Position numbers and translations under genes: made by a program
Assembly (NCBI GenBank): GCA_018653085.1
Contig: JABIAY010000053.1
Span: forward strand, 128,561 to 192,560
Direction of reading: 5' to 3'
Source: Nitrospina sp.
GTDB lineage: Bacteria > Nitrospinota > Nitrospinia > Nitrospinales > VA-1
Length of the DNA: 64,000 bases
Part shown: positions 1 through 64,000 of the stretch, in pieces
How positions within the stretch are numbered: position 1 is the first letter of the stretch
Layout: every line of letters begins with the position of its first letter
Notes under the pieces: model-generated
The model's input: the letters and a program-made list of their open reading frames with translations, nothing else
The model's database searches: none
Told to the model about the DNA's origin: nothing

Positions 1-69
1 TAATTCAATACTAAACACCGACTCGCCGCCATCTGGCAACAAGGCTCTGTCTCGAAAAAATATTACGAG

Positions 70-122
70 GCATAAAGGGAGAGATATCCTGCATACCACA
101 ATTATATCCTTTGCCTTTATGC
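70..122. repeat. 9-bp inverted repeat at window edge
   Basis: GCATAAAGG at 70-78 is matched by its exact reverse complement at 114-122. The arms are 35 bp apart. It lies just downstream of the stop of the minus-strand gene at 141-569 and could be a hairpin at the end of that transcript. There is no clear T-run, so a terminator call is not justified. Bases 1-140 hold no convincing gene. Confidence 0.35.
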
Positions 123-140
123 AAGGGGTACTAAGGGGGG

Positions 141-569
141 CTAGTTGTCGAAGCGGATTTTGGCCTTTTTCATCCAGTGTTTCTCGTCGAACTGTTGGTT
201 AAAATATTCTTCAAAGCGGACTTCATTTTCTGACAAGGCTTTGCCATCAACCCACTGCGCGGGTTCAGGAGAAGAGGGAAGATCAGGTGTTTCTTTTTCT
301 TCCTGGTCATTTTCTGGTTCGGCATGAATATGTAGTTCTTCGAGGATTGAGTCAGCTTTAATTTCCTTTTGGACATTTTTTTTCAAAATGCTTTCTATCA
401 ACTTGTCCACTTCCAGCACCAGATTGTATTCTGAAACATAATCAAGGAGTTCTAATTTCTGTAGTTTTTTTATGGAAATTTGGACATCAGGAGATTTCAG
501 GATCGCCTTATTAATTTCTGTCCAAAGATACTCCGCTAATTTTTTTTTCTTATCTCTTTCCCAAGACAT
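141..569 (-). CDS. hypothetical acidic protein, 142 aa
   Basis: I do not recognise this protein. It is 142 residues, soluble, with no signal peptide or membrane segment. The N-terminal half is Lys/Glu/Leu-rich and probably helical. An acidic Pro/Glu/Ser-rich linker follows at about residues 82-104 and a short aromatic/basic tail ends the protein. The ATG at 569 is preceded by a strong purine-rich ribosome-binding site (GGAAGGGGG, about 4 nt away), which makes it a real gene. A perfect TTGACA hexamer lies on the minus strand at 636-631. It stands alone between the window edge and another small minus-strand gene, so context gives no function. Confidence 0.6.
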   Translation of the reverse strand: MSWERDKKKKLAEYLWTEINKAILKSPDVQISIKKLQKLELLDYVSEYNLVLEVDKLIESILKKNVQKEIKADSILEELHIHAEPENDQEEKETPDLPSSPEPAQWVDGKALSENEVRFEEYFNQQFDEKHWMKKAKIRFDN

Positions 570-630
570 ATTTTCCCCCTTCCAGAAGTGCTTGTATTGG
601 GGGCAGTGTAAATTATGACCATCACATGTT

Positions 631-636
631 TGTCAA
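631..636 (-). promoter_or_regulatory. candidate -35 box upstream of the 142-aa gene
   Basis: The minus strand reads TTGACA, a perfect -35 consensus, about 60 nt upstream of the ATG at 569. No good TATAAT is placed 16-18 nt away. CATAAT lies too close and TACACT slightly too far, so the -10 is uncertain. Confidence 0.3.
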
Positions 637-752
637 GCCATTGTCACAACCCTGTAAAGATTGAGAACGACCTGTTCTGATTAGCCAAATAAACTCTTCA
701 AATAGGGTAGTGGGGATTTAAAACCGGGTGTGTTTGAAAACAGGGGTTATTC

Positions 753-941
753 CTACAGGCTGGGGTCGTGGAATCTTTCTTTGAGCACATCCACGGGGCT
801 AATATATTTATCACAGGCCACCACGGAACGCTTTTGATCAGAGCTCAGGTTATCAAGGCTCAGCGAATCTACCAGAATGGGCTGAGCACCACAATCAGAC
901 CTCTCGTGCGAGCAAAAGTCACACATATTCAAAGTTATCAT
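753..941 (-). CDS. small cysteine-containing hypothetical protein, 62 aa
   Basis: I do not recognise this family. The short protein begins with MITLNMCDFC, so it has a CxxC pair, then single cysteines near residues 17 and 43. This hints at a small metal-binding or redox protein. The frame can extend 6 codons further to an ATG at 959. The internal ATG at 941 is preferred because AAGGA sits 4-5 nt upstream of it. It is flanked by non-coding DNA on both sides. At this length a chance ORF cannot be excluded. Confidence 0.4.
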   Translation of the reverse strand: MITLNMCDFCSHERSDCGAQPILVDSLSLDNLSSDQKRSVVACDKYISPVDVLKERFHDPSL

Positions 942-1566
942 AGGTTCCTTACCCGTCATGATTTACGCTCTTGAAGACTGGTTCATACTACTATTCCGTT
1001 TTTTTTGTTATCTATCATAGGCCTTAAATGGCTATTTGTAAACATATCAACTGCGGATTTTAAAAATTTCTGCCCCTTTTGTCCGGTTCGATGTCTCCTC
1101 CTGATATCCAGCAAATTACTAGAGAAAACAATTAATTGACGGAAGGGTGAATTTTTTACCCTTAAAGTTCAATTTCTCGTCACAAAGCCCCGCAAAAAAA
1201 TCACTATAACTATTTATTTTTAAACATATTATGCGCTTTTATGCTGGCCTCTCCTTTTGGCATATTCCTTGCTCTTCTATTTGGTGAATAACTATGCCCA
1301 ATTTTGGGAGCGAATAAAAACGGGTTTTTTTAATAGTTTTTTGAAAACAAAGGGTTTTTTGCATAGAGGTTCCTGATCTTGGGTGGGAGGTAAAACACCT
1401 TGATATTTGGGAGCTAACCTCAGGTTATTTGGCGGTGGAACGGGCGGGTTTGTCTGCCGGCAAAGATTGCATAACTCCTTTGTTTTCGGTATTTCAAGGG
1501 TTTTGAGACAGTGTGGAAAAGGCTTAACTTTAGGCCCCAAAAACCGTTAAGAATAAGGCAAGGTGA
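942..1566. other. 625-bp gap upstream of tpsB
   Basis: No convincing gene is seen. The gap holds a hairpin at about 1145-1163 (AAGGGT...ACCCTT), an AT-rich stretch at about 1200-1230 and several T-tracts at about 1323-1358 that may bend the DNA. These are plausible parts of the tpsBA promoter region, but I could not place a confident promoter. An 82-codon minus-strand frame (1292-1540) was judged spurious. Confidence 0.4.
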
Positions 1567-3300
1567 ATGGACTGGGACACGGCAAATAATCGAATTTACA
1601 GCAAAATAATGCTGATAGGGGTTTTTGCCTGCCTTTGGTGGAGTTCTATGGCACTATTATCCTACGCTCAAATTACCCCTCAAGGACGAGACCAAACCTA
1701 CAAGCAAGCCGCTCCCCATCGGTTTGAGGAGAGGTTCAAAAAACAGGAGTTTCCGCAATCGCAAAGGGTGCCGGTAAAACCGGACAGCCTGAAGCCTGTT
1801 TTTCCGGCGGCGATGAGGAAGGTGAATTTTCTTCTCCAGAGAATGGTCATCAAAGGCTCGACGGTTTATGGCAAACGAAGATTTTCACGGTTGTTCAGAA
1901 AGTATCTGCACCGGAGGATTAATCTCGAACAGGTCTATACCATTGCCCAGCAAATCACCAATATGTACCGCAACGATGGGTATATCCTTTCCAAAGCGGT
2001 GGTGCCTCCTCAGAAAATCGAAGCCGGTGTGGTTCGAATTAATGTGATTGAGGGTTTTGTGGATCGGGTTGCCATTCAGGGTCAGGTGCGCGGCCCGAGA
2101 AAGCTTCTCAGTGAATATCGAAGAGGAATTTTAAGATCCCGACCTCTGAAAGCCAAGGATCTTGAGAGATACCTGCTTTTGGTGGACGATTTGCCGGGAG
2201 TTTCAGTTAAGTCGGTTCTCACGCCCTCCAAAGATAAACCGGGGGCCACCAACATGACACTGATTCTTAGCAATAAAGCCTATGAAGGAAGCGTGGGTTT
2301 GGATAACCGGGGCACTGAATTTAACGGGCCTATCCAGATAAATGCAGGGCTATCCGGCAATGCGGTTTTTAAAAACTATGAGCGCATTGGCTTGCAGACT
2401 GTGGTCACCAGTAACACGGATGAATTGCAGTTCTTCAGCGGTTTCTATGAACAACCTATATCTTCTGAAGGTAGCAAACTGTTTTTTTCTGCATCGGTCA
2501 GTGACTCCAAGCCCGGCGATGTTCTCGAAGAGTTTGAGGTAGTGGGGGAAAGTAAAACCTTCGCTCTTAAAATTACACACCCGTTTATTCGATCCAGGGC
2601 TGAGAACCTGACTGGAACTCTGGGCTTCACGCACCGAAACTCGACCACGGATATTCTGGGGACATTGGATTCAGAAGACCGCCTTCGTATCGTTAATTTG
2701 GGCTTGTCTTACGATTTTGTAGATGAGTATCGAGGGGTGAACCTGATGAGTTTCAATTTGAGCAAGGGTTTTGACATTCTCAACTCCACGGAAACGGGAT
2801 CGGAAAACCTGACCCGTGAAACAGGCCACAGTGACTTTACCAAGCTTTCCGGGCAGGTACTCAGGCTTCAACAATTGGCACCTTCCTGGATGTTGTTGGG
2901 AGCGTTTTCCTGGCAGTATTCTTTTGAAAAACTTTTGTCTTCCGAGGAATTTGGTGTGGGCGGCGCGCAGTTTGGCCGGGCTTATGACTCTTCTGAAATT
3001 ACCGGAGACCAGGGCGTGGCTTTTAAGCTGGAGCTTCAAAAAGCTTTTCAGCCGAAACAAAAATACCTCAGGGATGTGCAGGCTTATACTTTTTTCGATT
3101 ACGGAGCGGTTTGGAATCGTATTCCCACTTCCACAGGTTCCACCGTTCAGGATCTTAACTCGCTGGGGGTCGGTGCCCGGTTTAACGTGACAGATACGAT
3201 CTCTGGATATTTGGAATGGGACAAACCACTGAATCAGGAAGTATCGGCGAAGGGTGACAAAGAAGGACGATTCTTTTTCAGTCTATCAGCAAGGTTTTAG
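1567..3300 (+). CDS. TpsB/ShlB-type outer-membrane transporter of two-partner secretion
   Basis: This 577-residue protein is the pore partner that exports the adhesin encoded 9 nt downstream. A hydrophobic signal segment spans about residues 13-34. A POTRA-type domain follows at about 86-165. The remainder is a beta-barrel domain rich in alternating aromatic and polar strands, and it ends in a terminal Phe (SLSARF), as outer-membrane barrels do. Length and order match the ShlB/FhaC family. The ATG has AGGTG 3-4 nt upstream. The close spacing to tpsA implies one transcript. The N-terminal extension between signal and POTRA (about 35-85) is basic and Pro/Gln-rich, like the plug-helix and linker region of FhaC. 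Confidence 0.9.
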   Translation: MDWDTANNRIYSKIMLIGVFACLWWSSMALLSYAQITPQGRDQTYKQAAPHRFEERFKKQEFPQSQRVPVKPDSLKPVFPAAMRKVNFLLQRMVIKGSTVYGKRRFSRLFRKYLHRRINLEQVYTIAQQITNMYRNDGYILSKAVVPPQKIEAGVVRINVIEGFVDRVAIQGQVRGPRKLLSEYRRGILRSRPLKAKDLERYLLLVDDLPGVSVKSVLTPSKDKPGATNMTLILSNKAYEGSVGLDNRGTEFNGPIQINAGLSGNAVFKNYERIGLQTVVTSNTDELQFFSGFYEQPISSEGSKLFFSASVSDSKPGDVLEEFEVVGESKTFALKITHPFIRSRAENLTGTLGFTHRNSTTDILGTLDSEDRLRIVNLGLSYDFVDEYRGVNLMSFNLSKGFDILNSTETGSENLTRETGHSDFTKLSGQVLRLQQLAPSWMLLGAFSWQYSFEKLLSSEEFGVGGAQFGRAYDSSEITGDQGVAFKLELQKAFQPKQKYLRDVQAYTFFDYGAVWNRIPTSTGSTVQDLNSLGVGARFNVTDTISGYLEWDKPLNQEVSAKGDKEGRFFFSLSARF

Positions 3301-3309
3301 GAATTTTTC

Positions 3310-6300
3310 ATGAACGTTTTTAAAATGAATCAGAAAGCATTCCCCGGCGGAAAGCCTCCGCAGGCTGGCGTAGCCGCTGGTGGCAGTGTAACGCCGAAGC
3401 GACAGCCGAAGGCTTGGAGCCCGTTTACCCCTTCGGGGCACGAGAGCTTAGGAAAAATATCACGCTCACCGGGCATGGCCCGGAGGCCGAGTGATGCCGC
3501 CATCTTTCTGGTTTCATTTTTAACCTACCTGATTGGTATTTTCCCTTCCATGGTTTATGCCCTCCCCACTGGCGGGACGGTCCAGGCTGGGTCGGCCACC
3601 ATTGACTCGACTTCTTCTCAGTTGATGACCATTTACCAAACGACGGACAAGGCCATCATCGATTGGCAGGCCTTTGGTATTGGGAGCACCGAACAGGTTG
3701 ACTTCCAGCTATCTCAGGGTGGGGTGACGCTCAACCGGGTAACCGGAAATGACCCTTCAAATATTTTTGGCAGGCTAACCTCCAACGGCGATCTCTGGCT
3801 GATCAATCCCAATGGAGTTCTTTTTGGTAATAGTGCGCAGGTGGATGTGCATGGTTTGATTGCGACCACTAGTGATATTTCCAATACGAATTTTATGAGC
3901 AGCAACTATAACTTCAGCACTCCTTCCAGCCTGACTTCAACAGTGGTCAATCATGGCAGTATTACAGCGGCCCAAGGTGGACTGGTTGCCCTGGTTGCTC
4001 CCGGTGTGCAGAACATGGGGGTCATCACCGCGCGTTTGGGCAAAGTGAGCCTGGCTTCTGGAAAAACTTTTACCGTAGATTTGTATGGTGACCAGCTCAT
4101 CAACCTGGGAGTGGATAGTCAGGTGATGGGACAGGTAACCGGAGGGGGTGGGCAGGTGTTGACTTCGCTGGTCTCCAACAGCGGAAGCATCTTTGCTGAT
4201 GGTGGAGTGGTTCGTTTGGATGTCAATGCCGCACAGAATATTGTTGACCGGGTGATCAATATGGATGGCATCATTCAGGCGCGTTCGGTGGTTGAAAAAA
4301 ACGGACAGATCATCCTCATGGGCGGGGCCGCTGGCGAAGTCAGTGTAACCGGCACATTGGATGCATCGGGCTACGGTCAGGACGAAACGGGAGGTACCGT
4401 TCATGTCCTTGGCGAAATGCTGAGGTTTGAGGGCAATGGCCTCATCGATGTCTCGGGTGACCTGGGTGGAGGAACGCTTCTCTTTGGTGGCGACTATCAA
4501 GGCCAGGGTTCGGTTTTCACTGCGACCGATTCCTATATCGGACCGGATACTCAGACTTTTGCCGATGCGGTGACAAGCGGTAATGGCGGTAAGGTGATTT
4601 TCTGGGCTGATCGGCGAATGCGATTTTTTGGTATCGTCAGAGGTCGGGGCGGAAAATATTTTGGCGATGGCGGCTTGGTAGAGGTTTCCGGAAAAGAAGA
4701 ATTATATTTTGATGGATCAGTGGACACCACAGCGGCCAATGGAAAAACCGGTACCCTTCTTCTTGATCCGGACACGATTACTATCGCGGATGGGTCGGGT
4801 ACAACCACCGCCAGTGGTGCTTCGACCTTCACCACAATTTATGAAGATACTCTTGAAGCGGTTTCTTCGACCACCAATATCACTCTCCTTGCCACAAGCA
4901 GTATTTTGTTGAGCGACCTCAGCGATAACCTGCTCAACCTGCAACAAGGCAGTGGCAACTCAGTCACCTTTACGGTAACAGCCGGAACCATCAGTTTCGC
5001 CAGCAGTACGGATACCATATCCACTAACGGCGGAGACATTACCTTCAGCGCTACGGGGGACTTGACTATAGGAAGCCTGACCTCAAATGGCGGAAACATT
5101 TCGCTGACCGGTGATGACTTTTCATTATCCGGAACTCTGAGCAGTGGTGCGGGAAATATCAGTATTACTCATGCTGACAGTGGAAAAATAGGACTTGGTG
5201 GCACCTCGTGTACCGGGTCCTGTGACCTGAGTATCAACACAACGGAACTCGGCAATATGTCGGGCAATAAACTCATCATCGGCGGTTCGACCAACGGGGA
5301 TATCTATGTTGATGGCATTACTCAGACTACGTCCACCTTCTCAAATGGGGTGGAGCTCAATGTGGACGCGCATCTCTCCGGTTCAAAAGGTGCGATTATT
5401 TTTGAAGGTTCGGCCTCTTCGTTTTCAACGTTGGACGCCAGCGCGGTGGACGGCGTAGAGGTCAACGCCAATTTGACAACCACTACCGGAGCCCTGACTC
5501 TGGACGGGGACTCCGATAATGCCGTAGATACTCTGTCGGGTAACGATTACATTATATTTGCCAGCGGGATCACCTTGACCAGCGCAGGGAATATTTCCCT
5601 GAGTGCCACCAATGGCGGAATGACTGCCGCAGGCGCTTTGACCTTGTCCGCGACCTCCGGCCTCACTATGACCGGAGCCATGACCGGGGCCGGAGCTGTT
5701 GCATTGACTGCAAATTCCGGCATTACTTTGAATAGTAGTGTCTCCACCTCCTCGGGTAGTTTGAATATCAATGCAAATTCATCAGCATTGTCATTAGGAA
5801 GTGTCACTTTGAGCTCGGCAGGTGCCTTGACGCTCAGCTCCAGTAGTATTTCTTCTTCAGGAAACCTGGCTCTTACTTCAACAGGTTCCACAATAAGCGT
5901 TGGTAGCGCCGTGACTTCATCCGGGTCGGTGGCTATGACTGCTAGCAGTGGTTTGACACTCAGTAACAGCACGCTAACGGGCTCGGGAAGTGTTAGCCTG
6001 GAAGGTGGAAGTGCGCTCACTCTTGCCAGCGGCACAACCATTACCTCATCGGCAGGAAGCATTACTCTGGGTGCCTCGACAGGTTCGATCACCGCAAACG
6101 GAGCGTTAACGCTTTCCTCGAATGGCAGTATCACGGTCAGCAATACGATGACCACAGCCGGAGCCGCAACATTCAACGCTAACTCGGGAATCACTCTGGC
6201 AACCAACGTCACTACCAATGGTGCGACGGTTATGGATGCGGATCTCGACAACAACGGTTCGGGTGATTTCACCATTTCGTCTGGCTCCTTATCGACCACC

Positions 6301-9099
6301 AACAATGCGCTGACGGTGACCGCCGATGACCTGGTCCTGACTGGAACGATTAATAGCGGTACCGGCTCGACTACCATCAATGTTGCCGACAGCGGTTCTT
6401 TGGGAATCGGCTTCAGTTCCGGATTCGGCATGAACCTCACCAGCACTGAACTGGCAAATATAACGGGTACCGGTGATCTCAATCTGGTGAACGGGGCCAT
6501 CACCTTTGCGGCAAGTTCCAGCTTGAGTTCTTCCGGAAAATTGACCGTAGGCCAAAGCGGCGGAACAATAACCGGGCAAGGGGCCCTGACATTATCCGGC
6601 GCAAAAGGATTGGCCATCGATAGCAGTACCCTCTCAGCGGCAGGAAACTTGACCCTGGAAGGCGACTCCAACAATTCGGCGGACTCGGATGATAGTATTT
6701 CCCTGGCTTCGGGGGCAACGCTCACGGCATCTGCGGGTTCTATCACGTTGAACGCGACCACCGGCGGTATATCGGCGGCGGGGGCAGTGACTCTCAACGC
6801 GACCACTGGCATCACCATCAACGATAGTTTTACATCGGCGGGTACCACAACTTTCGATTCCGATACGGATAATGACGGGTCGGGAACCTTCACCATTGCC
6901 TCCGCATTGAGTGCGGGGAACAATGCTATTTCCCTTACGGTAGGGGGCATGGCCCTCAACAGCACCCTGAGCAGTGGAACCGCGAGCACCACTATTCTGG
7001 CTTCTTTATCGGGAGCTACGATTGGCCTTGGCGCATCCAGTTGTGGAGGGACCTGCGGGGTAAGCCTGACTTCTTCGGGGCTGGGAAATATCACCGCCGG
7101 CAGTCTCATCATCGGTGATGGGTCGAATGGAAATATTACCGTTGAGGGCGTAACAACTTCCATAGCAAACGTGACATTAAACGCGACGGCTTCTGGGTCT
7201 TCGGTGACTTTTGAAAACTCGGACTCTACCTTCCAAGGCCTGACAGTGAATGCGGAAAATGGAGTCACACTTTCTTCGAACCTGACTACCAACGGAACAA
7301 CCAGTTTTGATTCGGATTCGGATGATGACGGCACTGGTGATTTCACTTTGGCGGCAAGCAAAACATTGTCTACTACAAATAATGCTCTATCGCTTACATC
7401 CAACGACATAGCATTTGGTTCGGGTAGCTCGATCACTTCAGGGACTGCGGGCACAACTCTCTTAACTGCTCAATCTGGAGCAACCATTGGTTTGGGTGCC
7501 GGTACAGGAACTTTTTCCATGACAAATAGTGAACTGGGCCAGATCACTTCCGGCAGTCTCACCATTGGTAATACATCGAATGGAGCGATTACTGTTGCAG
7601 GAGTTTCCTCGACCAGCTTTGGAGCACTCACTTTGAACTCCGGCTCCTCGATGACCTTTTCATCCACCGCATCTTCGTTCAGTGGCTTGACCCTGGATGC
7701 CGGGGGAGCGGTGGACTTTGGAGTGGATGTAACGACGACCGGAAATTTGAGCGTCACTTCAGGGGGAACGATTACGGATACGGGGACTTTGACGATAGCG
7801 GGAACATCCAGCTTTACCACTGACGTGGACAATCAAGCGATCACTCTGGACAATACATCGAACGCATTCACGGGCGCAGTGAGCTTGAATACTTTGGGAA
7901 CCTCTGGCAACGCCACGTTGACCAACAATAACGCGGTGACTCTTTCTACCTCCACCGTTGGTGGAGACCTTGCGGTAACGGTGGGCGGAGATAATTCGTT
8001 GAACGTGACGGGTGCCGGGTCGGCTGGTGGTTCTATCAGTCTGCTTGCGGACGATGACATTATTTTTACTGCCGCTGGCGACTTGACCACCACAACCGGA
8101 AATATCACACTTACCGCCGACAACGATTCTGACAATAACGGATCGGGTGGAGCTCTGACCATGGTAGATGGAACGGTGTTTGACGCAGGGTCTGGAACCT
8201 TGGCCCTGTCCGCCGATGAAGACATCACTCTCGGCCTGCTTGAGACCACAAGTTCTTCAGACACCGCTGTGACACTGACTTCAACCAGCGGCGGGGTGTT
8301 TGATGGAGACGCCAATGCGTCTTTCAGTAATACCACGATAATTGTTGGGAGTGCGTCCGATTCGGTTCTTGATATTATTGCGGAAAGCGGCAGGCTGGTG
8401 GTGGATACGGTGACCGGATTTGGGACAGAAGATAATGCCATGGAGACAAAAGTCAGCTCTGTGGATATCGACAACACCACATCGGGCGATATCAATATCT
8501 TTGAATTTGACGGTATCGAAATTTCTAAAATTGCCCAGGCCGGGTCGGGCGATATTATAGTTTCTTACCAGGGTTCTATTTCCGGATCCGGCAACGCGGA
8601 GATTACTTTTAGCGGCACTCCCAAGGGAACCACCAAGTTCATCCGCCGTGATGTCAAGGATCTGGTCATAGGAGGAACCGGAAAAACCCTGGGCGAGCTT
8701 GCCTTTGGTACCACACAACAGCTTACTTTCGATACCTTTGAAATTAAGGCTCCCGACTTTCAGGGCAAGACACCGGTAGACCTTGTTGCCGGGTCCCCCA
8801 ATGGGCCCTTTACCATGGATGTCTTCAGTGAGAGTTTTGCGCTGGTTGAGCTGGCGGAAGGAAGCTCTGGAAAATTTGATGGAATGGAAGTGACTCAGTC
8901 TTTCTGGGGTGGCCCAAGCAATACCAGCCTGGAAGTGGCGCAAAAGAAAAACCCGGAGAAAAAATCCCGTTCCCGGCAGAGATCGGCTAAAAGGAAAAAA
9001 CTGAACAAGAAAAAGGTGGATGAAACCGCCGCTCTTACTCTGAAAAAACCGCGCCGCATCCAGAGGAGTGAATCGGGCTATCTTGACTTTGTTCGTTAA
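3310..9099 (+). CDS. TpsA filamentous haemagglutinin-like secreted adhesin
   Basis: This 1,929-residue secreted beta-helix protein is the cargo of the preceding TpsB. After the signal segment (about 62-80, ending SMVYA) comes the TPS secretion domain with typical motifs, including LWLINPNGVLFG. The body is Ser/Thr/Gly/Ala-rich and repetitive. It includes a composite module seen three times (Asp-rich DxDxDGSG loop, then an IGLG...SNG unit) at about 6232-6510, 6853-7160 and 7308-7617. The C-terminus is strongly basic (KKNPEKKSRSRQRS onward) and lacks an obvious toxin or autotransporter barrel. The ATG at 3310 has AGGA 7 nt upstream. Residues about 10-60 derive from an inserted repeat-like block, so the signal peptide lies unusually deep. 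An alternative start at 3475 would give a normal signal peptide but lacks a ribosome-binding site. Confidence 0.88.
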   Translation: MNVFKMNQKAFPGGKPPQAGVAAGGSVTPKRQPKAWSPFTPSGHESLGKISRSPGMARRPSDAAIFLVSFLTYLIGIFPSMVYALPTGGTVQAGSATIDSTSSQLMTIYQTTDKAIIDWQAFGIGSTEQVDFQLSQGGVTLNRVTGNDPSNIFGRLTSNGDLWLINPNGVLFGNSAQVDVHGLIATTSDISNTNFMSSNYNFSTPSSLTSTVVNHGSITAAQGGLVALVAPGVQNMGVITARLGKVSLASGKTFTVDLYGDQLINLGVDSQVMGQVTGGGGQVLTSLVSNSGSIFADGGVVRLDVNAAQNIVDRVINMDGIIQARSVVEKNGQIILMGGAAGEVSVTGTLDASGYGQDETGGTVHVLGEMLRFEGNGLIDVSGDLGGGTLLFGGDYQGQGSVFTATDSYIGPDTQTFADAVTSGNGGKVIFWADRRMRFFGIVRGRGGKYFGDGGLVEVSGKEELYFDGSVDTTAANGKTGTLLLDPDTITIADGSGTTTASGASTFTTIYEDTLEAVSSTTNITLLATSSILLSDLSDNLLNLQQGSGNSVTFTVTAGTISFASSTDTISTNGGDITFSATGDLTIGSLTSNGGNISLTGDDFSLSGTLSSGAGNISITHADSGKIGLGGTSCTGSCDLSINTTELGNMSGNKLIIGGSTNGDIYVDGITQTTSTFSNGVELNVDAHLSGSKGAIIFEGSASSFSTLDASAVDGVEVNANLTTTTGALTLDGDSDNAVDTLSGNDYIIFASGITLTSAGNISLSATNGGMTAAGALTLSATSGLTMTGAMTGAGAVALTANSGITLNSSVSTSSGSLNINANSSALSLGSVTLSSAGALTLSSSSISSSGNLALTSTGSTISVGSAVTSSGSVAMTASSGLTLSNSTLTGSGSVSLEGGSALTLASGTTITSSAGSITLGASTGSITANGALTLSSNGSITVSNTMTTAGAATFNANSGITLATNVTTNGATVMDADLDNNGSGDFTISSGSLSTTNNALTVTADDLVLTGTINSGTGSTTINVADSGSLGIGFSSGFGMNLTSTELANITGTGDLNLVNGAITFAASSSLSSSGKLTVGQSGGTITGQGALTLSGAKGLAIDSSTLSAAGNLTLEGDSNNSADSDDSISLASGATLTASAGSITLNATTGGISAAGAVTLNATTGITINDSFTSAGTTTFDSDTDNDGSGTFTIASALSAGNNAISLTVGGMALNSTLSSGTASTTILASLSGATIGLGASSCGGTCGVSLTSSGLGNITAGSLIIGDGSNGNITVEGVTTSIANVTLNATASGSSVTFENSDSTFQGLTVNAENGVTLSSNLTTNGTTSFDSDSDDDGTGDFTLAASKTLSTTNNALSLTSNDIAFGSGSSITSGTAGTTLLTAQSGATIGLGAGTGTFSMTNSELGQITSGSLTIGNTSNGAITVAGVSSTSFGALTLNSGSSMTFSSTASSFSGLTLDAGGAVDFGVDVTTTGNLSVTSGGTITDTGTLTIAGTSSFTTDVDNQAITLDNTSNAFTGAVSLNTLGTSGNATLTNNNAVTLSTSTVGGDLAVTVGGDNSLNVTGAGSAGGSISLLADDDIIFTAAGDLTTTTGNITLTADNDSDNNGSGGALTMVDGTVFDAGSGTLALSADEDITLGLLETTSSSDTAVTLTSTSGGVFDGDANASFSNTTIIVGSASDSVLDIIAESGRLVVDTVTGFGTEDNAMETKVSSVDIDNTTSGDINIFEFDGIEISKIAQAGSGDIIVSYQGSISGSGNAEITFSGTPKGTTKFIRRDVKDLVIGGTGKTLGELAFGTTQQLTFDTFEIKAPDFQGKTPVDLVAGSPNGPFTMDVFSESFALVELAEGSSGKFDGMEVTQSFWGGPSNTSLEVAQKKNPEKKSRSRQRSAKRKKLNKKKVDETAALTLKKPRRIQRSESGYLDFVR
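3337..3500. repeat. dispersed-repeat-like block embedded in the tpsA 5' coding region
   Basis: This GC-rich stretch resembles the intergenic repeats elsewhere in the window. It has a GGCGTAGCCGC segment like the reverse complement of the repeat end at 35000-35015. It has CGAAGGCTTGGAGCC, similar to CGAAGGCGTGGAGCC at 9243-9257. It also has a GGGGCACGAGAGCTTAGG segment mirroring 12495-12515 in reverse. The palindrome CCGGGCATGGCCCGG lies at 3469-3483. The reading frame stays open through it, adding about 50 Pro/Gly/Arg-rich residues ahead of the signal peptide. Confidence 0.65.
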
Positions 9100-9280
9100 C
9101 CAGCGTGACGCTGGACTCTACTGGCAATAGCATTGTCAGGCTGGCAAAAGTTATCTCGGCTTAATGAAGTCTTGCTCTCTGCTTCCCTCGCCAGAGGGCC
9201 ACTAGCCGTGGTGGCAAAGAGGTGGTGGTGCTAAGCGACCGCCGAAGGCGTGGAGCCTGTTGAGTCCAGCGTCACGCTGG
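9100..9280. mobile_element. 181-bp element with 19-bp terminal inverted repeats (MITE-like)
   Basis: The left end (9100-9118, CCAGCGTGACGCTGGACTC) and right end (9262-9280) are perfect 19-bp inverted repeats, each itself containing a CCAGCG/CGCTGG hairpin. The element starts immediately after the tpsA stop codon (TAA at 9097-9099). At its other end it supplies the TGA stop of the minus-strand gene at 9272-10123. Internal sequence carries no ORF of note. It shares pieces with repeats at 21.8, 34.9 and 54.8 kb. It could be a non-autonomous transposon or a large REP-type composite. Confidence 0.6.
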
Positions 9281-10123
9281 CGCGGCTAGTGGGTGGTTTG
9301 TTAAATATTCCGCATCGATGATACTCAGCCTGCCGTATTGCGGGTCCTCCACATACTCTTTATATATTCCGTCAAACTGGTTACCGGTTTCAGGACTGCT
9401 TTTTAATTCGAGGAACCGGGTTTCAACCGAGTCGCGTCTGAGCAGTTTGAGAGTGGCATCATCGAGTTTAAACGGAGGCTCCAGTTTTTCCAGCGCGACC
9501 AGAGGTTCCACCCCTTCCGCTATGATGTCCTTAATCTCTTCCTCCAATAAATTTTTTCTTTCCTGATGGCGGGCATGAGGGTAATCGGCCTGAGAGAAAA
9601 CCATGAAATCCAGATCGAACCAGTAATTGTTAATGAAGTCATCAAAGTTCACTTCAACCGCGTTGCTCAAATGAATATCCCGGGAGTTACCGGGGTCGTC
9701 CCGAATCAAGCTGTTATAGACCTGGATGATATTGTGGGCGGAGTCGTAGAGTACGGGCCAGTGATAGGCGTTGGCCGATTCGTGAGTGCGAAAGGAGTCC
9801 ATCGCCTTAACCAGCGTAACCAGCGTGAAATGCATATCTTCCATTTTCAGGAATGCGGATGTCCAGGGGAATCGGTTTTTATACCATTGCTCGACATCAG
9901 ACGGGTATTCCTGCCTCGAAGAGTCTGCTGGAGGCCGGTAATCGTTGTCGATAAAATTCATGATGTCATCGATTTCCTTGTAGGCCAGGTCCAGTCCAGC
10001 CCGCACCACCGTGTAGGGAAACAGCTTGCGCTGGTATTCCATATACTGTTTCAATTCCGGAAGCTTGTCTTCCAATTCGTGGCGGTGGTCTCTTTGACCA
10101 ATATCTTTAGCGAATATCAACAT
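9272..10123 (-). CDS. hypothetical protein, 283 aa
   Basis: I do not recognise this family. The protein is soluble, rich in acidic and aromatic residues and probably mostly helical, with no signal peptide or membrane segment. A Glu/Leu/Lys-rich stretch at about 195-245 looks helical or coiled. It begins 7 nt after the stop of the 150-residue gene (10131-10583), so the two probably form an operon. The last residues (about HPLAAPA) and the stop lie inside the repeat element at 9100-9280 and adjoining repeat sequence. The native C-terminus may therefore have been altered by insertion. Confidence 0.65.
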   Translation of the reverse strand: MLIFAKDIGQRDHRHELEDKLPELKQYMEYQRKLFPYTVVRAGLDLAYKEIDDIMNFIDNDYRPPADSSRQEYPSDVEQWYKNRFPWTSAFLKMEDMHFTLVTLVKAMDSFRTHESANAYHWPVLYDSAHNIIQVYNSLIRDDPGNSRDIHLSNAVEVNFDDFINNYWFDLDFMVFSQADYPHARHQERKNLLEEEIKDIIAEGVEPLVALEKLEPPFKLDDATLKLLRRDSVETRFLELKSSPETGNQFDGIYKEYVEDPQYGRLSIIDAEYLTNHPLAAPA

Positions 10124-10130
10124 GTGATTT

Positions 10131-10583
10131 TTATTTTTTGGGGTCGAAGCGTTGGGTGAACATTTTCAGCATGTCCATTTTTTCTTTCTCGCTCATATTT
10201 TCGATCATCTTGCGGGCTTCGGCCAGTTGCTCGGGTGTCATGTTTCCCATGGCTTCCTTGGCAGAGTCCTGAAAGCCTTTCAGATTGTTGGCGGCACCCT
10301 TGATCCAGGAAAATTCCTCATCGGATTTTTCGACGGATTCCGCACTGGGTGGTTTGAAATCTATTTTTTCCCGCGAGCGGAACTCAACATGGTTGCCAAC
10401 GATCTTGCCAAAAACCTGTTGCTCCTGAAGTTTGTCCAGCACATCTGTCAGCGAGGTATCGTGCTTTTTGCAGGCATCATAAACAGGCTTGAAAGGCAGA
10501 CGGACAACCTTCTCCGGGAACCCGTTCTTGCGGATGGAGTGCTTGATGCTTTCTTCAACAGAATTCGATTCGGCGTCGCTCAT
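10131..10583 (-). CDS. hypothetical protein, 150 aa, first gene of a two-gene operon
   Basis: I do not recognise this family. The N-terminal half (about 10-70) looks like a small mixed alpha/beta domain (LPFKPVYDACKKHDTSL...). The C-terminal half contains NMTPEQLAEARKMIENMSEKEK, a Met/Glu/Lys-rich helical stretch typical of protein-interaction tails. No signal peptide or membrane segment is present. The stop lies 7 nt from the next minus-strand gene. The likely promoter is in the gap shared with nadE on the other strand (10584-10696). Confidence 0.6.
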   Translation of the reverse strand: MSDAESNSVEESIKHSIRKNGFPEKVVRLPFKPVYDACKKHDTSLTDVLDKLQEQQVFGKIVGNHVEFRSREKIDFKPPSAESVEKSDEEFSWIKGAANNLKGFQDSAKEAMGNMTPEQLAEARKMIENMSEKEKMDMLKMFTQRFDPKK

Positions 10584-10696
10584 GATTTTTCACGTTAGAC
10601 CGTCTAACAGGTCTTGAAGTTGCAAAATAATGGGTTTATTTTAGAATGTAGTATACTCCACAGGCACCCCAAATTGTCATCGGCATATTTATTTTT

Positions 10697-12436
10697 ATGG
10701 GAAAAGTCACCAAAAAAACTGCGAAGTCGGCTCCCTCCCGGAAGGGAGTGTCCCCGTCAGGAATTCGCCTTGCGCTGGCACAGGTCAATGGCCTGGTAGG
10801 CGGATTCGAGGCCAACGCCGAGATGGTGAAATCGACCTGTGCCCAGGCGCGTAAAATGGGTGCCGATGTCGTGCTGTTCCCGGAACTGATGCTCACAGGC
10901 TACCCGCCGGAAGATTTGTTGTTCAAAAAAAGCTTTCTTGAGGAGTGCAAAAAAACTTTAAAAAAATGCGCTCCCTATACACAGGGCCTGACAGCCGTGA
11001 TCGGATTCGCCGAGCAGAAAGGCAAGCATCTTTATAATTCCGCCGCCCTGATGTGTAACGGCAAACATATCGCCACATACAGAAAAATGCTTCTGCCCAA
11101 TTATGGCGTGTTCGATGAGAAACGCTATTTCACAGAAGGGGAAGAACTCGTGCGGTTTTCCCTGAAGGGGGTGCAAATAGGATTGACCATCTGCGAAGAC
11201 ATCTGGGAAGAATCCGGTCCCGGAAAAACCCTGTGCCCCAAAGTGGACCTGCTATTAAATATTTCTTCCTCTCCCTACCATAAGGGCAAAGGTAAGACAC
11301 GCAGGCAAATGATTATCAAGCGGGCCAAATTTTATAAATGCCCCATCGCCTATGTCAATCTGGTCGGTGGGCAGGATGAACTGGTGTTTGACGGGCAAAG
11401 TCTCGTTGTTGACGCGAAAGGAAAAATCATTACCCAGGGAAACGCGTTTGAAGAGGAAATCATTTTTTCTGATATCACTCTGTCCGCAAAAGCAAACAAG
11501 CCGAAGGCTTCGGGAATTAGAAGCTATAAGGCACCCGCCTCGTTGTCGAAGGTTAAAGAGTTTCCCTCATTGCCTGCTCACACTTACCGGAAAAAATCGG
11601 AAGAGGAGGAAGTCTATTCGGCCCTGGTGCTGGGCACCCGCGACTACATTCAAAAAAACGGATTTTCCAAAGTGGTTTTAGGTTTGAGTGGCGGGATTGA
11701 TTCTTCCCTGACAGCGGCGATAGCGGTCGAGGCGTTGAGGGCCCACAACGTGGTCGGGGTATTGATGCCGTCTCCCCATTCCTCAAAGGGCAGTGTCGAT
11801 GACGCGCTGGCACTGGCGAAAAATCTGGAAATAGAAACGTTCACTTTTCCTATTGTGTCGGCCATGAAGGCTTATGAGTACACGCTGAAAGATGCCTTTA
11901 GAGGAACGATGCCCGGTCTGGCGGAAGAAAATCTGCAAGCCCGCATTCGCGGTAACCTGTTGATGGCGCTTTCCAATAAAAAGGGCTGGATGGTATTAAC
12001 CACCGGCAATAAGAGTGAAATCAGTATGGGTTATTGCACGCTTTATGGCGATATGGCCGGCGGCTTCGCCGTGATCAAGGACGTACCCAAAGTTCTGGTT
12101 TATAAGCTCTCGCATTGGCTGAATCGAAAACGGGAAATCATCCCTGAAAATGTTCTCACCAAAGAACCCTCGGCGGAACTGAGACCCGACCAAAAAGATA
12201 CCGATTCTTTACCACCTTATGACTTGCTCGATCCTGTTTTGTTGTCTTATATCGAAGAGGATTTGTCAGTAGAAGAAATTAAAGGTAACGGACTGCCCAA
12301 ATCCGAAATCCAGCGCATCGCCCGGTTGGTAGACCTTAGTGAATACAAACGTCGCCAAGGTCCACCCGGAGTAAAGATCACCCCCAAAGCCTTCGGCAAA
12401 GATAGAAGATTGCCTATTACTCGCAACTCAAAATAA
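10697..12436 (+). CDS. nadE: glutamine-dependent NAD+ synthetase
   Basis: NadE makes NAD+ from nicotinic acid adenine dinucleotide, ATP and glutamine-derived ammonia. The 579-residue protein has an N-terminal nitrilase-type glutaminase domain (about 22-270). Its catalytic triad is visible as Glu63 (FPELMLTGYPP), Lys130 (RKMLLPN) and Cys166 (TICEDIW). The C-terminal synthetase domain has the ATP-pyrophosphatase P-loop SGGIDSS at 331-337. Length matches the two-domain glutamine-dependent form. The chosen ATG adds about 20 basic residues ahead of the usual start of the nitrilase fold and lacks a clear ribosome-binding site, so the true start may be slightly later. NadA at 46.9 kb belongs to the same pathway but is not linked. 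Confidence 0.93.
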   Translation: MGKVTKKTAKSAPSRKGVSPSGIRLALAQVNGLVGGFEANAEMVKSTCAQARKMGADVVLFPELMLTGYPPEDLLFKKSFLEECKKTLKKCAPYTQGLTAVIGFAEQKGKHLYNSAALMCNGKHIATYRKMLLPNYGVFDEKRYFTEGEELVRFSLKGVQIGLTICEDIWEESGPGKTLCPKVDLLLNISSSPYHKGKGKTRRQMIIKRAKFYKCPIAYVNLVGGQDELVFDGQSLVVDAKGKIITQGNAFEEEIIFSDITLSAKANKPKASGIRSYKAPASLSKVKEFPSLPAHTYRKKSEEEEVYSALVLGTRDYIQKNGFSKVVLGLSGGIDSSLTAAIAVEALRAHNVVGVLMPSPHSSKGSVDDALALAKNLEIETFTFPIVSAMKAYEYTLKDAFRGTMPGLAEENLQARIRGNLLMALSNKKGWMVLTTGNKSEISMGYCTLYGDMAGGFAVIKDVPKVLVYKLSHWLNRKREIIPENVLTKEPSAELRPDQKDTDSLPPYDLLDPVLLSYIEEDLSVEEIKGNGLPKSEIQRIARLVDLSEYKRRQGPPGVKITPKAFGKDRRLPITRNSK

Positions 12437-12580
12437 AACCCGTACCCACCGTGCATCGTTGCGAGGAGCATGGCGACAGCCGTGATATTTAACCTTAGTC
12501 CTCGTGCCCCGTGGGATAATGAGGAATATAGCGCAGGGGGGTTTTACTTTGGCCCCACGCCGAGTGGGTGGTAGAATGGA
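12437..12580. repeat. dispersed repeat region between nadE and elbB
   Basis: Two repeat-like pieces are present. TTGCGAGGAGCATGGCGAC at 12459-12477 resembles a REP-type motif common in several phyla. GGCCCCACGCCGAGTGGGTGG near 12551-12571 is the reverse complement of the repeat start CCACTAGGCGTGGGGCC seen at 13293 and 46697. CCTCGTGCCCCG near 12500 also matches part of the block inside tpsA in reverse. No coding sequence is seen here. Confidence 0.5.
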
Positions 12581-12629
12581 TTTTCAATACAAAACTAAGC
12601 TCAGTTTTTATTTTTGAGGGGGAGCAATA

Positions 12630-13298
12630 ATGAAAAAGATTGGTGTGGTGCTTTCGGGATGTGGGGTTTATGACGGTGCGGAGATTCATGAGTCGGTCAT
12701 CACGTTACTGGCGATTGACCGGGCTGGTGCCAAGGCGGTGTGCATGGCTCCGGATGTGGAACAGATGCATGTGATCAATCATCACAACGGTGAGGAAATG
12801 CCAGATGAAAAACGCAATGTGCTGGTCGAGTCGGCCCGCATCGCCCGTGGTGAGATCCGCGATATCAATGCGATCAAGGCGGATGATATTGACGCGCTGG
12901 TGTTCCCCGGCGGATTCGGTGCGGCCAAAAATCTCTCCAGTTTTGCGGAAGAAGGGGAAGACTGCAAGGTCCACCCGGAGGTCATGCGGCTGGTGAAAGA
13001 GTTCATCGCCAAACAGAAACCGCAAGCGGCGTTATGCATCGCCCCTGCCATGATGGCTAAAATTTATGAAGGGGAATCGGTCAATCCCACGCTGACCATC
13101 GGTAACGACAAGGATGGCATTAGCATGGTTGAAGCGATGGGAAGCAAACATCAGGAGTGTTCGGCTCGGGATTTCGTTCTCGATAAGGAAAATAACATCG
13201 TCTCCACTCCTGCCTATATGGTGGGCAAGAGCATCTCGGAAGTAGCCGAAGGCATTGAAAAAACCATCACTGAGCTCATCAAAATGATCCCCCACTAG
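12630..13298 (+). CDS. elbB: ElbB-type DJ-1/PfpI superfamily protein
   Basis: This 222-residue member of the DJ-1/PfpI superfamily is closest to ElbB, called isoprenoid biosynthesis protein and later reported to have glyoxalase activity. Typical ElbB features are the start KKIGVVLSGCGVYDGAEIHE, the HHNGEEM segment and FPGGFGAAKNLSSFA. The nucleophile-elbow cysteine lies in AALCIAPAM. Length matches the family. GAGGGGGAG lies just upstream of the ATG. The TAG stop falls within the repeat motif CCCCACTAGGCGTGG, so the repeat appears to supply the stop codon. It stands alone between nadE and the glycan operon. Confidence 0.9.
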   Translation: MKKIGVVLSGCGVYDGAEIHESVITLLAIDRAGAKAVCMAPDVEQMHVINHHNGEEMPDEKRNVLVESARIARGEIRDINAIKADDIDALVFPGGFGAAKNLSSFAEEGEDCKVHPEVMRLVKEFIAKQKPQAALCIAPAMMAKIYEGESVNPTLTIGNDKDGISMVEAMGSKHQECSARDFVLDKENNIVSTPAYMVGKSISEVAEGIEKTITELIKMIPH

Positions 13299-13375
13299 GC
13301 GTGGGGCCAGAGTGAACAGCAACCCCCCCCCCAAGCCCCCTTCTCAGGGGGGAGCTAGTTTGCCTCGGGACTAGC
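13294..13375. repeat. dispersed stop-codon-associated repeat copy
   Basis: The copy starts ACTAGGCGTGGGGCCAG, the first 17 bases of the core seen at 46699, with the elbB stop codon inside it. It then runs into a C-rich/G-rich hairpin (CCCCCTTCTCAGGGGGG) and ends near GCCTCGGGACTAGCCGG. It lies between elbB and the promoter region of the glycan operon. Confidence 0.6.
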
Positions 13376-13482
13376 CGGTTATATCCATATAATTAAAGGA
13401 TTTTCGCTATTTTTCCGTAAAGATATACTGGACTCTTATATATAATGGTACGGAAACGGAATTCTTGGCACGCAGGGAGGCT

Positions 13483-14484
13483 ATGAGCAAACCCCAAAAA
13501 ACTTTATTGGTCACGGGTGGTGCGGGTTTCATTGGCAGTAATTTCATCAATTACATCAATCGGCGCTACCCGGACACCGAAATCCTTTTGCTGGATGCGT
13601 TGACCTATGCCGGCAACCTGGACAATATTTCTCCCAAGCTGAAGTCCAACGGCCATTTCCAATTTTTTCACGGCAACATCACTCATCCAGACATTGTCAA
13701 CAAGCTGGTTTCCGAAGCGGATATCGTGGTGCATTTTGCGGCGGAGTCGCACGTGACCCGCTCGATTTACGACAATTCAATTTTCTTTGAGACGGATGTC
13801 ATTGGCACGCAGGTGGTGGCGAATGCGGTTGTGAATCATCCGGTCGAATTGTTCGTGCATATTTCTTCCTCGGAAGTGTACGGAACGGCGCTCACCGACC
13901 CGATGGACGAGGAGCATCCGCTAAATCCAATGAGCCCTTACGCGGCGGCCAAGGCCGGGGCGGATCGGCTGATTTATTCCTACATTCACACTTATGACCT
14001 GCCGGCGGTCATCATTCGTCCATTTAATAATTACGGGCCGTGCCAGCATCTGGAAAAAGCCATCCCCAATTTTATTGTCTGCGCTTTGCAGGACAGGCCG
14101 TTGACCATTCACGGTGATGGACAAAGTTCTCGCGATTGGATGTATGTGGAAGATACTTGCGAAGCGTTGGATAGGGTTCTGCATACGGAGCGTGACCGGG
14201 TCATAGGGCAGGCGATCAACCTGGGAACAGGGACCGACACTTCTGTGGTAGACATTGCCCGGAAAATTCTCAAGGCGTTGAACAAACCCGAAAGTTTATT
14301 GCAGTTCATTGAAGATCGTCCCGGCCAAGTGACCCGGCATATTTCTTCCACAAAAAAATCTCATGACTGCCTGGACTGGAAAGCGAAAATAGATTTGGAT
14401 GAAGGTCTTGATCGAACCATTGAGTTTTACCGCAACAATCGCCAGTGGTGGGAACAAGGGATGAAAGAACTCTGGCTTCCCTGA
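13483..14484 (+). CDS. NAD-dependent epimerase/dehydratase (RmlB-like SDR)
   Basis: This extended short-chain dehydrogenase is 333 residues and most like dTDP-glucose 4,6-dehydratases. The Rossmann motif GGAGFIG is at 12-18 and the catalytic YxxxK (YAAAK) at 153-157. The segment LDALTYAGNLDNI is typical of RmlB. However, the RmlB active-site triplet TDE is replaced by SSE (SSSEVYG, about 128-134), so the catalytic Asp is absent. That argues against assuming RmlB chemistry; a nucleotide-sugar epimerase or other dehydratase is possible. ATG 13483 is preferred over an upstream TTG (13465) because AGGGAGG lies 2-3 nt before it. It is the first gene of a tight six-gene operon. Confidence 0.82.
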   Translation: MSKPQKTLLVTGGAGFIGSNFINYINRRYPDTEILLLDALTYAGNLDNISPKLKSNGHFQFFHGNITHPDIVNKLVSEADIVVHFAAESHVTRSIYDNSIFFETDVIGTQVVANAVVNHPVELFVHISSSEVYGTALTDPMDEEHPLNPMSPYAAAKAGADRLIYSYIHTYDLPAVIIRPFNNYGPCQHLEKAIPNFIVCALQDRPLTIHGDGQSSRDWMYVEDTCEALDRVLHTERDRVIGQAINLGTGTDTSVVDIARKILKALNKPESLLQFIEDRPGQVTRHISSTKKSHDCLDWKAKIDLDEGLDRTIEFYRNNRQWWEQGMKELWLP

Positions 14485-14503
14485 CTCTTTGAGGATAAAG
14501 GTT

Positions 14504-15211
14504 ATGCGCGTTACCATTCTGCAACCGTCTTATTTGCCATGGTTGGGATTTTTTGAGCAAATGACCCGCTCGGACAAATTCGTCCTTTTGGATGATGTGC
14601 AATACACCCGTCGGGACTGGCGAAACCGCAACAAGGTTCGGGTGAGTGAAGGTTGGGTCTGGTTGACGGTTCCGGTTCAGCAAAAAAGCCGTTTTGCCCA
14701 AAGCCTGCTTGAGACCCGTATCGACAATTCTGTGCCCTGGCGGAGAAAGCATTTAGAAACTCTGCGTCAGCATTATGGCAAGGCGCCTTTTTTTGAAAAA
14801 TATTTTCCCCGGTGCCAACAGATTTATGAAAAGGACTGGGAATTTTTATTCGATCTTTGTCTGGAAACGATTCAATTCCTTAAAGAGGAAATCGGTATTG
14901 AAACGCCGCTCCTGCGTTCATCGGAAATGAAAACTTCCGGAGCCAAAACTGAGCGGCTTATTTCAATTTGCCGGGAGCTGGGAGCGACCCATTATTTGAG
15001 CGGTGAGTCGGCGAGTGATTATATTTCTGAAGAAGGTTTTTCCAGCCAGGGCATTGCGCTTGAGTATCAAAACTACGAGCATCCGGTTTACCCGCAAAAG
15101 TATCCCGGTTTTGTCCCGCACTTGTCCGCAATTGATTTATTGTTTAACTGTGGTGAGCAAAGTTTGGGCATCCTGAAACAAGATAAAACGGAATCGATCC
15201 GTTGTTCATAG
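14504..15211 (+). CDS. WbqC-like family protein
   Basis: This 235-residue protein matches the WbqC-like family found in O-antigen and polysaccharide clusters. Characteristic segments are ILQPSYLPWLGFFEQM near the start, DDVQYTRRDWRNRN, and the later HYLSGESASDYI with Tyr/Pro-rich motifs. The biochemical role of the family is poorly defined; it has been suggested to act in sugar or acyl modification of surface glycans. ATG 14504 is chosen over an in-frame TTG (14489) because it starts the conserved N-terminus and has AAAGG upstream. It follows the epimerase by 19 nt and precedes a radical SAM gene by 10 nt. Confidence 0.82.
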   Translation: MRVTILQPSYLPWLGFFEQMTRSDKFVLLDDVQYTRRDWRNRNKVRVSEGWVWLTVPVQQKSRFAQSLLETRIDNSVPWRRKHLETLRQHYGKAPFFEKYFPRCQQIYEKDWEFLFDLCLETIQFLKEEIGIETPLLRSSEMKTSGAKTERLISICRELGATHYLSGESASDYISEEGFSSQGIALEYQNYEHPVYPQKYPGFVPHLSAIDLLFNCGEQSLGILKQDKTESIRCS

Positions 15212-15221
15212 GAATTCCATT

Positions 15222-16439
15222 ATGATGGATTTCAAATCCCTACAGAAAATTCTGCCGCGCATTTATTCGTTCCTGCCTTTCTACCTGGCACCACGATTCG
15301 CCATGCCGCCGGTGCAGGCTTTTTTCGAGGTGACCTACCGTTGCAACCTGCGTTGCGACATGTGTCATTATCTGGAGATCATTGAAGAAACAGAATCGCA
15401 GAAAACTTATAAAAATGAACTGTCGAGTGAGGAAGTTAAAAAAGCGATTTCCCGTCTACCCCGATTTTCGCTGATTACTTTCACAGGCGGAGAGGCATTC
15501 ATGAAAGCGGATTTCATGGAGATCCTTGAGTTCGCGGCCCGCAAGCACAAAGTTCATATCATCACAAATGGAACGACCTTGAGCGACAAGGTTGTGGAAG
15601 ATCTCATGCGGTTGCGGTTGAAATCTTTCTGGGGTTCCGGCGTATTTTATATGGGGGTTTCGCTTGAGGGGGGAGAGGCCTTGCACGATGGTATCACCAC
15701 GGTTCCCGGCTCATTTAAAAAGACCACGCAAGGATTGGAAAGGCTGATCGCCCGGCGCAAGGAATCGAAATCCCGTTTTCCGCTTATTCACCTGACCTGT
15801 GTCATCAAACGGGAGAATGTGCGGGACCTGGTCCCATTGTATGACTATGCCAATAAGTTGGGTGTTGATGTTGCCAATTTTGTTTTGAACAGTCCGGCCA
15901 CTTACTGGCATGGCAAAGACTATGATCAGGATGAGCACCTCCAGCGGCCCACGGCTTCGGTTGAGGAAATCGAACCACAACTTTTGCGAGAGCAGTTGGA
16001 ACTTTTGCAGGAGAAAAGTAAGGGCTACAAGACCCAGCTGAGGTTTTCGCCGAACTATATTACGGTAGATGAAATTGTTCGTTACTACAGCAACAAAAGT
16101 TCGTATCAGGATTACAGGTGCTACATCCCCTGGACGAAGGTGGCTTTTTCGGCCTACGGCGATGTTTTCAGCTGCCCACATTTTCGAGTTGGGAATTTTA
16201 AAGATAGCGACAACCCAATGGGTTGGCAGACGGAGCGTATTCAAGGTTTCCGCGAAAAACTTAAAGCGGAAGGAATTTTCCCGGGGTGCCTGGGTTGTTG
16301 CCAATCGGAGTACATCGGCCCCAGTCCTCTCATGACGGAGGTGGTTGAAAAGAACTCGGCAACTAAAGTTAAATTTTTGAAAGTAAGGGAAAGCAATTGC
16401 TCGGTGCCAACTTTTAACCGGGAAAGGCCGCAGGTTTAA
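15222..16439 (+). CDS. radical SAM/SPASM protein
   Basis: This 405-residue radical SAM enzyme has the cluster motif CxxxCxxC at Cys41/45/48 (CNLRCDMC). The TIM-barrel segment TFTGGEAF supplies the SAM-contacting Gly/Glu motif. A C-terminal Cys-rich region (from about 300: CYIPWTKVAF, VFSCPHF, GCLGCC) looks like a SPASM-type auxiliary-cluster domain. Substrate is not predictable from sequence. Neighbours (WbqC-like, GT2, second radical SAM, methyltransferase) suggest modification of a sugar or lipid-linked glycan. The next gene begins 4 nt after its stop, so translation is probably coupled. Confidence 0.85.
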   Translation: MMDFKSLQKILPRIYSFLPFYLAPRFAMPPVQAFFEVTYRCNLRCDMCHYLEIIEETESQKTYKNELSSEEVKKAISRLPRFSLITFTGGEAFMKADFMEILEFAARKHKVHIITNGTTLSDKVVEDLMRLRLKSFWGSGVFYMGVSLEGGEALHDGITTVPGSFKKTTQGLERLIARRKESKSRFPLIHLTCVIKRENVRDLVPLYDYANKLGVDVANFVLNSPATYWHGKDYDQDEHLQRPTASVEEIEPQLLREQLELLQEKSKGYKTQLRFSPNYITVDEIVRYYSNKSSYQDYRCYIPWTKVAFSAYGDVFSCPHFRVGNFKDSDNPMGWQTERIQGFREKLKAEGIFPGCLGCCQSEYIGPSPLMTEVVEKNSATKVKFLKVRESNCSVPTFNRERPQV

Positions 16440-16443
16440 CTTT

Positions 16444-17373
16444 ATGGATAAAAAACCTAAAATTTCCATTGTTGTTCCTGTTTATAACGAGGAGTCCCTG
16501 GTTGAGGAACTGGTTTCGCGTCTTAAATCCGTTTGTGATGGGCTGAACCGTTCTTACGAAATTGTGATCGTGGATGATGGAAGTGATGACGGATCATTTG
16601 AAAAACTCAAGCGCATCAAGGAGACTGACGAGGCATTGCGTCTGATACGCTTGACCCGGAACTTCGGTCAGCAGTCTGCTGTGCTGGCCGGCTTTAGAAT
16701 GAGCCAGGGGGATATCGTGGTTCAACTGGATTCGGATTTGCAGAATCCACCAGAAGAAATTCCCAAACTGCTCACTGCGTTGACGGATGATATTGACCTG
16801 GTCACGACTGTACACAAAAAACGGCAAGATGGGTTATTGAGAGTCATCGGATCGAAGTTCCTGCGTGGGTTCGGTCAAATGCTTTTTGGAGAATCCGTCA
16901 AGTTGAATTTGAGTTCGTTTCGCGCCATGCGCCGGAGTGTGATAGATAAAATCGAAACCTGTCGGGACCGGTCTCGATACATGGCGGTGCTGATGAGTTG
17001 GATGGGACTGCCTAGTGTGGAGATCGAAGTGGAGCACCACGCCCGGAAAAAAGGTGAAACGAAATACAGTTTTCTGACCTTGTTCAAACTATCCTGGGAC
17101 CTGGTGACAGGGTATTCCAGCTTTCCGTTGAGGTTGGTGACTTATATGGGATTGTTCGGGGCGTTCATGGGATTTCTCATGATGGCCTTTCTCTTATACC
17201 AGCGTATTGCCAATGGAATTTTGATTGAAGGTTTTGTTGTTCTCTCGGCGGTGTTTGCGTTTTTTGCCGGAGTCCAGCTTCTTTCCATTGGGTTTCTGGG
17301 AGAATATCTTGGGAGAGTCCACTCTCAGATTCAGGGTCGCCCGGACTATATTGTCGAAAAGGTGATGGACTGA
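16444..17373 (+). CDS. GT2 glycosyltransferase with C-terminal membrane helices (DPM1/GtrB/ArnC-like)
   Basis: This 309-residue family 2 glycosyltransferase has the GT-A fold signature VVPVYNE at 10-16, VDDGSDDGS at about 43-51 and an acidic DSD motif (VVQLDSDLQ) that binds the metal-nucleotide sugar. Two hydrophobic helices at about 230-255 and 263-288 anchor it. This layout is that of polyprenyl-phosphate sugar transferases such as GtrB and ArnC, which load a sugar onto undecaprenyl phosphate. The sugar is unknown. Its stop overlaps the start of the next gene (TGATG). It is the best evidence that the operon builds a lipid-linked glycan. Confidence 0.88.
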   Translation: MDKKPKISIVVPVYNEESLVEELVSRLKSVCDGLNRSYEIVIVDDGSDDGSFEKLKRIKETDEALRLIRLTRNFGQQSAVLAGFRMSQGDIVVQLDSDLQNPPEEIPKLLTALTDDIDLVTTVHKKRQDGLLRVIGSKFLRGFGQMLFGESVKLNLSSFRAMRRSVIDKIETCRDRSRYMAVLMSWMGLPSVEIEVEHHARKKGETKYSFLTLFKLSWDLVTGYSSFPLRLVTYMGLFGAFMGFLMMAFLLYQRIANGILIEGFVVLSAVFAFFAGVQLLSIGFLGEYLGRVHSQIQGRPDYIVEKVMD

Positions 17374-18218
17374 TGCAGATTAAACCTCTTACTTCCTTGA
17401 TTGTCGAGCCGACCAATACCTGCAACCTGCGGTGCACGTTTTGTTTCGTGACCGAAGGTATGACGCGCAAAGAAGGCTTCATGGATTTTGGCTTGTTTAA
17501 AAAAGTTATTGATGACAGCCCCGGACTCGAGCACCTTTGCATGCACAATTGGGGAGAACCGCTCCTGCATAAGGAGATTTTCAGGATGTTTGATTATGCC
17601 CATGAGGCGGGAATCAAATATATCGTGATGAATACTAACGGGACATTGTTGACGGACAAAATGATTGACCGGATTATTGATAGTCCTCTTAACATCATCC
17701 GTTTTTCCATTGATGGCTCGGCGGAAACGTTTAAGCGCATACGGGGTGTGGAGCTTGAAAAAATAGAAAAAAATATTATCAGGCTAAAAAATGAAAAAGA
17801 AAAGCGTCGGCCTGAATTGAGCATGGGAGTGGTATTTACTGTAGAAGAAGAAACCCAGGAGGATGTGGACTCTTTTATCGACCACTGGGAACCCATTGTT
17901 GACCATGTCCGAACACAACCCAAACTGATTCAAAGTCCGAGAGAGGAACCCTGTCCGGAACCCTTCGGCAAAGATTATGGCAAGCTGGTGGTGTTATGGG
18001 ATGGCACGGTGATTCCATGCTGTGTGGATTACAATGCTTCCTTAAAGCTGGGGAACGCTTTTCAGGACAGCGTGCAAGACTTGTGGCAGGGCAGGGAAAT
18101 TGACCGATTACGCATCCAGCATGAAAAAGGGGAATACCCCGATGTCTGCACCAACTGTAACGAATGCAAAACATCGAAAGCGCAGAAACGCTTCTTTTTT
18201 GAGGAGCTCGTGCCCTGA
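17373..18218 (+). CDS. second radical SAM/SPASM protein
   Basis: This 281-residue radical SAM enzyme has CxxxCxxC at Cys17/21/24 (CNLRCTFC), the WGEPL motif and the NTNGTLL strand typical of the SPASM subgroup. The C-terminal half carries VIPCCVDYNASLKLGN and later CTNCNEC, the auxiliary-cluster cysteines. It is shorter than the first radical SAM protein of this operon and clearly not a duplicate. Start and stop overlap the neighbours by one base on both sides (TGATG), which indicates translational coupling. Substrate unknown. Confidence 0.85.
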   Translation: MQIKPLTSLIVEPTNTCNLRCTFCFVTEGMTRKEGFMDFGLFKKVIDDSPGLEHLCMHNWGEPLLHKEIFRMFDYAHEAGIKYIVMNTNGTLLTDKMIDRIIDSPLNIIRFSIDGSAETFKRIRGVELEKIEKNIIRLKNEKEKRRPELSMGVVFTVEEETQEDVDSFIDHWEPIVDHVRTQPKLIQSPREEPCPEPFGKDYGKLVVLWDGTVIPCCVDYNASLKLGNAFQDSVQDLWQGREIDRLRIQHEKGEYPDVCTNCNECKTSKAQKRFFFEELVP

Positions 18219-19024
18219 TGGAATCGGCGATGGCAGACCCCACCACTAAAGAAAAAGTGTTGGAAGAAAGCCGCAGGGTCCATGCCCTGGAAAACCGGTT
18301 ATATCTTTCCCGTCACCCGGAGCAGACTAATTTTTTCCAAAAGTCAATACTGGAGAGAACGCTTAACGAAGTTTGCGCTGATCTGAAAACGGATTCTGAA
18401 ATTCTAGACCTGGGTTGCGGAACCGGTTACCTTTCTTTGGGTTTTTTATCCCGTGGGTACCGCTTGACTGGTTTGGATTTGTCGCGGGAAATGATCCGGG
18501 CGTTTGAGGACTCCATCCCCGCAACGCTGAAACCGCAGGCTCATCTGGTGGTGGGAGATGCTGAGGAATTCCTGACGCAAAATCAAGACGAATTTGATGT
18601 GATCGTTTTGTCGGCAATCCTGCATCATCTATTCGATTATGAATCAGTACTTCGGAAAATTTGTGCAAGGCTTTCCTCTGGAAAGAAACTGCTTGTATTT
18701 TTTGAGCCGCTCAAGCAGGAAGTTCAATCGCCGATAAGATTTGCCCTGCATCGTATGCTTTCCTGGCTGGATGAAAAGTTATACCGGTTTGAGATGAAGG
18801 TGCGAAAAATTCCTGTGCTGGATGATGAGTACCATCATTCGGATTACCAGCGACAGTTTGGGGGGATTGATCCTGCCCGGGTTCGTGAAATTCTGCGGGA
18901 TGAAGGCTTGGAAGTTTTGCAGATCGAAAAATACTGTGCTCGGCGTTACGGGCTCCATGCCTGGCTGGCAAACCGGGTACTGAAAACGCAGAATACCTTT
19001 AACTTATTAGCGACCCGGCCTTAG
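18218..19024 (+). CDS. class I SAM-dependent methyltransferase
   Basis: This 268-residue protein has motif I LDLGCGTG at 63-70, the acidic post-I loop GLDLSREM and the motif ILHHL typical of small-molecule methyltransferases (Methyltransf_11/25 type). It is the last gene of the six-gene operon and probably methylates a sugar, lipid or a product of the radical SAM enzymes. A start five codons later (MADPTT) is also possible. Its TAG stop overlaps the TAA stop of the convergent GGDEF-PilZ gene by two bases. There is therefore no intergenic terminator between the two transcripts. Confidence 0.85.
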   Translation: MESAMADPTTKEKVLEESRRVHALENRLYLSRHPEQTNFFQKSILERTLNEVCADLKTDSEILDLGCGTGYLSLGFLSRGYRLTGLDLSREMIRAFEDSIPATLKPQAHLVVGDAEEFLTQNQDEFDVIVLSAILHHLFDYESVLRKICARLSSGKKLLVFFEPLKQEVQSPIRFALHRMLSWLDEKLYRFEMKVRKIPVLDDEYHHSDYQRQFGGIDPARVREILRDEGLEVLQIEKYCARRYGLHAWLANRVLKTQNTFNLLATRP

Positions 19025-20211
19025 CTTTCCGGGTTCTTTTTTTGGTTGAGTGTGCTGGCGGGAATTCCCAGGTTACTGGCGAGGGTTTGTGCTACTTCAC
19101 TTCCATCCGTATCATCGATTTCCACAAACGAAACCCCGATATCATAGCAGGAGTCGAACTTTTCTACCCGTGCAACCTGGGCTTTTACGGTAATGGGTTC
19201 GCCGATGCTCTGGTCGGCAATTTGTATCTGTACCTGCGTGCCAATTTCAATGGGAACAGGACTTTCGAAAAGCAAACCGGAGTTGCTGAAATTTTTTCCC
19301 TTGACCTGAATTTTTTCAGACTCCTGATGGGTTTTGGTGACCTGGACTTCTTCCGCAAAATCTATCCTGATATAATGCCGCTTGTCCTCGGCATGCAGGT
19401 AAATTTGGTTCTTACCGCTTTCCTTTGCTTGATATAGTGCGATGTCGGCCGCATGAATCAAGGACTTTATATCTTGCGCGTCCAGGGGATAAGAAGCCAC
19501 TCCGCCGCTCAAGGTGATTCCAAATGTTTGTCCTTCAAACTCCAGTTCCGCTTCTTCAACTTTTTGCCGAATTCGTTCAGCAATAACCAGCGCATTGATC
19601 TTCCGGGTTTCTGGAAGGATGAGGACCAGTTCTTCTCCGCCGTACCTGCAGGCGATGTCTTCGGTTCTTTTTTCCAATATCATGATTTCGGCCACTCGTT
19701 TCAGAGTTAAGTCCCCTGCCTGATGACCCTGGGTATCATTTAATTTTTTGAAATTATCGAGATCAAAAAATATAAGGGTAAAGTTCCCATCATTTCTTAT
19801 GGCTCGGTTGGTTTCTCCTTCCAGAGTTTCATCGAAAAACCGCCGATTAAAAAGTCCGGTTAATCCGTCAGTGCGGGAAATTTTCCTGGTTTCCTCCAGC
19901 GCCTTCAATTCAATCATTGTTGGAATTTGCAGGTGTTTAGAGACCTCGCTGAAATAGTCGCACATTGCGGTTATCAACTTGACGGGTCTGTCGAGTTTTA
20001 CTTCCAGCAGAGCTTGGTGTTTGAGGATATTATCCCAGTTTGACTTGGCGTCCTGGGTGCTGAATTCAAGGTGGGTCAACACATTAAGCAAAATGGGATA
20101 AGTTTCCTCACCCTCATTCTCAACGAGGGTCTGAACGGTTTCCCGGAAGTCAGAGTTCCCTGTTGCGTAAGAATCCAGGGAATTTATGATAATTTGTCTT
20201 AAATCATTCAT
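19021..20211 (-). CDS. diguanylate cyclase with C-terminal PilZ domain
   Basis: This is about 396 residues. A helical N-terminal sensor-like region (about 1-150) lacks a recognisable PAS or membrane segment. The GGDEF domain has the active-site sequence RYGGEEL. An inhibitory I-site RTED lies exactly five residues before it, so product inhibition by c-di-GMP is expected. The C-terminal domain has RHYIR and NFSNSG, matching the PilZ RxxxR and D/NxSxxG c-di-GMP-binding motifs. The protein would therefore both make and bind c-di-GMP. The frame opens with a GTG at 20238; ATG 20211 is preferred, though neither has a strong ribosome-binding site. Confidence 0.88.
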   Translation of the reverse strand: MNDLRQIIINSLDSYATGNSDFRETVQTLVENEGEETYPILLNVLTHLEFSTQDAKSNWDNILKHQALLEVKLDRPVKLITAMCDYFSEVSKHLQIPTMIELKALEETRKISRTDGLTGLFNRRFFDETLEGETNRAIRNDGNFTLIFFDLDNFKKLNDTQGHQAGDLTLKRVAEIMILEKRTEDIACRYGGEELVLILPETRKINALVIAERIRQKVEEAELEFEGQTFGITLSGGVASYPLDAQDIKSLIHAADIALYQAKESGKNQIYLHAEDKRHYIRIDFAEEVQVTKTHQESEKIQVKGKNFSNSGLLFESPVPIEIGTQVQIQIADQSIGEPITVKAQVARVEKFDSCYDIGVSFVEIDDTDGSEVAQTLASNLGIPASTLNQKKNPES

Positions 20212-20414
20212 AACGGCCCGCAGGATTAAAATCTGCACTTAGTGTATCTAAGTAATATAGCATCCGAAGCAGGAAAATCAACCGATAGAGGGAGCGTTTG
20301 CCCTAATACACCCGTATCGGCAGAAAAGGGTTAATCTTAATATCGTTATGCCGGATTTTTTGCTTTAGGCGGTGGGGGAGGGACGGATCTGAAAGCATTT
20401 GAGAAACCGTTGAT

Positions 20415-21767
20415 TCAAACGATTTCCAGAACTTGAAGGTTAACCAGTGCCGTAGATTTTTGCAGAGCATCTTCTCCTTTGGGGCTGAGCTTGTTACCCG
20501 CCACATTTAAAAAATGCAGGCCGCAGAGTTGCTGAGAATTTGCCAGATAAGCCGCACCTTCATCGCCAATGGCATTCAGGGCGAGCACCAGTCGGCGAAG
20601 GCTGACCAGATTTTTGGACTCGGCAATTGCCTTAGTGCCTTGTGCGTGAATCCAGTTTTCGTTTTCCAGGTATAAGGATTCCAATTGCGTCAGGGTAGTA
20701 GAACAGGCCAGTGCCGAAGCCCCCGGATCGGAAATGCTATTGTTGTTCAGTCGTAAAGTTTTCAGTCCGGTGCAATGGGGAGATTGCGCCAGGGCCTTTG
20801 CGCCCTCCTGACCGATTTTGTTCTCGCCCAGGTCAAGATTTTCTACGCTTTTCATATTTGTGGATGCCGCCAGTGCCGCCACACCCTCGGCGCGAAGATC
20901 GTTATTATTCAGATCCAACATTCTAAGCCGGGTGATCGTTTTAGATTTGGAAAAAGAAATAGCACTGTCTGTCGTCAATCCGTTGTTGTGCATGACCAGT
21001 GTTTCCAGTTTTTCAAACATAGGAGACTCGGCCATGGCATAGACTCCATCATCTCCAAGGTGATTGTTGTTCAGGATCAAAACCTTGAGATTTGGGAACA
21101 CCCGGGACCGCGCCAGAGCCTCCATTCCTTCGCCGGTCAGACTATTGTCGGAAAGATCGATGTGGACGATATTTTCCAGAGGCGGGGATTGCGCTAAAAA
21201 CCTCAAACCCTCATCATCAACTCCTGTATCTCGAAGGTTGATATGGGTTAACTGGCGACCCAGTTCTGAATCGGCAAGCGATTTAATGCCAAGCGGTTCC
21301 AAACGGTTATAGGAAAAGTTTAACTGTTCCAGATGGCCCATGCCCTTTGTCAGGGAAAGGACCTTTGCTCCCAGCGAACCAATTTCGTTGCTGGATAAAT
21401 TCAAAGTCTTCAGACGGCTTAATGCCTGGCACTTGGAAAAGAAGAACAAGGCTTCGTCATCGAGATTATTGTTTGCCAGTGAAAGATTTTCCAGGTTGCA
21501 AAAACAGTCACAAGCACTGAGTGATTGTAGTCCGCCTGGGTTCAAACCAGTTTGGTCAAGAGTCAGGGAAGAAAGGGATTTGATGGGATTGAACCCGGCA
21601 AAGGTTCTGAAATCCTCTTCACTAAGCTGGCAACCTAAAAGATCCAGGGATTTTTTGTCGCTACTCAACCTCTCACGGATGATGGTGGCGAGGTCGGGGT
21701 TCTCGGCATATTTTTCAAAATACCGCAGGAAGTCCAGACTATCGTCAATGTCTTTTGCTTCGCCCAT
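20415..21767 (-). CDS. leucine-rich-repeat protein, ribonuclease-inhibitor type
   Basis: This 450-residue protein is almost entirely leucine-rich repeats of about 28-29 residues with the pattern LxxLxLxxNxLxxxGxxALA. About 12-13 units span residues 55-445. This is the long, ribonuclease-inhibitor-like class rather than the short bacterial class. A small helical cap occupies residues 1-50. There is no signal peptide or membrane segment, so it is predicted cytoplasmic and a protein-binding scaffold. Partner unknown. It shares the strand with the GGDEF-PilZ gene 200 nt downstream, but co-transcription is uncertain. Confidence 0.85.
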   Translation of the reverse strand: MGEAKDIDDSLDFLRYFEKYAENPDLATIIRERLSSDKKSLDLLGCQLSEEDFRTFAGFNPIKSLSSLTLDQTGLNPGGLQSLSACDCFCNLENLSLANNNLDDEALFFFSKCQALSRLKTLNLSSNEIGSLGAKVLSLTKGMGHLEQLNFSYNRLEPLGIKSLADSELGRQLTHINLRDTGVDDEGLRFLAQSPPLENIVHIDLSDNSLTGEGMEALARSRVFPNLKVLILNNNHLGDDGVYAMAESPMFEKLETLVMHNNGLTTDSAISFSKSKTITRLRMLDLNNNDLRAEGVAALAASTNMKSVENLDLGENKIGQEGAKALAQSPHCTGLKTLRLNNNSISDPGASALACSTTLTQLESLYLENENWIHAQGTKAIAESKNLVSLRRLVLALNAIGDEGAAYLANSQQLCGLHFLNVAGNKLSPKGEDALQKSTALVNLQVLEIV

Positions 21768-21801
21768 AATATGATGGAGTTAAATTAAATGAAGCTATTA
21801 T

Positions 21802-22017
21802 ACCACTACTAGGCGTAGGGCCAGTGTGCCATCGCTTTATTTGGCGAGCAAAGAGTTGCCTCGGCTCAACGAGCCATTGCACTTTGCCTCCATGGCTAGT
21901 GGCCAGCGTGACGCAGGGTTGTTTACCGCAGGAAGGGCTTCCCATGATTCATAAGGCCGCCAACGAGTTTTGATCGCTCAAAAAAGTTATTGCTAGTTGG
22001 CTGCGGGGCCTGCCCCG
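21802..22017. repeat. dispersed repeat copy between LRR gene and smc
   Basis: The core at 21808-21866 (ACTAGGCGTAGGGCCAGTGT onward) matches 46699-46757 at 55 of 59 positions by eye. It continues with TGGCTAGTGGCCAGCGTGACGC, as in the 9.1-kb element, and ends in a GCGGGG-CCTG-CCCCGC hairpin (22003-22018) that touches the smc stop codon. No coding sequence is seen. Confidence 0.7.
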
Positions 22018-25000
22018 CTAGTTGAAGTGGACGGAAACTGCTTTGGAGACACCCTGCTCTTCCATGGTTATGCCGTAGAGGGCGTTGGCGAAAGTCATGG
22101 TTTTTTGGTTGTGGGTGATGATGATGAATTGCGTGTTGACGGCCATTTCCTTGAGCATTTCCTGGAAACGGACTACGTTGGCCTCGTCCAGCGGGGCATC
22201 TACTTCATCGAGCAGGCAGAAGGGGCTGGGTCGGACTTTAAATACCGCGAACATCAGGGCGATGGCGGTCATGGCTTTTTCCCCACCAGACATCAAGGCC
22301 AGGCTTTGCAGGCTTTTGCCTAGGGGGTTGGCGGTGATTTCAATCCCGGAATCGAGTGGGTTGGATTCGTCAGTCAAGGTCAGGTTTGCCTTTCCTCCTT
22401 GAAAGAGTCGCGCAAAAATTTCCTTGAAGTTTTCGTTAACCCGTTCATAGGTGTCGAGAAACCGTTGTTGGGTGGTCTGATTTATTTTCTCAATTGTTGA
22501 ATGCAGTAGTTCTATTGACTCGGCAAGATCGTCCTGTTGTTTTTTCAGGAAGGTGTAACGCTCGTTGGATTTTTCAAAATCCGAAAGTGCCGCCAGGTTG
22601 ACTTCACCTAATTTTGCTGTCTTTTCCTTGAGTTCCTTGACCTGCTCATCGGTTTCATTTTCATCGATGGTTTCATCATAGGCCGACTGCAATTCCTCCC
22701 GGGTTGCGTTGTAGTCTTCATAGGCACGCTCTTCCAGGTGGACAATTTGCAGGCGGTTTTCTGATCGCTTGATTTCTATCTGCGAGAGGGTTTCGGTGAT
22801 CTCCTGGATTTTTCGGGACAGCTCACGAATGTCCTGTTCCATTTCTTTCTGGTTCTCTTCCTTCTGTCGCAGTGATTCTTCTTCCTGCACGGCTGTTTCG
22901 CTCAGCTGATCTTTTTCCCGGGAAAGCTTGAGGACTGTGTTTTCCAAAGTTGAAACTTCGGTTTCAATCTCAGCGATTCTGTTCTGGTTTGAAACTCGAT
23001 CCGCCTCGCGCCTTTCAATCTGCTGTTTCAGGTTTTGTTGCTGAAGTTCCAGCCGTTTGATTTCGGTGAGTGTGTTTTCCCGTCGACCGATCAGTGATGC
23101 GATCAAGACTTTGAGCCTGCTGATCTCAGATGAAATCTCCTCAAGGCCGGTCCGGCTCTGTTCCAGTTCTTCCCGATGGCGAACTAAAAGTTCTTCTTCC
23201 TGATTTCTTTTTTGCTCGGCGATACCCACTTGTTGGCTTAGTGAGGATTTTTCTGTGACCAGTTCATCCCTTTCGCTGTCCAGAGCTGAAATTTCTCCAG
23301 CTATTGCGGTATCCCGGTTTTCAAGGCGTTCAGCTTCCTTGCGCCATTGCTCCAGGTCGCGGAGTTTGTTGTTTGTTCCGAGTTCTGCGGCAAGAGCTTG
23401 CTGGTCTAATTGTTTCAGGCTGGTCTCAAGTTCGGCAAGGCTCTGTTTTTTCTTTTCGATGTTTTCCAGTGAGGTGTCCAGTTCCTCTTTGAGCTTGCTG
23501 GTATTATCGCTGAGAGTTTCTATTTCGCGGTTCCGGGCCAGTAGGCTGGAGGATTCGTTTTCCAGCGAGCCTCCGGTGACGAGTCCGTTTGCATCAATCA
23601 TTTCACCGTTTAAGGTGACAACCGTTCCATGAAAATTCGCATCCTGATGCAGGTGAAGGGCCACATCCATATCCTGAACGATGACAACGCTTTTCAGCAA
23701 CATCTCGATGACGGGGCGGTACTCTTCCTGACATTCAATGAAATTGAGCGCTTTACCCACGACTCCCTGTGTACCGTTTAAATGAAGTGGGGCAGAGGGA
23801 ATCGATTTCGGATTGAGAGGAACGAACAAGCCGCGACCGGAATGATGGTTTTTGAGATAACTGATGGCCTCCATCGAATCTGAATGGGAATTGACAATAA
23901 CACTTTGGAGTTTTTCACCCAAAGCCGTTTCGATAGCCATTTCATATTCTGCCGGAGTCTGCAGAACATCGACCAGTACTTCCCGGATGCCCGGAATTCG
24001 TTCGCCGTTCTGGTTGCCCATAAGGGATTTGATGCCTTCTTGAAATCCCTCAAACTGATTCCGCAGTTTTTCCAATGAACCCAGCAAGGAGGCTTTATGA
24101 AAATAGTCTTCCTTTCTGGAGCTATGACCGTCGCTTTCAGCTTGGAGTTGTTTGGAGTATTCGGCAGTTTCCTGACGCAAGGTCTCCTGCTGTCCCTTCA
24201 ACTGTGTGAGTTCCCCGGCCTTTTGCCGGTATTCTGATTCCCCTTGTGCCAGTACCGACTGGTTTCCCTGAATTTGGGAATGGACTTCTTCCTTTTCCGA
24301 TACAAGTTTTTCCTGACGGGCTTCCAACCCGTGAACCCGGGTCTCAAGAGCGGTCAGCTGATTTTTTGATTGTGCCGTTTGCTGGAATAAACTGTGAACA
24401 CTTCTTTCTCCGTTGAGAACCTGTTCTTGAATTCCCTGTAAAGCTTCCCGCTTCTCCTCATTTTCGGCTTTGCGCTGATCCAGTACAATTTCCTGTTCGT
24501 TGATTTCCTGCGAGGTGGCAGAAAGGTTTTGCCTTTCGCTTTCGATATTGTTTGTCAAGCCGCCGATTTCCTCGCCCATCTGGGAAATTTCTTTTGTAGC
24601 GGATTCGATGTCCGTTTCCGCTTCCGATTTTTGTTCCTTTTTGAAAGCAACGCTTTGTTCACTGCTTCCGATTTGAGAGTTCAGTTGATGAATGGTTTCG
24701 CGGGCTTCATTCAACCGCTCAAACGATCCTTCAATTTCTATATTGAGCTGGGCGATCTGGTTTTCGAAGGTGGCGTGGCGGGCACTCCACTCTGTTTTCT
24801 TTTGGGTTTGTTCTTCTAACTCTGTTTCTATCGTCTGCAGTTGCGATTGATAGCGGCGGACTTTGATGGAAAAAAGTTTCAGAGACAGTTGCTTGATTTC
24901 GGATTTATATTTTTTATAGCGTTCCGCCTTGGCGGCCTGACGCTTCAATGATTCGACCTGCCGGGCGAGTTCTTGCACGATATCTGCGATCCGTTCCAAA

Positions 25001-25575
25001 TTCTGACGCGAACTGTCGAGCTTGCGGATGGCTTCGTTTTTGCGGTGTTTGAATTTCAGGATTCCTGCGGCTTCTTCAATAAGAATCCGTCTTTCTTCCG
25101 GTTTGGAAGTGATGATGTCCTGAATATGACCTTGTTCAATAATGGTCAATACCTTCGGACTGATACCGGCATCCATCAGGAAGTCCGTGATATCCTTTAA
25201 TCGACATGGAATCTGGTTGATATAAAATTCGCTTTCGCCGGAACGATGGTAGCAACGGGTGACTTTGACATCTTCAGCCGAATTGGGAATCCCGGCAATC
25301 CGGATTCCCGATGGCACGTTGGATAAGGTCAGGGAGATTTCTGCCCGGTTCACGGGTTTTCTGCTACTACTGCCATTGAAAATGAGGTCTGTTATGCGGA
25401 CGCTACGCAGGGTTTTGGATCTTTGCTCGCCGATAACCCAGCGGATCGCGTCAGATACATTGCTTTTTCCGCAACCGTTTGGGCCGACAATGGCGGTAAA
25501 ACCGTTTTTAAACTCCAGGTTGGTAGAGTCGACAAACGACTTAAAACCCTCTAGCTCTAAATTTTTCAGGTACAT
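22018..25575 (-). CDS. smc: chromosome segregation ATPase SMC
   Basis: SMC is the condensin ATPase that organises and segregates the chromosome together with ScpA and ScpB. The 1,185-residue length is canonical. Walker A GPNGCGKS is at 31-38. Two long coiled-coil arms flank a hinge at about 510-670 (IPGIREVLVDVL..., then YLKNHHSGRG). The C-terminal head has the ABC signature LMSGGEKAM and Walker B CLLDEVDAPLDEAN. No scp gene is adjacent. It is divergent from the ArsC-like gene, with a 12-base dyad in the shared upstream region. Confidence 0.96.
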   Translation of the reverse strand: MYLKNLELEGFKSFVDSTNLEFKNGFTAIVGPNGCGKSNVSDAIRWVIGEQRSKTLRSVRITDLIFNGSSSRKPVNRAEISLTLSNVPSGIRIAGIPNSAEDVKVTRCYHRSGESEFYINQIPCRLKDITDFLMDAGISPKVLTIIEQGHIQDIITSKPEERRILIEEAAGILKFKHRKNEAIRKLDSSRQNLERIADIVQELARQVESLKRQAAKAERYKKYKSEIKQLSLKLFSIKVRRYQSQLQTIETELEEQTQKKTEWSARHATFENQIAQLNIEIEGSFERLNEARETIHQLNSQIGSSEQSVAFKKEQKSEAETDIESATKEISQMGEEIGGLTNNIESERQNLSATSQEINEQEIVLDQRKAENEEKREALQGIQEQVLNGERSVHSLFQQTAQSKNQLTALETRVHGLEARQEKLVSEKEEVHSQIQGNQSVLAQGESEYRQKAGELTQLKGQQETLRQETAEYSKQLQAESDGHSSRKEDYFHKASLLGSLEKLRNQFEGFQEGIKSLMGNQNGERIPGIREVLVDVLQTPAEYEMAIETALGEKLQSVIVNSHSDSMEAISYLKNHHSGRGLFVPLNPKSIPSAPLHLNGTQGVVGKALNFIECQEEYRPVIEMLLKSVVIVQDMDVALHLHQDANFHGTVVTLNGEMIDANGLVTGGSLENESSSLLARNREIETLSDNTSKLKEELDTSLENIEKKKQSLAELETSLKQLDQQALAAELGTNNKLRDLEQWRKEAERLENRDTAIAGEISALDSERDELVTEKSSLSQQVGIAEQKRNQEEELLVRHREELEQSRTGLEEISSEISRLKVLIASLIGRRENTLTEIKRLELQQQNLKQQIERREADRVSNQNRIAEIETEVSTLENTVLKLSREKDQLSETAVQEEESLRQKEENQKEMEQDIRELSRKIQEITETLSQIEIKRSENRLQIVHLEERAYEDYNATREELQSAYDETIDENETDEQVKELKEKTAKLGEVNLAALSDFEKSNERYTFLKKQQDDLAESIELLHSTIEKINQTTQQRFLDTYERVNENFKEIFARLFQGGKANLTLTDESNPLDSGIEITANPLGKSLQSLALMSGGEKAMTAIALMFAVFKVRPSPFCLLDEVDAPLDEANVVRFQEMLKEMAVNTQFIIITHNQKTMTFANALYGITMEEQGVSKAVSVHFN

Positions 25576-25666
25576 AACTTGGTCTGACTCCCTGGATTAT
25601 CGGACTTTTAAGTCTCATATGCTGGCAGAAAGATTATCTCAACCATGGGGCATTGTAAAGTGAAAT

Positions 25667-25684
25667 TATACCATGTTTGGTATA
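25667..25684. promoter_or_regulatory. dyad in the smc/ArsC-like divergent promoter region
   Basis: TATACC-ATGTTT-GGTATA is a perfect 6-bp inverted repeat with a 6-bp spacer, and it overlaps TATACT, a possible -10 box on the plus strand. It could be an operator or part of bidirectional promoters. No matching second site was found. Confidence 0.35.
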
Positions 25685-25741
25685 CTATAAAACATAATCC
25701 ACTATATCTTGTGGTAGCAAGTTACCAGCGGAGGTTCTCAG

Positions 25742-26083
25742 ATGAAGCTATACTCTTATAATAAATGCGGGACCTGCCGTAAGGCGATCCGGTTTTTGGA
25801 AGACAAGAAGGTCAAATTTGAATTGATCGATATTACCGAAACACCGCCGACAAAGCAGACCCTTAAAATGGCGATGAAAGCCAAGGGAATGAAAAAGCTT
25901 TTTAATACCAGCGGTGTTCAGTACCGTGAGTTGAAAATCAAGGATAAATTGAAAACCATGACCGAAAGCCAGGCTTTGGACCTGTTGGCTGGCAACGGAA
26001 GGTTGATCAAGCGTCCGATTGCGGTGGACAAAAATAAAATCACCGTTGGATTCGACATCGAAGAATACAAAACAGTCTGGTAG
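25742..26083 (+). CDS. ArsC/Spx-family thioredoxin-fold protein
   Basis: This 113-residue protein belongs to the arsenate reductase (ArsC)/Spx/YffB family. It has a CxxC pair at Cys9 and Cys12 (KCGTC) in a thioredoxin-like fold and the family segment GRLIKRPIAV near residue 86. No RNA-polymerase-binding feature or arsenic-resistance neighbours are seen, so neither Spx regulator nor arsenate reductase can be assigned. A GGAGG site precedes the ATG. It heads a run of four same-strand genes (Nudix, ATP-grasp, pyrF). Confidence 0.85.
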   Translation: MKLYSYNKCGTCRKAIRFLEDKKVKFELIDITETPPTKQTLKMAMKAKGMKKLFNTSGVQYRELKIKDKLKTMTESQALDLLAGNGRLIKRPIAVDKNKITVGFDIEEYKTVW

Positions 26084-26106
26084 GTAGATTGTAGTAAGGT
26101 GCGGCT

Positions 26107-26658
26107 ATGGATTTGTTTTTAATCAAACACAAACTACAGAACGATTTTCCCCTGGTCCGGGAGACGACTCTGCCGCATCCCCAGCGGGCCGCAGTGATGG
26201 TGCTGCTTTATCCCAAGCCAAAAAAAATCCATGTGCTGATGACCCGAAGAGCCATGCACCTCAAGTATCATGCGGGAGAAGTGAGTTTCCCTGGCGGAGT
26301 GTTTGAAGAGCAGGATGATGACCTGCTGACCACGGCACTCAGGGAAACCGAGGAAGAGCTCGCTATTCAAGTTGAACCGGAAAATGTGCTGGGGCGGCTT
26401 CCTGTTGTCAATACACGGTTAGGTTTTGAAATCACCCCTTTTGTTTCGGTTCTGCCTGCGGCCCCCGAGTACGAGCCTGCCGAGCATGAGGTGGGAGAAG
26501 TTTTGGAAATTCCCTTCACTTCCCTGCTTTCAACGCAACAACGGGATGTCGGGAGCAAGCCTTCTGAAGAAGGCGTGATGTACTGGTTTCAACACCACAG
26601 GATCTGGGGCGCATCGGCAAAGATTCTCAAACAAATAAGTCATCTGAGCAGCTATTAA
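26107..26658 (+). CDS. Nudix hydrolase, probable CoA pyrophosphatase (NudL-like)
   Basis: This 183-residue Nudix protein has the box GVFEEQD...ALRETEEEL at about 60-82, with Asp in place of the first box Glu. The preceding segment LMTRRAMHLKYHAGEVSFPGG matches the UPF0035 motif of CoA diphosphatases. The likely reaction is cleavage of CoA or acyl-CoA to phosphopantetheine and 3',5'-ADP. The next gene begins 1 nt after its stop region, suggesting an operon with the ATP-grasp protein. Confidence 0.83.
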   Translation: MDLFLIKHKLQNDFPLVRETTLPHPQRAAVMVLLYPKPKKIHVLMTRRAMHLKYHAGEVSFPGGVFEEQDDDLLTTALRETEEELAIQVEPENVLGRLPVVNTRLGFEITPFVSVLPAAPEYEPAEHEVGEVLEIPFTSLLSTQQRDVGSKPSEEGVMYWFQHHRIWGASAKILKQISHLSSY

Positions 26659-26659
26659 T

Positions 26660-27610
26660 ATGGAAACTTTAAAAATTCTTTTTCTGGCTCCACATTGGAG
26701 GGTTTCCCTGATTCAGGCGTTTCAGCAGGCTAAATCCGGGTTCGGACCATCCGTTGAGCTGATTTGTGCAGACAGTGATCCGCTTGCACCTTCCTTTAAA
26801 GAAGCAGATCGCTCACAGGTTTTGCCGCCTTTTTCAGATCCCCAGTGCTTGCCATCGCTTCTTGAATTTTGCGAAAGCGAAAAGATTTCTGCCTTGATTC
26901 CTCTGACCAACAAGTCCATTGAGTTCACGGCTGACCATCGTCAAGAACTGAAAGCGGGTTGTTTATGGATACCTGAAAACCGTGCCATCGAAACCTGCCA
27001 CGACAAATGGAAACTCTATGAGTTTTTGAAGGCGGAAGGATTCGATACTCCGCCAACTTTTTTGCCGGATATAAAGGCGACTTCGTTTCCGCTTATTGCC
27101 AAGCCGCGCCGGGGCGAAGGCAGCAAAAATCAGGTTGCCGTGGAGAACAATGACGACCTGGACTTTTATAAGAAGAAATATCTTCATCATGTTTTTCAAC
27201 AACGGATCGATGGCAAAGAATTCAGCGTAGATTGTTTTTTCGATCAGCAAGGCTCGCCTCGCCTGATCGTTCCGCGTGAACGGTTGGCAGTTCGTGGCGG
27301 CGAGGTTATGGTGAGCCGCATCAACATGGATACCGGAATTATGAATAAGGTGGAAGCACTTGGAGTCAAGCTGGGTTTAACAGGCCCCTGCACAATTCAG
27401 GGACTGCGAGACGCGACCGGAAAATTTTTCTTCACCGATGTGAACCTGCGTTTCGGCAGTGGCTTTGTGCACACCATTTCTGCTGGAGGCGATGTGCCCT
27501 TGATGATGTTCAAGGAACTGGCCGGGCAGGAGCTAGACTCCACGAGGCCGGACATCCGGAACCATTCGGTTATGGCGCGATACCCCGAGAGTATTTTTCA
27601 TCATCAATAG
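26660..27610 (+). CDS. ATP-grasp superfamily protein (carbamoyl-phosphate synthase-like fold)
   Basis: This 316-residue protein has the ATP-grasp layout. An N-terminal Rossmann-like region includes ALIPLTNKSIEF. A clear ATP-grasp lysine strand, FPLIAKPRRGEGSK, sits at about 142-155. A hinge, VFQQRIDGKEFSVDCFF, and a metal-ligand region, FFFTDVNLRFGSGF, follow. It resembles CarB/PylC-type carboxylate-amine ligases encoded near small-molecule or glycan genes. Substrate is unknown. It is tightly placed between the Nudix gene and pyrF. Confidence 0.8.
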   Translation: METLKILFLAPHWRVSLIQAFQQAKSGFGPSVELICADSDPLAPSFKEADRSQVLPPFSDPQCLPSLLEFCESEKISALIPLTNKSIEFTADHRQELKAGCLWIPENRAIETCHDKWKLYEFLKAEGFDTPPTFLPDIKATSFPLIAKPRRGEGSKNQVAVENNDDLDFYKKKYLHHVFQQRIDGKEFSVDCFFDQQGSPRLIVPRERLAVRGGEVMVSRINMDTGIMNKVEALGVKLGLTGPCTIQGLRDATGKFFFTDVNLRFGSGFVHTISAGGDVPLMMFKELAGQELDSTRPDIRNHSVMARYPESIFHHQ

Positions 27611-27639
27611 CGTATACTTGAGCATCTCTGGGAGACTTT

Positions 27640-28353
27640 ATGAATACAACGAATCCTCAAGACCGGTTGATCTTTGCTCTGGATGTTCCCGATAAAAAGG
27701 AAGCCGAGCATTACGTCAAAATGCTGGAAGGCGTGGTCGGTTGTTTCAAGATCGGTTTGGAACTGTTTATCCGCGAAGGTCCAGATGTGGTCAAAATGGT
27801 TCAGGACCATTCCTCGGCGAACATTTTTCTTGATCTCAAGCTTCACGATATCCCGACTACGGTAAGAGGCGCATTGCGATCCGCCGAGAAGTTGGGGGTC
27901 CGGTATATAACCATTCACTCAACCGAAGGGGAAACCATTCTTGAGACGGCTGATGAGGTGAAGGGTTCGGGGCTGGAAGTGCTGGCGGTAACGGTGCTCA
28001 CCAGTACCAGCGTTTCTTCCCTGGCGAGTCTGGGCATTCGTGATGATATCAACGCGGCGGTCCTGGTGTTGGATCGGGCGGTCCGGGCGCAAAACTCGGG
28101 ATGTGCCGGGGTCATTTGTTCCGGAGAGGAAGCAAAACTGGTCCGGCAAAAATGTGGTGAGGGATTCAAAATTGTGGTTCCGGGAATCCGTCCGCGATGG
28201 GCCGATGTGACAGGGGATGACCAGAACCGAATCGCAACACCGTCTCAGGCCATAGAGGATGGGGCGGATCTCATTGTCGTCGGCAGGCCTATCCGCGACG
28301 CGAATGACCCAAGAGAAGCGGCGCAAAAAATTGTGGATGAAATTAGTCTCTAA
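27640..28353 (+). CDS. pyrF: orotidine 5'-phosphate decarboxylase
   Basis: PyrF makes UMP from OMP, the last step of de novo pyrimidine synthesis. The 237-residue length is typical. The catalytic array DxKxxD is visible as Asp65, Lys67 and Asp70 (LDLKLHDIPTT), and Asp15 lies in FALDV. The phosphate-binding GADLIVVGRPI segment is near the C-terminus. GGGAG lies upstream of the ATG. It ends a four-gene same-strand run and is followed by a nested hairpin repeat. Confidence 0.95.
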   Translation: MNTTNPQDRLIFALDVPDKKEAEHYVKMLEGVVGCFKIGLELFIREGPDVVKMVQDHSSANIFLDLKLHDIPTTVRGALRSAEKLGVRYITIHSTEGETILETADEVKGSGLEVLAVTVLTSTSVSSLASLGIRDDINAAVLVLDRAVRAQNSGCAGVICSGEEAKLVRQKCGEGFKIVVPGIRPRWADVTGDDQNRIATPSQAIEDGADLIVVGRPIRDANDPREAAQKIVDEISL

Positions 28354-28387
28354 CCCACATATTGCATGAGTATTGCCAGGCAAAGTG

Positions 28388-28490
28388 AAAAGCCTTATCA
28401 AACCACCCTCACCTCAATCCTCTCCCTTCAAGGGAGAGGAAGCAAAAAGTTCCTTCTCCCCTCGAGGGAGAAGGCTAGGATGAGGGGGGC
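28388..28490. repeat. nested palindromic repeat downstream of pyrF
   Basis: Two perfect hairpins lie side by side, CTCTCCCTTCAAGGGAGAG (about 28420-28438) and TTCTCCCCTCGAGGGAGAA (about 28453-28471). They are enclosed by complementary outer arms (CACCCTCACCTCAATCCT against AGGATGAGGGGG). This is a REP/BIME-like or MITE-like unit of a type seen in many bacteria. It differs from the stop-codon repeat family in this window. Confidence 0.6.
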
Positions 28491-28534
28491 TACATAAAGG
28501 TTAAGTTCACGCAATATCTAGACCGGAAATAGTT

Positions 28535-28990
28535 ATGGATTCCACGGTAATAAATTTTATTTATCTGTTAAGCCTGGTTTGCTGGGTTGGCAGTATTATC
28601 TTTTTTTCCTTCTTTGTGGCTCCCGCAGTCTTTAAAACCCTGGAGCGGGAAAAAGCGGGGGAACTGGTCGGTATCATTTTTCCCAGATACTATAGGGTCG
28701 GTTATGTGTGCGGCGTTTTGGTATTGGCAACGTTTCTGCTAACCGGGGTAGCAGGACTCAAATGGTGCGCCTGGGGGATCATGATGTTGGGAACGGTGAG
28801 TGCTGGTTTAGGAGTGAACCCCAGAGCAAAAATCCTGAAAGAAAAATTAAAATCTGCCACCGAAACAGAAAAACCCGACCTGGAAGTCCGCTTCAAATCC
28901 CTGCATTCTTTGTCTGTTAAATTGAACGTAGCGGTTCTTTTTGCCGGACTCTGGTTGCTCTGGCTGACCGCCGGAAATTTTAAAATTTGA
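28535..28990 (+). CDS. DUF4149/TMEM205-like membrane protein
   Basis: This 151-residue membrane protein has four hydrophobic helices, at about 5-30, 55-75, 78-95 and 130-148. The conserved N-terminal segment WVGSIIFFSFFVAPAVF is typical of DUF4149 proteins. A charged loop lies between helices three and four. Function of the family is not established. It lies 16 nt upstream of the carbamoyltransferase and may be co-transcribed. Confidence 0.8.
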   Translation: MDSTVINFIYLLSLVCWVGSIIFFSFFVAPAVFKTLEREKAGELVGIIFPRYYRVGYVCGVLVLATFLLTGVAGLKWCAWGIMMLGTVSAGLGVNPRAKILKEKLKSATETEKPDLEVRFKSLHSLSVKLNVAVLFAGLWLLWLTAGNFKI

Positions 28991-29006
28991 TCGTCATCTA
29001 TTCAAC

Positions 29007-30821
29007 ATGAACATTCTTGGAATATCGGCATTTTATCATGACTCGGCGGCGTGCCTGGTGCAAGACGGTAGGATCGTTGCGGCGGCACAGGAGGAAAGAT
29101 TCACCCGCAAGAAGCACGATGCATCGTTTCCCAAAAAAGCGGTGGAGTTCTGCCTTCAGCAAGGAGGCATCCAGACTTCCGATCTGGATTATGTCGGGTT
29201 TTATGACAAGCCATTTATCAAGTTCGAACGCATTCTGGAAACTTATCTGGGGATCGCTCCTAAGGGCCTGCGGCAATACTTGTCAGCCATGCCGGTGTGG
29301 CTGAAAGACAAGTTGTGGACCCGGGCCAATATCCGCAAAGATTTGGACTATAAGGGACCGGTCTTGTTTACCGAGCATCATGAGTCGCATGCGTCCAGCG
29401 CGTTTTTTCCTTCCCCGTTTCAGGAGGCGGCCATTCTTACGATGGATGGTGTGGGGGAATGGGCCACCAGCAGTATCGCTCAGGGCACGGACAATAAAAT
29501 AGAATTATTGCAGGAACTGCATTTTCCGCATTCACTCGGTTTACTTTATTCAGCGTTTACTTATTACCTTGGCTTCAAGGTCAACAGTGGCGAATACAAA
29601 GTTATGGGATTGGCCCCTTATGGGGAACCTAAGTATGCGGATCTCATTCTGGACCGGCTGATCGACCTCAAACAAGACGGCTCCTTCAGAATGAATATGG
29701 AGTATTTCGATTACCTGGGCGGCATGACCATGACCAATGACAAGTTCGCCTCGGTGTTCGGTCACCCCGCCCGCAAGTCCGAAACTCAGCTCGCTCAAAA
29801 GGAAATGGATATCGCGGCTTCCCTGCAAACGGTGACCGAAAAGATCATGCTTAAAATGGCGCGCCACATCCGGGAACTCACCGGCATGAAAAACCTGTGC
29901 CTTGCAGGAGGCGTGGCTCTAAATTGCGTGGGCAACGGCAAGATTCTCAAAGAAAAAATCTTCGACAGCGTTTGGGTTCAGCCGGCGGCAGGGGATGCAG
30001 GGGGCGCTCTGGGAGTTGCGCTCAGTATCTGGTATCAGATGTTGGGCAATGAAAGATCGACCAACGGCAAAGACTCGATGCGGGGAGCCTATCTCGGTCC
30101 GAAGTTTGAAAATGATGAGATACGACAATTTTTAGATGGGCAGGGTATTCCCTACAAATATTATGATGACTCTCAACTGGCCCCGGCAGTTGCAGAAGAT
30201 TTGCAAGTCGGTAAGGTAGTCGGTTTGTTTCAGGGTCCGATGGAGTTTGGTCCGCGTGCGTTAGGGGGGAGGAGCATCATTGGCGATCCGCGAAACTCTA
30301 AAATGCAGTCAACGATGAACCTGAAGATTAAATATCGCGAATCGTTTCGTCCGTTTGCGCCTGCGGTTCTGGCAGAAAAAGTTCAGGAGTGGTTTGAAAT
30401 TGACAGTGAGAGCCCTTATATGCTGATGGTGGCAGGGGTGCGTGAAGACAAGCGCATTGCCATGACCGAAGAGCAAAAGAAATTGTTTGGCATAGACTTG
30501 TTGAACATTCCCCGGTCACAGATTCCAGCGATCACTCATGTGGATTACTCGGCCCGTATCCAAACGGTTCACGCCGAAACCAATCCTAAATTCCATGCAT
30601 TGATCCGCGAATTTGAAAAAGCCACGCAATGCGCGGTATTGATCAACACTTCCTTCAATGTTCGCGGGGAGCCCATTGTCTGCACCCCGGAACAGGCTTA
30701 CCGTTGTTTCATGCGTACGGAAATGGACACTCTTGTGCTGGAAAATTTTGTGCTCGATAAAAAAGAGCAGAAACCGCTGGAAGAAGACAGCAACTGGAAA
30801 GAAGAATTTGAATTAGATTAA
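29007..30821 (+). CDS. NodU/CmcH-family carbamoyltransferase
   Basis: This 604-residue enzyme transfers a carbamoyl group from carbamoyl phosphate to a hydroxyl on a sugar or natural product. The N-terminal Kae1/YrdC-type ATPase-like fold begins ILGISAFYHDSAACLV and contains HHESHASSAFFPSPF, LTMDGVGEWAT and LAGGVALNCV. The C-terminal carbamoyltransferase domain has FQGPMEFGPRALGGRSI and NTSFNVRGEPIV. All hallmark motifs are intact. The acceptor cannot be told; the glycan operon at 13.5-19 kb is one candidate source. The stop TAA is immediately followed by the repeat CCACTAGGCGTG. Confidence 0.92.
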   Translation: MNILGISAFYHDSAACLVQDGRIVAAAQEERFTRKKHDASFPKKAVEFCLQQGGIQTSDLDYVGFYDKPFIKFERILETYLGIAPKGLRQYLSAMPVWLKDKLWTRANIRKDLDYKGPVLFTEHHESHASSAFFPSPFQEAAILTMDGVGEWATSSIAQGTDNKIELLQELHFPHSLGLLYSAFTYYLGFKVNSGEYKVMGLAPYGEPKYADLILDRLIDLKQDGSFRMNMEYFDYLGGMTMTNDKFASVFGHPARKSETQLAQKEMDIAASLQTVTEKIMLKMARHIRELTGMKNLCLAGGVALNCVGNGKILKEKIFDSVWVQPAAGDAGGALGVALSIWYQMLGNERSTNGKDSMRGAYLGPKFENDEIRQFLDGQGIPYKYYDDSQLAPAVAEDLQVGKVVGLFQGPMEFGPRALGGRSIIGDPRNSKMQSTMNLKIKYRESFRPFAPAVLAEKVQEWFEIDSESPYMLMVAGVREDKRIAMTEEQKKLFGIDLLNIPRSQIPAITHVDYSARIQTVHAETNPKFHALIREFEKATQCAVLINTSFNVRGEPIVCTPEQAYRCFMRTEMDTLVLENFVLDKKEQKPLEEDSNWKEEFELD

Positions 30822-30895
30822 CCACTAGGCGTGAGGCCAATGTGCAATAGCTCGTAAAGCTAAGAGAACATTTGTCCGCAAGGTAAAGACATTAC
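30822..30895. repeat. dispersed stop-codon-associated repeat copy
   Basis: Directly after the carbamoyltransferase TAA comes CCACTAGGCGTGAGGCCAAT, nearly identical to the copy after the HIT gene (46697). It is followed by a degenerate continuation (GCTAAGAGAACATTTGTCCGC). No coding sequence is seen. Confidence 0.65.
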
Positions 30896-30926
30896 AATTT
30901 TCAGCGGAAGCACCCCACCCGGATAT

Positions 30927-32036
30927 ATGAAAACGAAATTTTTTATCATCACTCTGGCTGTGTTGTCTCTTTACAGCTATGGATGGAAAGTAACGGAAAT
31001 TGAGGTAGGAGAATTGTTCCGCGACTTTCACCTTGTCACACCGCTGGTCAAGGAACTGGCTCAGCCCGACTTGCTGACCCGTGAGAAGCAAACCCAAATC
31101 GTTGAAGCCGAGTTTTTCCTTTCCCAAAAAACAAATGTTCCAATCGCAAACGAAGGTATAAATCCCGCGTTAGTTCTATCCAGTCAGTCAGGTGAAATTT
31201 CGGATGCCTTGACGGTGCGTGGTCTGAACATGAGAGCGGAAAAGTCTGGAACACTTTATTGGGTCAATGCCATTGAGCAGGAATTTCCTCTGGGAACTTT
31301 TTCGACCGATTCATCCGGAGCGTTCCAGAAAGATATCACCGTGCCGCCCAGCGCGCGGGGTCTTCGTCAGACTGTGAGAGCAGTATTAAGTTGGGAAGTC
31401 GGAGGTTGGAAAGTCAGCGAGACGCTCAGCCTGACCTTCGACAAAATGGTGGAAACGGTTTTTCTGGCGTTGATGGCAACCACATTGGGTGTGCTGGTTG
31501 CGGTGCCTCTGAGTTTTCTCGGTGCGCGCAACCTCATGACGAAAAGCCGCATGGGTACTATTGTTTATTATGGGGTGCGCACCGGACTGAATATTTTGCG
31601 ATCTATCGAGCCGCTGATTATGGCGATCCTGTTTGTGGTCTGGGTGGGCATTGGTCCTTTTGCCGGGGTGCTGGCGTTGGGACTGCATTCCATCGCATCT
31701 CTGGGGAAATTATTTTCGGAACAGATAGAGAGCATTGATTCGGGGCCGGTAGAGGCGATCACTGCGGTTGGAGCAAAACCTTTGCAGGTGGTTTTTTTTG
31801 GCGTTCTACCTCAAGTGCTCTTGCCATTTCTGGCGCTTAGTTTTTATCGTTGGGATATTAACGTGCGCATGTCAACGATCATCGGGTTTGTCGGTGGCGG
31901 CGGAATCGGGTTTTTGCTTCAGCAGTGGATCAACCTTCTCAAATACAACGAGGCGGGAACGGCATTACTTGCTATAGCTATCGTTGTCATTACACTGGAT
32001 ACCCTGAGCGCCAAAATCCGTGAGCGTGTTCAATAG
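30927..32036 (+). CDS. PhnE-like ABC transporter permease with N-terminal extracytoplasmic domain
   Basis: This 369-residue protein has an N-terminal helix (about 4-20) and about 150 residues of probable periplasmic domain. A binding-protein-dependent permease domain follows from about 170, with five or six membrane helices. The ATPase-contact EAA loop (GPVEAITAVGAKPLQVVFFGVLPQ region) is clear and most like phosphonate/phosphite permeases (PhnE/PtxC). No ATPase or binding-protein gene is adjacent, so it is an orphan component here. The periplasmic insertion is not usual for PhnE. Substrate is uncertain; a phosphorus-containing anion is the best family-based guess. Confidence 0.78.
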   Translation: MKTKFFIITLAVLSLYSYGWKVTEIEVGELFRDFHLVTPLVKELAQPDLLTREKQTQIVEAEFFLSQKTNVPIANEGINPALVLSSQSGEISDALTVRGLNMRAEKSGTLYWVNAIEQEFPLGTFSTDSSGAFQKDITVPPSARGLRQTVRAVLSWEVGGWKVSETLSLTFDKMVETVFLALMATTLGVLVAVPLSFLGARNLMTKSRMGTIVYYGVRTGLNILRSIEPLIMAILFVVWVGIGPFAGVLALGLHSIASLGKLFSEQIESIDSGPVEAITAVGAKPLQVVFFGVLPQVLLPFLALSFYRWDINVRMSTIIGFVGGGGIGFLLQQWINLLKYNEAGTALLAIAIVVITLDTLSAKIRERVQ

Positions 32037-32080
32037 CCAAAGGAGTTAACTCGAAAGGCTCGGCTGTTTCCCGCGCTTTT

Positions 32081-32785
32081 CTAATTCCCTTTTTTGTAGG
32101 GGGCCAGGAAGTTGAAGATTCTTATGAACTGTTTTCCTGATTCAGGAATCTCCCCGGCTTGATTGAAAAGCAGGATGCTCTCGGCTGTCAGAGGTTTGCC
32201 ATAAAAAGCCAGGTTGGCATCGACATCGGAGGTGATGATGGTGCCTTTCACGGAGACCCCGCCAAAAATGCCCTTGCTTCTGGAATAGGAATAAATTTCT
32301 CCCTGCATGAAAACATCGGCGGACGCTTCCGCGTGACGACCAATGGGTCCTGCCGATACCGCGATGTCTCCTCCCAGCGTGAACTTTTCGCTGAGCAGTC
32401 CTTCCAGTCCGCGTTGTGTCATGACGAGCAGGATCAGGTCCACTGCTTCTGCGCCGAACTGAAAGCCGAAACTTCCGCCAGCGGTATAAAGAAAAGCAGG
32501 AGCTCCCCATTCTTCGGTTTCCTTGGATCGCATTGAGGCAACCCCCTTACCGTATCGGGCACCGATAAAAAATCCCGCTTTCACCATAGTGGGGAAGACA
32601 ATAATGGCCTTGGCCTTGGAAATCAGTCCGCCGGGAATCTCGTGGTCGGGAGAATTTTGAATTTCTTCCAGAACCAATTGTGCGGTTCGTAACACTTTTC
32701 GTTGTTTGGCTCCATCGGGACTCTGGGCCCAAATAGTGGAGGAGAAGACCAGGGTGAGAATGAGACTGAGGGCGAGGCGTTTCAT
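32081..32785 (-). CDS. SYLF/Ysc84-domain secreted lipid-binding protein
   Basis: This 234-residue protein has a clear signal peptide (MKRLALSLILTLVFSSTIWA) and a SYLF (Ysc84-like) domain over most of the rest. Characteristic segments are AKAIIVFPTMVKAGFFIGARYGKGV, GGSFGFQFGAEAVDLILLVM and FTLGGDIAVSAGPIGR. SYLF domains bind phosphoinositide-like lipids in eukaryotes; the bacterial periplasmic versions are poorly characterised. ATG 32785 is chosen over an upstream in-frame start (32833) because it begins the signal peptide and has GGAG upstream. It is divergent from the helicase gene. Confidence 0.88.
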   Translation of the reverse strand: MKRLALSLILTLVFSSTIWAQSPDGAKQRKVLRTAQLVLEEIQNSPDHEIPGGLISKAKAIIVFPTMVKAGFFIGARYGKGVASMRSKETEEWGAPAFLYTAGGSFGFQFGAEAVDLILLVMTQRGLEGLLSEKFTLGGDIAVSAGPIGRHAEASADVFMQGEIYSYSRSKGIFGGVSVKGTIITSDVDANLAFYGKPLTAESILLFNQAGEIPESGKQFIRIFNFLAPYKKGN

Positions 32786-32944
32786 AGTAGCTCCAATTAA
32801 ATTTACTCTATCTACTATAAAGGAAATCAGCATGGCAATTCAACCTCGGGGAAAGTGCGAAATCGGGTTACAGGAAACGAGCTCTTTAATGGGCCAAAAA
32901 TTTAATTTTGCTCTTTTTAAATTGTGCCCGTACCATGCACGACC

Positions 32945-34927
32945 ATGACAGCAAAGCGGGTGGAAAATTATCTGGGTAAAGAGGGAATTCTGTCTACGCA
33001 GTTGGACGGATTCGAATACCGGCACCAGCAAATGGATATGGCAGGTGCTGTGGAAGAGGCGTTTGGCGATGCCCGGCACCTGATCGTGGAGGCGGGAACG
33101 GGTACGGGGAAAAGTCTGGCCTACCTCATCCCGGCTATTTTATGGGCTGTGGAAAATAATAAGAAGGTGGTCATCTCTACTTATACCAAGACACTCCAGC
33201 AACAGATTCTTAATCACGACATCCCTTTTCTTCGCGACAAGCTGGGAATTAATTTTCGTTATGCCTTGTGCATGGGTAGCGAAAACTATTTGTCGCTCAG
33301 GAGGATGAAACGGTCGGCCCAGGCAGGGCTGTTCACTCAGGCTAATGAGGAAAGCCAATGGGAGGGTATTTTCAACTGGGCCGGAGAGACAGAGACCGGG
33401 TATCGGAGCGACCTCTCTTTTGAGGTTCTTCCCCAGGTGTGGGAAGAGGTGGGAAGGCAGAAAGATCTTTGTATGGGGAAAAACTGCGAGACCCATTCGT
33501 CTTGCTTTTATTTCAAGGCGCGGAAAAAGTGGTTCGGCGCGCATCTTTTGATTGTCAATCACCATTTGTTTTTTGCCAATGTTGCCAATGCCGGGGCGGT
33601 GCTCCCTGCTTTCGATGCGGTGGTGTTTGACGAGGCACAGAATCTGGAAGAAGCGGCTACCCAGTTCCTGGGCCTGGAAATTTCCAATTCCAATTTATTT
33701 TATTTCCTCGACCGGTTGCATAACCCGCGTAGCAAACGCGGACTGTTGGCCCGAGTCGATCACGACTCGGTACCCCATCTTCGCAAGCTGGTTATGTCGG
33801 TACGTCAGGCGGTCGAGGCTTTTTTCAATCACCTTCTGGAAGAGTATGGAAAAAACGACCGGGTCCTCAGGTTCTACAAACCTCCTGTATTCGACAACGG
33901 TGTGTATGTTCCGATGGAAGCTCTCCGGGAAGGATTGAAATCTCTGGAAGCGGGACTGCACTCGGAAGAGGACCGGGTGGATGCGTCAGCCGCCGCCGAG
34001 CGGTGTTTTGAGTTCAACAACACTCTGTCGGCCATACTCAATCAACATATGCGAGGATATGTCTACTGGATAGAAATCGCTAAAAGGAAACGCTTCCCCC
34101 GGGTGGTCTTGCGCGGGGTTCCCATTCATGTGGCGGAAGAACTGCACGCGCAGGTATTCGATAAACTTGATCGGGTGGTTATGACCTCTGCCACGCTGAC
34201 TACTTCCAAGGGATTCGACTTTATTAAAGAACGCATTGGTTTTCAGCCGGACGAAGAGTTGTCTTTGGATGCGCCCTTCGATTATTCCCGTCAGGCATTG
34301 CTCTATGTTCCCGATGATCTTCCCGAACCGGGTGCTGAAGCAGGTGTTTATGTGGAAGGCATTGCCAGCAGGTGCCGGGAGTTGGTGGCGATTTCCGGAG
34401 GCAAAACTTTTATCCTGTTTACCAGTTACGCGCTTCTCAACCAGGTTTATGAAAAGCTGGATGAGATGCAGTTCCAGTTCCCGCTTATCCGGCAGGGGGA
34501 TATGCCCACCGGCCTGATGATAAAAAAATTCAAAGAAAAACCTTCGGTGATCTTCGGAACCAACTCTTTCTGGCAAGGGGTGGATGTGCCCGGTGATGCG
34601 TTGCAAAGTGTGATCATCACCAAGCTGCCCTTTGACGTTCCGAAAGAGCCGTTGACAGAAGCCCGCATCGAGGAACTGCGACGGCAACATATCGACCCGT
34701 TCAAGCATTACCAGATCCCCAGGGCGATCATTCAGTTGAAACAGGGATTCGGCCGCTTGATCCGAAAAAAAACCGACACCGGTGTGGTTTCCATTCTTGA
34801 TTCCCGCATGAGTCGGCGCGGTTATGGAAAACAGTTCATCGCTTCATTACCCCCCTGCCCGGTAACAACTCAGCTGGATAAAGTCCGAGACTTCTTCGCC
34901 TCTAGCGAGGCAGGCAGTGAGCAATAA
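32945..34927 (+). CDS. DinG/XPD-family ATP-dependent helicase
   Basis: This is a 660-residue superfamily 2 helicase. Walker A AGTGTGKS is at 50-57. Four cysteines at 109, 176, 181 and 187 are arranged as in the iron-sulfur cluster of XPD and DinG helicases. The Walker B box reads DEAQ (229-232) instead of DEAH. Motif VI is QGFGRLIRKKTDTG near the end. The family unwinds DNA 5'-3' and resolves R-loops or damaged structures. The frame extends to a GTG at 32924; ATG 32945 is preferred but neither has a strong ribosome-binding site. The stop is followed at once by a repeat copy. Confidence 0.9.
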   Translation: MTAKRVENYLGKEGILSTQLDGFEYRHQQMDMAGAVEEAFGDARHLIVEAGTGTGKSLAYLIPAILWAVENNKKVVISTYTKTLQQQILNHDIPFLRDKLGINFRYALCMGSENYLSLRRMKRSAQAGLFTQANEESQWEGIFNWAGETETGYRSDLSFEVLPQVWEEVGRQKDLCMGKNCETHSSCFYFKARKKWFGAHLLIVNHHLFFANVANAGAVLPAFDAVVFDEAQNLEEAATQFLGLEISNSNLFYFLDRLHNPRSKRGLLARVDHDSVPHLRKLVMSVRQAVEAFFNHLLEEYGKNDRVLRFYKPPVFDNGVYVPMEALREGLKSLEAGLHSEEDRVDASAAAERCFEFNNTLSAILNQHMRGYVYWIEIAKRKRFPRVVLRGVPIHVAEELHAQVFDKLDRVVMTSATLTTSKGFDFIKERIGFQPDEELSLDAPFDYSRQALLYVPDDLPEPGAEAGVYVEGIASRCRELVAISGGKTFILFTSYALLNQVYEKLDEMQFQFPLIRQGDMPTGLMIKKFKEKPSVIFGTNSFWQGVDVPGDALQSVIITKLPFDVPKEPLTEARIEELRRQHIDPFKHYQIPRAIIQLKQGFGRLIRKKTDTGVVSILDSRMSRRGYGKQFIASLPPCPVTTQLDKVRDFFASSEAGSEQ

Positions 34928-35020
34928 CTTTACTTGGCGAACAAAGAGTTGCCTCGGCTCAATCAAGTTATCGCTCTCTGGGTCCAGCATCACGCTGGCT
35001 AGTGGCGGCTACGCTGGTAC
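34928..35020. repeat. dispersed repeat copy between dinG-like gene and CDP-alcohol transferase gene
   Basis: The segment TTGGCGAACAAAGAGTTGCC (34935-34954) matches the repeat core at 21.8 and 46.7 kb. Then come GGTCCAGCATCACGCTGG, as in the 9.1-kb terminal inverted repeat, and GCTAGTGGCGGCTACGCTGG. The TAG stop of the minus-strand gene (34999-36117) falls in CCACTAG of this repeat. Confidence 0.65.
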
Positions 35021-36117
35021 ATCAGGTAGACGGCAAATATATTGGACCCGACTGCGGCGAGAAGTATGAATATATCGAGTCTTTCGATACAAGCCATCAC
35101 CAGCAGGAAGTAGATGAAGTCCCGGTTGGCAAGCTGGTCTGTCAGGTTGGCTTCGGATGTTTCCCCTCGCCCTGCCTCCTGCTTTTTTTTCACGATGACG
35201 CCGCTCAGGATCATAAACGCGGTCAGACTGCCAAAAACTGCCAGTGCTCCGTAAAGTTTATACAGAGGATTACCCGTTGCGAAAAACAAACCCATGCCAA
35301 TGGAAAAAAATACAAAAAAGTGAACAATGTTGTCGCAGAAGATGTCGAACCGTGCGCCCCAGGGTGTTTCCATAAATTTAAGCCGCGCAATTTCTCCATC
35401 GGTGCAATCTACCCAGGCGGAGACCAGAAGGAGGAGCGCACCGCTTATGCCTGAAAAAAAGGTGCCCTGATAAAAAAACCATGCCGAGCCAAGACCGAGC
35501 AACAGGCTCAGAAAAGTAATCTGGTTAGGGGTCAAGGAGGTTTTTAAAAACAGGCGGGTCAATTGTCTGGAAATGAACCGCGTTACCAGTCTGTCCATCA
35601 GGCTGTCATTGCTCAGGCCCCCGGATTTTAAAAGCCGCTCTTCGGCCACAGGAAAATCTTCTTTGTTGATCAAACGCGATGGCTCATGGGGTGGAATGAT
35701 TTTTATAAGATTCGTTTCTTGTGCCTGTTGTTTGAGTGCATCGGGAAAGAAACGAAATCCGGAGGTATCGGCTTGATGTTGGGTAGATAGAGTCATCGCC
35801 GCCACGATTTCTGATTTCACCAGCAAGGTGGATCCATCGAGAACCATGACTTGCGTGTCGTGAAGTGCTAGGGTGTTGTCCCATTCCACATCCAGGTTCA
35901 TGCGCGGATCCTGCTTGAGCTTCTGGTAGCTGACATCCTTGTCTTCGCTCCAGACTATCAGTTTTTTTATGCCTGCTCCTTGCAGGGTGAGTGCGTTCCT
36001 CAGCAGGAAGGGGACTTCCGCCAGGTTTTGCCAATACCAGTCGGGTTCTGCTGGCAGTAATAAAACGGCAGTTTGAATTTTAGCATTGGTCTGGGATGGA
36101 GAGCCGTTTTCATTCAT
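34999..36117 (-). CDS. CDP-alcohol phosphatidyltransferase with N-terminal nucleotidyltransferase-like domain (copy 2)
   Basis: This is 372 residues. The C-terminal half is a multi-helix membrane enzyme with the intact CDP-alcohol phosphotransferase motif DGxxARx8Gx3Dx3D (DGEIARLK...GARFDIFCD). The N-terminal half (about 12-150) resembles a degenerate sugar-nucleotidyltransferase fold. The order recalls bifunctional inositol-phosphate cytidylyltransferase / di-inositol-phosphate synthases. Residues 1-150 lack a clear GxGxR signature, so the nucleotidyl activity may be lost. ATG 36117 is 13 nt after the stop of its paralogue; an earlier in-frame start (36216) would overlap that gene by 86 nt and is not favoured. 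The last residues are read from repeat sequence. Confidence 0.82.
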   Translation of the reverse strand: MNENGSPSQTNAKIQTAVLLLPAEPDWYWQNLAEVPFLLRNALTLQGAGIKKLIVWSEDKDVSYQKLKQDPRMNLDVEWDNTLALHDTQVMVLDGSTLLVKSEIVAAMTLSTQHQADTSGFRFFPDALKQQAQETNLIKIIPPHEPSRLINKEDFPVAEERLLKSGGLSNDSLMDRLVTRFISRQLTRLFLKTSLTPNQITFLSLLLGLGSAWFFYQGTFFSGISGALLLLVSAWVDCTDGEIARLKFMETPWGARFDIFCDNIVHFFVFFSIGMGLFFATGNPLYKLYGALAVFGSLTAFMILSGVIVKKKQEAGRGETSEANLTDQLANRDFIYFLLVMACIERLDIFILLAAVGSNIFAVYLMYQRSRH

Positions 36118-36130
36118 AAGGTGAAAACCA

Positions 36131-37363
36131 TTAGGAATCTGAAACTGCCGTTTTAATGGTCTGGCGTCTGGCGAGAAAAAGAGCCAGGGCAAAGGTGAGG
36201 GAGCCAACGCCAGCAAGCCAGAGAAACCAATTCAGATGTCCGCCTATGGAGAAAAGTAAAATGACATATATAAAATTTCGGCTTGCCAGAGTCTGGATGA
36301 CATCATACATCTCGGAGTGCCGGAAAAAATTTCCCTTGCCGCCTTCGGGAAAATAGATAAAGGCAAAAATCATTCCGCCGCCAACAGCCAGCATGGTAAA
36401 GGGGGTGAGGGCCTGCACCCAGCCATGGGTTTGCGAGACACCCAGCATCATTCCTGTGAAGGCAAAAACATTGACGAGATTGTCGCAGATGGTGTCGAGT
36501 TTCTCGCCAAAATCAGATTCGATGAGTTTCAGCCGCGCGACATCTCCATCACAGCAATCCCAGATGGCTGTCAAGACCAGCAATATACCTCCTGCGAGAC
36601 CGCTGAGATAATCCCCCTGCGCGAAACACCAGCCCGACAAGAAACCTATGAACAAGCCGAACAGGCTCAGCACATTAGGTGTGAGGGGAGTTTTAACCAG
36701 CGCGGCGGATATATGGCGGGAAAATAAAGAATTGACCCATATATCCATAAACTGATGGTAATGGTGTTTATTATAACGAAGCAGTTTCTTTTCGGCTTCC
36801 AGAGCAGAGGCGTTGTCCCGGACTTCTATGTAGAAATTGGTGTCGGCGGGCAATGCAATGCGCTCGACTTTATCTTCGTCCTCTTCGGCTCCGTTGCGAT
36901 GACTCAATGTGGAAAATTTAGTTGGAGGAAGCAGATACAATCCGCCAGGTTTGTCCAGTGCCAGACAGAAAATTCCAGCGGGATTATTATTGTCCTCGGA
37001 CTCCATGAAACGCTTGACCACCTTCTGGTGCGTGACGAGGTTTCCGTTTACCAGTAAAAACGGCTGGGATGGAGTGAGCGAGTTGGCGCGCTCCTTGTTG
37101 TTCTCTTCAAAAAATTCGGTGCGGTCATGCCAGTGCAGAAGGCTTTTAAATCGGGAATCCTTTTCGATATCTTTTCGATGGACTTTTATTTCCCGCTCAT
37201 CCAACTGCTGGGATAAAACCAGAAACTCCTTGATGCCCGCCCTTTGCAAAGTGAGGATCAAGCGTTTAAACACAGGAACGCCTGCCACTTTGTTTTCGAG
37301 GATAAGGGGGTACCCGTTATCAGGTGGAGAAAGTAAAATGATCGCAAGATGGGGAGAATTCAT
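36131..37363 (-). CDS. CDP-alcohol phosphatidyltransferase with N-terminal nucleotidyltransferase-like domain (copy 1)
   Basis: This 410-residue paralogue of the next gene has the same two-part layout. The N-terminal region (about 1-185) has NTP-transferase-like strands (AGVPVFKRLILTLQRAGI, then a Val/Asn/Gly strand). The C-terminal membrane domain carries DGDVARLK...GEKLDTICD, fitting DGxxARx8Gx3Dx3D. The likely reaction is transfer of a phosphoalcohol from CDP onto another alcohol, giving a phospholipid head group or a polyol phosphodiester. Tandem paralogues suggest two successive or alternative transfers. It lies 12 nt downstream of the TonB-like gene, implying one operon. Confidence 0.83.
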   Translation of the reverse strand: MNSPHLAIILLSPPDNGYPLILENKVAGVPVFKRLILTLQRAGIKEFLVLSQQLDEREIKVHRKDIEKDSRFKSLLHWHDRTEFFEENNKERANSLTPSQPFLLVNGNLVTHQKVVKRFMESEDNNNPAGIFCLALDKPGGLYLLPPTKFSTLSHRNGAEEDEDKVERIALPADTNFYIEVRDNASALEAEKKLLRYNKHHYHQFMDIWVNSLFSRHISAALVKTPLTPNVLSLFGLFIGFLSGWCFAQGDYLSGLAGGILLVLTAIWDCCDGDVARLKLIESDFGEKLDTICDNLVNVFAFTGMMLGVSQTHGWVQALTPFTMLAVGGGMIFAFIYFPEGGKGNFFRHSEMYDVIQTLASRNFIYVILLFSIGGHLNWFLWLAGVGSLTFALALFLARRQTIKTAVSDS

Positions 37364-37375
37364 GATGACGAAAAA

Positions 37376-38329
37376 TCAGGGGGCAACGGTTTCAAGGTTA
37401 GGAGTATAAATGAAATTAGCCTGGATGGTTAATTTGTCTCGCTGAATGGTTGCCGGGAAGGGATAAAAAGGAGCCGCCTCCTTCACGGCTTTGAGTGCGG
37501 CCATATCCAGAATTTCATAACCCGACCGATCCAGCAGACGCGCTCCAAGAAGGTTCCCGTCCCTGGAAATACTGAAAGTTAGATTGAGATCGCCGCTGAT
37601 ACCACGTTTTGCCGCGTCCGAAGGATAAATCCAGACTCGTTCGATCTGGTGTTTGATTCTGGCAAAATAAGAGGCGTACTTGACTTCCGTAGTATCGAGA
37701 GAAACCGGCTCATCGTCATCGGTATTTTCAAGAGCATTCGTATCGATTGATGCGAATTTTTCAGGGTCAAACCCATCCAGCAGGGCCAGAACACTGCCTG
37801 TTCCCGCTTTGGGGTCGGATGCTGAGGCTGTGGTTTTTTTTCGGGTAACGGTTTTCATTTTTCCAATATCCGATTCCGGGAAGGACCTTTTTTTTGGCTC
37901 AACTACGGACCGCGTTTTTGGTTTGCGTGCGATTTTCTTTTCTCGAACGGGTGCGGTCCCTGTTTTGCCTACTGACCCTTTGGATTTTGGCACCACGGTT
38001 TTTTTTCGCTGATAGGTTTTTGCAGGTTTTTTATTGGTGTTGGAATGAGCTCGACTGTCGAATTTTGCCAGCAAATCTTTGGTCCTGGCTTTTTCGGTCT
38101 TTTGGGGTGGCTTCGGTGTGTCGATGATGCGACCACTTTTGGCGGCCATGGTTTTTTTCGGTTCGATATACTTTACCTGGATAGGGGGAGGCCCCTTTAT
38201 TTTTTCCTGCCGGGCAGGGGTCACCATATGCGCGATCACCACTATAAAATGAATGGCCAGCGATAAAAGGATAAACCCGGATAATCGGGTTCGATTCAAC
38301 AAACTATTTTCCAGCCACATATTTGGCAT
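37376..38329 (-). CDS. TonB-like energy transducer
   Basis: This 317-residue protein has one N-terminal membrane helix (about 16-37). A long Lys/Pro/Thr-rich periplasmic linker (about 45-200) follows, then a C-terminal TonB-like domain (about 218-310: YFARIKHQIERVWIYPSDA..., then SGYEILDMAALKAVKEAAPFYPFP). It would couple inner-membrane proton motive force to an outer-membrane receptor or act in envelope integrity (TolA-like alternative). No ExbB/ExbD or receptor gene is adjacent. Its placement 12 nt ahead of the CDP-alcohol transferase pair is unusual. Confidence 0.85.
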   Translation of the reverse strand: MPNMWLENSLLNRTRLSGFILLSLAIHFIVVIAHMVTPARQEKIKGPPPIQVKYIEPKKTMAAKSGRIIDTPKPPQKTEKARTKDLLAKFDSRAHSNTNKKPAKTYQRKKTVVPKSKGSVGKTGTAPVREKKIARKPKTRSVVEPKKRSFPESDIGKMKTVTRKKTTASASDPKAGTGSVLALLDGFDPEKFASIDTNALENTDDDEPVSLDTTEVKYASYFARIKHQIERVWIYPSDAAKRGISGDLNLTFSISRDGNLLGARLLDRSGYEILDMAALKAVKEAAPFYPFPATIQRDKLTIQANFIYTPNLETVAP

Positions 38330-38453
38330 TTTTGCTTCAGCCTATACGGCAGTTTGAATTTTAATGAACAGAATCACAGCTTATATTATAGCGTTATTTT
38401 CAGTTGGTCGAAAAAACAATTCCCCTTTGACAGGGGCTAGGGGGGGGTGAACA

Positions 38454-39770
38454 TCAGGCCTGTTGCCGGTTTTCATGGGCTGTGTTCTGTTTCAGTAATT
38501 CACATTTTTGCTTATACCAGCGGTATGCGACTTCCACGGTTTTCAATTTTCCGTTGGGCGAGATGTATTGGCCCTCCTTATCAAAGGGCGCATAGCTCAT
38601 CCCGAGCGTTGCATAAATAGAATTGATGTAGGAGGGAAAATCCTGATACATGGGAATCTCTGTCTTCAACCTGGGCATGCCCTCTTCCCGAAACCGGGTC
38701 AAAGCCTCCCCAAACGGGTGGATAATTTCCAGTCCTTCCTGGCCATGAGCATTTTCCGCATAATGGGTGAGGGACTCAAAATCTTCCCAATCTTCCAATG
38801 CATCGACATCAGAAACGAAAGCCGGGTCATCATGCACCGTGGTGGTCAAGGGAGTGTTGAGCAAGTGGGAGATACCTTTGTGAAAATTTTTCCGGGACAT
38901 GCCGAACTGATACTGGTCGCCGGGTCGAATACAATTCACATTTGACCGGAACGTCAACAGATGATTCACGACATAAGGAAGAACCTTGAGCAGGCGCAGA
39001 GGTTTTTGCAGGGCGGTTTGAATGCCCGCATGAATTATTTGCCCGTCTTTGCGGGAAGAGTGCAGGTTGTCAATGATATCCGAATCCATCATTGAAAAAT
39101 TTATGGGATATAAATTGGGTTCTTTAAGATCCAGCAAATTGTCTGAGTGATTATCGAGGGACCGGTAATGATAATTACGTTTGACGAACTCACTGTCCAG
39201 ATTTTTTTCAAATTCAGGAAACATCTTTTGCCGGGAGTTCAGCCAGAGCACCAGATTATGTTTTTTGTTGTCGGGAAAGCGCAATACTTTTTCCAGGTCA
39301 TATAAGAAAGGCAGGTCGCCGGGTTGGAAGAGAACCAGCTCATCAGGCGAAAGGGAAAGTAACTCCCTGCCCAGATTCATGGTGTGGACCAGATTGAGGT
39401 GTTGGGCATCTTCTTGTGCAAACCGAATGGTTTTCCCACAGGTCCCGACAACATCAAGGAAGCAGTCCATAATTTTTTTGACTTCTTCAGAGCCAATGAC
39501 CACAATTTCGCGTAAGCTGGAATTCAGCAGGTTGCTTAGCGCATAACACATGATGGGAATTCCCCGGATTAAAAAAAGAAATTTCAGCCGGTCGATGTCA
39601 TCATTCTCAGCTCTCAGGATAAGATGGCTGATGCCGAGTTTTCCGGCGGCCATCTCACGCTCTGCTTTTGCCATGCTAAAGGTATCGGCTTCTTCGCGGG
39701 TCGAATATTTGTTGTGGCTGAAGCTGATAATGCATTTTTCGATGGGGATTTTGTTTTTCGCAGAGATCAT
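38454..39770 (-). CDS. nucleotidyltransferase-like (MobA/GT-A fold) protein
   Basis: This is 438 residues. From about 45 to 345 it looks like a nucleotidyltransferase or GT-A fold. Support comes from LIRGIPIMCYALSNLLNSSLREIVVIGSEEV, an acidic strand LVLFQPGDLPFL and the late segment DVDALEDWEDFE, reminiscent of the DVDTPED motif of MobA/IspD-like enzymes. The classic N-terminal GGxGxRM loop is not evident, so activity is uncertain. No membrane segment. It may supply an activated alcohol to the CDP-alcohol transferases downstream on the same strand, which is inference. A later start at 39674 is possible. It is divergent from the proteasome operon. Confidence 0.6.
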   Translation of the reverse strand: MISAKNKIPIEKCIISFSHNKYSTREEADTFSMAKAEREMAAGKLGISHLILRAENDDIDRLKFLFLIRGIPIMCYALSNLLNSSLREIVVIGSEEVKKIMDCFLDVVGTCGKTIRFAQEDAQHLNLVHTMNLGRELLSLSPDELVLFQPGDLPFLYDLEKVLRFPDNKKHNLVLWLNSRQKMFPEFEKNLDSEFVKRNYHYRSLDNHSDNLLDLKEPNLYPINFSMMDSDIIDNLHSSRKDGQIIHAGIQTALQKPLRLLKVLPYVVNHLLTFRSNVNCIRPGDQYQFGMSRKNFHKGISHLLNTPLTTTVHDDPAFVSDVDALEDWEDFESLTHYAENAHGQEGLEIIHPFGEALTRFREEGMPRLKTEIPMYQDFPSYINSIYATLGMSYAPFDKEGQYISPNGKLKTVEVAYRWYKQKCELLKQNTAHENRQQA

Positions 39771-39880
39771 AGGGCCAGAAATTTGTTGTCAGATTAGGGG
39801 ATTTGCCGAGCCCTGTCGGGATATGGAAAAATTGCGCGAAAGTTTTTTCGGCCAATAACTTATAGAAGTCTTCATCCTAA

Positions 39881-39886
39881 TATAAT
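39881..39886 (+). promoter_or_regulatory. candidate -10 box for the proteasome operon
   Basis: A perfect TATAAT lies 102 nt upstream of the ATPase ATG, with only a weak -35 (CTTATA-like) 16-18 nt upstream. The 217-bp gap shared with the divergent gene is AT-rich and the best place for the operon promoter. AAAGGA precedes the ATG. Confidence 0.4.
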
Positions 39887-39987
39887 GACAGGGTTTTCTC
39901 CACTAAACCTTTGAGAAAATTGACTTGATTTCTAAATTTTTTTGTTCATACAATTGATAGTTCTCATTAAAAATAAAGGATTTATTC

Positions 39988-41604
39988 ATGGGAGACCAAA
40001 CCCATATCGTAGAGTTGATCGATCAGGTTTTAAATGAAACGCAGGATCGACCCCAATTGCAGGAAAAGGTGCTGGATCTCAGGGACGCTCTGTTCCAGGC
40101 CCAGCAGTCTGCCCAGCAGTATGCGCTTAAAATTAAGGTTTTAGAGGAAGCCATTGAAAAATTAAAGTCTCCTGCCCACCGTATTGGCACGATCCTGGGC
40201 CAGGGCGAGGAAGGCTTGGTTCGTCTGGTCTCCGGAGGCACGGAATATCAGGCGGCGGTTGTTCCAGAACTGGTGGAAAATGAGGGGTTAAAAACAGGGG
40301 ATCAGGTAGCACTGAATGAGGGGTTTGTAGTGATTGCCCGATTATTGCTTCCCAATCAGGGACCATTGGCAAAAATTTCCGCGAAGCTTGCCGGTGGGCA
40401 ATGGTTGGTGCAGGCGGCGACCGGCAACACGGAAACCATTGTTCTGGTCCGCGACGGTTTGGATGAAGCCAGCCTGAAAGAGGGAACAGAAATTTTTCTC
40501 GACACCAGCCAAAGAGTTGTTTTGGGTAAACTTCCTGAACGGGAGTCCCGCACTCTTATTGAAGACGATTACGAACAGGTGGAGTGGTCCGAAGTGGGAG
40601 GGCAGGAAAAAGTAAAAGAAGAGGTTCGCAAAGTTTTAGAATATCCGCTCCTGCATCAGGAAATCCTGAGCCAGATGGAATATCAAGTGCCCAAGGGGTT
40701 TTTGTTTTATGGTCCCCCGGGTTGCGGCAAAACTCTCATTGGCAAAGCGATTCTCACGGAAGTGATTCGCAAGCTTTCCGAGGAGGAAGAATCCGAACTG
40801 CAAGGTCGATTCATTTATGTGAAAGGGCCGGAGATCCTCAATATGTGGTTGGGTGAATCGGAGCGTAAAATCCGTGAAATTTTTAAAAAGGCCCGGGACT
40901 ATAAAGAAAAGGGCCAGATCCCTTTTATATTTATAGATGAAGCGGAGTCCATTTTAGGAACCCGGCAGGCTTGGCGTGGGTCTAACATCAGTAACACGGT
41001 GGTTCCCATGTTTTGCGCGGAGATGGATGGCATTCAATCCCTTCGCGAAACAGTGGTGATTCTGGCGACCAACCGGCCCGACCTGATCGACCCGGCTATT
41101 ATCCGGCCCGGCAGAATTGACAGAAAGATAAAAGTATCGCGTCCCAACCGCGAAGAGTGCAAAGCCATCCTGCGTGTTTATCTGAAAGACGGGCTTCCCC
41201 GCGAACATGAAGATTTTAATTCCATGGCCGAACCATTTCTGGATCGCCTCTTTAGCCAAGGCCCCGATCAGGAAGTGCTGGTACTGACTTTGCGAAGTGG
41301 CGGCAATCGCAAAATGTACTGGAAGGATTTTATTTCCGGCGCGGCCATTGAGGGAATCATGAAACGCACCAAGGAAAGGGCCATCGAACGGGCCATTCGG
41401 GGTGAAACACTGTGCCTGACGGTGGACGATCTTGTAGTTTCTCTTGAGACCGAATTTCAGGAAGGCAGTCTGCTTCCCGCTGAATCGAACCTGGAAGACT
41501 GGCTTCAGCTTTTGGATATGGAATCAAAAAATGTTGTGCGGGTACGGCGGCCGAACGAATCGGATAAGGCGACCGAAAACACGATGCGTCGGTCAATTAT
41601 ATGA
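39988..41604 (+). CDS. mpa: proteasomal AAA+ ATPase (ARC/Mpa)
   Basis: This hexameric unfoldase recognises modifier-tagged proteins and feeds them to the 20S proteasome. The 538-residue protein has an N-terminal coiled coil (about 20-62) that in Mpa binds Pup. Two OB-type domains follow (about 63-185), then an AAA+ domain with Walker A GPPGCGKT at 242-249, Walker B with Asp317-Glu318 (FIFIDEAE) and the arginine-finger region RPGRID. It ends RRSII, lacking the C-terminal penultimate Tyr of actinobacterial Mpa (GQYL), so docking to the core must differ. It heads the operon and overlaps dop by ATGA. Confidence 0.94.
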   Translation: MGDQTHIVELIDQVLNETQDRPQLQEKVLDLRDALFQAQQSAQQYALKIKVLEEAIEKLKSPAHRIGTILGQGEEGLVRLVSGGTEYQAAVVPELVENEGLKTGDQVALNEGFVVIARLLLPNQGPLAKISAKLAGGQWLVQAATGNTETIVLVRDGLDEASLKEGTEIFLDTSQRVVLGKLPERESRTLIEDDYEQVEWSEVGGQEKVKEEVRKVLEYPLLHQEILSQMEYQVPKGFLFYGPPGCGKTLIGKAILTEVIRKLSEEEESELQGRFIYVKGPEILNMWLGESERKIREIFKKARDYKEKGQIPFIFIDEAESILGTRQAWRGSNISNTVVPMFCAEMDGIQSLRETVVILATNRPDLIDPAIIRPGRIDRKIKVSRPNREECKAILRVYLKDGLPREHEDFNSMAEPFLDRLFSQGPDQEVLVLTLRSGGNRKMYWKDFISGAAIEGIMKRTKERAIERAIRGETLCLTVDDLVVSLETEFQEGSLLPAESNLEDWLQLLDMESKNVVRVRRPNESDKATENTMRRSII

Positions 41605-43055
41605 GTGTTCCTCTTTTAGGTTTAGAGACCGAGTATGGAATTGTCCGGGAAGACCTGGAAAATTCTGACCCGGTCGAAGAGTCGATGAAGCTGTTGCAGG
41701 CTTGCGAGCGCAAAAGTGTTTTCTGCAAATGGGCTTATTCGCAGGAAAACTCGCATCTGGATATGCGTGGGTTCCGGGTGACCTCTTTGGCTCAGGATGA
41801 GGAAGAGGATGCCTTTTGCGCCGAAGATCGTAAAAGGTCTTACTCCTATCTGGATATGAAGTGCGACCGGGTTTTGACAAACGGTGCCCGTTTTTATAAT
41901 GATCATACTCATCCTGAATACAGTACTCCGGAATGCAACTCGGTATTATCTCTGGTAGCGCATGATGTGGCAGGGGAAAGGATTGTCGCCGAATGCGTGG
42001 CCATCCGTAACCGGGAACTGGGGGGCAACTCACTTCAGGTATTCAAAAATAATACGGACTACAGCGGCCACAGTTATGGCACGCATGATAACTACCTCAT
42101 CCCACGGGAAACGCCATTTGAGGATGTGGTAAACGGATTGGCCCCTTTTCTGGTGACGCGCCAGTTGTATGCCGGAGCCGGAAAAGTGGGATCAGAAAAC
42201 GCCGATGATTTTCAGGGTTTGCAGTTGGCTCAGCGGTCTGATTTTATTGAAACGCTTTTAAGCATTGAGACCATGACGAAGCGTCCCCTCATCAATACCC
42301 GGGACGAGCCGCATGCGGTGAGTAGCCGATATCGGCGTTTGCATTTGATTCTCGGCGATGCCAACATGTCCGCCTACGCCACGGCCTTGAAGGTGGGGAG
42401 CACCGTTCTGGTTCTTAACTTGATCGCCAGTGGAGAGAAGCTTGCCGATTTGGAATTGGCGGATCCGGTTGCCGATGTGTTGCGGGTATCTCTCGATAGA
42501 ACCACGGCTTTACAGCGTAAAACAGGCGGGACCATCACGGCTCTTGAAATTCAGGAAGCTTATGTGGAGGCGGCAGAAAAAGCCTTTGCCGGAAAAAACC
42601 GGGAGTGGGACTGGATTCTTGCGGAATGGAAGCGGACCCTGGATGAACTTAGACACAGTCCGGAAAAACTTTCCGACCGTATTGACTGGGCAATTAAGGA
42701 AAAGTTGTTTACCGAGTTCATGCAGTCGGAAGGCATCGGCTGGGAGGACCCCTGGCTAAAGAGCCTGGATTTGGAATACCATAACCTGGACCCCGAGCGC
42801 GGATTGTATCTGGGGTTACAGCAGGAGGGAGCGGTTCATTCGCTACTCAATGAAAAAGAAATCGCCCGTGCTATGGAGTCGCCTCCCGATGGAACCCGTG
42901 CGAAGATAAGAGGCCAAGCGGTGGCGCAAGATGCGGAGAATATAAAAAGTATTCATTGGACTGGAGTTGAGTTTGCAAGCGGAGAGCTTTTGGATTTGAC
43001 CGGAGTTATCTGCCCCGAAGAGGTTGAAAGTATTCTCAACGAACAATTCGTTTAA
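41601..43055 (+). CDS. dop: Dop, deamidase/depupylase of the prokaryotic ubiquitin-like modifier
   Basis: Dop converts the C-terminal Gln of the modifier to Glu and removes the modifier from substrates. The 484-residue protein is a glutamine-synthetase-like fold with GLETEYG at 7-13. Dop is told from PafA by the segment GARFYNDHTHPEYSTPE, in which Asp101 corresponds to the catalytic Asp of Dop. Also typical are NTRDEPHA and the C-terminal WEDPWLKSLDLEYHNLDPERGLY. It fits the modifier in this operon, which ends in Gln and so needs deamidation. The start overlaps the mpa stop (ATGA). Confidence 0.93.
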   Translation: MSVPLLGLETEYGIVREDLENSDPVEESMKLLQACERKSVFCKWAYSQENSHLDMRGFRVTSLAQDEEEDAFCAEDRKRSYSYLDMKCDRVLTNGARFYNDHTHPEYSTPECNSVLSLVAHDVAGERIVAECVAIRNRELGGNSLQVFKNNTDYSGHSYGTHDNYLIPRETPFEDVVNGLAPFLVTRQLYAGAGKVGSENADDFQGLQLAQRSDFIETLLSIETMTKRPLINTRDEPHAVSSRYRRLHLILGDANMSAYATALKVGSTVLVLNLIASGEKLADLELADPVADVLRVSLDRTTALQRKTGGTITALEIQEAYVEAAEKAFAGKNREWDWILAEWKRTLDELRHSPEKLSDRIDWAIKEKLFTEFMQSEGIGWEDPWLKSLDLEYHNLDPERGLYLGLQQEGAVHSLLNEKEIARAMESPPDGTRAKIRGQAVAQDAENIKSIHWTGVEFASGELLDLTGVICPEEVESILNEQFV

Positions 43056-43077
43056 GCATAAAGAGGAAATTTGAAAA

Positions 43078-43812
43078 ATGTTTGAAGAACCATATCGCTG
43101 GATGGAAGCGGTTTCCACCCGCCACAGTTATGTTCAGGAAAAGCTGAAATTAGGTCAGCCGGTGTTGTCGGTTCCTTTTGATGAAGGGGTGCTGGTTATG
43201 GGGTTTTCTCCCCAGCCGGGTAAGGTGTTCGAAATTTATGACCGCATTGCTTTGGGCGGTGTGGGGCACCCTGCTGATGTGGAACGCTTGCGCATGACCC
43301 TTCTGGAGATGGCGCATTTGGAGGGTTTCAACCGCTCGGCCCAGGATGTCACTTTGGCAAGACTCCTGCAGTTTGGTATTGCCCCGGCACTCAAACAGAA
43401 TTTTGAAGAAATCCAACGGGCACCCTATATTATTCGTCTCCTGCTTGCCGAACTGGACCACGACTGCAATCCAACCTTTTTCCGTATAAATTATGACGGA
43501 CATTGGGAAACTTTTAAAAGCGGAACGGTTATCGCTGGTAATGAAAAAGTCATGGATTGGATTCAGCAGGAAATCCAGAATCTTCCCTTTGCGACGTTTA
43601 CGCTCGACAAGGCTTTAGAGGAAGTCTGCCGACTTTGGGTTGAAAGCAAAAAACAGCAAGAGGAGGAAAAAGATTTTCCTCAGACCTTGAAAGAGGCTTT
43701 TGATCAATGGGTGCTTGAGGGTGCCGTGCTATTGGGGAAAGTGGAACGAAGAGCTATTTACAGGGCCCTCACTAAGGAAGAGATTGAAAAATTAAAATCA
43801 TCGGTCGGTTAA
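43078..43812 (+). CDS. prcA: 20S proteasome alpha subunit
   Basis: This 244-residue protein sits where prcA is expected, between dop and the modifier/beta genes. It shows a divergent alpha-subunit pattern: an N-terminal H0-like helix (WMEAVSTRHSYVQEKLKL), VPFDEGVLVMGFSP, then EIYDRIALGGVGHPADVERLR. It lacks the N-terminal Thr nucleophile, as alpha subunits do. Alpha rings gate the chamber and dock the ATPase. GAGGAAA lies upstream of the ATG. The C-terminus carries a charged extension (KKQQEEEKDFP) that may be flexible. Confidence rests partly on operon position. Confidence 0.88.
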   Translation: MFEEPYRWMEAVSTRHSYVQEKLKLGQPVLSVPFDEGVLVMGFSPQPGKVFEIYDRIALGGVGHPADVERLRMTLLEMAHLEGFNRSAQDVTLARLLQFGIAPALKQNFEEIQRAPYIIRLLLAELDHDCNPTFFRINYDGHWETFKSGTVIAGNEKVMDWIQQEIQNLPFATFTLDKALEEVCRLWVESKKQQEEEKDFPQTLKEAFDQWVLEGAVLLGKVERRAIYRALTKEEIEKLKSSVG

Positions 43813-43866
43813 GCTCTCTGTAAGTGACGGGGCAGAAATCGCCGGGTAAGAAAAGGAGTTGATTCC

Positions 43867-44043
43867 ATGCAAATGAATGATCCCCTGAGAAAAGAAGAAA
43901 AAAAAGAATCCAGTCCAGATCGCCATGATTCCGGCCCTTCCAGTCCGGAGCCTTCACGGCCGGGCAGGGATAATCTTTTAAAGCGGATGAAAAAAGTGGA
44001 CCCGAAGCAAACGGAAAAATACAAACAGAGAACCGGTCAATGA
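43867..44043 (+). CDS. Pup/UBact-type ubiquitin-like protein modifier, 58 aa
   Basis: This short gene encodes MQMNDPLRKEEKKESS, an acidic/Pro/Ser-rich disordered middle, and a C-terminus ending DNLLKRMKKVDPKQ...QRTGQ. That tail, with R-T-G-Q at the end, fits UBact, the Pup-like modifier described in Gram-negative bacteria, rather than actinobacterial Pup, which ends GGQ or GGE. The terminal Gln must be deamidated by Dop before PafA links it to substrate lysines. AAGGAG lies 8 nt upstream of the ATG. The stop overlaps the prcB start (ATGA). No globular domain is expected; binding to the ATPase coiled coil would fold a helix from the middle/C-terminal part. Confidence 0.92.
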   Translation: MQMNDPLRKEEKKESSPDRHDSGPSSPEPSRPGRDNLLKRMKKVDPKQTEKYKQRTGQ

Positions 44044-44837
44044 GCTTTCAATCTGATTCTAAAGGTTCGCCCGGAGATTTTTTCGATCTCCTGGAAAGAT
44101 CCGGCTATCGCTGGCAGGCTCGAATTGATCCTGCGCAGACGCAAAAAGATTTTGCAGTGACCCAGGGCACAACGGTTCTCGCGTTCCACTTTGAGGGTGG
44201 AGTGATTGTTGCCGGTGACCGGCGGGCAACGGCTGGTAACAGTATCATGTATGAGCATTGCGACAAGGTCATTCCCATCGATGATTATTCGTTGATGGCT
44301 ATTGCCGGAGTTCCCGCTACGGCATTCGAGATGGCCCGGATTCTCACGCACAACTTTGAGTTCTTCCGGCGTTCGCAAATGCAGTCCATGAGCGGGGAGG
44401 GGAAAATTCGCGCCTTGTCAAGACTGCTGAAAGAGAATGTGAGCATGGCGGTCCAGGGGCTGGGGGGAGTGAGTCCGATATTTGCGACCTACGATTTGCG
44501 GGCTCGAAAACCTTCTATACATTTTTACGATATGCTCGGGGCAGATTTTCAGATTCGCACTCATACCGCAACCGGGTCCGGCTCGCCGACCATTCGGGGA
44601 ATTCTGGAACATGAAGACCTTTGGGGAGAGAAGCCTTTGGCGCAAAGGCCGGAAAGCAGTGCGGTCACCCTTGCCATCCGACTTTTACAAACTGCGGCGC
44701 AGTTTGATTCCGCAACGGGTAAAGCCCGTCCGGAGGATAAAATTTTTCCCACCATAGCAATAATTACCGAGGCGGGGTATCGGTTTATGAACGATCAGGA
44801 ACTGGCAGATATTTGCAAGACCTCTCTCCAACGTTAA
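44040..44837 (+). CDS. prcB: 20S proteasome beta subunit (catalytic)
   Basis: This 265-residue precursor is an N-terminal nucleophile hydrolase. A propeptide of 43 residues is expected to be cut at Gly43-Thr44 (TQGTTVLAF), exposing Thr44 as the catalytic Thr1. The conserved GDRRATAGN and DKVIPID segments supply the Asp17 and Lys33 equivalents. TATGSGSP gives the later active-site region. Length fits beta subunits with a propeptide. Overlap with the modifier gene (ATGA) implies coupled translation. Confidence 0.94.
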   Translation: MSFQSDSKGSPGDFFDLLERSGYRWQARIDPAQTQKDFAVTQGTTVLAFHFEGGVIVAGDRRATAGNSIMYEHCDKVIPIDDYSLMAIAGVPATAFEMARILTHNFEFFRRSQMQSMSGEGKIRALSRLLKENVSMAVQGLGGVSPIFATYDLRARKPSIHFYDMLGADFQIRTHTATGSGSPTIRGILEHEDLWGEKPLAQRPESSAVTLAIRLLQTAAQFDSATGKARPEDKIFPTIAIITEAGYRFMNDQELADICKTSLQR

Positions 44838-44856
44838 TTTTTAGAAATACCCTGAA

Positions 44857-46359
44857 ATGAAACAACGCATCTTCGGCATCGAAACGGAATATGGCCTCCT
44901 GGTAAAAGGTGATGGGGACTTTTCTTACGATCCCATGGAAATTGCCAACAAGGTCAAGAACCATGTTTTTTCAAAAAACCTGGGTGTGCTGGACCTTCAC
45001 TATCGGGCCAACGATGAGCCTCCTGGTAATGGCGGGTTCCTGCTTAACGGTGGGCGCCTGTATTTGGATATGGGCCATTTGGAATATGCCTCGCCGGAAT
45101 GCTCCAACCTTGTGGACCTGGTGACTTATGACCGTGCCGGGGATACGTTGATCCAGGAAGCGGTGGAAGAACTGGGCTGGGCCGATCATGTCTCGTTCAT
45201 CAAGAACAATGTGGACCTTGAAACCAATGCGACTTTTGGATGCCACGAGAATTATCTGGTAGGCAGGGGATTCCCTTTCGATGAGCGGGACAACCTGAAA
45301 CTGCTCTCTTCATTCTTAACCACCCGGTTGATTTATTGTGGCGCCGGCAGAATTGGTTCCTGTGATCCCCACCCGTTTCGGGATTGGGAGAACGTTGCGC
45401 CTGATGAAAAGCATGGCGATGAGGTGAACTTTCAGATTTCACAAAGGGCCGATCACATCCCTAATGAGTTTTACCGGTGGGTGCAATATAACAGGGCGAT
45501 TGTCAACACCCGCGATGAACCCTTGGCGGACCCTAGCAAGTACCGGCGCATTCATCTTCTGGTTGGTGACTCCACCATGAGTGAGTTCGCGACTGCCATG
45601 AAAATGGGGACGACAACTCTCATGCTGGAAATCATGCAGTTGGGGGTCGCCAAACGGGAATGGATTCTTGCAGACTCGGTTCAGTCTATGCGGTCCATTT
45701 CCCGCGATCCGGATTTCAAGTGGCATGTGAAACTGGCTTCGGGAAATTCTTCCACTGCCCTGGAACTGCAATGGGATACTTTGAATACCTGCAAGAAATA
45801 TCTGGCTGGAACGGATCGAGAGACGGACTGGATTCTGGAAGGTTGGGAATCGGTCTTGACCGATTTACCGAAGGGACCGGAAGCGGTGATCGGCAGAGTG
45901 GACTGGGCCAGCAAATACTGGATGCTGAACGAGTTCAGAAACGAAGAAAATCTGGAATGGAACGACCCCTGGCTCAAAAGTCTGGACTTGGAGTACCACA
46001 ATCTGAACAAGGAAACCGGCCTGTTCTGGGGACTGGAGGCTAATGGAGACGGTTACAGGAAAACCACTGATGAGGCGGTCGAATTCTCAAAGGTAAATCC
46101 TCCAAGAGGAACCCGGGCACATGGCAGGGGGGAGCTCGTTAAAAAGCTTATGAGCCAGCATGCTCACATGGGTTATCTCATAGACTGGATTGGCTTTCGC
46201 CTGAGTAAAACCGATGAACCGTTTCTGATGCTCGATCCGTTTATCTCCTATAAAGAAGAAATCATTGAGCATCTTGACCAGTTTGTGCCACAGCAGGAAA
46301 CTGAACAGGGCAAGGGTATGGAAAACCAAAGAGGACAAGGAAAAAAATCTTATGAGTGA
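44857..46359 (+). CDS. pafA: PafA, ligase for the Pup/UBact modifier
   Basis: PafA uses ATP to form an isopeptide bond between the modifier C-terminal Glu and a substrate Lys. The 500-residue glutamine-synthetase-like protein has GIETEYG at 7-13. The segment GGRLYLDMGHLEYASPEC contains Asp71, matching the catalytic Asp of PafA rather than Dop. Later come NTRDEPLADPSKYRR and WNDPWLKSLDLEYHNL. It is paralogous to dop in the same operon. The C-terminus has an extra Gln/Gly/Lys-rich tail (about 480-500). Its last 8 bases overlap the HIT gene. Confidence 0.93.
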   Translation: MKQRIFGIETEYGLLVKGDGDFSYDPMEIANKVKNHVFSKNLGVLDLHYRANDEPPGNGGFLLNGGRLYLDMGHLEYASPECSNLVDLVTYDRAGDTLIQEAVEELGWADHVSFIKNNVDLETNATFGCHENYLVGRGFPFDERDNLKLLSSFLTTRLIYCGAGRIGSCDPHPFRDWENVAPDEKHGDEVNFQISQRADHIPNEFYRWVQYNRAIVNTRDEPLADPSKYRRIHLLVGDSTMSEFATAMKMGTTTLMLEIMQLGVAKREWILADSVQSMRSISRDPDFKWHVKLASGNSSTALELQWDTLNTCKKYLAGTDRETDWILEGWESVLTDLPKGPEAVIGRVDWASKYWMLNEFRNEENLEWNDPWLKSLDLEYHNLNKETGLFWGLEANGDGYRKTTDEAVEFSKVNPPRGTRAHGRGELVKKLMSQHAHMGYLIDWIGFRLSKTDEPFLMLDPFISYKEEIIEHLDQFVPQQETEQGKGMENQRGQGKKSYE

Positions 46360-46696
46360 TTGCCTGTTTTGTAAAATCAGCGAGGGCAGTATTCCTTCCG
46401 ATAAGGTTTATGAATCGGACACGTTGTTCGCGATTAATGATGTTAACCCGCAGGCCCCAACGCATATTCTGATTATTCCCCGAATCCATCAAGGCACTTT
46501 GCTGGATGTCGAGGAAAAGGACCATGGGCTGATGGGTTCGGTGATCAGTGTGGCGAATCAACTGGCTAAGGAAAGAGGACTTGATAAATCAGGGTTCCGG
46601 CTGGTGGTCAACTGTGGGGCAGGGGCCGGACAGTCGGTGTTTCATATTCATTATCATCTTTTAGGCGGCCGAGCCATGAACTGGCCGCCGGGCTAA
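46352..46696 (+). CDS. HIT (histidine triad) family protein, HinT-like
   Basis: This 114-residue nucleotide-binding hydrolase of the histidine-triad family has HxHxH at His98/100/102 (FHIHYHLLGG) and CxxC at Cys4/Cys7, as in zinc-containing HinT proteins. Length is typical of HinT, which cleaves adenosine phosphoramidates and aminoacyl-AMP. ATG 46352 overlaps the pafA stop region by 8 nt and starts the conserved N-terminus (MSDCLFCKI), so it is translationally coupled to the proteasome operon. An upstream in-frame start inside pafA is unlikely. TAA is followed directly by a repeat copy. Confidence 0.92.
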   Translation: MSDCLFCKISEGSIPSDKVYESDTLFAINDVNPQAPTHILIIPRIHQGTLLDVEEKDHGLMGSVISVANQLAKERGLDKSGFRLVVNCGAGAGQSVFHIHYHLLGGRAMNWPPG

Positions 46697-46859
46697 CCAC
46701 TAGGCGTGGGGCCAGTGTGCCGTTGCTTTATTTGGCGAGCAAAGAGTTGTCTCGGCTTGATATGAGCCTCCCCCTGATAAGGGGGATTGAGGGGGTTGCC
46801 CTTACTTAATGGGACACTGGATAGAACTATTGCTCATGACACCGGCGGCTATGCCGGTA
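46697..46859. repeat. dispersed stop-codon-associated repeat copy (best core)
   Basis: Immediately after the HIT-gene TAA comes CCACTAGGCGTGGGGCCAGT. The 59-bp core (46699-46757) differs from the 21.8-kb copy at 4 positions by eye. A C-rich/G-rich hairpin follows (CCCCCTGATAAGGGGG), and the copy ends in CCGGCGGCTATGCCGG just ahead of the nadA ribosome-binding site. The terminal hairpin may influence nadA translation. Confidence 0.7.
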
Positions 46860-46869
46860 GGGAAAATTC

Positions 46870-47883
46870 ATGATTACCGCAGAAAAATTATACGAAAAGC
46901 TTAAAGACATTCAGGTGGGCAATCCGGTTTGCCGGTTTACCCAGGAACATTGTGAGCTGTTGCTTCCTACCATAAGAAGGATTGAAGAGCTCAAGCGCGA
47001 AAAGAATGCCATCATCCTCGTGCATAATTATGTCGCGCCGCAAATTTTTTATAGTGTCGCCGACTACACTGGCGACTCTTATGGTTTGTCGAAAAAAGCG
47101 AAAGAATCCGATGCCGATGTCATCGTTTTTTCGGCGGTTCGCTTTATGGCGGAGACCGCCAAGATTCTCAATCCTGGAAAAGTAGTGCTGGACCCCAACC
47201 CCGATGGCGGTTGTTCCCTGGCTGATGGCATAACGGCAAAGGATGTTATCCGACTACGCAAAGAATTTCCCGATCACACATTCGTCTGTTATATCAACAC
47301 GACTGCCGAGGTGAAAGCCCAGTGTGATGTGTGCGTTACCTCTTCGAATGTTTATGCCATTATTGAAAAAATTCCGAATGACAGGATTTATTTTTTGCCC
47401 GACAGGCTCATGGGTGAAAACGTGATCAAGCATCTTGAAGCCCGGGGAGTGAACAAGGATATCCAGCTCTGGGATGGTGCCTGCTACGTTCATGAGGAGT
47501 ACCAGCCGGAAAGCATAGACCAGGTGCGACGAAACTTTGAGGGCGTCGAGATTCTTGTACATCCTGAGTGTCGCTCTTCTGTGGTGGACAAGGCTGATTA
47601 TGTAGGAAGTACCAGCCAAATGCTTGATCACGTGCGTGAATCGAAGCGAGACTCCTTCTTTCTGCTTACCGAATGCGGCCTGACTGGTGTTCTGCAATCC
47701 GAATTTCCGGAAAAAACATTTGCAGGAAGCTGTACACTTTGCAAATATATGAAGTTCAACTCATTGGAAGATATATTAAGCGTGCTTGAGAACCCGAGTC
47801 CGCGTAGCATCGTTGAGATCGACCTGGAGACTCAGAAGCGTGCCCTTCAATGTGTTGAGCGCATGTTTCATTACACCAGCTAA
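46870..47883 (+). CDS. nadA: quinolinate synthase
   Basis: NadA condenses iminoaspartate with dihydroxyacetone phosphate to quinolinate in de novo NAD synthesis, using a [4Fe-4S] cluster. The 337-residue length fits the family. Typical segments are LVHNYVAPQIF, VADYTGDSYGLS, FMAETAKILNP, NPDGGCSLAD, TSSNVYAI, PDRLMGENV, VHPECR and the C-terminal GSCTLCKYMKFN. Conserved cysteines for the cluster are present. GGGA lies 6-7 nt before the ATG. The PAS-GGDEF gene begins 3 nt after its stop. No nadB or nadC is adjacent. Confidence 0.94.
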   Translation: MITAEKLYEKLKDIQVGNPVCRFTQEHCELLLPTIRRIEELKREKNAIILVHNYVAPQIFYSVADYTGDSYGLSKKAKESDADVIVFSAVRFMAETAKILNPGKVVLDPNPDGGCSLADGITAKDVIRLRKEFPDHTFVCYINTTAEVKAQCDVCVTSSNVYAIIEKIPNDRIYFLPDRLMGENVIKHLEARGVNKDIQLWDGACYVHEEYQPESIDQVRRNFEGVEILVHPECRSSVVDKADYVGSTSQMLDHVRESKRDSFFLLTECGLTGVLQSEFPEKTFAGSCTLCKYMKFNSLEDILSVLENPSPRSIVEIDLETQKRALQCVERMFHYTS

Positions 47884-47886
47884 ACT

Positions 47887-49149
47887 ATGACCTCTGAATT
47901 ACTTCACAGTCTCGAAAAACTTTCCGAACAAAACCCTAACCCCATTTTCAGTGTAAGCAAGGAGAGGTTTGTCTTGCAGGCTAATCGGGCTTGCGCCAAG
48001 GCACTGGAAGACTGGAAGCTTGAGAAAGGGGATCCTGTTCCTGAAGAGTTAACGAGCCTGATTGATTCTGCTTTTGAATCGGCCTGTCCGCAGAAAAAAA
48101 GTTTATCTTGCACAGATGTTCTATACGACTTTGAGGTCATACCATTTGTGGGGTCGGGTTCCGATTTTGCTTTGGTCCATGCGCATGCCCCAGAAAACTC
48201 TACGGAGAAAAGGTTGAAGGCTATTAAACGCCTGGATGCTTTTCTTTTTAGCGAGAAAAAAAATAAATTGTTGGTCCAGAATGCTTTGGATGGAATCATT
48301 ACCATTGATGACAAGGGAGTGATGCAGAGTTTTAATCCGGCGGCAGAAAAAATTTTTGGCTACTCTGCCAGAGAGGTGGTGGGGAAAAATGTCAGCCAAC
48401 TGATGCCGGAGCCGGATAAAGGCCAGCACGATGGGTACCTTGAAAAATATTTTAAAACTGGAAAAGCAACTATCATTGGGGCTGCCAGGGAGGTCATGGG
48501 TTTGAAAAAGGACGGCAGTTCTTTCTCCCTCGAACTCAATGTCAACGAGATGGTCTGGGATGGAAAAAGTGAGTTTGTCGGGATAGTACGCGATATTACC
48601 CAGCGCAAACAGTTGGAGGAAAAACTGCGAAGGTTATCCGTTATAGATGGGTTGACGGGAATCGGTAATCGCCGCCTTTTTGATGAAACTCTGAATAGCG
48701 AATGGAAAAGGGCCATGAGGGACCAACACTCCCTATCATTGATCATGCTGGATATTGATTTTTTCAAACTTTATAACGATAGCTATGGGCATCAGGGCGG
48801 AGACACGTGCCTGACACAGGTTGCTACAGCTCTTGATCAATGTGTTCAACGTCCGGCTGATCTGGTGGCTCGTTATGGGGGCGAAGAGTTTGCGGTGGTT
48901 CTCCCCGAAACAACCCTGGAAGGAGCGTCCAATCTGGCGGAGGCCATTCGTTCTTCCATTGAAGGTCTGAAAATAGAACATAACGAAAACAAGGTCAGCT
49001 CTTATGTTACCGTGAGCGCCGGGATCTCTGCTTTGATTCCGAAACGCGGGGCCTTATGTGAGCAGTTGATCTCAAATGCCGACAAGGCACTTTATCAGGC
49101 CAAAGAAAATGGCAGGAACCAGGTGTGCGCTGAAAAGGAGACTGTGTAA
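47887..49149 (+). CDS. PAS-domain diguanylate cyclase
   Basis: This is 420 residues. An N-terminal region (about 1-110) looks like a degenerate PAS. A clear PAS domain lies at about 128-240 (DGIITIDDKGVMQSFNPAAEKIFGYS, with a PAC segment EFVGIVRDITQRK). The GGDEF domain follows at about 250-415 with active site RYGGEEF and an I-site RPAD five residues before it. It is predicted to make c-di-GMP under control of a small-molecule, redox or light signal; no cofactor ligand is obvious. No membrane helices, so cytoplasmic. It starts 3 nt after nadA and is probably co-transcribed with it. Confidence 0.9.
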   Translation: MTSELLHSLEKLSEQNPNPIFSVSKERFVLQANRACAKALEDWKLEKGDPVPEELTSLIDSAFESACPQKKSLSCTDVLYDFEVIPFVGSGSDFALVHAHAPENSTEKRLKAIKRLDAFLFSEKKNKLLVQNALDGIITIDDKGVMQSFNPAAEKIFGYSAREVVGKNVSQLMPEPDKGQHDGYLEKYFKTGKATIIGAAREVMGLKKDGSSFSLELNVNEMVWDGKSEFVGIVRDITQRKQLEEKLRRLSVIDGLTGIGNRRLFDETLNSEWKRAMRDQHSLSLIMLDIDFFKLYNDSYGHQGGDTCLTQVATALDQCVQRPADLVARYGGEEFAVVLPETTLEGASNLAEAIRSSIEGLKIEHNENKVSSYVTVSAGISALIPKRGALCEQLISNADKALYQAKENGRNQVCAEKETV

Positions 49150-49302
49150 GCCCCCCCCGATCCCCCCGTCAATCCCTTTGATTTTTCGGCTACTATAAAC
49201 CGTTTTAAATAAAAGCTTATGCCATTTTTTGCAGTGGCCGTTAAGGATGTATAGGACATGGAATAGTCCGACTTTAAACATCTTTTGGTGGAGGGCGACT
49301 CA

Positions 49303-49782
49303 ATGATCGGAGGCAGTGGAGGACTCGGTTCAACGATTCTCAGCAGTTTAGCTCAGCAGGTTTATCAGCGTTTTCAGAAAGAGGATAGCAATTATTCGGG
49401 TGGATTGGATCTCAGCGAAGTTCAGGAAAAAATAGATACGACTGGGAGTGGTCAAGAGATACTGGATAATTTTGACTCCATTGATACCGACCAGAGCGAA
49501 GAATTATCGGCTACAGAATTGATCGCGTTTCGGGCAAAGTCCACCGAAGGGCGGAATGAACTTTTTGGTCGGCTGGAAACCCTTTTTCAGCAATCAGGAA
49601 TTTCTACCGGTAGCATTGTTGACTTCTTGAGCGATGGGTCCGGTCAGAGTGACGATTTATCCTCCATCCTGCAAAACGCGACAAACCTGGATGCTTTGAT
49701 CGAATCACGAGTTCAGGAGATTTTGACAAGTACCGATGAACCTCCTGAGGCCGCTCTTTTGAAATTCGACACCACCATCTAA
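49303..49782 (+). CDS. EF-hand-like calcium-binding protein, 159 aa
   Basis: This small protein contains two EF-hand-type loops. DSNYSGGLDLSE has acidic or polar ligands at loop positions 1, 3, 5, 9 and 12. DTDQSEELSATE, about 30 residues later, keeps 1, 3, 5 and 12. The rest is helical and acidic with a Gly/Ser-rich N-terminus. No signal peptide is visible, so a cytoplasmic calcium buffer or sensor is plausible, though leaderless export cannot be excluded. ATG 49303 has GGAGGG about 8 nt upstream and is preferred over TTG 49285. Confidence 0.75.
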   Translation: MIGGSGGLGSTILSSLAQQVYQRFQKEDSNYSGGLDLSEVQEKIDTTGSGQEILDNFDSIDTDQSEELSATELIAFRAKSTEGRNELFGRLETLFQQSGISTGSIVDFLSDGSGQSDDLSSILQNATNLDALIESRVQEILTSTDEPPEAALLKFDTTI

Positions 49783-49849
49783 AGCTTAGTAAATTTTCCT
49801 TCGGGTAATCAAGGGGGGGGACTGACAAAGCTGATTTTTAGAGGCGCCT

Positions 49850-50710
49850 TTAAACCATCCGGTAGCCGCCATTTTTCTCTTTTCGGGCGACCAGTAGGGT
49901 ACCCTGAAATTCTTTCTGGACACCTTTTTTCATAACCATCTCTTGCGGTACGTTCCACATCCCTGTAGCAGTCATCATAAAGCTCATGCTGTTGCAGACA
50001 TCATACAGGTTGGACTGTTCGTTCACTTTCAGGGAAACCTCCAGATCAGTCGTGGCTCTGGGGCCGACACGCTGGGTCAAGATATGAGCCCTGCTGGTAC
50101 TGCTGAGTTCTCCATCATAAAAATCCTTAAAATCCTGGCCGATCAGGTCAAACACATCAAACCCTAAAAAGCTGACTGCTTTATTAGCGAAATTGATTTT
50201 CCCCTCCGGGTCGGTCTGGATGATCAGGTCGGATACCGAGTCGATCACCCTGCGGTATTTTTCCCGGCTGTTACTGATTTCCAGGGAGCTTGTATCAATG
50301 GCATCCAGGTCCGCTCGGTTTCTGATAGAGACGTCCTTTAAAATCGCCCAAACTACTTTCGGATTCGAAGCAAAATAATTGAAGAAGGTTTCTTTATCAA
50401 TTTCCAGAACTTCCGTATCCGAGAGAGCCCGGACACTGGCTGAACGGGGCTTGGATTCCACTAATGCCATCTCGCCAAAAAACTCTCCGGCTTCCCGGAC
50501 CGCGATTTGTTTATGCTTTTTATATACCTCTACTTTTCCCGAAAGAATGATGTACATAGTTTCCTGATAGGAGTCTTCCGAAAAAAGAACCTGGCCTTTT
50601 TTCAGGCAAATTTGTTTTCCCGCGTTAAAAACGCGTTCCAAATCCGCTTCCTCAAAAAAGTGGGAAATGTGGGCCCGTTTCAAGGCTTCTAAATCTTTGC
50701 GAAGATCCAT
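49850..50710 (-). CDS. cyclic-nucleotide-binding domain plus PAS sensor protein
   Basis: This is about 286 residues. The N-terminal cNMP-binding domain (about 10-130) has the phosphate-binding cassette FGEMALVESKPRSASV, with the Arg that contacts the cyclic phosphate. A PAS domain follows (about 145-250: SVSDLIIQTDPEGKINFANKAVSFLGFD). No helix-turn-helix or catalytic domain is present, so it is a sensor or adaptor rather than a CRP-type regulator. The frame extends to an upstream start at 50782; ATG 50710 (MDLRKDLEAL) looks more natural. It stands alone. Confidence 0.82.
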   Translation of the reverse strand: MDLRKDLEALKRAHISHFFEEADLERVFNAGKQICLKKGQVLFSEDSYQETMYIILSGKVEVYKKHKQIAVREAGEFFGEMALVESKPRSASVRALSDTEVLEIDKETFFNYFASNPKVVWAILKDVSIRNRADLDAIDTSSLEISNSREKYRRVIDSVSDLIIQTDPEGKINFANKAVSFLGFDVFDLIGQDFKDFYDGELSSTSRAHILTQRVGPRATTDLEVSLKVNEQSNLYDVCNSMSFMMTATGMWNVPQEMVMKKGVQKEFQGTLLVARKEKNGGYRMV

Positions 50711-51016
50711 GGCATTAAAACCATGTGTATAAAAATGTTGGTGCTGTAATGTCAAGCTATGCTTCAAGCCTTGTAAATGCAAGAGGAAAATGGCCTTATT
50801 TGATTTCGTAACTGAATCGTAACAATGGGAGAAAAGGTGACTATGGGTTGCGCTGAATGGAAGTCCCGGTTTGCCAGTAGATTTTGAGGCACCTTCCCCC
50901 TCGTTTGTGGGATTGTGAAAAACTGCATGGTCCCCTACCTTATAAGTGTCGAGTGAAGATGTTTTGCAAATGAAAAAGCTTCAAGAAACTGCAAGAACTT
51001 TTAGAAGGTTAATGCC
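50711..51016. other. 306-bp gap between cNMP-PAS and CBS genes
   Basis: No gene, RNA or clear repeat is seen. It must hold divergent promoters for the minus-strand cNMP-PAS gene and the plus-strand CBS gene. AGAAGG precedes the CBS-gene ATG. No well-spaced -35/-10 pair could be chosen. Confidence 0.4.
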
Positions 51017-51385
51017 ATGTCTTTGATAGGACAGATTGCATCACCCACACCAACTCTGGATTCTGCAACCCTCATTTTTGATGCCATCGAGTATCTTATT
51101 AGCAACGATTGCGATCATGCCTTTGTTCAGCATGAAGGAGAAACGGCAGGTATCGTGTCGGCAGGGCAATTATTGGAGAATTACAGCTCGAAAGACTTGT
51201 CTAATACTTCGATCAGGGAATATATGGAACCCCTTTTGACGATTAAGCAAGACGAACCGCAGGCCAGAGCGGCGAAAATCATGTCAGAGCATGAAGTAGG
51301 ATGTATTGCCGTGACAAACCAGAATGGGGCGTTAGTCGGGGTCGCGTGTTTGAAAAAGTTAAACGGCTCACTTTCGGAGTATTGA
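51017..51385 (+). CDS. CBS-domain pair protein, 122 aa
   Basis: This stand-alone Bateman module has two CBS motifs of about 55 residues. The first is AIEYLISNDCDHAFVQHEGETAGIVSAGQLL and the second AAKIMSEHEVGCIAVTNQNGALVGVACL. Such proteins bind adenine nucleotides or S-adenosyl ligands and regulate partners. No fused effector domain is present. It is convergent with fumC (33 nt between stops) and close to a cNMP-PAS sensor on the other strand. Partner unknown. Confidence 0.85.
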   Translation: MSLIGQIASPTPTLDSATLIFDAIEYLISNDCDHAFVQHEGETAGIVSAGQLLENYSSKDLSNTSIREYMEPLLTIKQDEPQARAAKIMSEHEVGCIAVTNQNGALVGVACLKKLNGSLSEY

Positions 51386-51417
51386 AACCTCACCGCTCTC
51401 TGCCACCGCCGACACTT

Positions 51418-52809
51418 TTATCCCTTCGGACCAATCATATTTTCAGGCCGCACTTTCTCGTCAAATTCCTCAGGTGTGAGTAGGTTCAAAGCCGCCGCCG
51501 CTTCTTTCAGTGTACTGTTATCCTGATAAGCTTTCTTTGCTACTTTGGCGGCGTTGTCGTAACCGATATGCGGATTGAGAGCCGTGACCAGCATGAGTGA
51601 ACCTTTAAGATGTTTTTCGATTTGTATTTTGTTGGGCTCAATGCCGACTACGCAATGATCGTTGAAAGATCGGCAGGAATCGGCGAGCAGGCGAATGGAC
51701 TGAAGAAGATTGTAAATCATCACCGGTTTGAAAACATTGAGTTCGAAATGACCGGAGCATCCGCCTACATTAATAGCGGTATCATTGCCGATCACCTGTG
51801 CCGCGACCATTGTCATCGCTTCCGACTGGGTGGGGTTGACCTTGCCCGGCATGATAGAACTTCCCGGTTCATTGGCAGGTAAAACGATTTCCCCGATTCC
51901 ACATCGGGGACCGGACCCGAGCCAGCGTATATCGTTGGCGATTTTCATGAGCGAACAGGCAATCGTTTTTAAAACGCCGCTGGTCTCGACAATGGCATCG
52001 TGTGCCGCGAGGGACTCAAATTTATTCGGTGCGGTGACAAACGGACATTGGGTGAGCTCGGCGATTTGCTCGGCGACTTTTACGGCGAAATCCTTGTGCG
52101 AGTTGAGGCCGGTTCCCACTGCGGTTCCGCCCAGCGCGATCTGATACATTCTGGGCATGCAACCATTAATGCGGTCGAGCGCGTATTCCAACTGCGTGGT
52201 GTATCCGCTGAACTCCTGGCCCAGGGTAAGCGGGGTCGCGTCCATCAAATGGGTGCGGCCAATTTTTATGATGTCTTGAAATTCATCGGTTTTTTTTCGG
52301 AACGATTTGGCCAAGGTTGATACCGAGGGGATGAGTATGTCTCGAATGCGCTCTACTGCGGCGATATGCATTGCTGTGGGGAAGGTATCGTTGGAAGACT
52401 GCCCCTTGTTGACATGGTCGTTGGGGTGCACCGGGTCTTTCGAGCCGATAGTCCCTCCCGCTATTTCGATAGCCCGGTTGGCGATAACTTCGTTGGAGTT
52501 CATGTTGGATTGAGTTCCACTGCCGGTTTGCCAGACTCTCAGGGGAAAATGTTCATCCAGTTTTCCTTCGATCACTTCATCGGCGGCCTGGCAGATCAAG
52601 TCTTTGATATTTTCAGGTAAGAGTCCCAGTTCAGCATTGACCATGGCCGAAGCCTTCTTCAATATGCCCATCCCTCGGATGATTTCGCGCGGCATGGTTT
52701 CAATGCCGATATCAAAATGGATCAATGATCTCGCGGTTTGGGCTCCATAATACTTGTTGGCCGGGACATCGATCTCTCCCATGCTGTCAGTTTCAATCCG
52801 GGTACTCAT
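51418..52809 (-). CDS. fumC: class II fumarate hydratase
   Basis: FumC interconverts fumarate and malate in the TCA cycle without an iron-sulfur cluster. The 463-residue length is canonical. The superfamily signature [13 protein letters not shown] and the substrate-binding segments [13 protein letters not shown] and [13 protein letters not shown] are intact. It lies 11 nt downstream of the sigma factor gene on the same strand and is probably co-transcribed. A 33-bp gap separates it from the convergent CBS gene, with no obvious terminator. Confidence 0.96.
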
Positions 52810-52820
52810 AACACTCCTCC

Positions 52821-53750
52821 TCAGTTTGTAAAATAGTCTGCCGCTTCCGGCATTTTCTCTTCAATATAAGTTTTAAATTTTTTTAACAACCGTTGTTCGG
52901 CTTGACGCACTGCTTCTCGAGTGACCCCTCTCTGGTCGCCAATTTCCTGGAGCGATAAAGGGTCCTCGGAAAGAATACGTTTGTCGAGAATTTCTATTTC
53001 GTTGGGATTCAGCCCGGTTTTGAAATTCTCAATATTTTCATTGAGAATCTGCCGGAACTGTTTCAATTCCACATTTTCTTCGACGGACTGTCCGCCCTGG
53101 GAAAGGGTTTGCGCAGGGGTCATGGTGCTGTCGGGACGAGACGGAGTATCAATGGAAACATCCATCGCGCCGATGCTTGCGGAGACGTCAATGACTTCTC
53201 CCTCGTCCACTCCAAATCGTTCGGCCAGCAGTTTGGTGGTGGGGTCAAACCCCTGTTGCTCCAACTTTTCTTTTTCCTTTTTCAAGTTGAACAACAGTTT
53301 TCGCCGTGCGTTGGTGGTGCCCACCCTCACCAGTCGCCAGTTGTCGAGAATATGTTTCAGGATATACGATTTGATCCACCAGGTCGCATAGGCGGAAAGA
53401 GGCACCCCTCGAAAAGGGTCGAAATTTTTAACCGCTTTCATCAGGCCAACATTGCCCTCTTGAACCAGGTCCATCAGGTTTTGCCATTCGCGCTTGAAAG
53501 TCATGGCAATTTTAATAACCTGCATCAGGTTGGCAGTGGTCAGTTTATAGGCGGCTTCGAGGTCACCGGTTTCTTGATAGCGAATGGCCAGCTCTTTTTC
53601 CTCTTCTGCTGTCAGGGCCGGGTATTTGCGGACTTCCTGCAGGTAAGCTTGAAAAGGATCACGCGGGACCAGATCTCCTTTAGTGGGCCGGATCGCCGGC
53701 ACCATGGACTTATCTGGTTTATCCAACTCAAATGTTGTTTCGTCGGTCAT
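52821..53750 (-). CDS. rpoH: RpoH-like (sigma-32) heat-shock sigma factor
   Basis: This 309-residue sigma-70-family factor has region 1.2/2 ([17 protein letters not shown]... through [31 protein letters not shown]) and a region-4 HTH ([24 protein letters not shown]). The segment [15 protein letters not shown] matches the RpoH box (QRKLFFNLR in E. coli). It probably directs heat-shock transcription. On the mRNA the candidate AGGA ribosome-binding site lies inside a short hairpin (53768-53755), and further dyads lie upstream, so temperature-sensitive translation is possible. It heads an operon with fumC. Confidence 0.88.
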
Positions 53751-53754
53751 GGAT

Positions 53755-53838
53755 CAGGAATTTTCCTGTTAAATATCAATGCTTGTTTTGCCGCCATTTA
53801 CCGGGTTGATATTCGGCTGGCAAAACTTTAAAATGGCG
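53755..53838. promoter_or_regulatory. dyad-rich divergent region upstream of rpoH-like gene
   Basis: A CAGGA/TCCTG hairpin at 53755-53768 sequesters the candidate ribosome-binding site of the sigma gene (minus strand). Two further 8-bp inverted repeats cross each other: 53785-53792 with 53819-53826 (GTTTTGCC/GGCAAAAC) and 53792-53799 with 53831-53838 (CGCCATTT/AAATGGCG). These may be alternative RNA pairings, a pseudoknot or DNA operators. The plus-strand gene starts at 53841. Confidence 0.45.
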
Positions 53839-53840
53839 AA

Positions 53841-54080
53841 ATGGTCCGTTTAGCATTATTTGGAATTGCCGTAATCCTGCTGATTCTTGTCGCGCGTGCG
53901 CTTTTTCCGGGAAAAAGCTCGTCCGCAGAGCAAGAACCCACAGAAATGGTCATGGACCCCAACAACGGGGTGTATATCCCAAAATCTGAAGCGATTAAAA
54001 AAACTATTGATGGTAAAGAATACTATTTTTCAAGCGAGCAAAGCGCTGAAGAATTCATAAATAAACAAAAGTCCCCATAG
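53841..54080 (+). CDS. small membrane-anchored YHS-like protein, 79 aa
   Basis: This protein has one N-terminal membrane helix (about 3-22). A short linker follows, then a segment MVMDPNNGVYIPKSEAIKKT...GKEYYFSSEQSAEEFI. The pattern resembles PP0621/YHS-type domains, in which DPxCGxYV and YFCSEEC normally carry metal-binding cysteines. Here both cysteines are replaced (by Asn and Ser), so metal binding is doubtful. It is divergent from the sigma factor gene and 69 nt upstream of a periplasmic protein gene. Confidence 0.75.
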   Translation: MVRLALFGIAVILLILVARALFPGKSSSAEQEPTEMVMDPNNGVYIPKSEAIKKTIDGKEYYFSSEQSAEEFINKQKSP

Positions 54081-54149
54081 GGGGAAGCAAAGCGTCCATA
54101 TATTATAACAGAGGATTTGCCTTTAACCGGAGAAACAGGGAAATTGATT

Positions 54150-54749
54150 ATGCACTATAAAAAAGAACGGTTTAGTCAGTTATTGAGGTGCTTCATGAGG
54201 CGGGGTATTCCTGTTTTGATGATTTTGGGACTGGTAGGCGCGTCTCCCGTATTTGCAGAGGAAAAATGCGAGCCGGTAGATAAAAAACGTATCAAAATCG
54301 AAGGTTTTATCTCCAAATCTTTCCGCAAACAAAGAAAACAGGTCTTCAAGGAATTTGGAGAGTTGGGTTCTACACGTGTGGCCTTGAGGGTGTATCCCAT
54401 GGGCGAGACTTCGAAAGTGATAGCAGTGGGACGATGTGTTCCTGCTTACCTCGCCCAGCATATCATCAAAAAAGCCATGCAATACAGCACTGGCGTGGAG
54501 AGCCTGGTGCAACAACAGTTTGTCCATACCCATTGGGTGGGTGTTGGAGTCACGATGTTTGATGAGCCTTCACAACAGATTGTATCAGCCGAACAGGTTC
54601 AGCAATTGCTAAAGCCGGATATTTCCGATGCGGAGTTTCATGTCCTGTACCGGAAACTGTCGGTCCCCAATGCGTTGACTCCCTTTTTCGGCCTGCAGGT
54701 CCCCAATGTCAAAATCGCACCCCCCAGCAAGGGAGACGACTATCCCTAG
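54150..54749 (+). CDS. hypothetical exported protein, about 199 aa
   Basis: I do not recognise this family. After a basic N-terminus there is a signal-peptide-like hydrophobic segment (IPVLMILGLVGASPVFA). The mature part has two cysteines (KCEP and GRCVPA), a Lys/Arg-rich helix and a mixed alpha/beta body, so it is probably periplasmic with one disulfide. ATG 54150 has AGGGA upstream and is chosen over TTG 54117. It follows the small YHS-like gene and runs up to a repeat copy. Confidence 0.65.
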   Translation: MHYKKERFSQLLRCFMRRGIPVLMILGLVGASPVFAEEKCEPVDKKRIKIEGFISKSFRKQRKQVFKEFGELGSTRVALRVYPMGETSKVIAVGRCVPAYLAQHIIKKAMQYSTGVESLVQQQFVHTHWVGVGVTMFDEPSQQIVSAEQVQQLLKPDISDAEFHVLYRKLSVPNALTPFFGLQVPNVKIAPPSKGDDYP

Positions 54750-54845
54750 CCCCTTAGCAGGGGAGGCAGATAGCAAGGGCTCTTTGTGCCGAGGTAAACT
54801 TTTGCTGTCGGCAAAGCTATTACTAGCTGGGTCCACGCCTGGTGG
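54750..54845. repeat. dispersed stop-codon-associated repeat copy next to phoU
   Basis: Read on the minus strand from the phoU stop, the sequence is TAACCACCAGGCGTGGACCC, matching the repeat start TAACCACTAGGCGTGG after the HIT and carbamoyltransferase genes in the same orientation relative to the gene. The other side (AGCCCCTTAGCAGGGGAGGC) abuts the convergent exported-protein gene. Confidence 0.65.
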
Positions 54846-55514
54846 TTATGCTGGGTTGCCGTGGCGGATGATTTCTCCTGTTACCAGATAGATCACATCT
54901 TCGGCGATGTTGGTAGTATGGTCCGCCATTCGTTCCAGGTAACGAGAAGCAGAGAGCAGTTGAATATAACTGTTCAAATTTTCGATGTCCTTTTTTATAG
55001 CTTGTTCCACGCAAACATACATTTCGCGGTTCATGGCATCGACTTCATCATCATCTTCGCAAACCCGGCGTGCGAGCTTTTCGTCACGGTTTACCATTGC
55101 ATCGAGTGAACGTTTCAACATGGATTGAACTTTCTCTGCCATTTTTTGCAGATCAAAAGGAAGGTCAACCTTTGCCTCGCCAGAGAGGTAAACCGCACGC
55201 TTGGCAATGTTCACAGAAAGATCAGCAATTCTTTCCAGGTCATTATTGATTTTTAAAATGGCAATGATAAGCCTGAGGTCATTGGCCACAGGTTGGTGAA
55301 GAGCCAGAATTTTCAGGCATTCCTCTTCGATATATACTTCCCGCTGGTCAATGGCGTAATCCGCCGCAATAACTTCTTTTGCTTGTTCGGGTTTTCTTTG
55401 ATCCAGAGATTGGACCGAAAGCCTGACGCTTTCCTCCACATCGGAGCCTAAAGAAAGAATTAAGTGCTTGAGTTCATCAATAGCTTTTTCAAGGTGTATG
55501 GCATGTCGCGACAT
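54846..55514 (-). CDS. phoU: phosphate signalling protein PhoU
   Basis: PhoU links the Pst transporter to the PhoR kinase and represses the Pho regulon when phosphate is plentiful. The 222-residue protein shows the two three-helix PhoU repeats with the acidic metal-binding motifs ERIADLSVNIAKRAVYL and ERMADHTTNIAEDVIYL. Length is canonical. AGGAC lies 6 nt upstream of the ATG, and the pstB stop is 10 nt away. Last gene of the pst operon. Its stop codon is directly followed by a repeat. Confidence 0.95.
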   Translation of the reverse strand: MSRHAIHLEKAIDELKHLILSLGSDVEESVRLSVQSLDQRKPEQAKEVIAADYAIDQREVYIEEECLKILALHQPVANDLRLIIAILKINNDLERIADLSVNIAKRAVYLSGEAKVDLPFDLQKMAEKVQSMLKRSLDAMVNRDEKLARRVCEDDDEVDAMNREMYVCVEQAIKKDIENLNSYIQLLSASRYLERMADHTTNIAEDVIYLVTGEIIRHGNPA

Positions 55515-55524
55515 TTTTTGTCCT

Positions 55525-56367
55525 CTAACCGAATCGACCGGTTATATAATCTTCTGTTTTAGGAACAGAAGGATTGGTGAATAATTTCTCAGTCGGACCA
55601 AATTCAATCAACTCTCCCAGCAACAGGAATCCAGTAAAGTCCGCTACCCGGGCGGCTTGTTGCATATTGTGGGTCACAATCACAATGGTGTAATGTTTTT
55701 TCAATTCGACCATCAGCTCCTCAATTCTAGCAGTCGCGATCGGGTCCAGGGCCGAGCAGGGCTCGTCCATAAGGAGTACTTCTGGTTCTACGGCAATAGC
55801 TCGGGCGATGCAAAGCCGTTGTTGCTGACCCCCTGACAGGGCCAGCGCGGTGGAGTCGACCCGGTCCTTGACTTCATCCCAGAGGGCAACCGACTTCAGG
55901 CTTTTTTCGACAATTTCTCGCAATTTTTTTTTGTCTTTCATCCCGTGGATGCGGGGCCCGTAGGCGACATTTTCAAAAATGGTTTTTGGAAACGGATTGA
56001 ATTTTTGAAATACCATGCCAACGTTCTTTCTCAGTTCGCTGACATCCAGAGCAGGGTCCATCGTATCCCTTCCATCGACTCGTATTACTCCCTGCAAGCG
56101 CGTGTTGTCCACCAGATCATTCATGCGGTTGAGGCAACGAAGCAGGGTGGACTTGCCGCACCCGGAAGGGCCAATGAAAGAGGTGATTTTCTTTTCAGGA
56201 AGACGCATATTGATATTTTTGAGTGCCTGAGTTTCACCGTAGAAAAAATCCACATTTTCAATTTCGATCATGACCTTCTGATCATGTAGGGACTCGGAAT
56301 TTTTAATATTCCCGTTGTTAGAGAATGCGGGTTCTAATTTGCGAGTTCTGTCTTTTATTACGGACAT
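55525..56367 (-). CDS. pstB: phosphate ABC transporter ATPase PstB
   Basis: This 280-residue ATPase of the high-affinity phosphate importer has Walker [10 protein letters not shown], the ABC signature LSGGQQQRL, Walker [14 protein letters not shown] and the switch His in VTHNMQQ. The first 32 residues are an extra, poorly conserved leader before the usual start ([11 protein letters not shown]). AAAGGA lies 6 nt upstream of the chosen ATG, which supports it. Gap to pstA is 17 nt. Confidence 0.96.
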
Positions 56368-56384
56368 TTTTTCCTTTAGTTGCT

Positions 56385-58016
56385 TTAGACCGCTGAAGCG
56401 GTGAGTTGTTTTCGCAGGCGGTTTCTTAAGAAGATTGCCGCCATGTTTAAAAGAATAACCATCAAGATGAGCAACAAAGTTGTCGCAAAAACCATGGGTC
56501 GGGCGGCATCGACATTAGGCGACTGAAACCCGACATCATAAATATGAAATCCAAGATGCATAAATTTCCGTTCCAGATGGATGAAAGGCCACAAACCATC
56601 GATAGGCAGGGAAGGGGCCAGTTTCACCACCCCGGTGATCATCAAAGGCGCGACTTCTCCTGCGGCCCGGGCCATGGCAAGAATGAGTCCGGTTAAAATG
56701 GAAGGCATGACAGCAGGCAATACCACCCGCCAAATAGTTTCAAACTGAGTTGCCCCCAAGGCTATGGAGGCTTCGCGAATGCCTTTAGGCACTGCCGCCA
56801 GACCTTCCTCGGTCGAGACAATCACCACGGGAACGGTGAGCAAAGCCATGGTGAGCGATGCCCACAAAATACCCCCGGTTCCAAAAGTCGGGCTAGGTAG
56901 TGCCTCGGGAAAAAACATCTGGTCGATTGAGCCACCTATAAAATAAATGAAAAAACCGACTCCAAATACGCCAAACACAATAGAAGGAACTCCGGCCAGA
57001 TTGTTTGCCGAGATTCGCACTATACTGATCATGGTTCCCTGTCTGGCATATTCCCGCAGATAAAACGCGGCCAGAACTCCTAGTGGAGTCGCTAACAAGC
57101 TCATCATCAGCACCATCAAAACGGTACCGAAAATAGCCGGGAAAACCCCACCCTCAGTATTGGCTTCTCGTGGATCGTCCCAGAAAAAATTGTAGGCCCT
57201 CTTTATAAAATGGCCTATTTTATCCAGCAATGAAAACGGGTTGGGATTGTAAATGTCCAGCACCTGGGAAAGCGCAAGAGGTTTTTCACGGCCCTCTACG
57301 GTTTGAAAAACTATTTTCACGGTTTGCGAAGAGCGGAGTTCATGCAATTTTTTCTCAAGCGTATTATATTGGGATTGCCATTCTGGAATCTCCTGATTCA
57401 AGGCATCCACATTCGCTCCCTTGGTTACACCTTCCAAGGCAAGCTTCTTTAATTTTAAGCGTACACGCTCCAATTTGTAGTTGATGGCGCCGATTTCCTT
57501 TTCCGCGATTTTTTTTATTTGTTTATTTCGTGCCTCCACATCAGGCAAAAGATTTTGCACGACTTTTAGTCCTTCTGTTGTTCCGCGGGCAATTACCTTG
57601 TCTCCATCACGAATCTCTTTGATGAATCCGAAAAAATAGCCCCACTCCCTGCGTTCCACCACCACTACCTTTTCCGGGACCTGCATGGTTTTTATTGTGT
57701 CTTCATCGACCCAGACAAAATCGGAACCATAGATATCCCGATTGGCCTTCTTGATCTGAACGCGATAGCGATCTGGTTTTTCGTCAGGCGACCCAAAGTT
57801 GGGGATTTTTTCCCGACCCACCTGCATCCCCAAAATAGACGAGCCGTCAGTGAGATTCAGGATGCGGACCTCACCAGGCCAGAAAGAACCCGCCGCATTC
57901 ACCACAATAGCGACAAGCAAGGCGGTGGTCATAATGAGAGACAGCGCAAGACCCGCTCCCGTCATCCAGATGAACAGGTCTCCGCGTTTCCAGATTTTTT
58001 TTCCGACATCAAGCAT
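56385..58016 (-). CDS. pstA: phosphate ABC transporter permease PstA (long form)
   Basis: This 543-residue inner-membrane permease is much longer than E. coli PstA (about 296). An N-terminal helix (about 20-42) is followed by a roughly 230-residue probable periplasmic/coiled-coil insertion ([12 protein letters not shown]..., then a Leu/Lys/Glu-rich helix pair). The standard permease domain begins at about 295 ([28 protein letters not shown]) with the EAA loop ([23 protein letters not shown]). Long PstA/PstC pairs are known in marine and Gram-negative bacteria. Gap to pstC is 12 nt. Confidence 0.92.
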
Positions 58017-58028
58017 TACTTACCCACC

Positions 58029-60272
58029 TTAAAGACCTTGATAGCGTTTTCGCAATCTCAAACGCACCAGCTCTGCCAGGGTGTTAATAAAAAACGTCAT
58101 GACAAACAACAGAAACGCCGCCAGAAAAAGAATGCGAAATAGAGTTCCCCCTTCTGGCGCTTCCGGTAGTTCCACGGCTATATTCGCAGACAAAGCCCGG
58201 AAACCATTAAACATGCTCCAATCCATAACCGGGGTATTTCCCGTTGCCATGAGCACAATCATGGTTTCGCCAATCGCCCGCCCGAATCCGATCATGATGG
58301 CCGAAAAAATTCCCGGACTAGCGGTTGGGAGAATCACTTTGAGTGCCGTCTGCCAAAGAGTGGCCCCCAATGCGAGTGAAGAAGCTTTTAGATGCTCCGG
58401 AACATTGGACAGGGAATCGTCCGCGATGGTAAATATGATAGGGATAACAGCAAAGCCCATCGCCAGACCCACTACCAGCGCATTCCTCTGGTCGTAAGTC
58501 ACATCAAAAACCTGCTTCAGCCATATTCGGTGATCACCCAACAAGAGTGAGGATTCGATTAAAGTTCCCCCATAGAAAGAAATAACCCCTGCCAGAAAGG
58601 TAATGATGACCAGCAAATAAATTTCCCTGCCTCCTTTTGCCATAAATTGCAAACCGGGAAAAATTTCATAAACCAGTAAAGCGATCACAATCAAAACAGT
58701 TACTACTATCGGCATGATCATGATTCCCGGCAAAAACGTTTCTACCTGAGGAGCAATAATCAGAGCGGCAAAAAATCCAAGCACCACACTGGGAAGTGCC
58801 GCCATGATTTCGATAGTAGGCTTGATGATCCGTTTCAAATCAGGACTCATAAATTGGGACACATAAAAGGAAGCGAACAAAGCCAGCGGTACCGCAAAAC
58901 ACATGGCATATAGCGTTCCTTTTAAAGTTCCAAATATTAAGGGCACCAGACTGAATTTGGATTCGAATTCATCCGTGCCTCCCGTGGATTGCCAAACGTA
59001 GGAAGGTTCCTTATAGCCTTCATACCAGATTTCATTCCACAAAGCCGCCAGGGAAATTTGCGGATTAGGGTTTTCCATTTTCCAGCGATATAGAGTCCCC
59101 GAATTATCAGCGGCCAATATTCCGTCAAATTTCGGGGCTAAAATTGCTGTCCTGTAGTTTGTGTTTCCCGCAACGGAAAGCTGGGTGTCCCCAGTTGTTC
59201 CATAATGCAATCGGATTATTTCTTTTGAGCCGGTCAGGAATCCTTTATTGCGCAGTGAAAAACTGAAAAACCGTGGTGGGTTTTTGTGTGATGGAAAGCT
59301 ATAAATTTTCTTCAGCGAAAATTTTGCAGTCTCGGATTTCTCCAGTTGATAAGAATTCACCGAACCTTCGGAATCGGTCACAACCAGGGTGTATCCTCCA
59401 AGAACAAAACCCATATGCGTCACAGCTATTCCTGGTTTGCTGGTTGCTCCGATCAATTGGGCCGGATTTTGAGAGTCTTCCAGATCGATCCGAAATATCT
59501 GGCCAAAGGAAGTTCCCAGCAAAAGACTGTTATAAGCTTCATCAAAAACCATCGCCGTGATTTCCCCTGGAACAGCAATCTCTTCCTGTGACATGGTTTT
59601 ACGGGTGGTTCCCATCATAGTTTTACGCAATCGGACATGGATCAGAGAAACCTGGCCTGAGCCAGACTGGGCGGCAATTTTGTATCCTTTTTCATTTTTA
59701 ATATGGGTCAATAAAGTAACGGGGGAGCCATCGGTGCGGACCTGAATCGGAGATTCAGCTTTTAGTTGCGGTTCAATAGTGCGTTGGCTATTGGAATCGT
59801 AAACCGGACGAAACTCGATATTAATCGGATAGACCCTGCCATCAGAAAGACCCAGCACGGGAAAGTTCCGCATGGAAGGGGAAACACCTGTGACCCGCAC
59901 TGAATCCCATTCGGGCAGTTCGGGTTGGGATTCAAATTTGTTTTCCTGCAGGGAATAAAATCGAATGCCATCGGTTTCCACCGTATAGGCTTTGTCATGA
60001 TAAGGATCCATGCCAATTGCCAATGGCGCGCTCAGCACTTTAAATTCTGAGACCAGAGATACTGAAGGTTTTTTAAAGAGCGGGTAAACTTCCGCAACAA
60101 TAACAAAAAGGATAGCGAGAATGGATGCGATGATGGTCCAGCCCCCGGCTGTGACTACGCCTCGGGCTATTCCATCGGTAAACTGGCGTTGGACAAGACT
60201 CTTGCCGAAAAAAGCCCGACCGGATCTCGAGGACTCCTGGTCGGACTCAATGGACTGTGTTTTGTCGTTCAT
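58029..60272 (-). CDS. pstC: phosphate ABC transporter permease PstC (long form)
   Basis: This 747-residue permease is more than twice the length of E. coli PstC. A membrane helix at about 40-65 precedes a large periplasmic domain (about 75-440) with repeated beta-strand units such as ITAMVFDEAYNSLLLGTSFGQIFRIDLED, suggesting a beta-propeller-like fold. The permease domain follows (about 450-745), with the EAA loop (EHLKASSLALGATLWQTALKVILP). It matches the long PstA partner. It begins 4 nt after the pstS stop. Confidence 0.92.
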   Translation of the reverse strand: MNDKTQSIESDQESSRSGRAFFGKSLVQRQFTDGIARGVVTAGGWTIIASILAILFVIVAEVYPLFKKPSVSLVSEFKVLSAPLAIGMDPYHDKAYTVETDGIRFYSLQENKFESQPELPEWDSVRVTGVSPSMRNFPVLGLSDGRVYPINIEFRPVYDSNSQRTIEPQLKAESPIQVRTDGSPVTLLTHIKNEKGYKIAAQSGSGQVSLIHVRLRKTMMGTTRKTMSQEEIAVPGEITAMVFDEAYNSLLLGTSFGQIFRIDLEDSQNPAQLIGATSKPGIAVTHMGFVLGGYTLVVTDSEGSVNSYQLEKSETAKFSLKKIYSFPSHKNPPRFFSFSLRNKGFLTGSKEIIRLHYGTTGDTQLSVAGNTNYRTAILAPKFDGILAADNSGTLYRWKMENPNPQISLAALWNEIWYEGYKEPSYVWQSTGGTDEFESKFSLVPLIFGTLKGTLYAMCFAVPLALFASFYVSQFMSPDLKRIIKPTIEIMAALPSVVLGFFAALIIAPQVETFLPGIMIMPIVVTVLIVIALLVYEIFPGLQFMAKGGREIYLLVIITFLAGVISFYGGTLIESSLLLGDHRIWLKQVFDVTYDQRNALVVGLAMGFAVIPIIFTIADDSLSNVPEHLKASSLALGATLWQTALKVILPTASPGIFSAIMIGFGRAIGETMIVLMATGNTPVMDWSMFNGFRALSANIAVELPEAPEGGTLFRILFLAAFLLFVMTFFINTLAELVRLRLRKRYQGL

Positions 60273-60276
60273 TCAA

Positions 60277-61251
60277 TCAATTGGTCATAGTCGCTGTGAT
60301 TTTTTTTATATCCTCATCGGTCACAGCTTTTGCGATTGGGAAATAGCCTCCCTTGACGACCACCTGCTGGCCTTCTTTGGAAAGAATCATTTTGACAAAT
60401 TCCTGAGTCAAAGGATCAAGAGGTTTCCCTGGAGCCTTGTTCACATAGATGTACAGGAATCGGGCCAGAGGGTATTCTCCTGCCAGAGCGTTCTGTGCTG
60501 AAGGCTCTACAAAATTTGTCCCGGTTTCGGCCAAAGGCAGAGCCCGAACACTTGCGGTTTTGTAACCGATTCCACTGTACCCGGCTGAAAACGGATCGAC
60601 ACTGACACTCTGAACCACGGAAGCGGAACCGGGCTGCTCTTTCACTTCATCTTTATAGTCACCTTTTTTCATGACCAGCTTTTTGAAAAAACCATACGTG
60701 CCGGAAGCAGAGTTGCGTCCATACGCGCTGATGGGTCGGCTGGCCCAGTTTCCTGTAACCCCCAGGTCGCCCCAGGTTTCCACTTCTTTATGGCCCCGCC
60801 TTCTGCTTTTCGAGAACAACGAATCGACCTGTTTTAAATTTAATCCTTTGATCGGGTTATCCTTGTTGACAAAAACCGCAAGGGCATCGACTGCCACACG
60901 AACCGGAGTGGGCTTGTAGCCGAATTTGGATTCAAAAGCGTCCAATTCTTTTTGCTTCATCGCACGGGACATCGGGCCTAGTTGTGCGGTGGCGGAAATC
61001 AGAGCCGGAGGGGCTGTAGAGGAGCCCTTGCCTTCGACTTGAATATTTATATTGGGATAAAACTGCTTGAATTTTTCACTCCACAACGTCATTAGGTTAT
61101 TCAAGGTGTCTGATCCCACGCTGGAAAGATTTCCGCTGATCCCTCGCTGTTTGCCATAGGCCGAGAGTTCGGGATCTACCTCAATAGGTCCGGCAAAAGC
61201 AGAACCCGCCCAGACTAAAACCAGTAAAATAATTCCTATTTTTTTCATCAT
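60277..61251 (-). CDS. pstS: periplasmic phosphate-binding protein PstS
   Basis: This 324-residue binding protein has a signal peptide (about 1-20, ending GSAFA). The PstS-type phosphate-binding segments follow: [34 protein letters not shown] and [11 protein letters not shown]. It captures phosphate for PstCAB. It is the first gene of pstSCAB-phoU. Upstream, at 61306-61343, lie 11-bp-spaced CTAAC-type repeats that look like a PhoB operator. AGGAG precedes the ATG. Confidence 0.95.
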
Positions 61252-61305
61252 TGCCTGCTCCTTAAAAGATGGCTGTTTTTATTAAAGACAATCTAGCCGC
61301 TCTTT

Positions 61306-61343
61306 ATTAGATTTATAACTGCCCAGTGTTAGATTTGTGTTAG
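61306..61343 (-). promoter_or_regulatory. candidate PhoB operator upstream of pstS
   Basis: On the minus strand, two identical 7-bp repeats CTAACAC are separated by 4 bp (AAAT), at 61343-61337 and 61332-61326, and a CTAAT lies two 11-bp turns further (61310-61306). Seven-bp direct repeats with 4-bp spacers are the geometry of a PhoB box. TATAAAT sits about 8 bp downstream of the pair as a possible -10. The half-site differs from E. coli CTGTCAT. Confidence 0.6.
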
Positions 61344-61375
61344 GAGATAAAATTTAAGGGAAACCCTTGAAAACA

Positions 61376-61425
61376 AACAAAAAAAACCGCTGGCCCAGCT
61401 TGAAAAAGCCGGGACAACGGTTTTT
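61376..61425 (-). terminator. rho-independent terminator after the porin gene
   Basis: The minus strand forms a long, slightly imperfect stem (AACCGTTG...CCGGCTT / AAGCTGGGCCAGCGGTT) with a short loop, followed directly by a run of Ts (TTTTTTTTG). It lies about 45 nt past the porin stop and separates that gene from pstS. Confidence 0.75.
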
Positions 61426-61470
61426 CTGGATTCAATCTTGGAGGAGATTGAAGGTGATGCCAACAACTTG

Positions 61471-62622
61471 CTAGAACTTGAACTTCAAATCCGCCTGAAA
61501 GGTTTGTTTTTCATCACTGGTGCCTCTTTCTTCCTGGGTATTAAAATAGGTGAAGGCAAGTTTGACACCTTTGGCCAAACCAATACCGCCCCCGGCTTCA
61601 AAACCTCTGGCATTATTGACACCAGAATGAAAATCCGAGTCGGCCAGCGCATCCAGAACAGCTTCTGTCTGGACCACGCGGTAAATAAACTTCAGGTCGT
61701 AGTCGCCGAACTTTTTCCCGGACTTTCCGTATTTTGCACCCAACTGCCAGGCTGTATCCAAGTCGTCATTTCCACTTGCGAGTGTGCCGGTATTTTGCGC
61801 ATACTCACCAAATAGCTTGAGTTTTTTGCCGCAGATTTTTTCTGACCATTCCCCCATGACATCCACAACTTTGACTTCTGAGGTCGTTGAGTTAGAAGCC
61901 GCTCCTGTCGGGGCTGAGCCCGGGTCTTCATGGTTTAGATAATCATAGTAAGTAACAGCAAACTTGAATTTACCCAATTGAGTTTTTTGTTCCATAATGC
62001 CCTGGTAAGCCAATAGGACAATATCATCGCCAGGGTTAATTTCATCTATCACGAATTGACCTAGAACAACCTCGAATTTTGTATCGCCCATTTTACGAGA
62101 GAACCCTTCGCTGACGCCTTCTACATTGATGTCGCCATCCCAAACCAACTCTGATTTCATAAATGGAACGGCGAACTTGCCTCCGGTAAGTTGAAAAGAG
62201 TGCGGGTTCCACTTGAAATAAGCGCGATCCAGGTCGAAAGCTTTATTTCCGAATCCGCCATCAAAAGTAGAATTGGTAGAGGCCTGGCTACCCAAACTGC
62301 CTGTTACGATGCGGAATCCAATATCTAGATCCTTATATAAATGCACCTTTCCCTTGAGTCGAAATCTCAGTCGGAACCGACTGCGGTCCAACACGTTTGA
62401 CCCTGTCCGGGCCCGGGTGTCAATTTGGTATCGCGTGCGAAGGTCTCCACCCCAGGTGAAGCGTTTCATCACTTCCAAAAGCACGGCATTAGCTTGTTGC
62501 TTTTCTTCCAAAGCCAGAAGCCTGAGTTCTTGCTCGGACATTTCAGCCATTACTGTTGAGGGAACGACCCACATTAAAATAAAGAGAACCAATGTGCTTG
62601 CTATAAAACGAATTTTTAACAT
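61471..62622 (-). CDS. outer-membrane porin, probably phosphate-regulated
   Basis: This 383-residue protein has a signal peptide (about 1-26, ending TVMA). A short helical segment follows (EQELRLLALEEKQQANAVL), then a beta-barrel with alternating aromatic strands ending in terminal Phe (FQADLKFKF). It matches the 'putative porin' (Porin_5-like) class by pattern. Placement between phoR and pstS and the shared 11-bp-repeat operator suggest a phosphate-starvation porin. That specificity is inferred, not seen. Confidence 0.85.
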   Translation of the reverse strand: MLKIRFIASTLVLFILMWVVPSTVMAEMSEQELRLLALEEKQQANAVLLEVMKRFTWGGDLRTRYQIDTRARTGSNVLDRSRFRLRFRLKGKVHLYKDLDIGFRIVTGSLGSQASTNSTFDGGFGNKAFDLDRAYFKWNPHSFQLTGGKFAVPFMKSELVWDGDINVEGVSEGFSRKMGDTKFEVVLGQFVIDEINPGDDIVLLAYQGIMEQKTQLGKFKFAVTYYDYLNHEDPGSAPTGAASNSTTSEVKVVDVMGEWSEKICGKKLKLFGEYAQNTGTLASGNDDLDTAWQLGAKYGKSGKKFGDYDLKFIYRVVQTEAVLDALADSDFHSGVNNARGFEAGGGIGLAKGVKLAFTYFNTQEERGTSDEKQTFQADLKFKF

Positions 62623-62681
62623 TTTTACTCCTCCTAAATTGAATATAAGCTTTATATGTTGTGTTAATTTAGAAATTACAA

Positions 62682-62708
62682 GTTAGAAAATTGTTAGAAC
62701 TAAATTAG
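62682..62708 (-). promoter_or_regulatory. candidate PhoB operator upstream of the porin gene
   Basis: On the minus strand CTAAT, CTAAC and CTAAC (62708-62704, 62697-62693, 62686-62682) recur every 11 bp, the same half-site and spacing as upstream of pstS. The site is 60-86 nt from the porin start. Shared sequence and period at two phosphate-related genes support one regulator. Confidence 0.55.
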
Positions 62709-62742
62709 AGTTTGGTGAAATCGATGAAAAAAACTTTCAGAC

Positions 62743-64000
62743 TTAAGCAATCGGGAGATGGATGGAAAACCGACTTCCTTTTCCAGGGGTACTGTCTACG
62801 GAAACTTGACCACGGTGGGCCTGGGCGATATGTTTAACGATGGCAAGCCCCAGACCGGTTCCGCCAAACTTCCTACTGCGGGCCTCATCGACCCGGTAAA
62901 ACCTTTCGAACAACCTGGGTAAGTGGTTGGAGTCGATACCGCACCCCCAATCCTGTACTCCGATCACTACTTCCGATGTATTTTTGGAAACCTCAATTTC
63001 GACCCGGTTGTTGGGTTCGCTGTATTTAAGTGCATTGTCCACCAGATTGATTACGGCCTGGCTTAAAAGAGCGGGGTTAACTTGAGCCCATAAATCTTCT
63101 TCGCAATTCAAGTGAAGGGTTGAGTTTTTGTCCGAAGCCTTCAATTCGCAATCCTGTATGACTGATTCCAGAATGTCCTTGACCCTGGTTTTTCCCAGAA
63201 TTATTTCAGAGCCATCGGAGTTTTGTTCAAGACGTGAAAGGCTCAGGAGATCTTCAATAATCGCATCCAACCGATTAATTTGTTTTTCGATGATTTTCAA
63301 AAAGCGTTCTGCTTCATCGCGATTTCCCAGTGCTCCTTGTAGAAGAGTTTCAACAAATCCCTTAACAAGGGTAATAGGAGTTTTCAATTCATGGGAAACA
63401 TTTGCAACAAAGTCACGGCGAATAGTTTCCAACCGGCGAATCCGTGTAATGTCATTCAGCACAATGACTGCACCAACCGCTTGTCCCTGACTGTCTTGCA
63501 GGACCGCTCCATGTGCCTGGAGATACTTTTCATTTCCTATGGCAAGATCTGTTTCCGCATTTTTTCTTCCCTTGAGAGTATGGCTCACGAATTTCAGGAG
63601 CGCCGGATTCCTGATGACCTCCTGGATGGGCCGACCCTCGGCTTGCCCCGGGTCAACACCAATTAATCTGGCGGCCGCGTGATTCATGCTAAGCAACAGT
63701 TCCTGGGCATCCACAGCCAACACACCCTCCACCATACTTGAAAGTACCGCTTCCCTTTCGTTGCGCTGAACGGTGATAGTGCGGATTCGTTTGTCCAGTT
63801 GGGAAACCATCTGGTTGAAAGCATCGGCCAGCGCACAGATTTCAATGGAATCGCTTTGGATAGATAATTCTTCGTTCCGTTCACCTCTTGAAATAGACTC
63901 CGCAACAGATTTCATTTTTTCGAGGGGGCGACTGATTCTACGTGAAACCATCAGGCTGATTCCGGCCGCGAGCAAACCAACTATCAGACCGACACTGGCT
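62743..64000 (-). CDS. phoR: PhoR-like sensor histidine kinase, N-terminus beyond window
   Basis: The gene is cut by the window end: its frame stays open through base 64000 with a membrane helix (ASVGLIVGLLAAGISLMV) and no stop. In order come a HAMP domain (SRRISRPLEKM...), a PAS domain (EREAVLSSMVEGVLAVDA...), a HisKA dimerisation domain with the phosphoacceptor His (FVANVSHELKTPITL) and a HATPase domain (N box NLVDNALKY, G boxes GVQDWGCGI and GTGLGLAIV). This HAMP-PAS-HisKA layout and the adjacent pst operon identify PhoR. phoB would be expected just outside the window. Confidence 0.9.
   Translation of the reverse strand, partial: ASVGLIVGLLAAGISLMVSRRISRPLEKMKSVAESISRGERNEELSIQSDSIEICALADAFNQMVSQLDKRIRTITVQRNEREAVLSSMVEGVLAVDAQELLLSMNHAAARLIGVDPGQAEGRPIQEVIRNPALLKFVSHTLKGRKNAETDLAIGNEKYLQAHGAVLQDSQGQAVGAVIVLNDITRIRRLETIRRDFVANVSHELKTPITLVKGFVETLLQGALGNRDEAERFLKIIEKQINRLDAIIEDLLSLSRLEQNSDGSEIILGKTRVKDILESVIQDCELKASDKNSTLHLNCEEDLWAQVNPALLSQAVINLVDNALKYSEPNNRVEIEVSKNTSEVVIGVQDWGCGIDSNHLPRLFERFYRVDEARSRKFGGTGLGLAIVKHIAQAHRGQVSVDSTPGKGSRFSIHLPIA

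Follow-up and report, generated by a model that had tools for sequence, protein, structure and literature searches.

Work on bacterial proteasomes has dealt mostly with Actinobacteria. The stretch of DNA analysed here (the window, 64,000 nucleotides of a 3.16 Mb draft genome) comes from Nitrospinota, a group of marine nitrite oxidisers, and it carries a very short reading frame between the genes for two proteasome subunits. The question is whether this frame encodes a protein modifier, and whether the genes around it form a system that could attach it to proteins and degrade them. UBact of Gram-negative bacteria was reportedly described by Lehmann et al. in 2017, and we consider it about 90% probable that a Nitrospina-like bacterium here encodes a UBact conjugation-proteasome operon.

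The modifier gene and its partners

The first-pass annotation had proposed a 58-codon gene between the alpha and beta genes, with the segment LLKRMKKVDPKQ and a C-terminal R-T-G-Q, inside a complete set ordered ATPase, Dop, alpha, modifier, beta, PafA. The frame is present, its translation contains the segment and ends in KQRTGQ, and profile matches recover all the partners in that order:

39988-41604, forward strand: proteasomal AAA ATPase (Mpa/ARC-like); Pfam AAA and Prot_ATP_ID_OB_N/C; Mpa chains 7px9/5kwa
41601-43055, forward strand: Dop-like deamidase/depupylase; TIGR03688, 431 bits; Dop-loop; motif YNDHTHPEYSTPE
43078-43812, forward strand: divergent proteasome alpha subunit; Pfam Proteasome, 28.4 bits; pocket Lys49 and Asp140
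43867-44043, forward strand: UBact modifier gene; 58 aa, basic, RTGQ end; PF20513 and NF033388 matches, purifying selection
44040-44837, forward strand: proteasome beta subunit with propeptide; TIGR03690, 161 bits, and Pfam Proteasome
44857-46359, forward strand: PafA-like UBact ligase; Pup_ligase, 425 bits; no Dop-loop; motif YLDMGHLEYASPE

The proposed UBact identity held up in profile searches, in which both curated cut-offs were far exceeded: the product scored 68.8 bits (E = 3.4e-19) against Pfam UBact PF20513 (cut-off 27.8 bits) and 69.2 bits (E = 2.6e-19) against the NCBIfam UBact equivalog NF033388 (cut-off 35 bits). Among the Pfam and NCBIfam profiles, searched at E up to 1, only the UBact models matched and no Pup model did; a PDB sequence search with the UBact query returned chance matches only. 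The protein has the R-T-G-[QE] end of UBact, in which R, T and G are nearly invariant in a 31-row alignment, and its TGQ differs from the GG[QE] end of Pup. The gene adjoins 20S subunit genes and is accompanied by Dop and PafA homologues, as is characteristic of UBact. A Shine-Dalgarno-like AAGGAG lies 5' of the frame, whose stop shares 4 bases (ATGA) with the start of beta. By profile, ending and setting, the modifier is identified as a true UBact, and its operon is complete and conserved; the UBact family itself had already been described.

The acidic middle ascribed to the protein at first was not found: residues 17-34 hold 3 D/E against 4 K/R/H, and the pI is 9.8 for the whole protein and 9.4-11.3 in 73 relatives. 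AlphaFold gave low confidence to the N-terminal half and placed helices at 34-42 and 46-56, a predicted layout that may be likened in outline to a Pup-like disordered tag. Among 13 Nitrospina-clade relatives, pS at UBact codons (0.24-0.94) greatly exceeds pN (0.03-0.12), indicating that the gene is under purifying selection. The frame had been expected to persist in close relatives, and it lies directly 5' of beta wherever sequence covers the spot.

The ATPase has an N-terminal coiled-coil-like region followed by OB domains and the AAA domain, matches the Mpa chains over nearly their full length and ends in MRRSII. The Dop gene, whose start overlaps the ATPase gene end by 4 bases, encodes a protein that matches Dop 4b0r over its full length and PafA only partially, while the window PafA matches PafA 4b0t over its full length, C-terminal domain included. 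A small Dop/PafA tree places the window Dop with 4b0r and the window PafA on the 4b0t side (SH-aLRT 91). Two fixed motifs are spaced 81 residues apart in Dop (the Dop-loop) and 51 in PafA, and the catalytic Asp, ETEY, KNN and YRR motifs are intact in both proteins. UBact-type PafA has the motif D-M-G-H-[LI]-E, and the Ser insertion of Corynebacterium PafA is missing. In beta the catalytic T1, D17 and K33 are residues 44, 60 and 76, and T44, D60 and K76 are invariant in 75 homologues. Alpha is the weakest partner by sequence, at 28.4 bits against a Pfam cut-off of 22.4; its identity is confirmed by the predicted fold (AlphaFold pLDDT 86; Foldseek to the Mtb proteasome E 1e-15, TM 0.84). Pfam profiles detect all five partners, but their scores stay under the NCBIfam equivalog cut-offs (for the ATPase, 372 bits against the 505 of its best match, TIGR03689 pup_AAA), and function is therefore not transferred automatically. 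These cut-offs appear to have been set on actinobacterial proteins.

Host, inheritance and the terminal residue

A TonB protein gene just upstream of the operon (37376-38329) and an Omp85 protein gene elsewhere on the contig bear out the diderm host that was first suggested. The closest PafA genes elsewhere, at 82-91% identity, belong for the most part to metagenome genomes of Nitrospina and Nitrospinaceae, and a Nitrospina-like diderm host is thus supported. Further upstream, 34999-37363 (minus strand) encodes, side by side, two CDP-alcohol phosphatidyltransferase proteins that resemble each other and have long N-terminal regions. Downstream, a HIT-family gene (46352-46696) overlaps the pafA end and a NadA gene (46870-47883) follows; this pair comes after PafA in most Nitrospinota loci and not in other phyla. 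Promoter and terminator scans gave signals near the shuffle level.

Of 77 Nitrospinota genomes, 58 have UBact together with PF03136 (PafA/Dop) and 60 have PF03136; the two genomes with PF03136 only have partial PafA/Dop matches and are 87% and 70% complete. Both are missing from all 13 Nitrospinota genomes outside the window's order (0/13). This distribution indicates that the UBact system is inherited as a unit within that order. The same gene set was also found in loci of Nitrospirota, Latescibacterota, Gemmatimonadota, Poribacteria and Verrucomicrobiota. One Latescibacterota locus (L104, 5743-6233) has two neighbouring UBact-like genes, ending RTGE and RDGGVN. An apparent second UBact copy in G041 was rejected: contig ends divide a single gene there.

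In theory a Gln end requires Dop, and the first-pass annotation took the terminal Gln to match the presence of Dop. Every Gln-end locus with enough upstream DNA (53) does have Dop, but so do 28 loci whose UBact ends in Glu; since Dop accompanies both, Gln does not predict it. Eleven loci have no Dop in view, 10 of them with less than 2.5 kb upstream; in the eleventh, L078, about 100 bases inside UBact are masked, and upstream Dop and ATPase do not register.

Gene order and the extra beta gene

The order Dop-UBact-beta-alpha was seen in 51 loci, in 46 of which the ATPase gene is also in view. The window's order, Dop-alpha-UBact-beta-PafA, is confined to one clade of the beta tree (21 rows, SH-aLRT 99), which comprises the genus of the window and its sister. 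Genomes of that sister genus can carry an additional beta gene, beta', between Dop and alpha; it is intact in G061, G062 and G064, broken in G060 and G066 and absent from the others. The intact copies lie at L043 5343-6131, L117 4662-5453 and L122 4821-5609 (minus strand of L122), and the gene is in pieces in L116 and L121. Beta' shares about 50% identity with the main beta. It has T1, D17 and K33, but RRIMAG takes the place of the RRATAG found in the main betas (75/75).

We infer that Dop-alpha-UBact-beta was derived by rearrangement from Dop-UBact-beta-alpha. On the simplest account a UBact-beta(-alpha) segment would have been duplicated: beta was probably copied locally, probably with UBact and perhaps with alpha too, and the window's order would have been left once the upstream copies disappeared. 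The beta' branch is long and its placement in the beta tree uncertain, and the duplication could therefore predate the rearrangement.

Locus L070 (Nitrospinota, 6989-9425) has alpha and PafA alone in 17 kb, and in genome G045 the UBact-system gene set is split over two contigs (C15, C21); the operon can be broken apart. In L069 (8001-9712, genome G059) a frame change near residue 62-90 breaks the PafA frame, through either sequencing error or decay.

Proposed mechanism and comparison with known systems

The genes, family memberships, catalytic residues, co-inheritance and selection established above permit a mechanism to be proposed by homology, and all of its reactions, like the degradation fate (targeted degradation included), are put here as what the system would do. 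Dop would convert the Gln at the UBact C-terminus to Glu by deamidation; PafA, with ATP, would activate the Glu gamma-carboxylate and then join UBact to substrate lysines, and Dop may be able to undo the UBact-lysine linkage. The C-terminal helical half of UBact would be gripped either by the enzymes or by the coiled coil of the ATPase, and the disordered N-terminal half would initiate translocation. The ATPase would dock on the alpha ring via its aliphatic C-terminal tail and thread the substrate towards beta and its Thr1 sites. The literature searched held no proteomic or biochemical support for UBact conjugation in the Nitrospina lineage. A search of the genome for Bpa gave no match, and the control of that search likewise gave none.

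The tagging enzymes might instead work with the tag mainly regulating or storing proteins, the proteasome being largely independent of it. Some Actinobacteria retain pupylation without proteasome genes (PMC8223512), and L070 and G045 indicate that strict linkage is not needed. However, in nearly all other adequately covered loci the modifier directly adjoins beta and the full proteasome set is present, and the beta catalytic residues are invariant, all of which makes this alternative improbable. That the short frame is decaying or a chance one, and the operon uses another modifier, we reject: so small a gene can readily escape notice, but it matches two curated models at E values of ~1e-19, is conserved in several phyla at a constant position beside beta and shows low nonsynonymous change, which leaves this explanation next to no credence.

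Returning to the operon as a UBact conjugation-proteasome system, the docking step can be compared with Mpa, which ends in GQYL and in which Tyr608 touches alpha Arg26 or Glu119 while the carboxylate can bridge Lys52 (PMC9599533). The window ATPase (RSII) does not have the penultimate Tyr of an HbYX or GQYL tail. In all 60 complete ATPases from UBact loci the last two residues are aliphatic (59 I/V/L pairs and one Met-Ile). Among 32 aligned alphas, the equivalents of Mtb Lys52 (K49) and Asp144 (D140) are each present in all, and the Glu119 position is I or L in all. The column aligned to Arg26 varies, its neighbour being mostly K/R, and the placement of the Arg26 equivalent is uncertain. This pattern suggests carboxylate-plus-aliphatic docking of the ATPase on the alpha ring. 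As a tentative proposal, at slightly under even odds, UBact proteasomes would have their own docking code, with a Tyr-free aliphatic tail entering this alpha pocket, and the Nitrospina clade would have passed through a two-beta stage. Neither was found in the literature searched, a scope that did not take in the original UBact paper. The Tyr-free tail and the rearranged order with a relict beta' in sister genomes are features that a specialist might not expect, and the tail and pocket differences are open to direct test. Two recent bacterial-proteasome reviews that were searched do not mention systems of the Nitrospina or Nitrospira type, and an intact, co-inherited UBact system in one Nitrospinota order offers a place to study targeted degradation in diderms.

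With the Gram-negative UBact systems, for which PMC12751074 cites Lehmann et al. 2017 (BBRC 483:946) as ref. 7, the window shares the R-T-G-Q/E end, the PF20513/NF033388 modifier, and ATPase, Dop, alpha, beta and PafA; most UBact loci analysed, however, read Dop-UBact-beta-alpha-PafA, whereas the window operon reads Dop-alpha-UBact-beta-PafA. The Mycobacterium Pup-proteasome system has homologous ATPase, Dop, PafA and 20S subunits, and its Pup, like the window UBact, is short, largely disordered and ends in Gln or Glu. The window modifier ends in RTGQ and its ATPase in SII, against the actinobacterial GGQ of Pup and GQYL, and the UBact-type alpha pocket has I/L in place of Mtb Glu119. The actinobacterial order dop-pup-prcB-prcA-pafA has been termed rigidly conserved (PMC3511204); 51 UBact loci also follow it, and the window operon departs from it.

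Follow-up and report, generated by a model that had tools for sequence, protein, structure and literature searches.

The genome of this Nitrospina bacterium houses a dispersed family of palindromic elements anchored with single-base precision at stop codons: in 836 kb of it, 43 of the 108 motif copies (at most two mismatches) lie at a stop, 17 of them flush, i.e. with the full stem beginning at the first base after the stop, and 26 with the stop held in the loop of a terminal hairpin. On balance, we favour the view that this is an old, genus-specific, non-autonomous palindromic element of the MITE/REP-BIME type, whose insertions survive where the upstream protein stays intact. The Nitrospinota are major marine nitrite oxidisers; a full-text search of a literature collection found no paper combining Nitrospina with palindromic repetitive DNA.

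The window, i.e. the whole 64,000-nucleotide stretch that was analysed, belongs to a 259-kb contig of a 3.16-Mb assembly with 78 contigs; its carbamoyltransferase has its closest named relatives, at 90-91% identity, in metagenome assemblies of Nitrospina and Nitrospinaceae. Copies were analysed in detail in two sets of stretches from this genome: a first set of 439 kb (the window, the remainder of its contig and parts of other contigs; 76 motif copies at no more than two mismatches) and a held-out set of 397 kb from other contigs, fetched after the first set (32 copies). Gene calls come from a simple ORF caller based on codon usage, and the congener assemblies used for comparison are mostly fragmented. 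A Pfam check upheld the gene names HIT, carbamoyltransferase, PhoU, DJ-1/PfpI (the elbB gene) and CDP-alcohol transferase. The loci in the window are as follows:

46697..46859, plus strand: composite insert between the HIT gene (stop TAA 46694-46696) and nadA, empty in most congeners and filled in one (G012). Its parts are an H1 hairpin CCAC-TAGGC-GTGG (46697-46709), a type A body, truncated, that runs to about 46760, a further repeat rich in G (46771-46800) and a right hairpin ACCGGC-GGCTAT-GCCGGT (46841-46858).
30822..30926, plus strand: element flush behind the carbamoyltransferase stop TAA 30819-30821, its H1 stem with a one-base mismatch (CCAC/GTGA).
54750..54845, minus strand: complete 96-nt element filling a convergent gap exactly from stop to stop, with its H1 side at phoU (TAA, minus) and its CCCCT-TAGC-AGGGG side at the gene 54219-54749 (TAG, plus).
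13290..13306, plus strand: hairpin CCCCAC-TAGGC-GTGGGG; elbB stops at the TAG in its loop (13296-13298), one codon later than its orthologues.
34898..34998, plus strand: 101-nt element flush with the TAG stop of the CDP-alcohol transferase (34999-35001, minus), with end hairpins GCCTC-TAGC-GAGGC and CCAGC-GTGAT-GCTGG.
9100..9280, no strand assigned: element island between convergent genes, nearly empty in two congeners (G002, G008). A CCAGCG-TGA-CGCTGG hairpin is flush behind TAA 9097-9099, an H1-like hairpin lies at 9199-9211, and a further CCAGCG-TGA-CGCTGG at 9266-9280 has as its loop TGA the stop of the minus-strand gene 9272-10123.
21806..21905, plus strand: complete 100-nt element with a co-varied left stem CTAC-TAGGC-GTAG, off stops.
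22004..22017, minus strand: hairpin CGGGGC-AG-GCCCCG flush behind the stop of the SMC gene (22018-25575, minus).
12555..12567, minus strand: H1 copy CCACTCGGCGTGG, off stops.

Beside the island, positions 3310-9099 hold a 1929-aa gene resembling two-partner-secretion exoproteins (TPS domain and DUF5649), with internal repeats. As the first-pass annotation of this DNA had claimed, repeats directly follow the TAA stops of the HIT gene (CCACTAGGCGTGG), of the carbamoyltransferase (CCACTAGGCGTGA) and, on the minus strand, of phoU (CCACCAGGCGTGG), and the elbB stop TAG lies within CCACTAGGCGTGG itself. The parallel claim for the CDP-alcohol transferase stands in part: the TAG does lie within CCACTAG, but what comes next is a different hairpin, CCAGCGTGATGCTGG, rather than GCGTGG.

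The family is strongly amplified. The 13-mer CCACTAGGCGTGG, with at most one mismatch, has 279 matches in the 3.16-Mb genome against a single one for the reversed motif, which bears out the amplification proposed at first sight. Eight matches with up to two mismatches fall in the window where 0.72 are expected, a number reached by none of 100 shuffles. A 17-mer (up to two mismatches) recovers between 3 and 194 copies in 14 of the 15 other genomes of the genus and none in the remaining one; 12-19 copies were counted in the five genomes of one further genus of the family, and beyond it there are few at most. The repeats are concentrated in one genus of the Nitrospinaceae, whose genomes range from 0 to about 300 copies. 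Since the best copy pairs compared are only about 94% identical, and the medians are 78-84%, the copies look old by their sequences and give no sign of recent mobility.

In the usual form, type A, two terminal hairpins frame a body of about 70 nt, the whole unit measuring about 100 nt; H1 is the hairpin CCAC-TAGGC-GTGG. In the 76 copies of the first set the left edge is sharp at CCAC and the right side modular; the body is quasi-palindromic, and therefore both ends read alike. A body-only profile, blind to the ends, detected 140 bodies in six genomes, and 178 of 230 ends have a perfectly paired hairpin, with a stem of 4 bp or more, directly outside the body (flank shuffles: mean 42, maximum 53). 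These stem-loops comprise 51 distinct left and 61 distinct right types, including CCAC-TAGGC, CCAGCG-TGA, CTGC-TAGCC, CCCCT-TAGC, CCCAC-TCCC, CCGGCG-AGC and GCGGAG-TAC. With so many end types on one body, the motif originally noticed represents one of the end types in a larger family: the cores at 21808 and 46699 do differ at 4 of 59 positions, as had been read by eye, but the single 59-bp core family envisaged on that basis gives way to a modular element with interchangeable terminal hairpins. The perfect pairing of such sequence-diverse hairpins suggests that it is maintained, via selection or via repair synthesis across the palindrome. The family thus combines a BIME-like trait (modular islands of palindromic units with interchangeable hairpins) with those of MITEs (short, non-coding, dispersed inverted repeats with empty sites). 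Folding of the RNA, proposed as a check, yielded a modest conserved fold in the body, and no Rfam family scored above its gathering threshold in the window (best at the HIT insert, E = 0.41, far below the cut-off). Nor do the hairpins have the form of intrinsic terminators: the H1 hairpins precede GGCC-type body sequence with no T run after them. Beside or inside elements there also recurs a second dispersed repeat rich in G, CCCCCTGATAAGGGGGATTGAGGGGGTT, as does a relative beginning CCCCTCCCTTCATAGGGAGGGG (46771-46800 and many other loci).

The tabulation of stop distances that the first-pass annotation had called for, carried out over the 836 kb, places the anchoring far above chance. In the first set, 16 of the 76 copies have the TAG of the TAGGC loop as the stop and 12 of 76 are flush; neighbouring offsets hold one copy or none each, and the flush peak is one base wide. 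The held-out set adds ten loop-stops and five flush copies among 32. Under uniform placement within gaps, 0.37 flush copies would be expected in the first and 0.19 in the second set, about 0.55 in all, and the placement is thus not random relative to stops. The anchoring is orientation-specific, in keeping with the claim of a constant orientation relative to the gene, and the left neighbour gene is co-oriented in 77 versus 31 cases. It is highly improbable that all this is a gene-calling artefact or chance, with the TAG of the repeat merely truncating called ORFs: the loop class does use the element's own TAG and the genes are simple ORF calls, but in the flush class the stop is the host's own, the pattern recurs in the held-out half, and the ends of insert-free orthologues fall on the identical residue or no more than one codon away.

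Only 6 of the 108 copies lie inside called genes. About 60% of the sampled copies are not at stops, and TAA or TAG (TAR) precedes the hairpin in just 1 of 40 off-stop H1 copies. Of the suggested target preference for gene ends, the exact anchoring at stops holds, but these off-stop copies give no evidence of a general target-site preference, and a general TAA/TAG target was rejected on the same grounds. When hairpins of any sequence were surveyed at 1438 gene ends from six genomes, 63 were flush after the stop and 49 had the stop as the first three loop bases, as compared to about 14 and 13, respectively, at eight shifted control positions. Of 60 gene ends reading TAG|GC, 35 pair their last codons (at least 4 bp) with the bases that follow the stop, the two arms co-varying, whereas such pairing occurs in 1 of 53 ends reading TAA|GC or TGA|GC.

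Empty sites, whose presence in relatives had been proposed as a check, were found at several loci, e.g. HIT, elbB and phoU, and orthologues of anchored genes mostly reveal full-length proteins. Between HIT and nadA, most congeners have the stop, 4-9 nt and then ATG, while in this genome and G012 the insert stands directly behind the stop. At elbB, close congeners finish in ...CCC-TGA and this genome in ...CCC-CAC-TAG; hence, the loop TAG replaced the stop and added one codon. Wherever another loop-stop gene has a clear orthologue, its protein stops at the native residue or one codon beyond it, and phoU is 5-7 residues shorter than its orthologues. The same stop can also be occupied by unlike repeats: six species, whose SMC proteins (1185 aa) all end in KAVSVHFN, each carry a repeat of their own at the SMC stop, with a diverged body common to two of them, and an 802-aa gene has different repeats at its stop in five species. 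Between convergent genes an element can span precisely the interval that separates the two stops (54750-54845 is an example). In Nitrospina sp. SI073_bin146 (L118, about 4809-4850) the carbamoyltransferase stop is followed by TCATTAGGTATGAGG, with a perfectly paired TCAT/ATGA stem, which looks like a diverged element.

Under the favoured reading, the element would have moved as a non-autonomous unit, a mobility to which its dispersal and the empty sites point, and insertions into genes would have been purged unless they left the upstream protein intact. Two sites would be tolerated: the position directly behind a TAA or TAG stop, and one at which the TAG of the TAGGC loop replaces the native stop, possible only in the reading frame that stops at once. 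The fit would then grow sharper as surplus host bases separating the stop from the hairpin were deleted. The excess over the reversed motif, the concentration in one genus, the empty and filled sites, the replicated anchoring, the paucity of intragenic copies, the co-orientation of the left neighbour gene, the perfect hairpins at body ends, the pairing across TAG|GC stops and the near-unchanged length of loop-stop proteins all support this reading. Against it stands the one-base width of the flush peak, because random insertion filtered by selection should spread over several offsets, as does the repeated occupation of the same nucleotide in different species; searches for a transposase partner yielded none in this genome, and no target duplication could be demonstrated. 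Selection alone does not explain these two features well; both would be explained by a TA/YTAR target with a restored stop, or likewise by erosion of superfluous host sequence as far as a maintained hairpin.

The first of these options is a possible but unlikely reading in its own right: a candidate transposase would insert the element at the TA of YTAR stops, the first element base (G or A) would restore TAG or TAA, and the insertion in the stop would therefore be silent. Convergent genes sharing a YTAR would then end flush on both sides of an element. The single-base peak speaks for it, as do the Y preceding the stop in 13 of 14 cases, the use of the same nucleotide in up to six species, the TA on both sides of the HIT insert, and the stop-to-stop elements, together with the -4 (YTAR) overlap being the commonest among convergent genes. 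The 63 flush stops of the six-genome survey also fit, comprising 35 TAG, 24 TAA and 4 TGA although TGA makes up 31% of all stops; however, the share of TGA falls before C in any case (to 21%), and hence stop context may be behind part of this deficit. The near-absence of TAR before off-stop H1 hairpins tells against such targeting. A TA target duplication would fit the HIT insert but is not generally displayed by the flanks of 57 complete elements. A CTAG target duplication arising from nested insertions was also considered; its one clean-looking case is no proof of duplication, because hairpins followed by CTAGG recur with other, unrelated left flanks. In the six-genome sample, 8 of 221 convergent pairs share stops on YTAR (e.g. 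G008_C9:47554 and G003_C45:1170), and in two of these eight the shared CTAG is a hairpin loop.

A mobilizing enzyme was sought in two transposase families, and the lack of both in this genome likewise weighs against stop targeting. The Y1 transposase (PF01797; RAYT/IS200 type) has no match in it; a single Y1 gene is present in 4 of 16 congeners (L239, L240, L241 and L242), without H1-H4 hairpins around it, and in three of these GGGGTCAAGTC-type sequences, unrelated to the element hairpins, flank the gene. The IS630-type transposase DDE_3 (PF13358) is absent from this genome and represented by one gene in one congener. Accordingly, neither a RAYT/Y1 nor an IS630 origin was retained.

Rather unlikely, too, is an account in which selection for a function of the RNA where genes end (for instance mRNA 3'-end protection or the modulation of termination and ribosome recycling) would preserve the hairpins and would have produced some of them, with the repeats as raw material. 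Consistent with it, the arms co-vary even where they include the last codons (CCAC/GTGG, CCGC/GCGG, CTAC/GTAG, CAAC/GTTG, TAAC/GTTA, GCAT/ATGC), the hairpins vary in sequence but not in position and pairing, and REPs within 15 nt of the stop reportedly stall ribosomes in E. coli (PMC12306157, citing earlier work). However, only about 9% of gene ends carry a hairpin in this genome (65/723) and 4 of 162 in G002, orthologues often lack it, and more than half of the copies lie off stops. We hold it to be more doubtful still that a mobile element recognizes YTAR stops and has its hairpin arms rewritten to match the last codons of the upstream gene, whether through synthesis templated across the palindrome or through a guide-like pairing; arms rewritten per gene would let lineages dock unrelated hairpins at the same stop, with the stop at or in the loop. 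A target-guide variant, with four host bases paired to an element guide, is attractive for the loop-stops of G013 and G008 but is not established: AAC and CCGC stems are also found at other places in G013 as variants of the element, and in cases like elbB the gene becomes one codon longer.

The element works like REPs and MITEs, but we assign it to no named family, because it lacks two tested features of GTAG REPs (tag and RAYT) and cannot be placed among TA-type MITEs. As regards integron attC sites, which would form a cassette array with an integron integrase, the copies here are scattered over contigs beside core genes. GTAG-tagged REPs/BIMEs are 20-40-bp units with an unpaired GTAG tag, mobilised by RAYTs, for which there is a RAYT gene, and flanking ORFs often take their TAG stop from the termini of these units (Di Nocera et al., 2013, PMC3733652). 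Like them, the present elements are palindromic, of high copy number, located between tandem or convergent ORFs near 3' ends, grouped in mosaic clusters and able to supply the TAG stop; unlike them, they are about 100 nt long with two terminal hairpins, have the TAG in the loop or in the host, and lack a Y1 gene in this genome. The tag itself is absent: the flank before H1 is TAG or TAA at stops and variable elsewhere. TA-type MITEs (RUP, Correia/NEMIS, ERIC; reviewed in PMC2229807) are likewise dispersed non-coding inverted repeats of about 100 nt with empty sites, but the terminal hairpins here are sequence-diverse and no IS630-type partner is present in this genome. YPAL/RU-2 of Yersinia, a 168-bp palindromic mobile repeat without TA ends, is comparable but longer, makes 3-26-bp duplications and forms a single enterobacterial family, with no stop docking described in the relevant part of that review (PMC2229807). 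QMITE2 of Coxiella is a MITE with a REP, located mainly in 3' UTRs and in one strain immediately preceded by a stop; it differs in its 150-190 bp and 7-11-nt direct repeats, and the corresponding part of PMC5896051 does not describe it as generally stop-docked. Stop-supplying repeats are thus already known; unusual here are the single-base docking and the sequence-diverse, perfectly paired hairpins.

By landing at a gene end, where it can bring its own stop, a selfish repeat can become highly abundant at next to no cost, although the genome is compact. The stop-in-loop hairpins with co-varying last codons offer natural, replicated data on stop-codon structure in translation termination, and the diverse yet always paired ends raise the question of how palindromes stay perfect. 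Docking may extend to the ends of RNA genes, as judged from copies directly behind apparent tRNA 3' ends (...CCGCCACCT|CCAC and ...CCGCACCA; L045, about 17384 and 17644; L037, about 4153). At L037, about 5800 (contig C46 of this genome, 125.8 kb), an element behind the LGKWYI.H gene, with orthologues in G013, G002 and G008, has a right hairpin, CGGAGGTACTCCG, that terminates at the next start codon; this hairpin seems to provide the Shine-Dalgarno sequence of the next gene, such that the element's ends would dock at a stop and a start.
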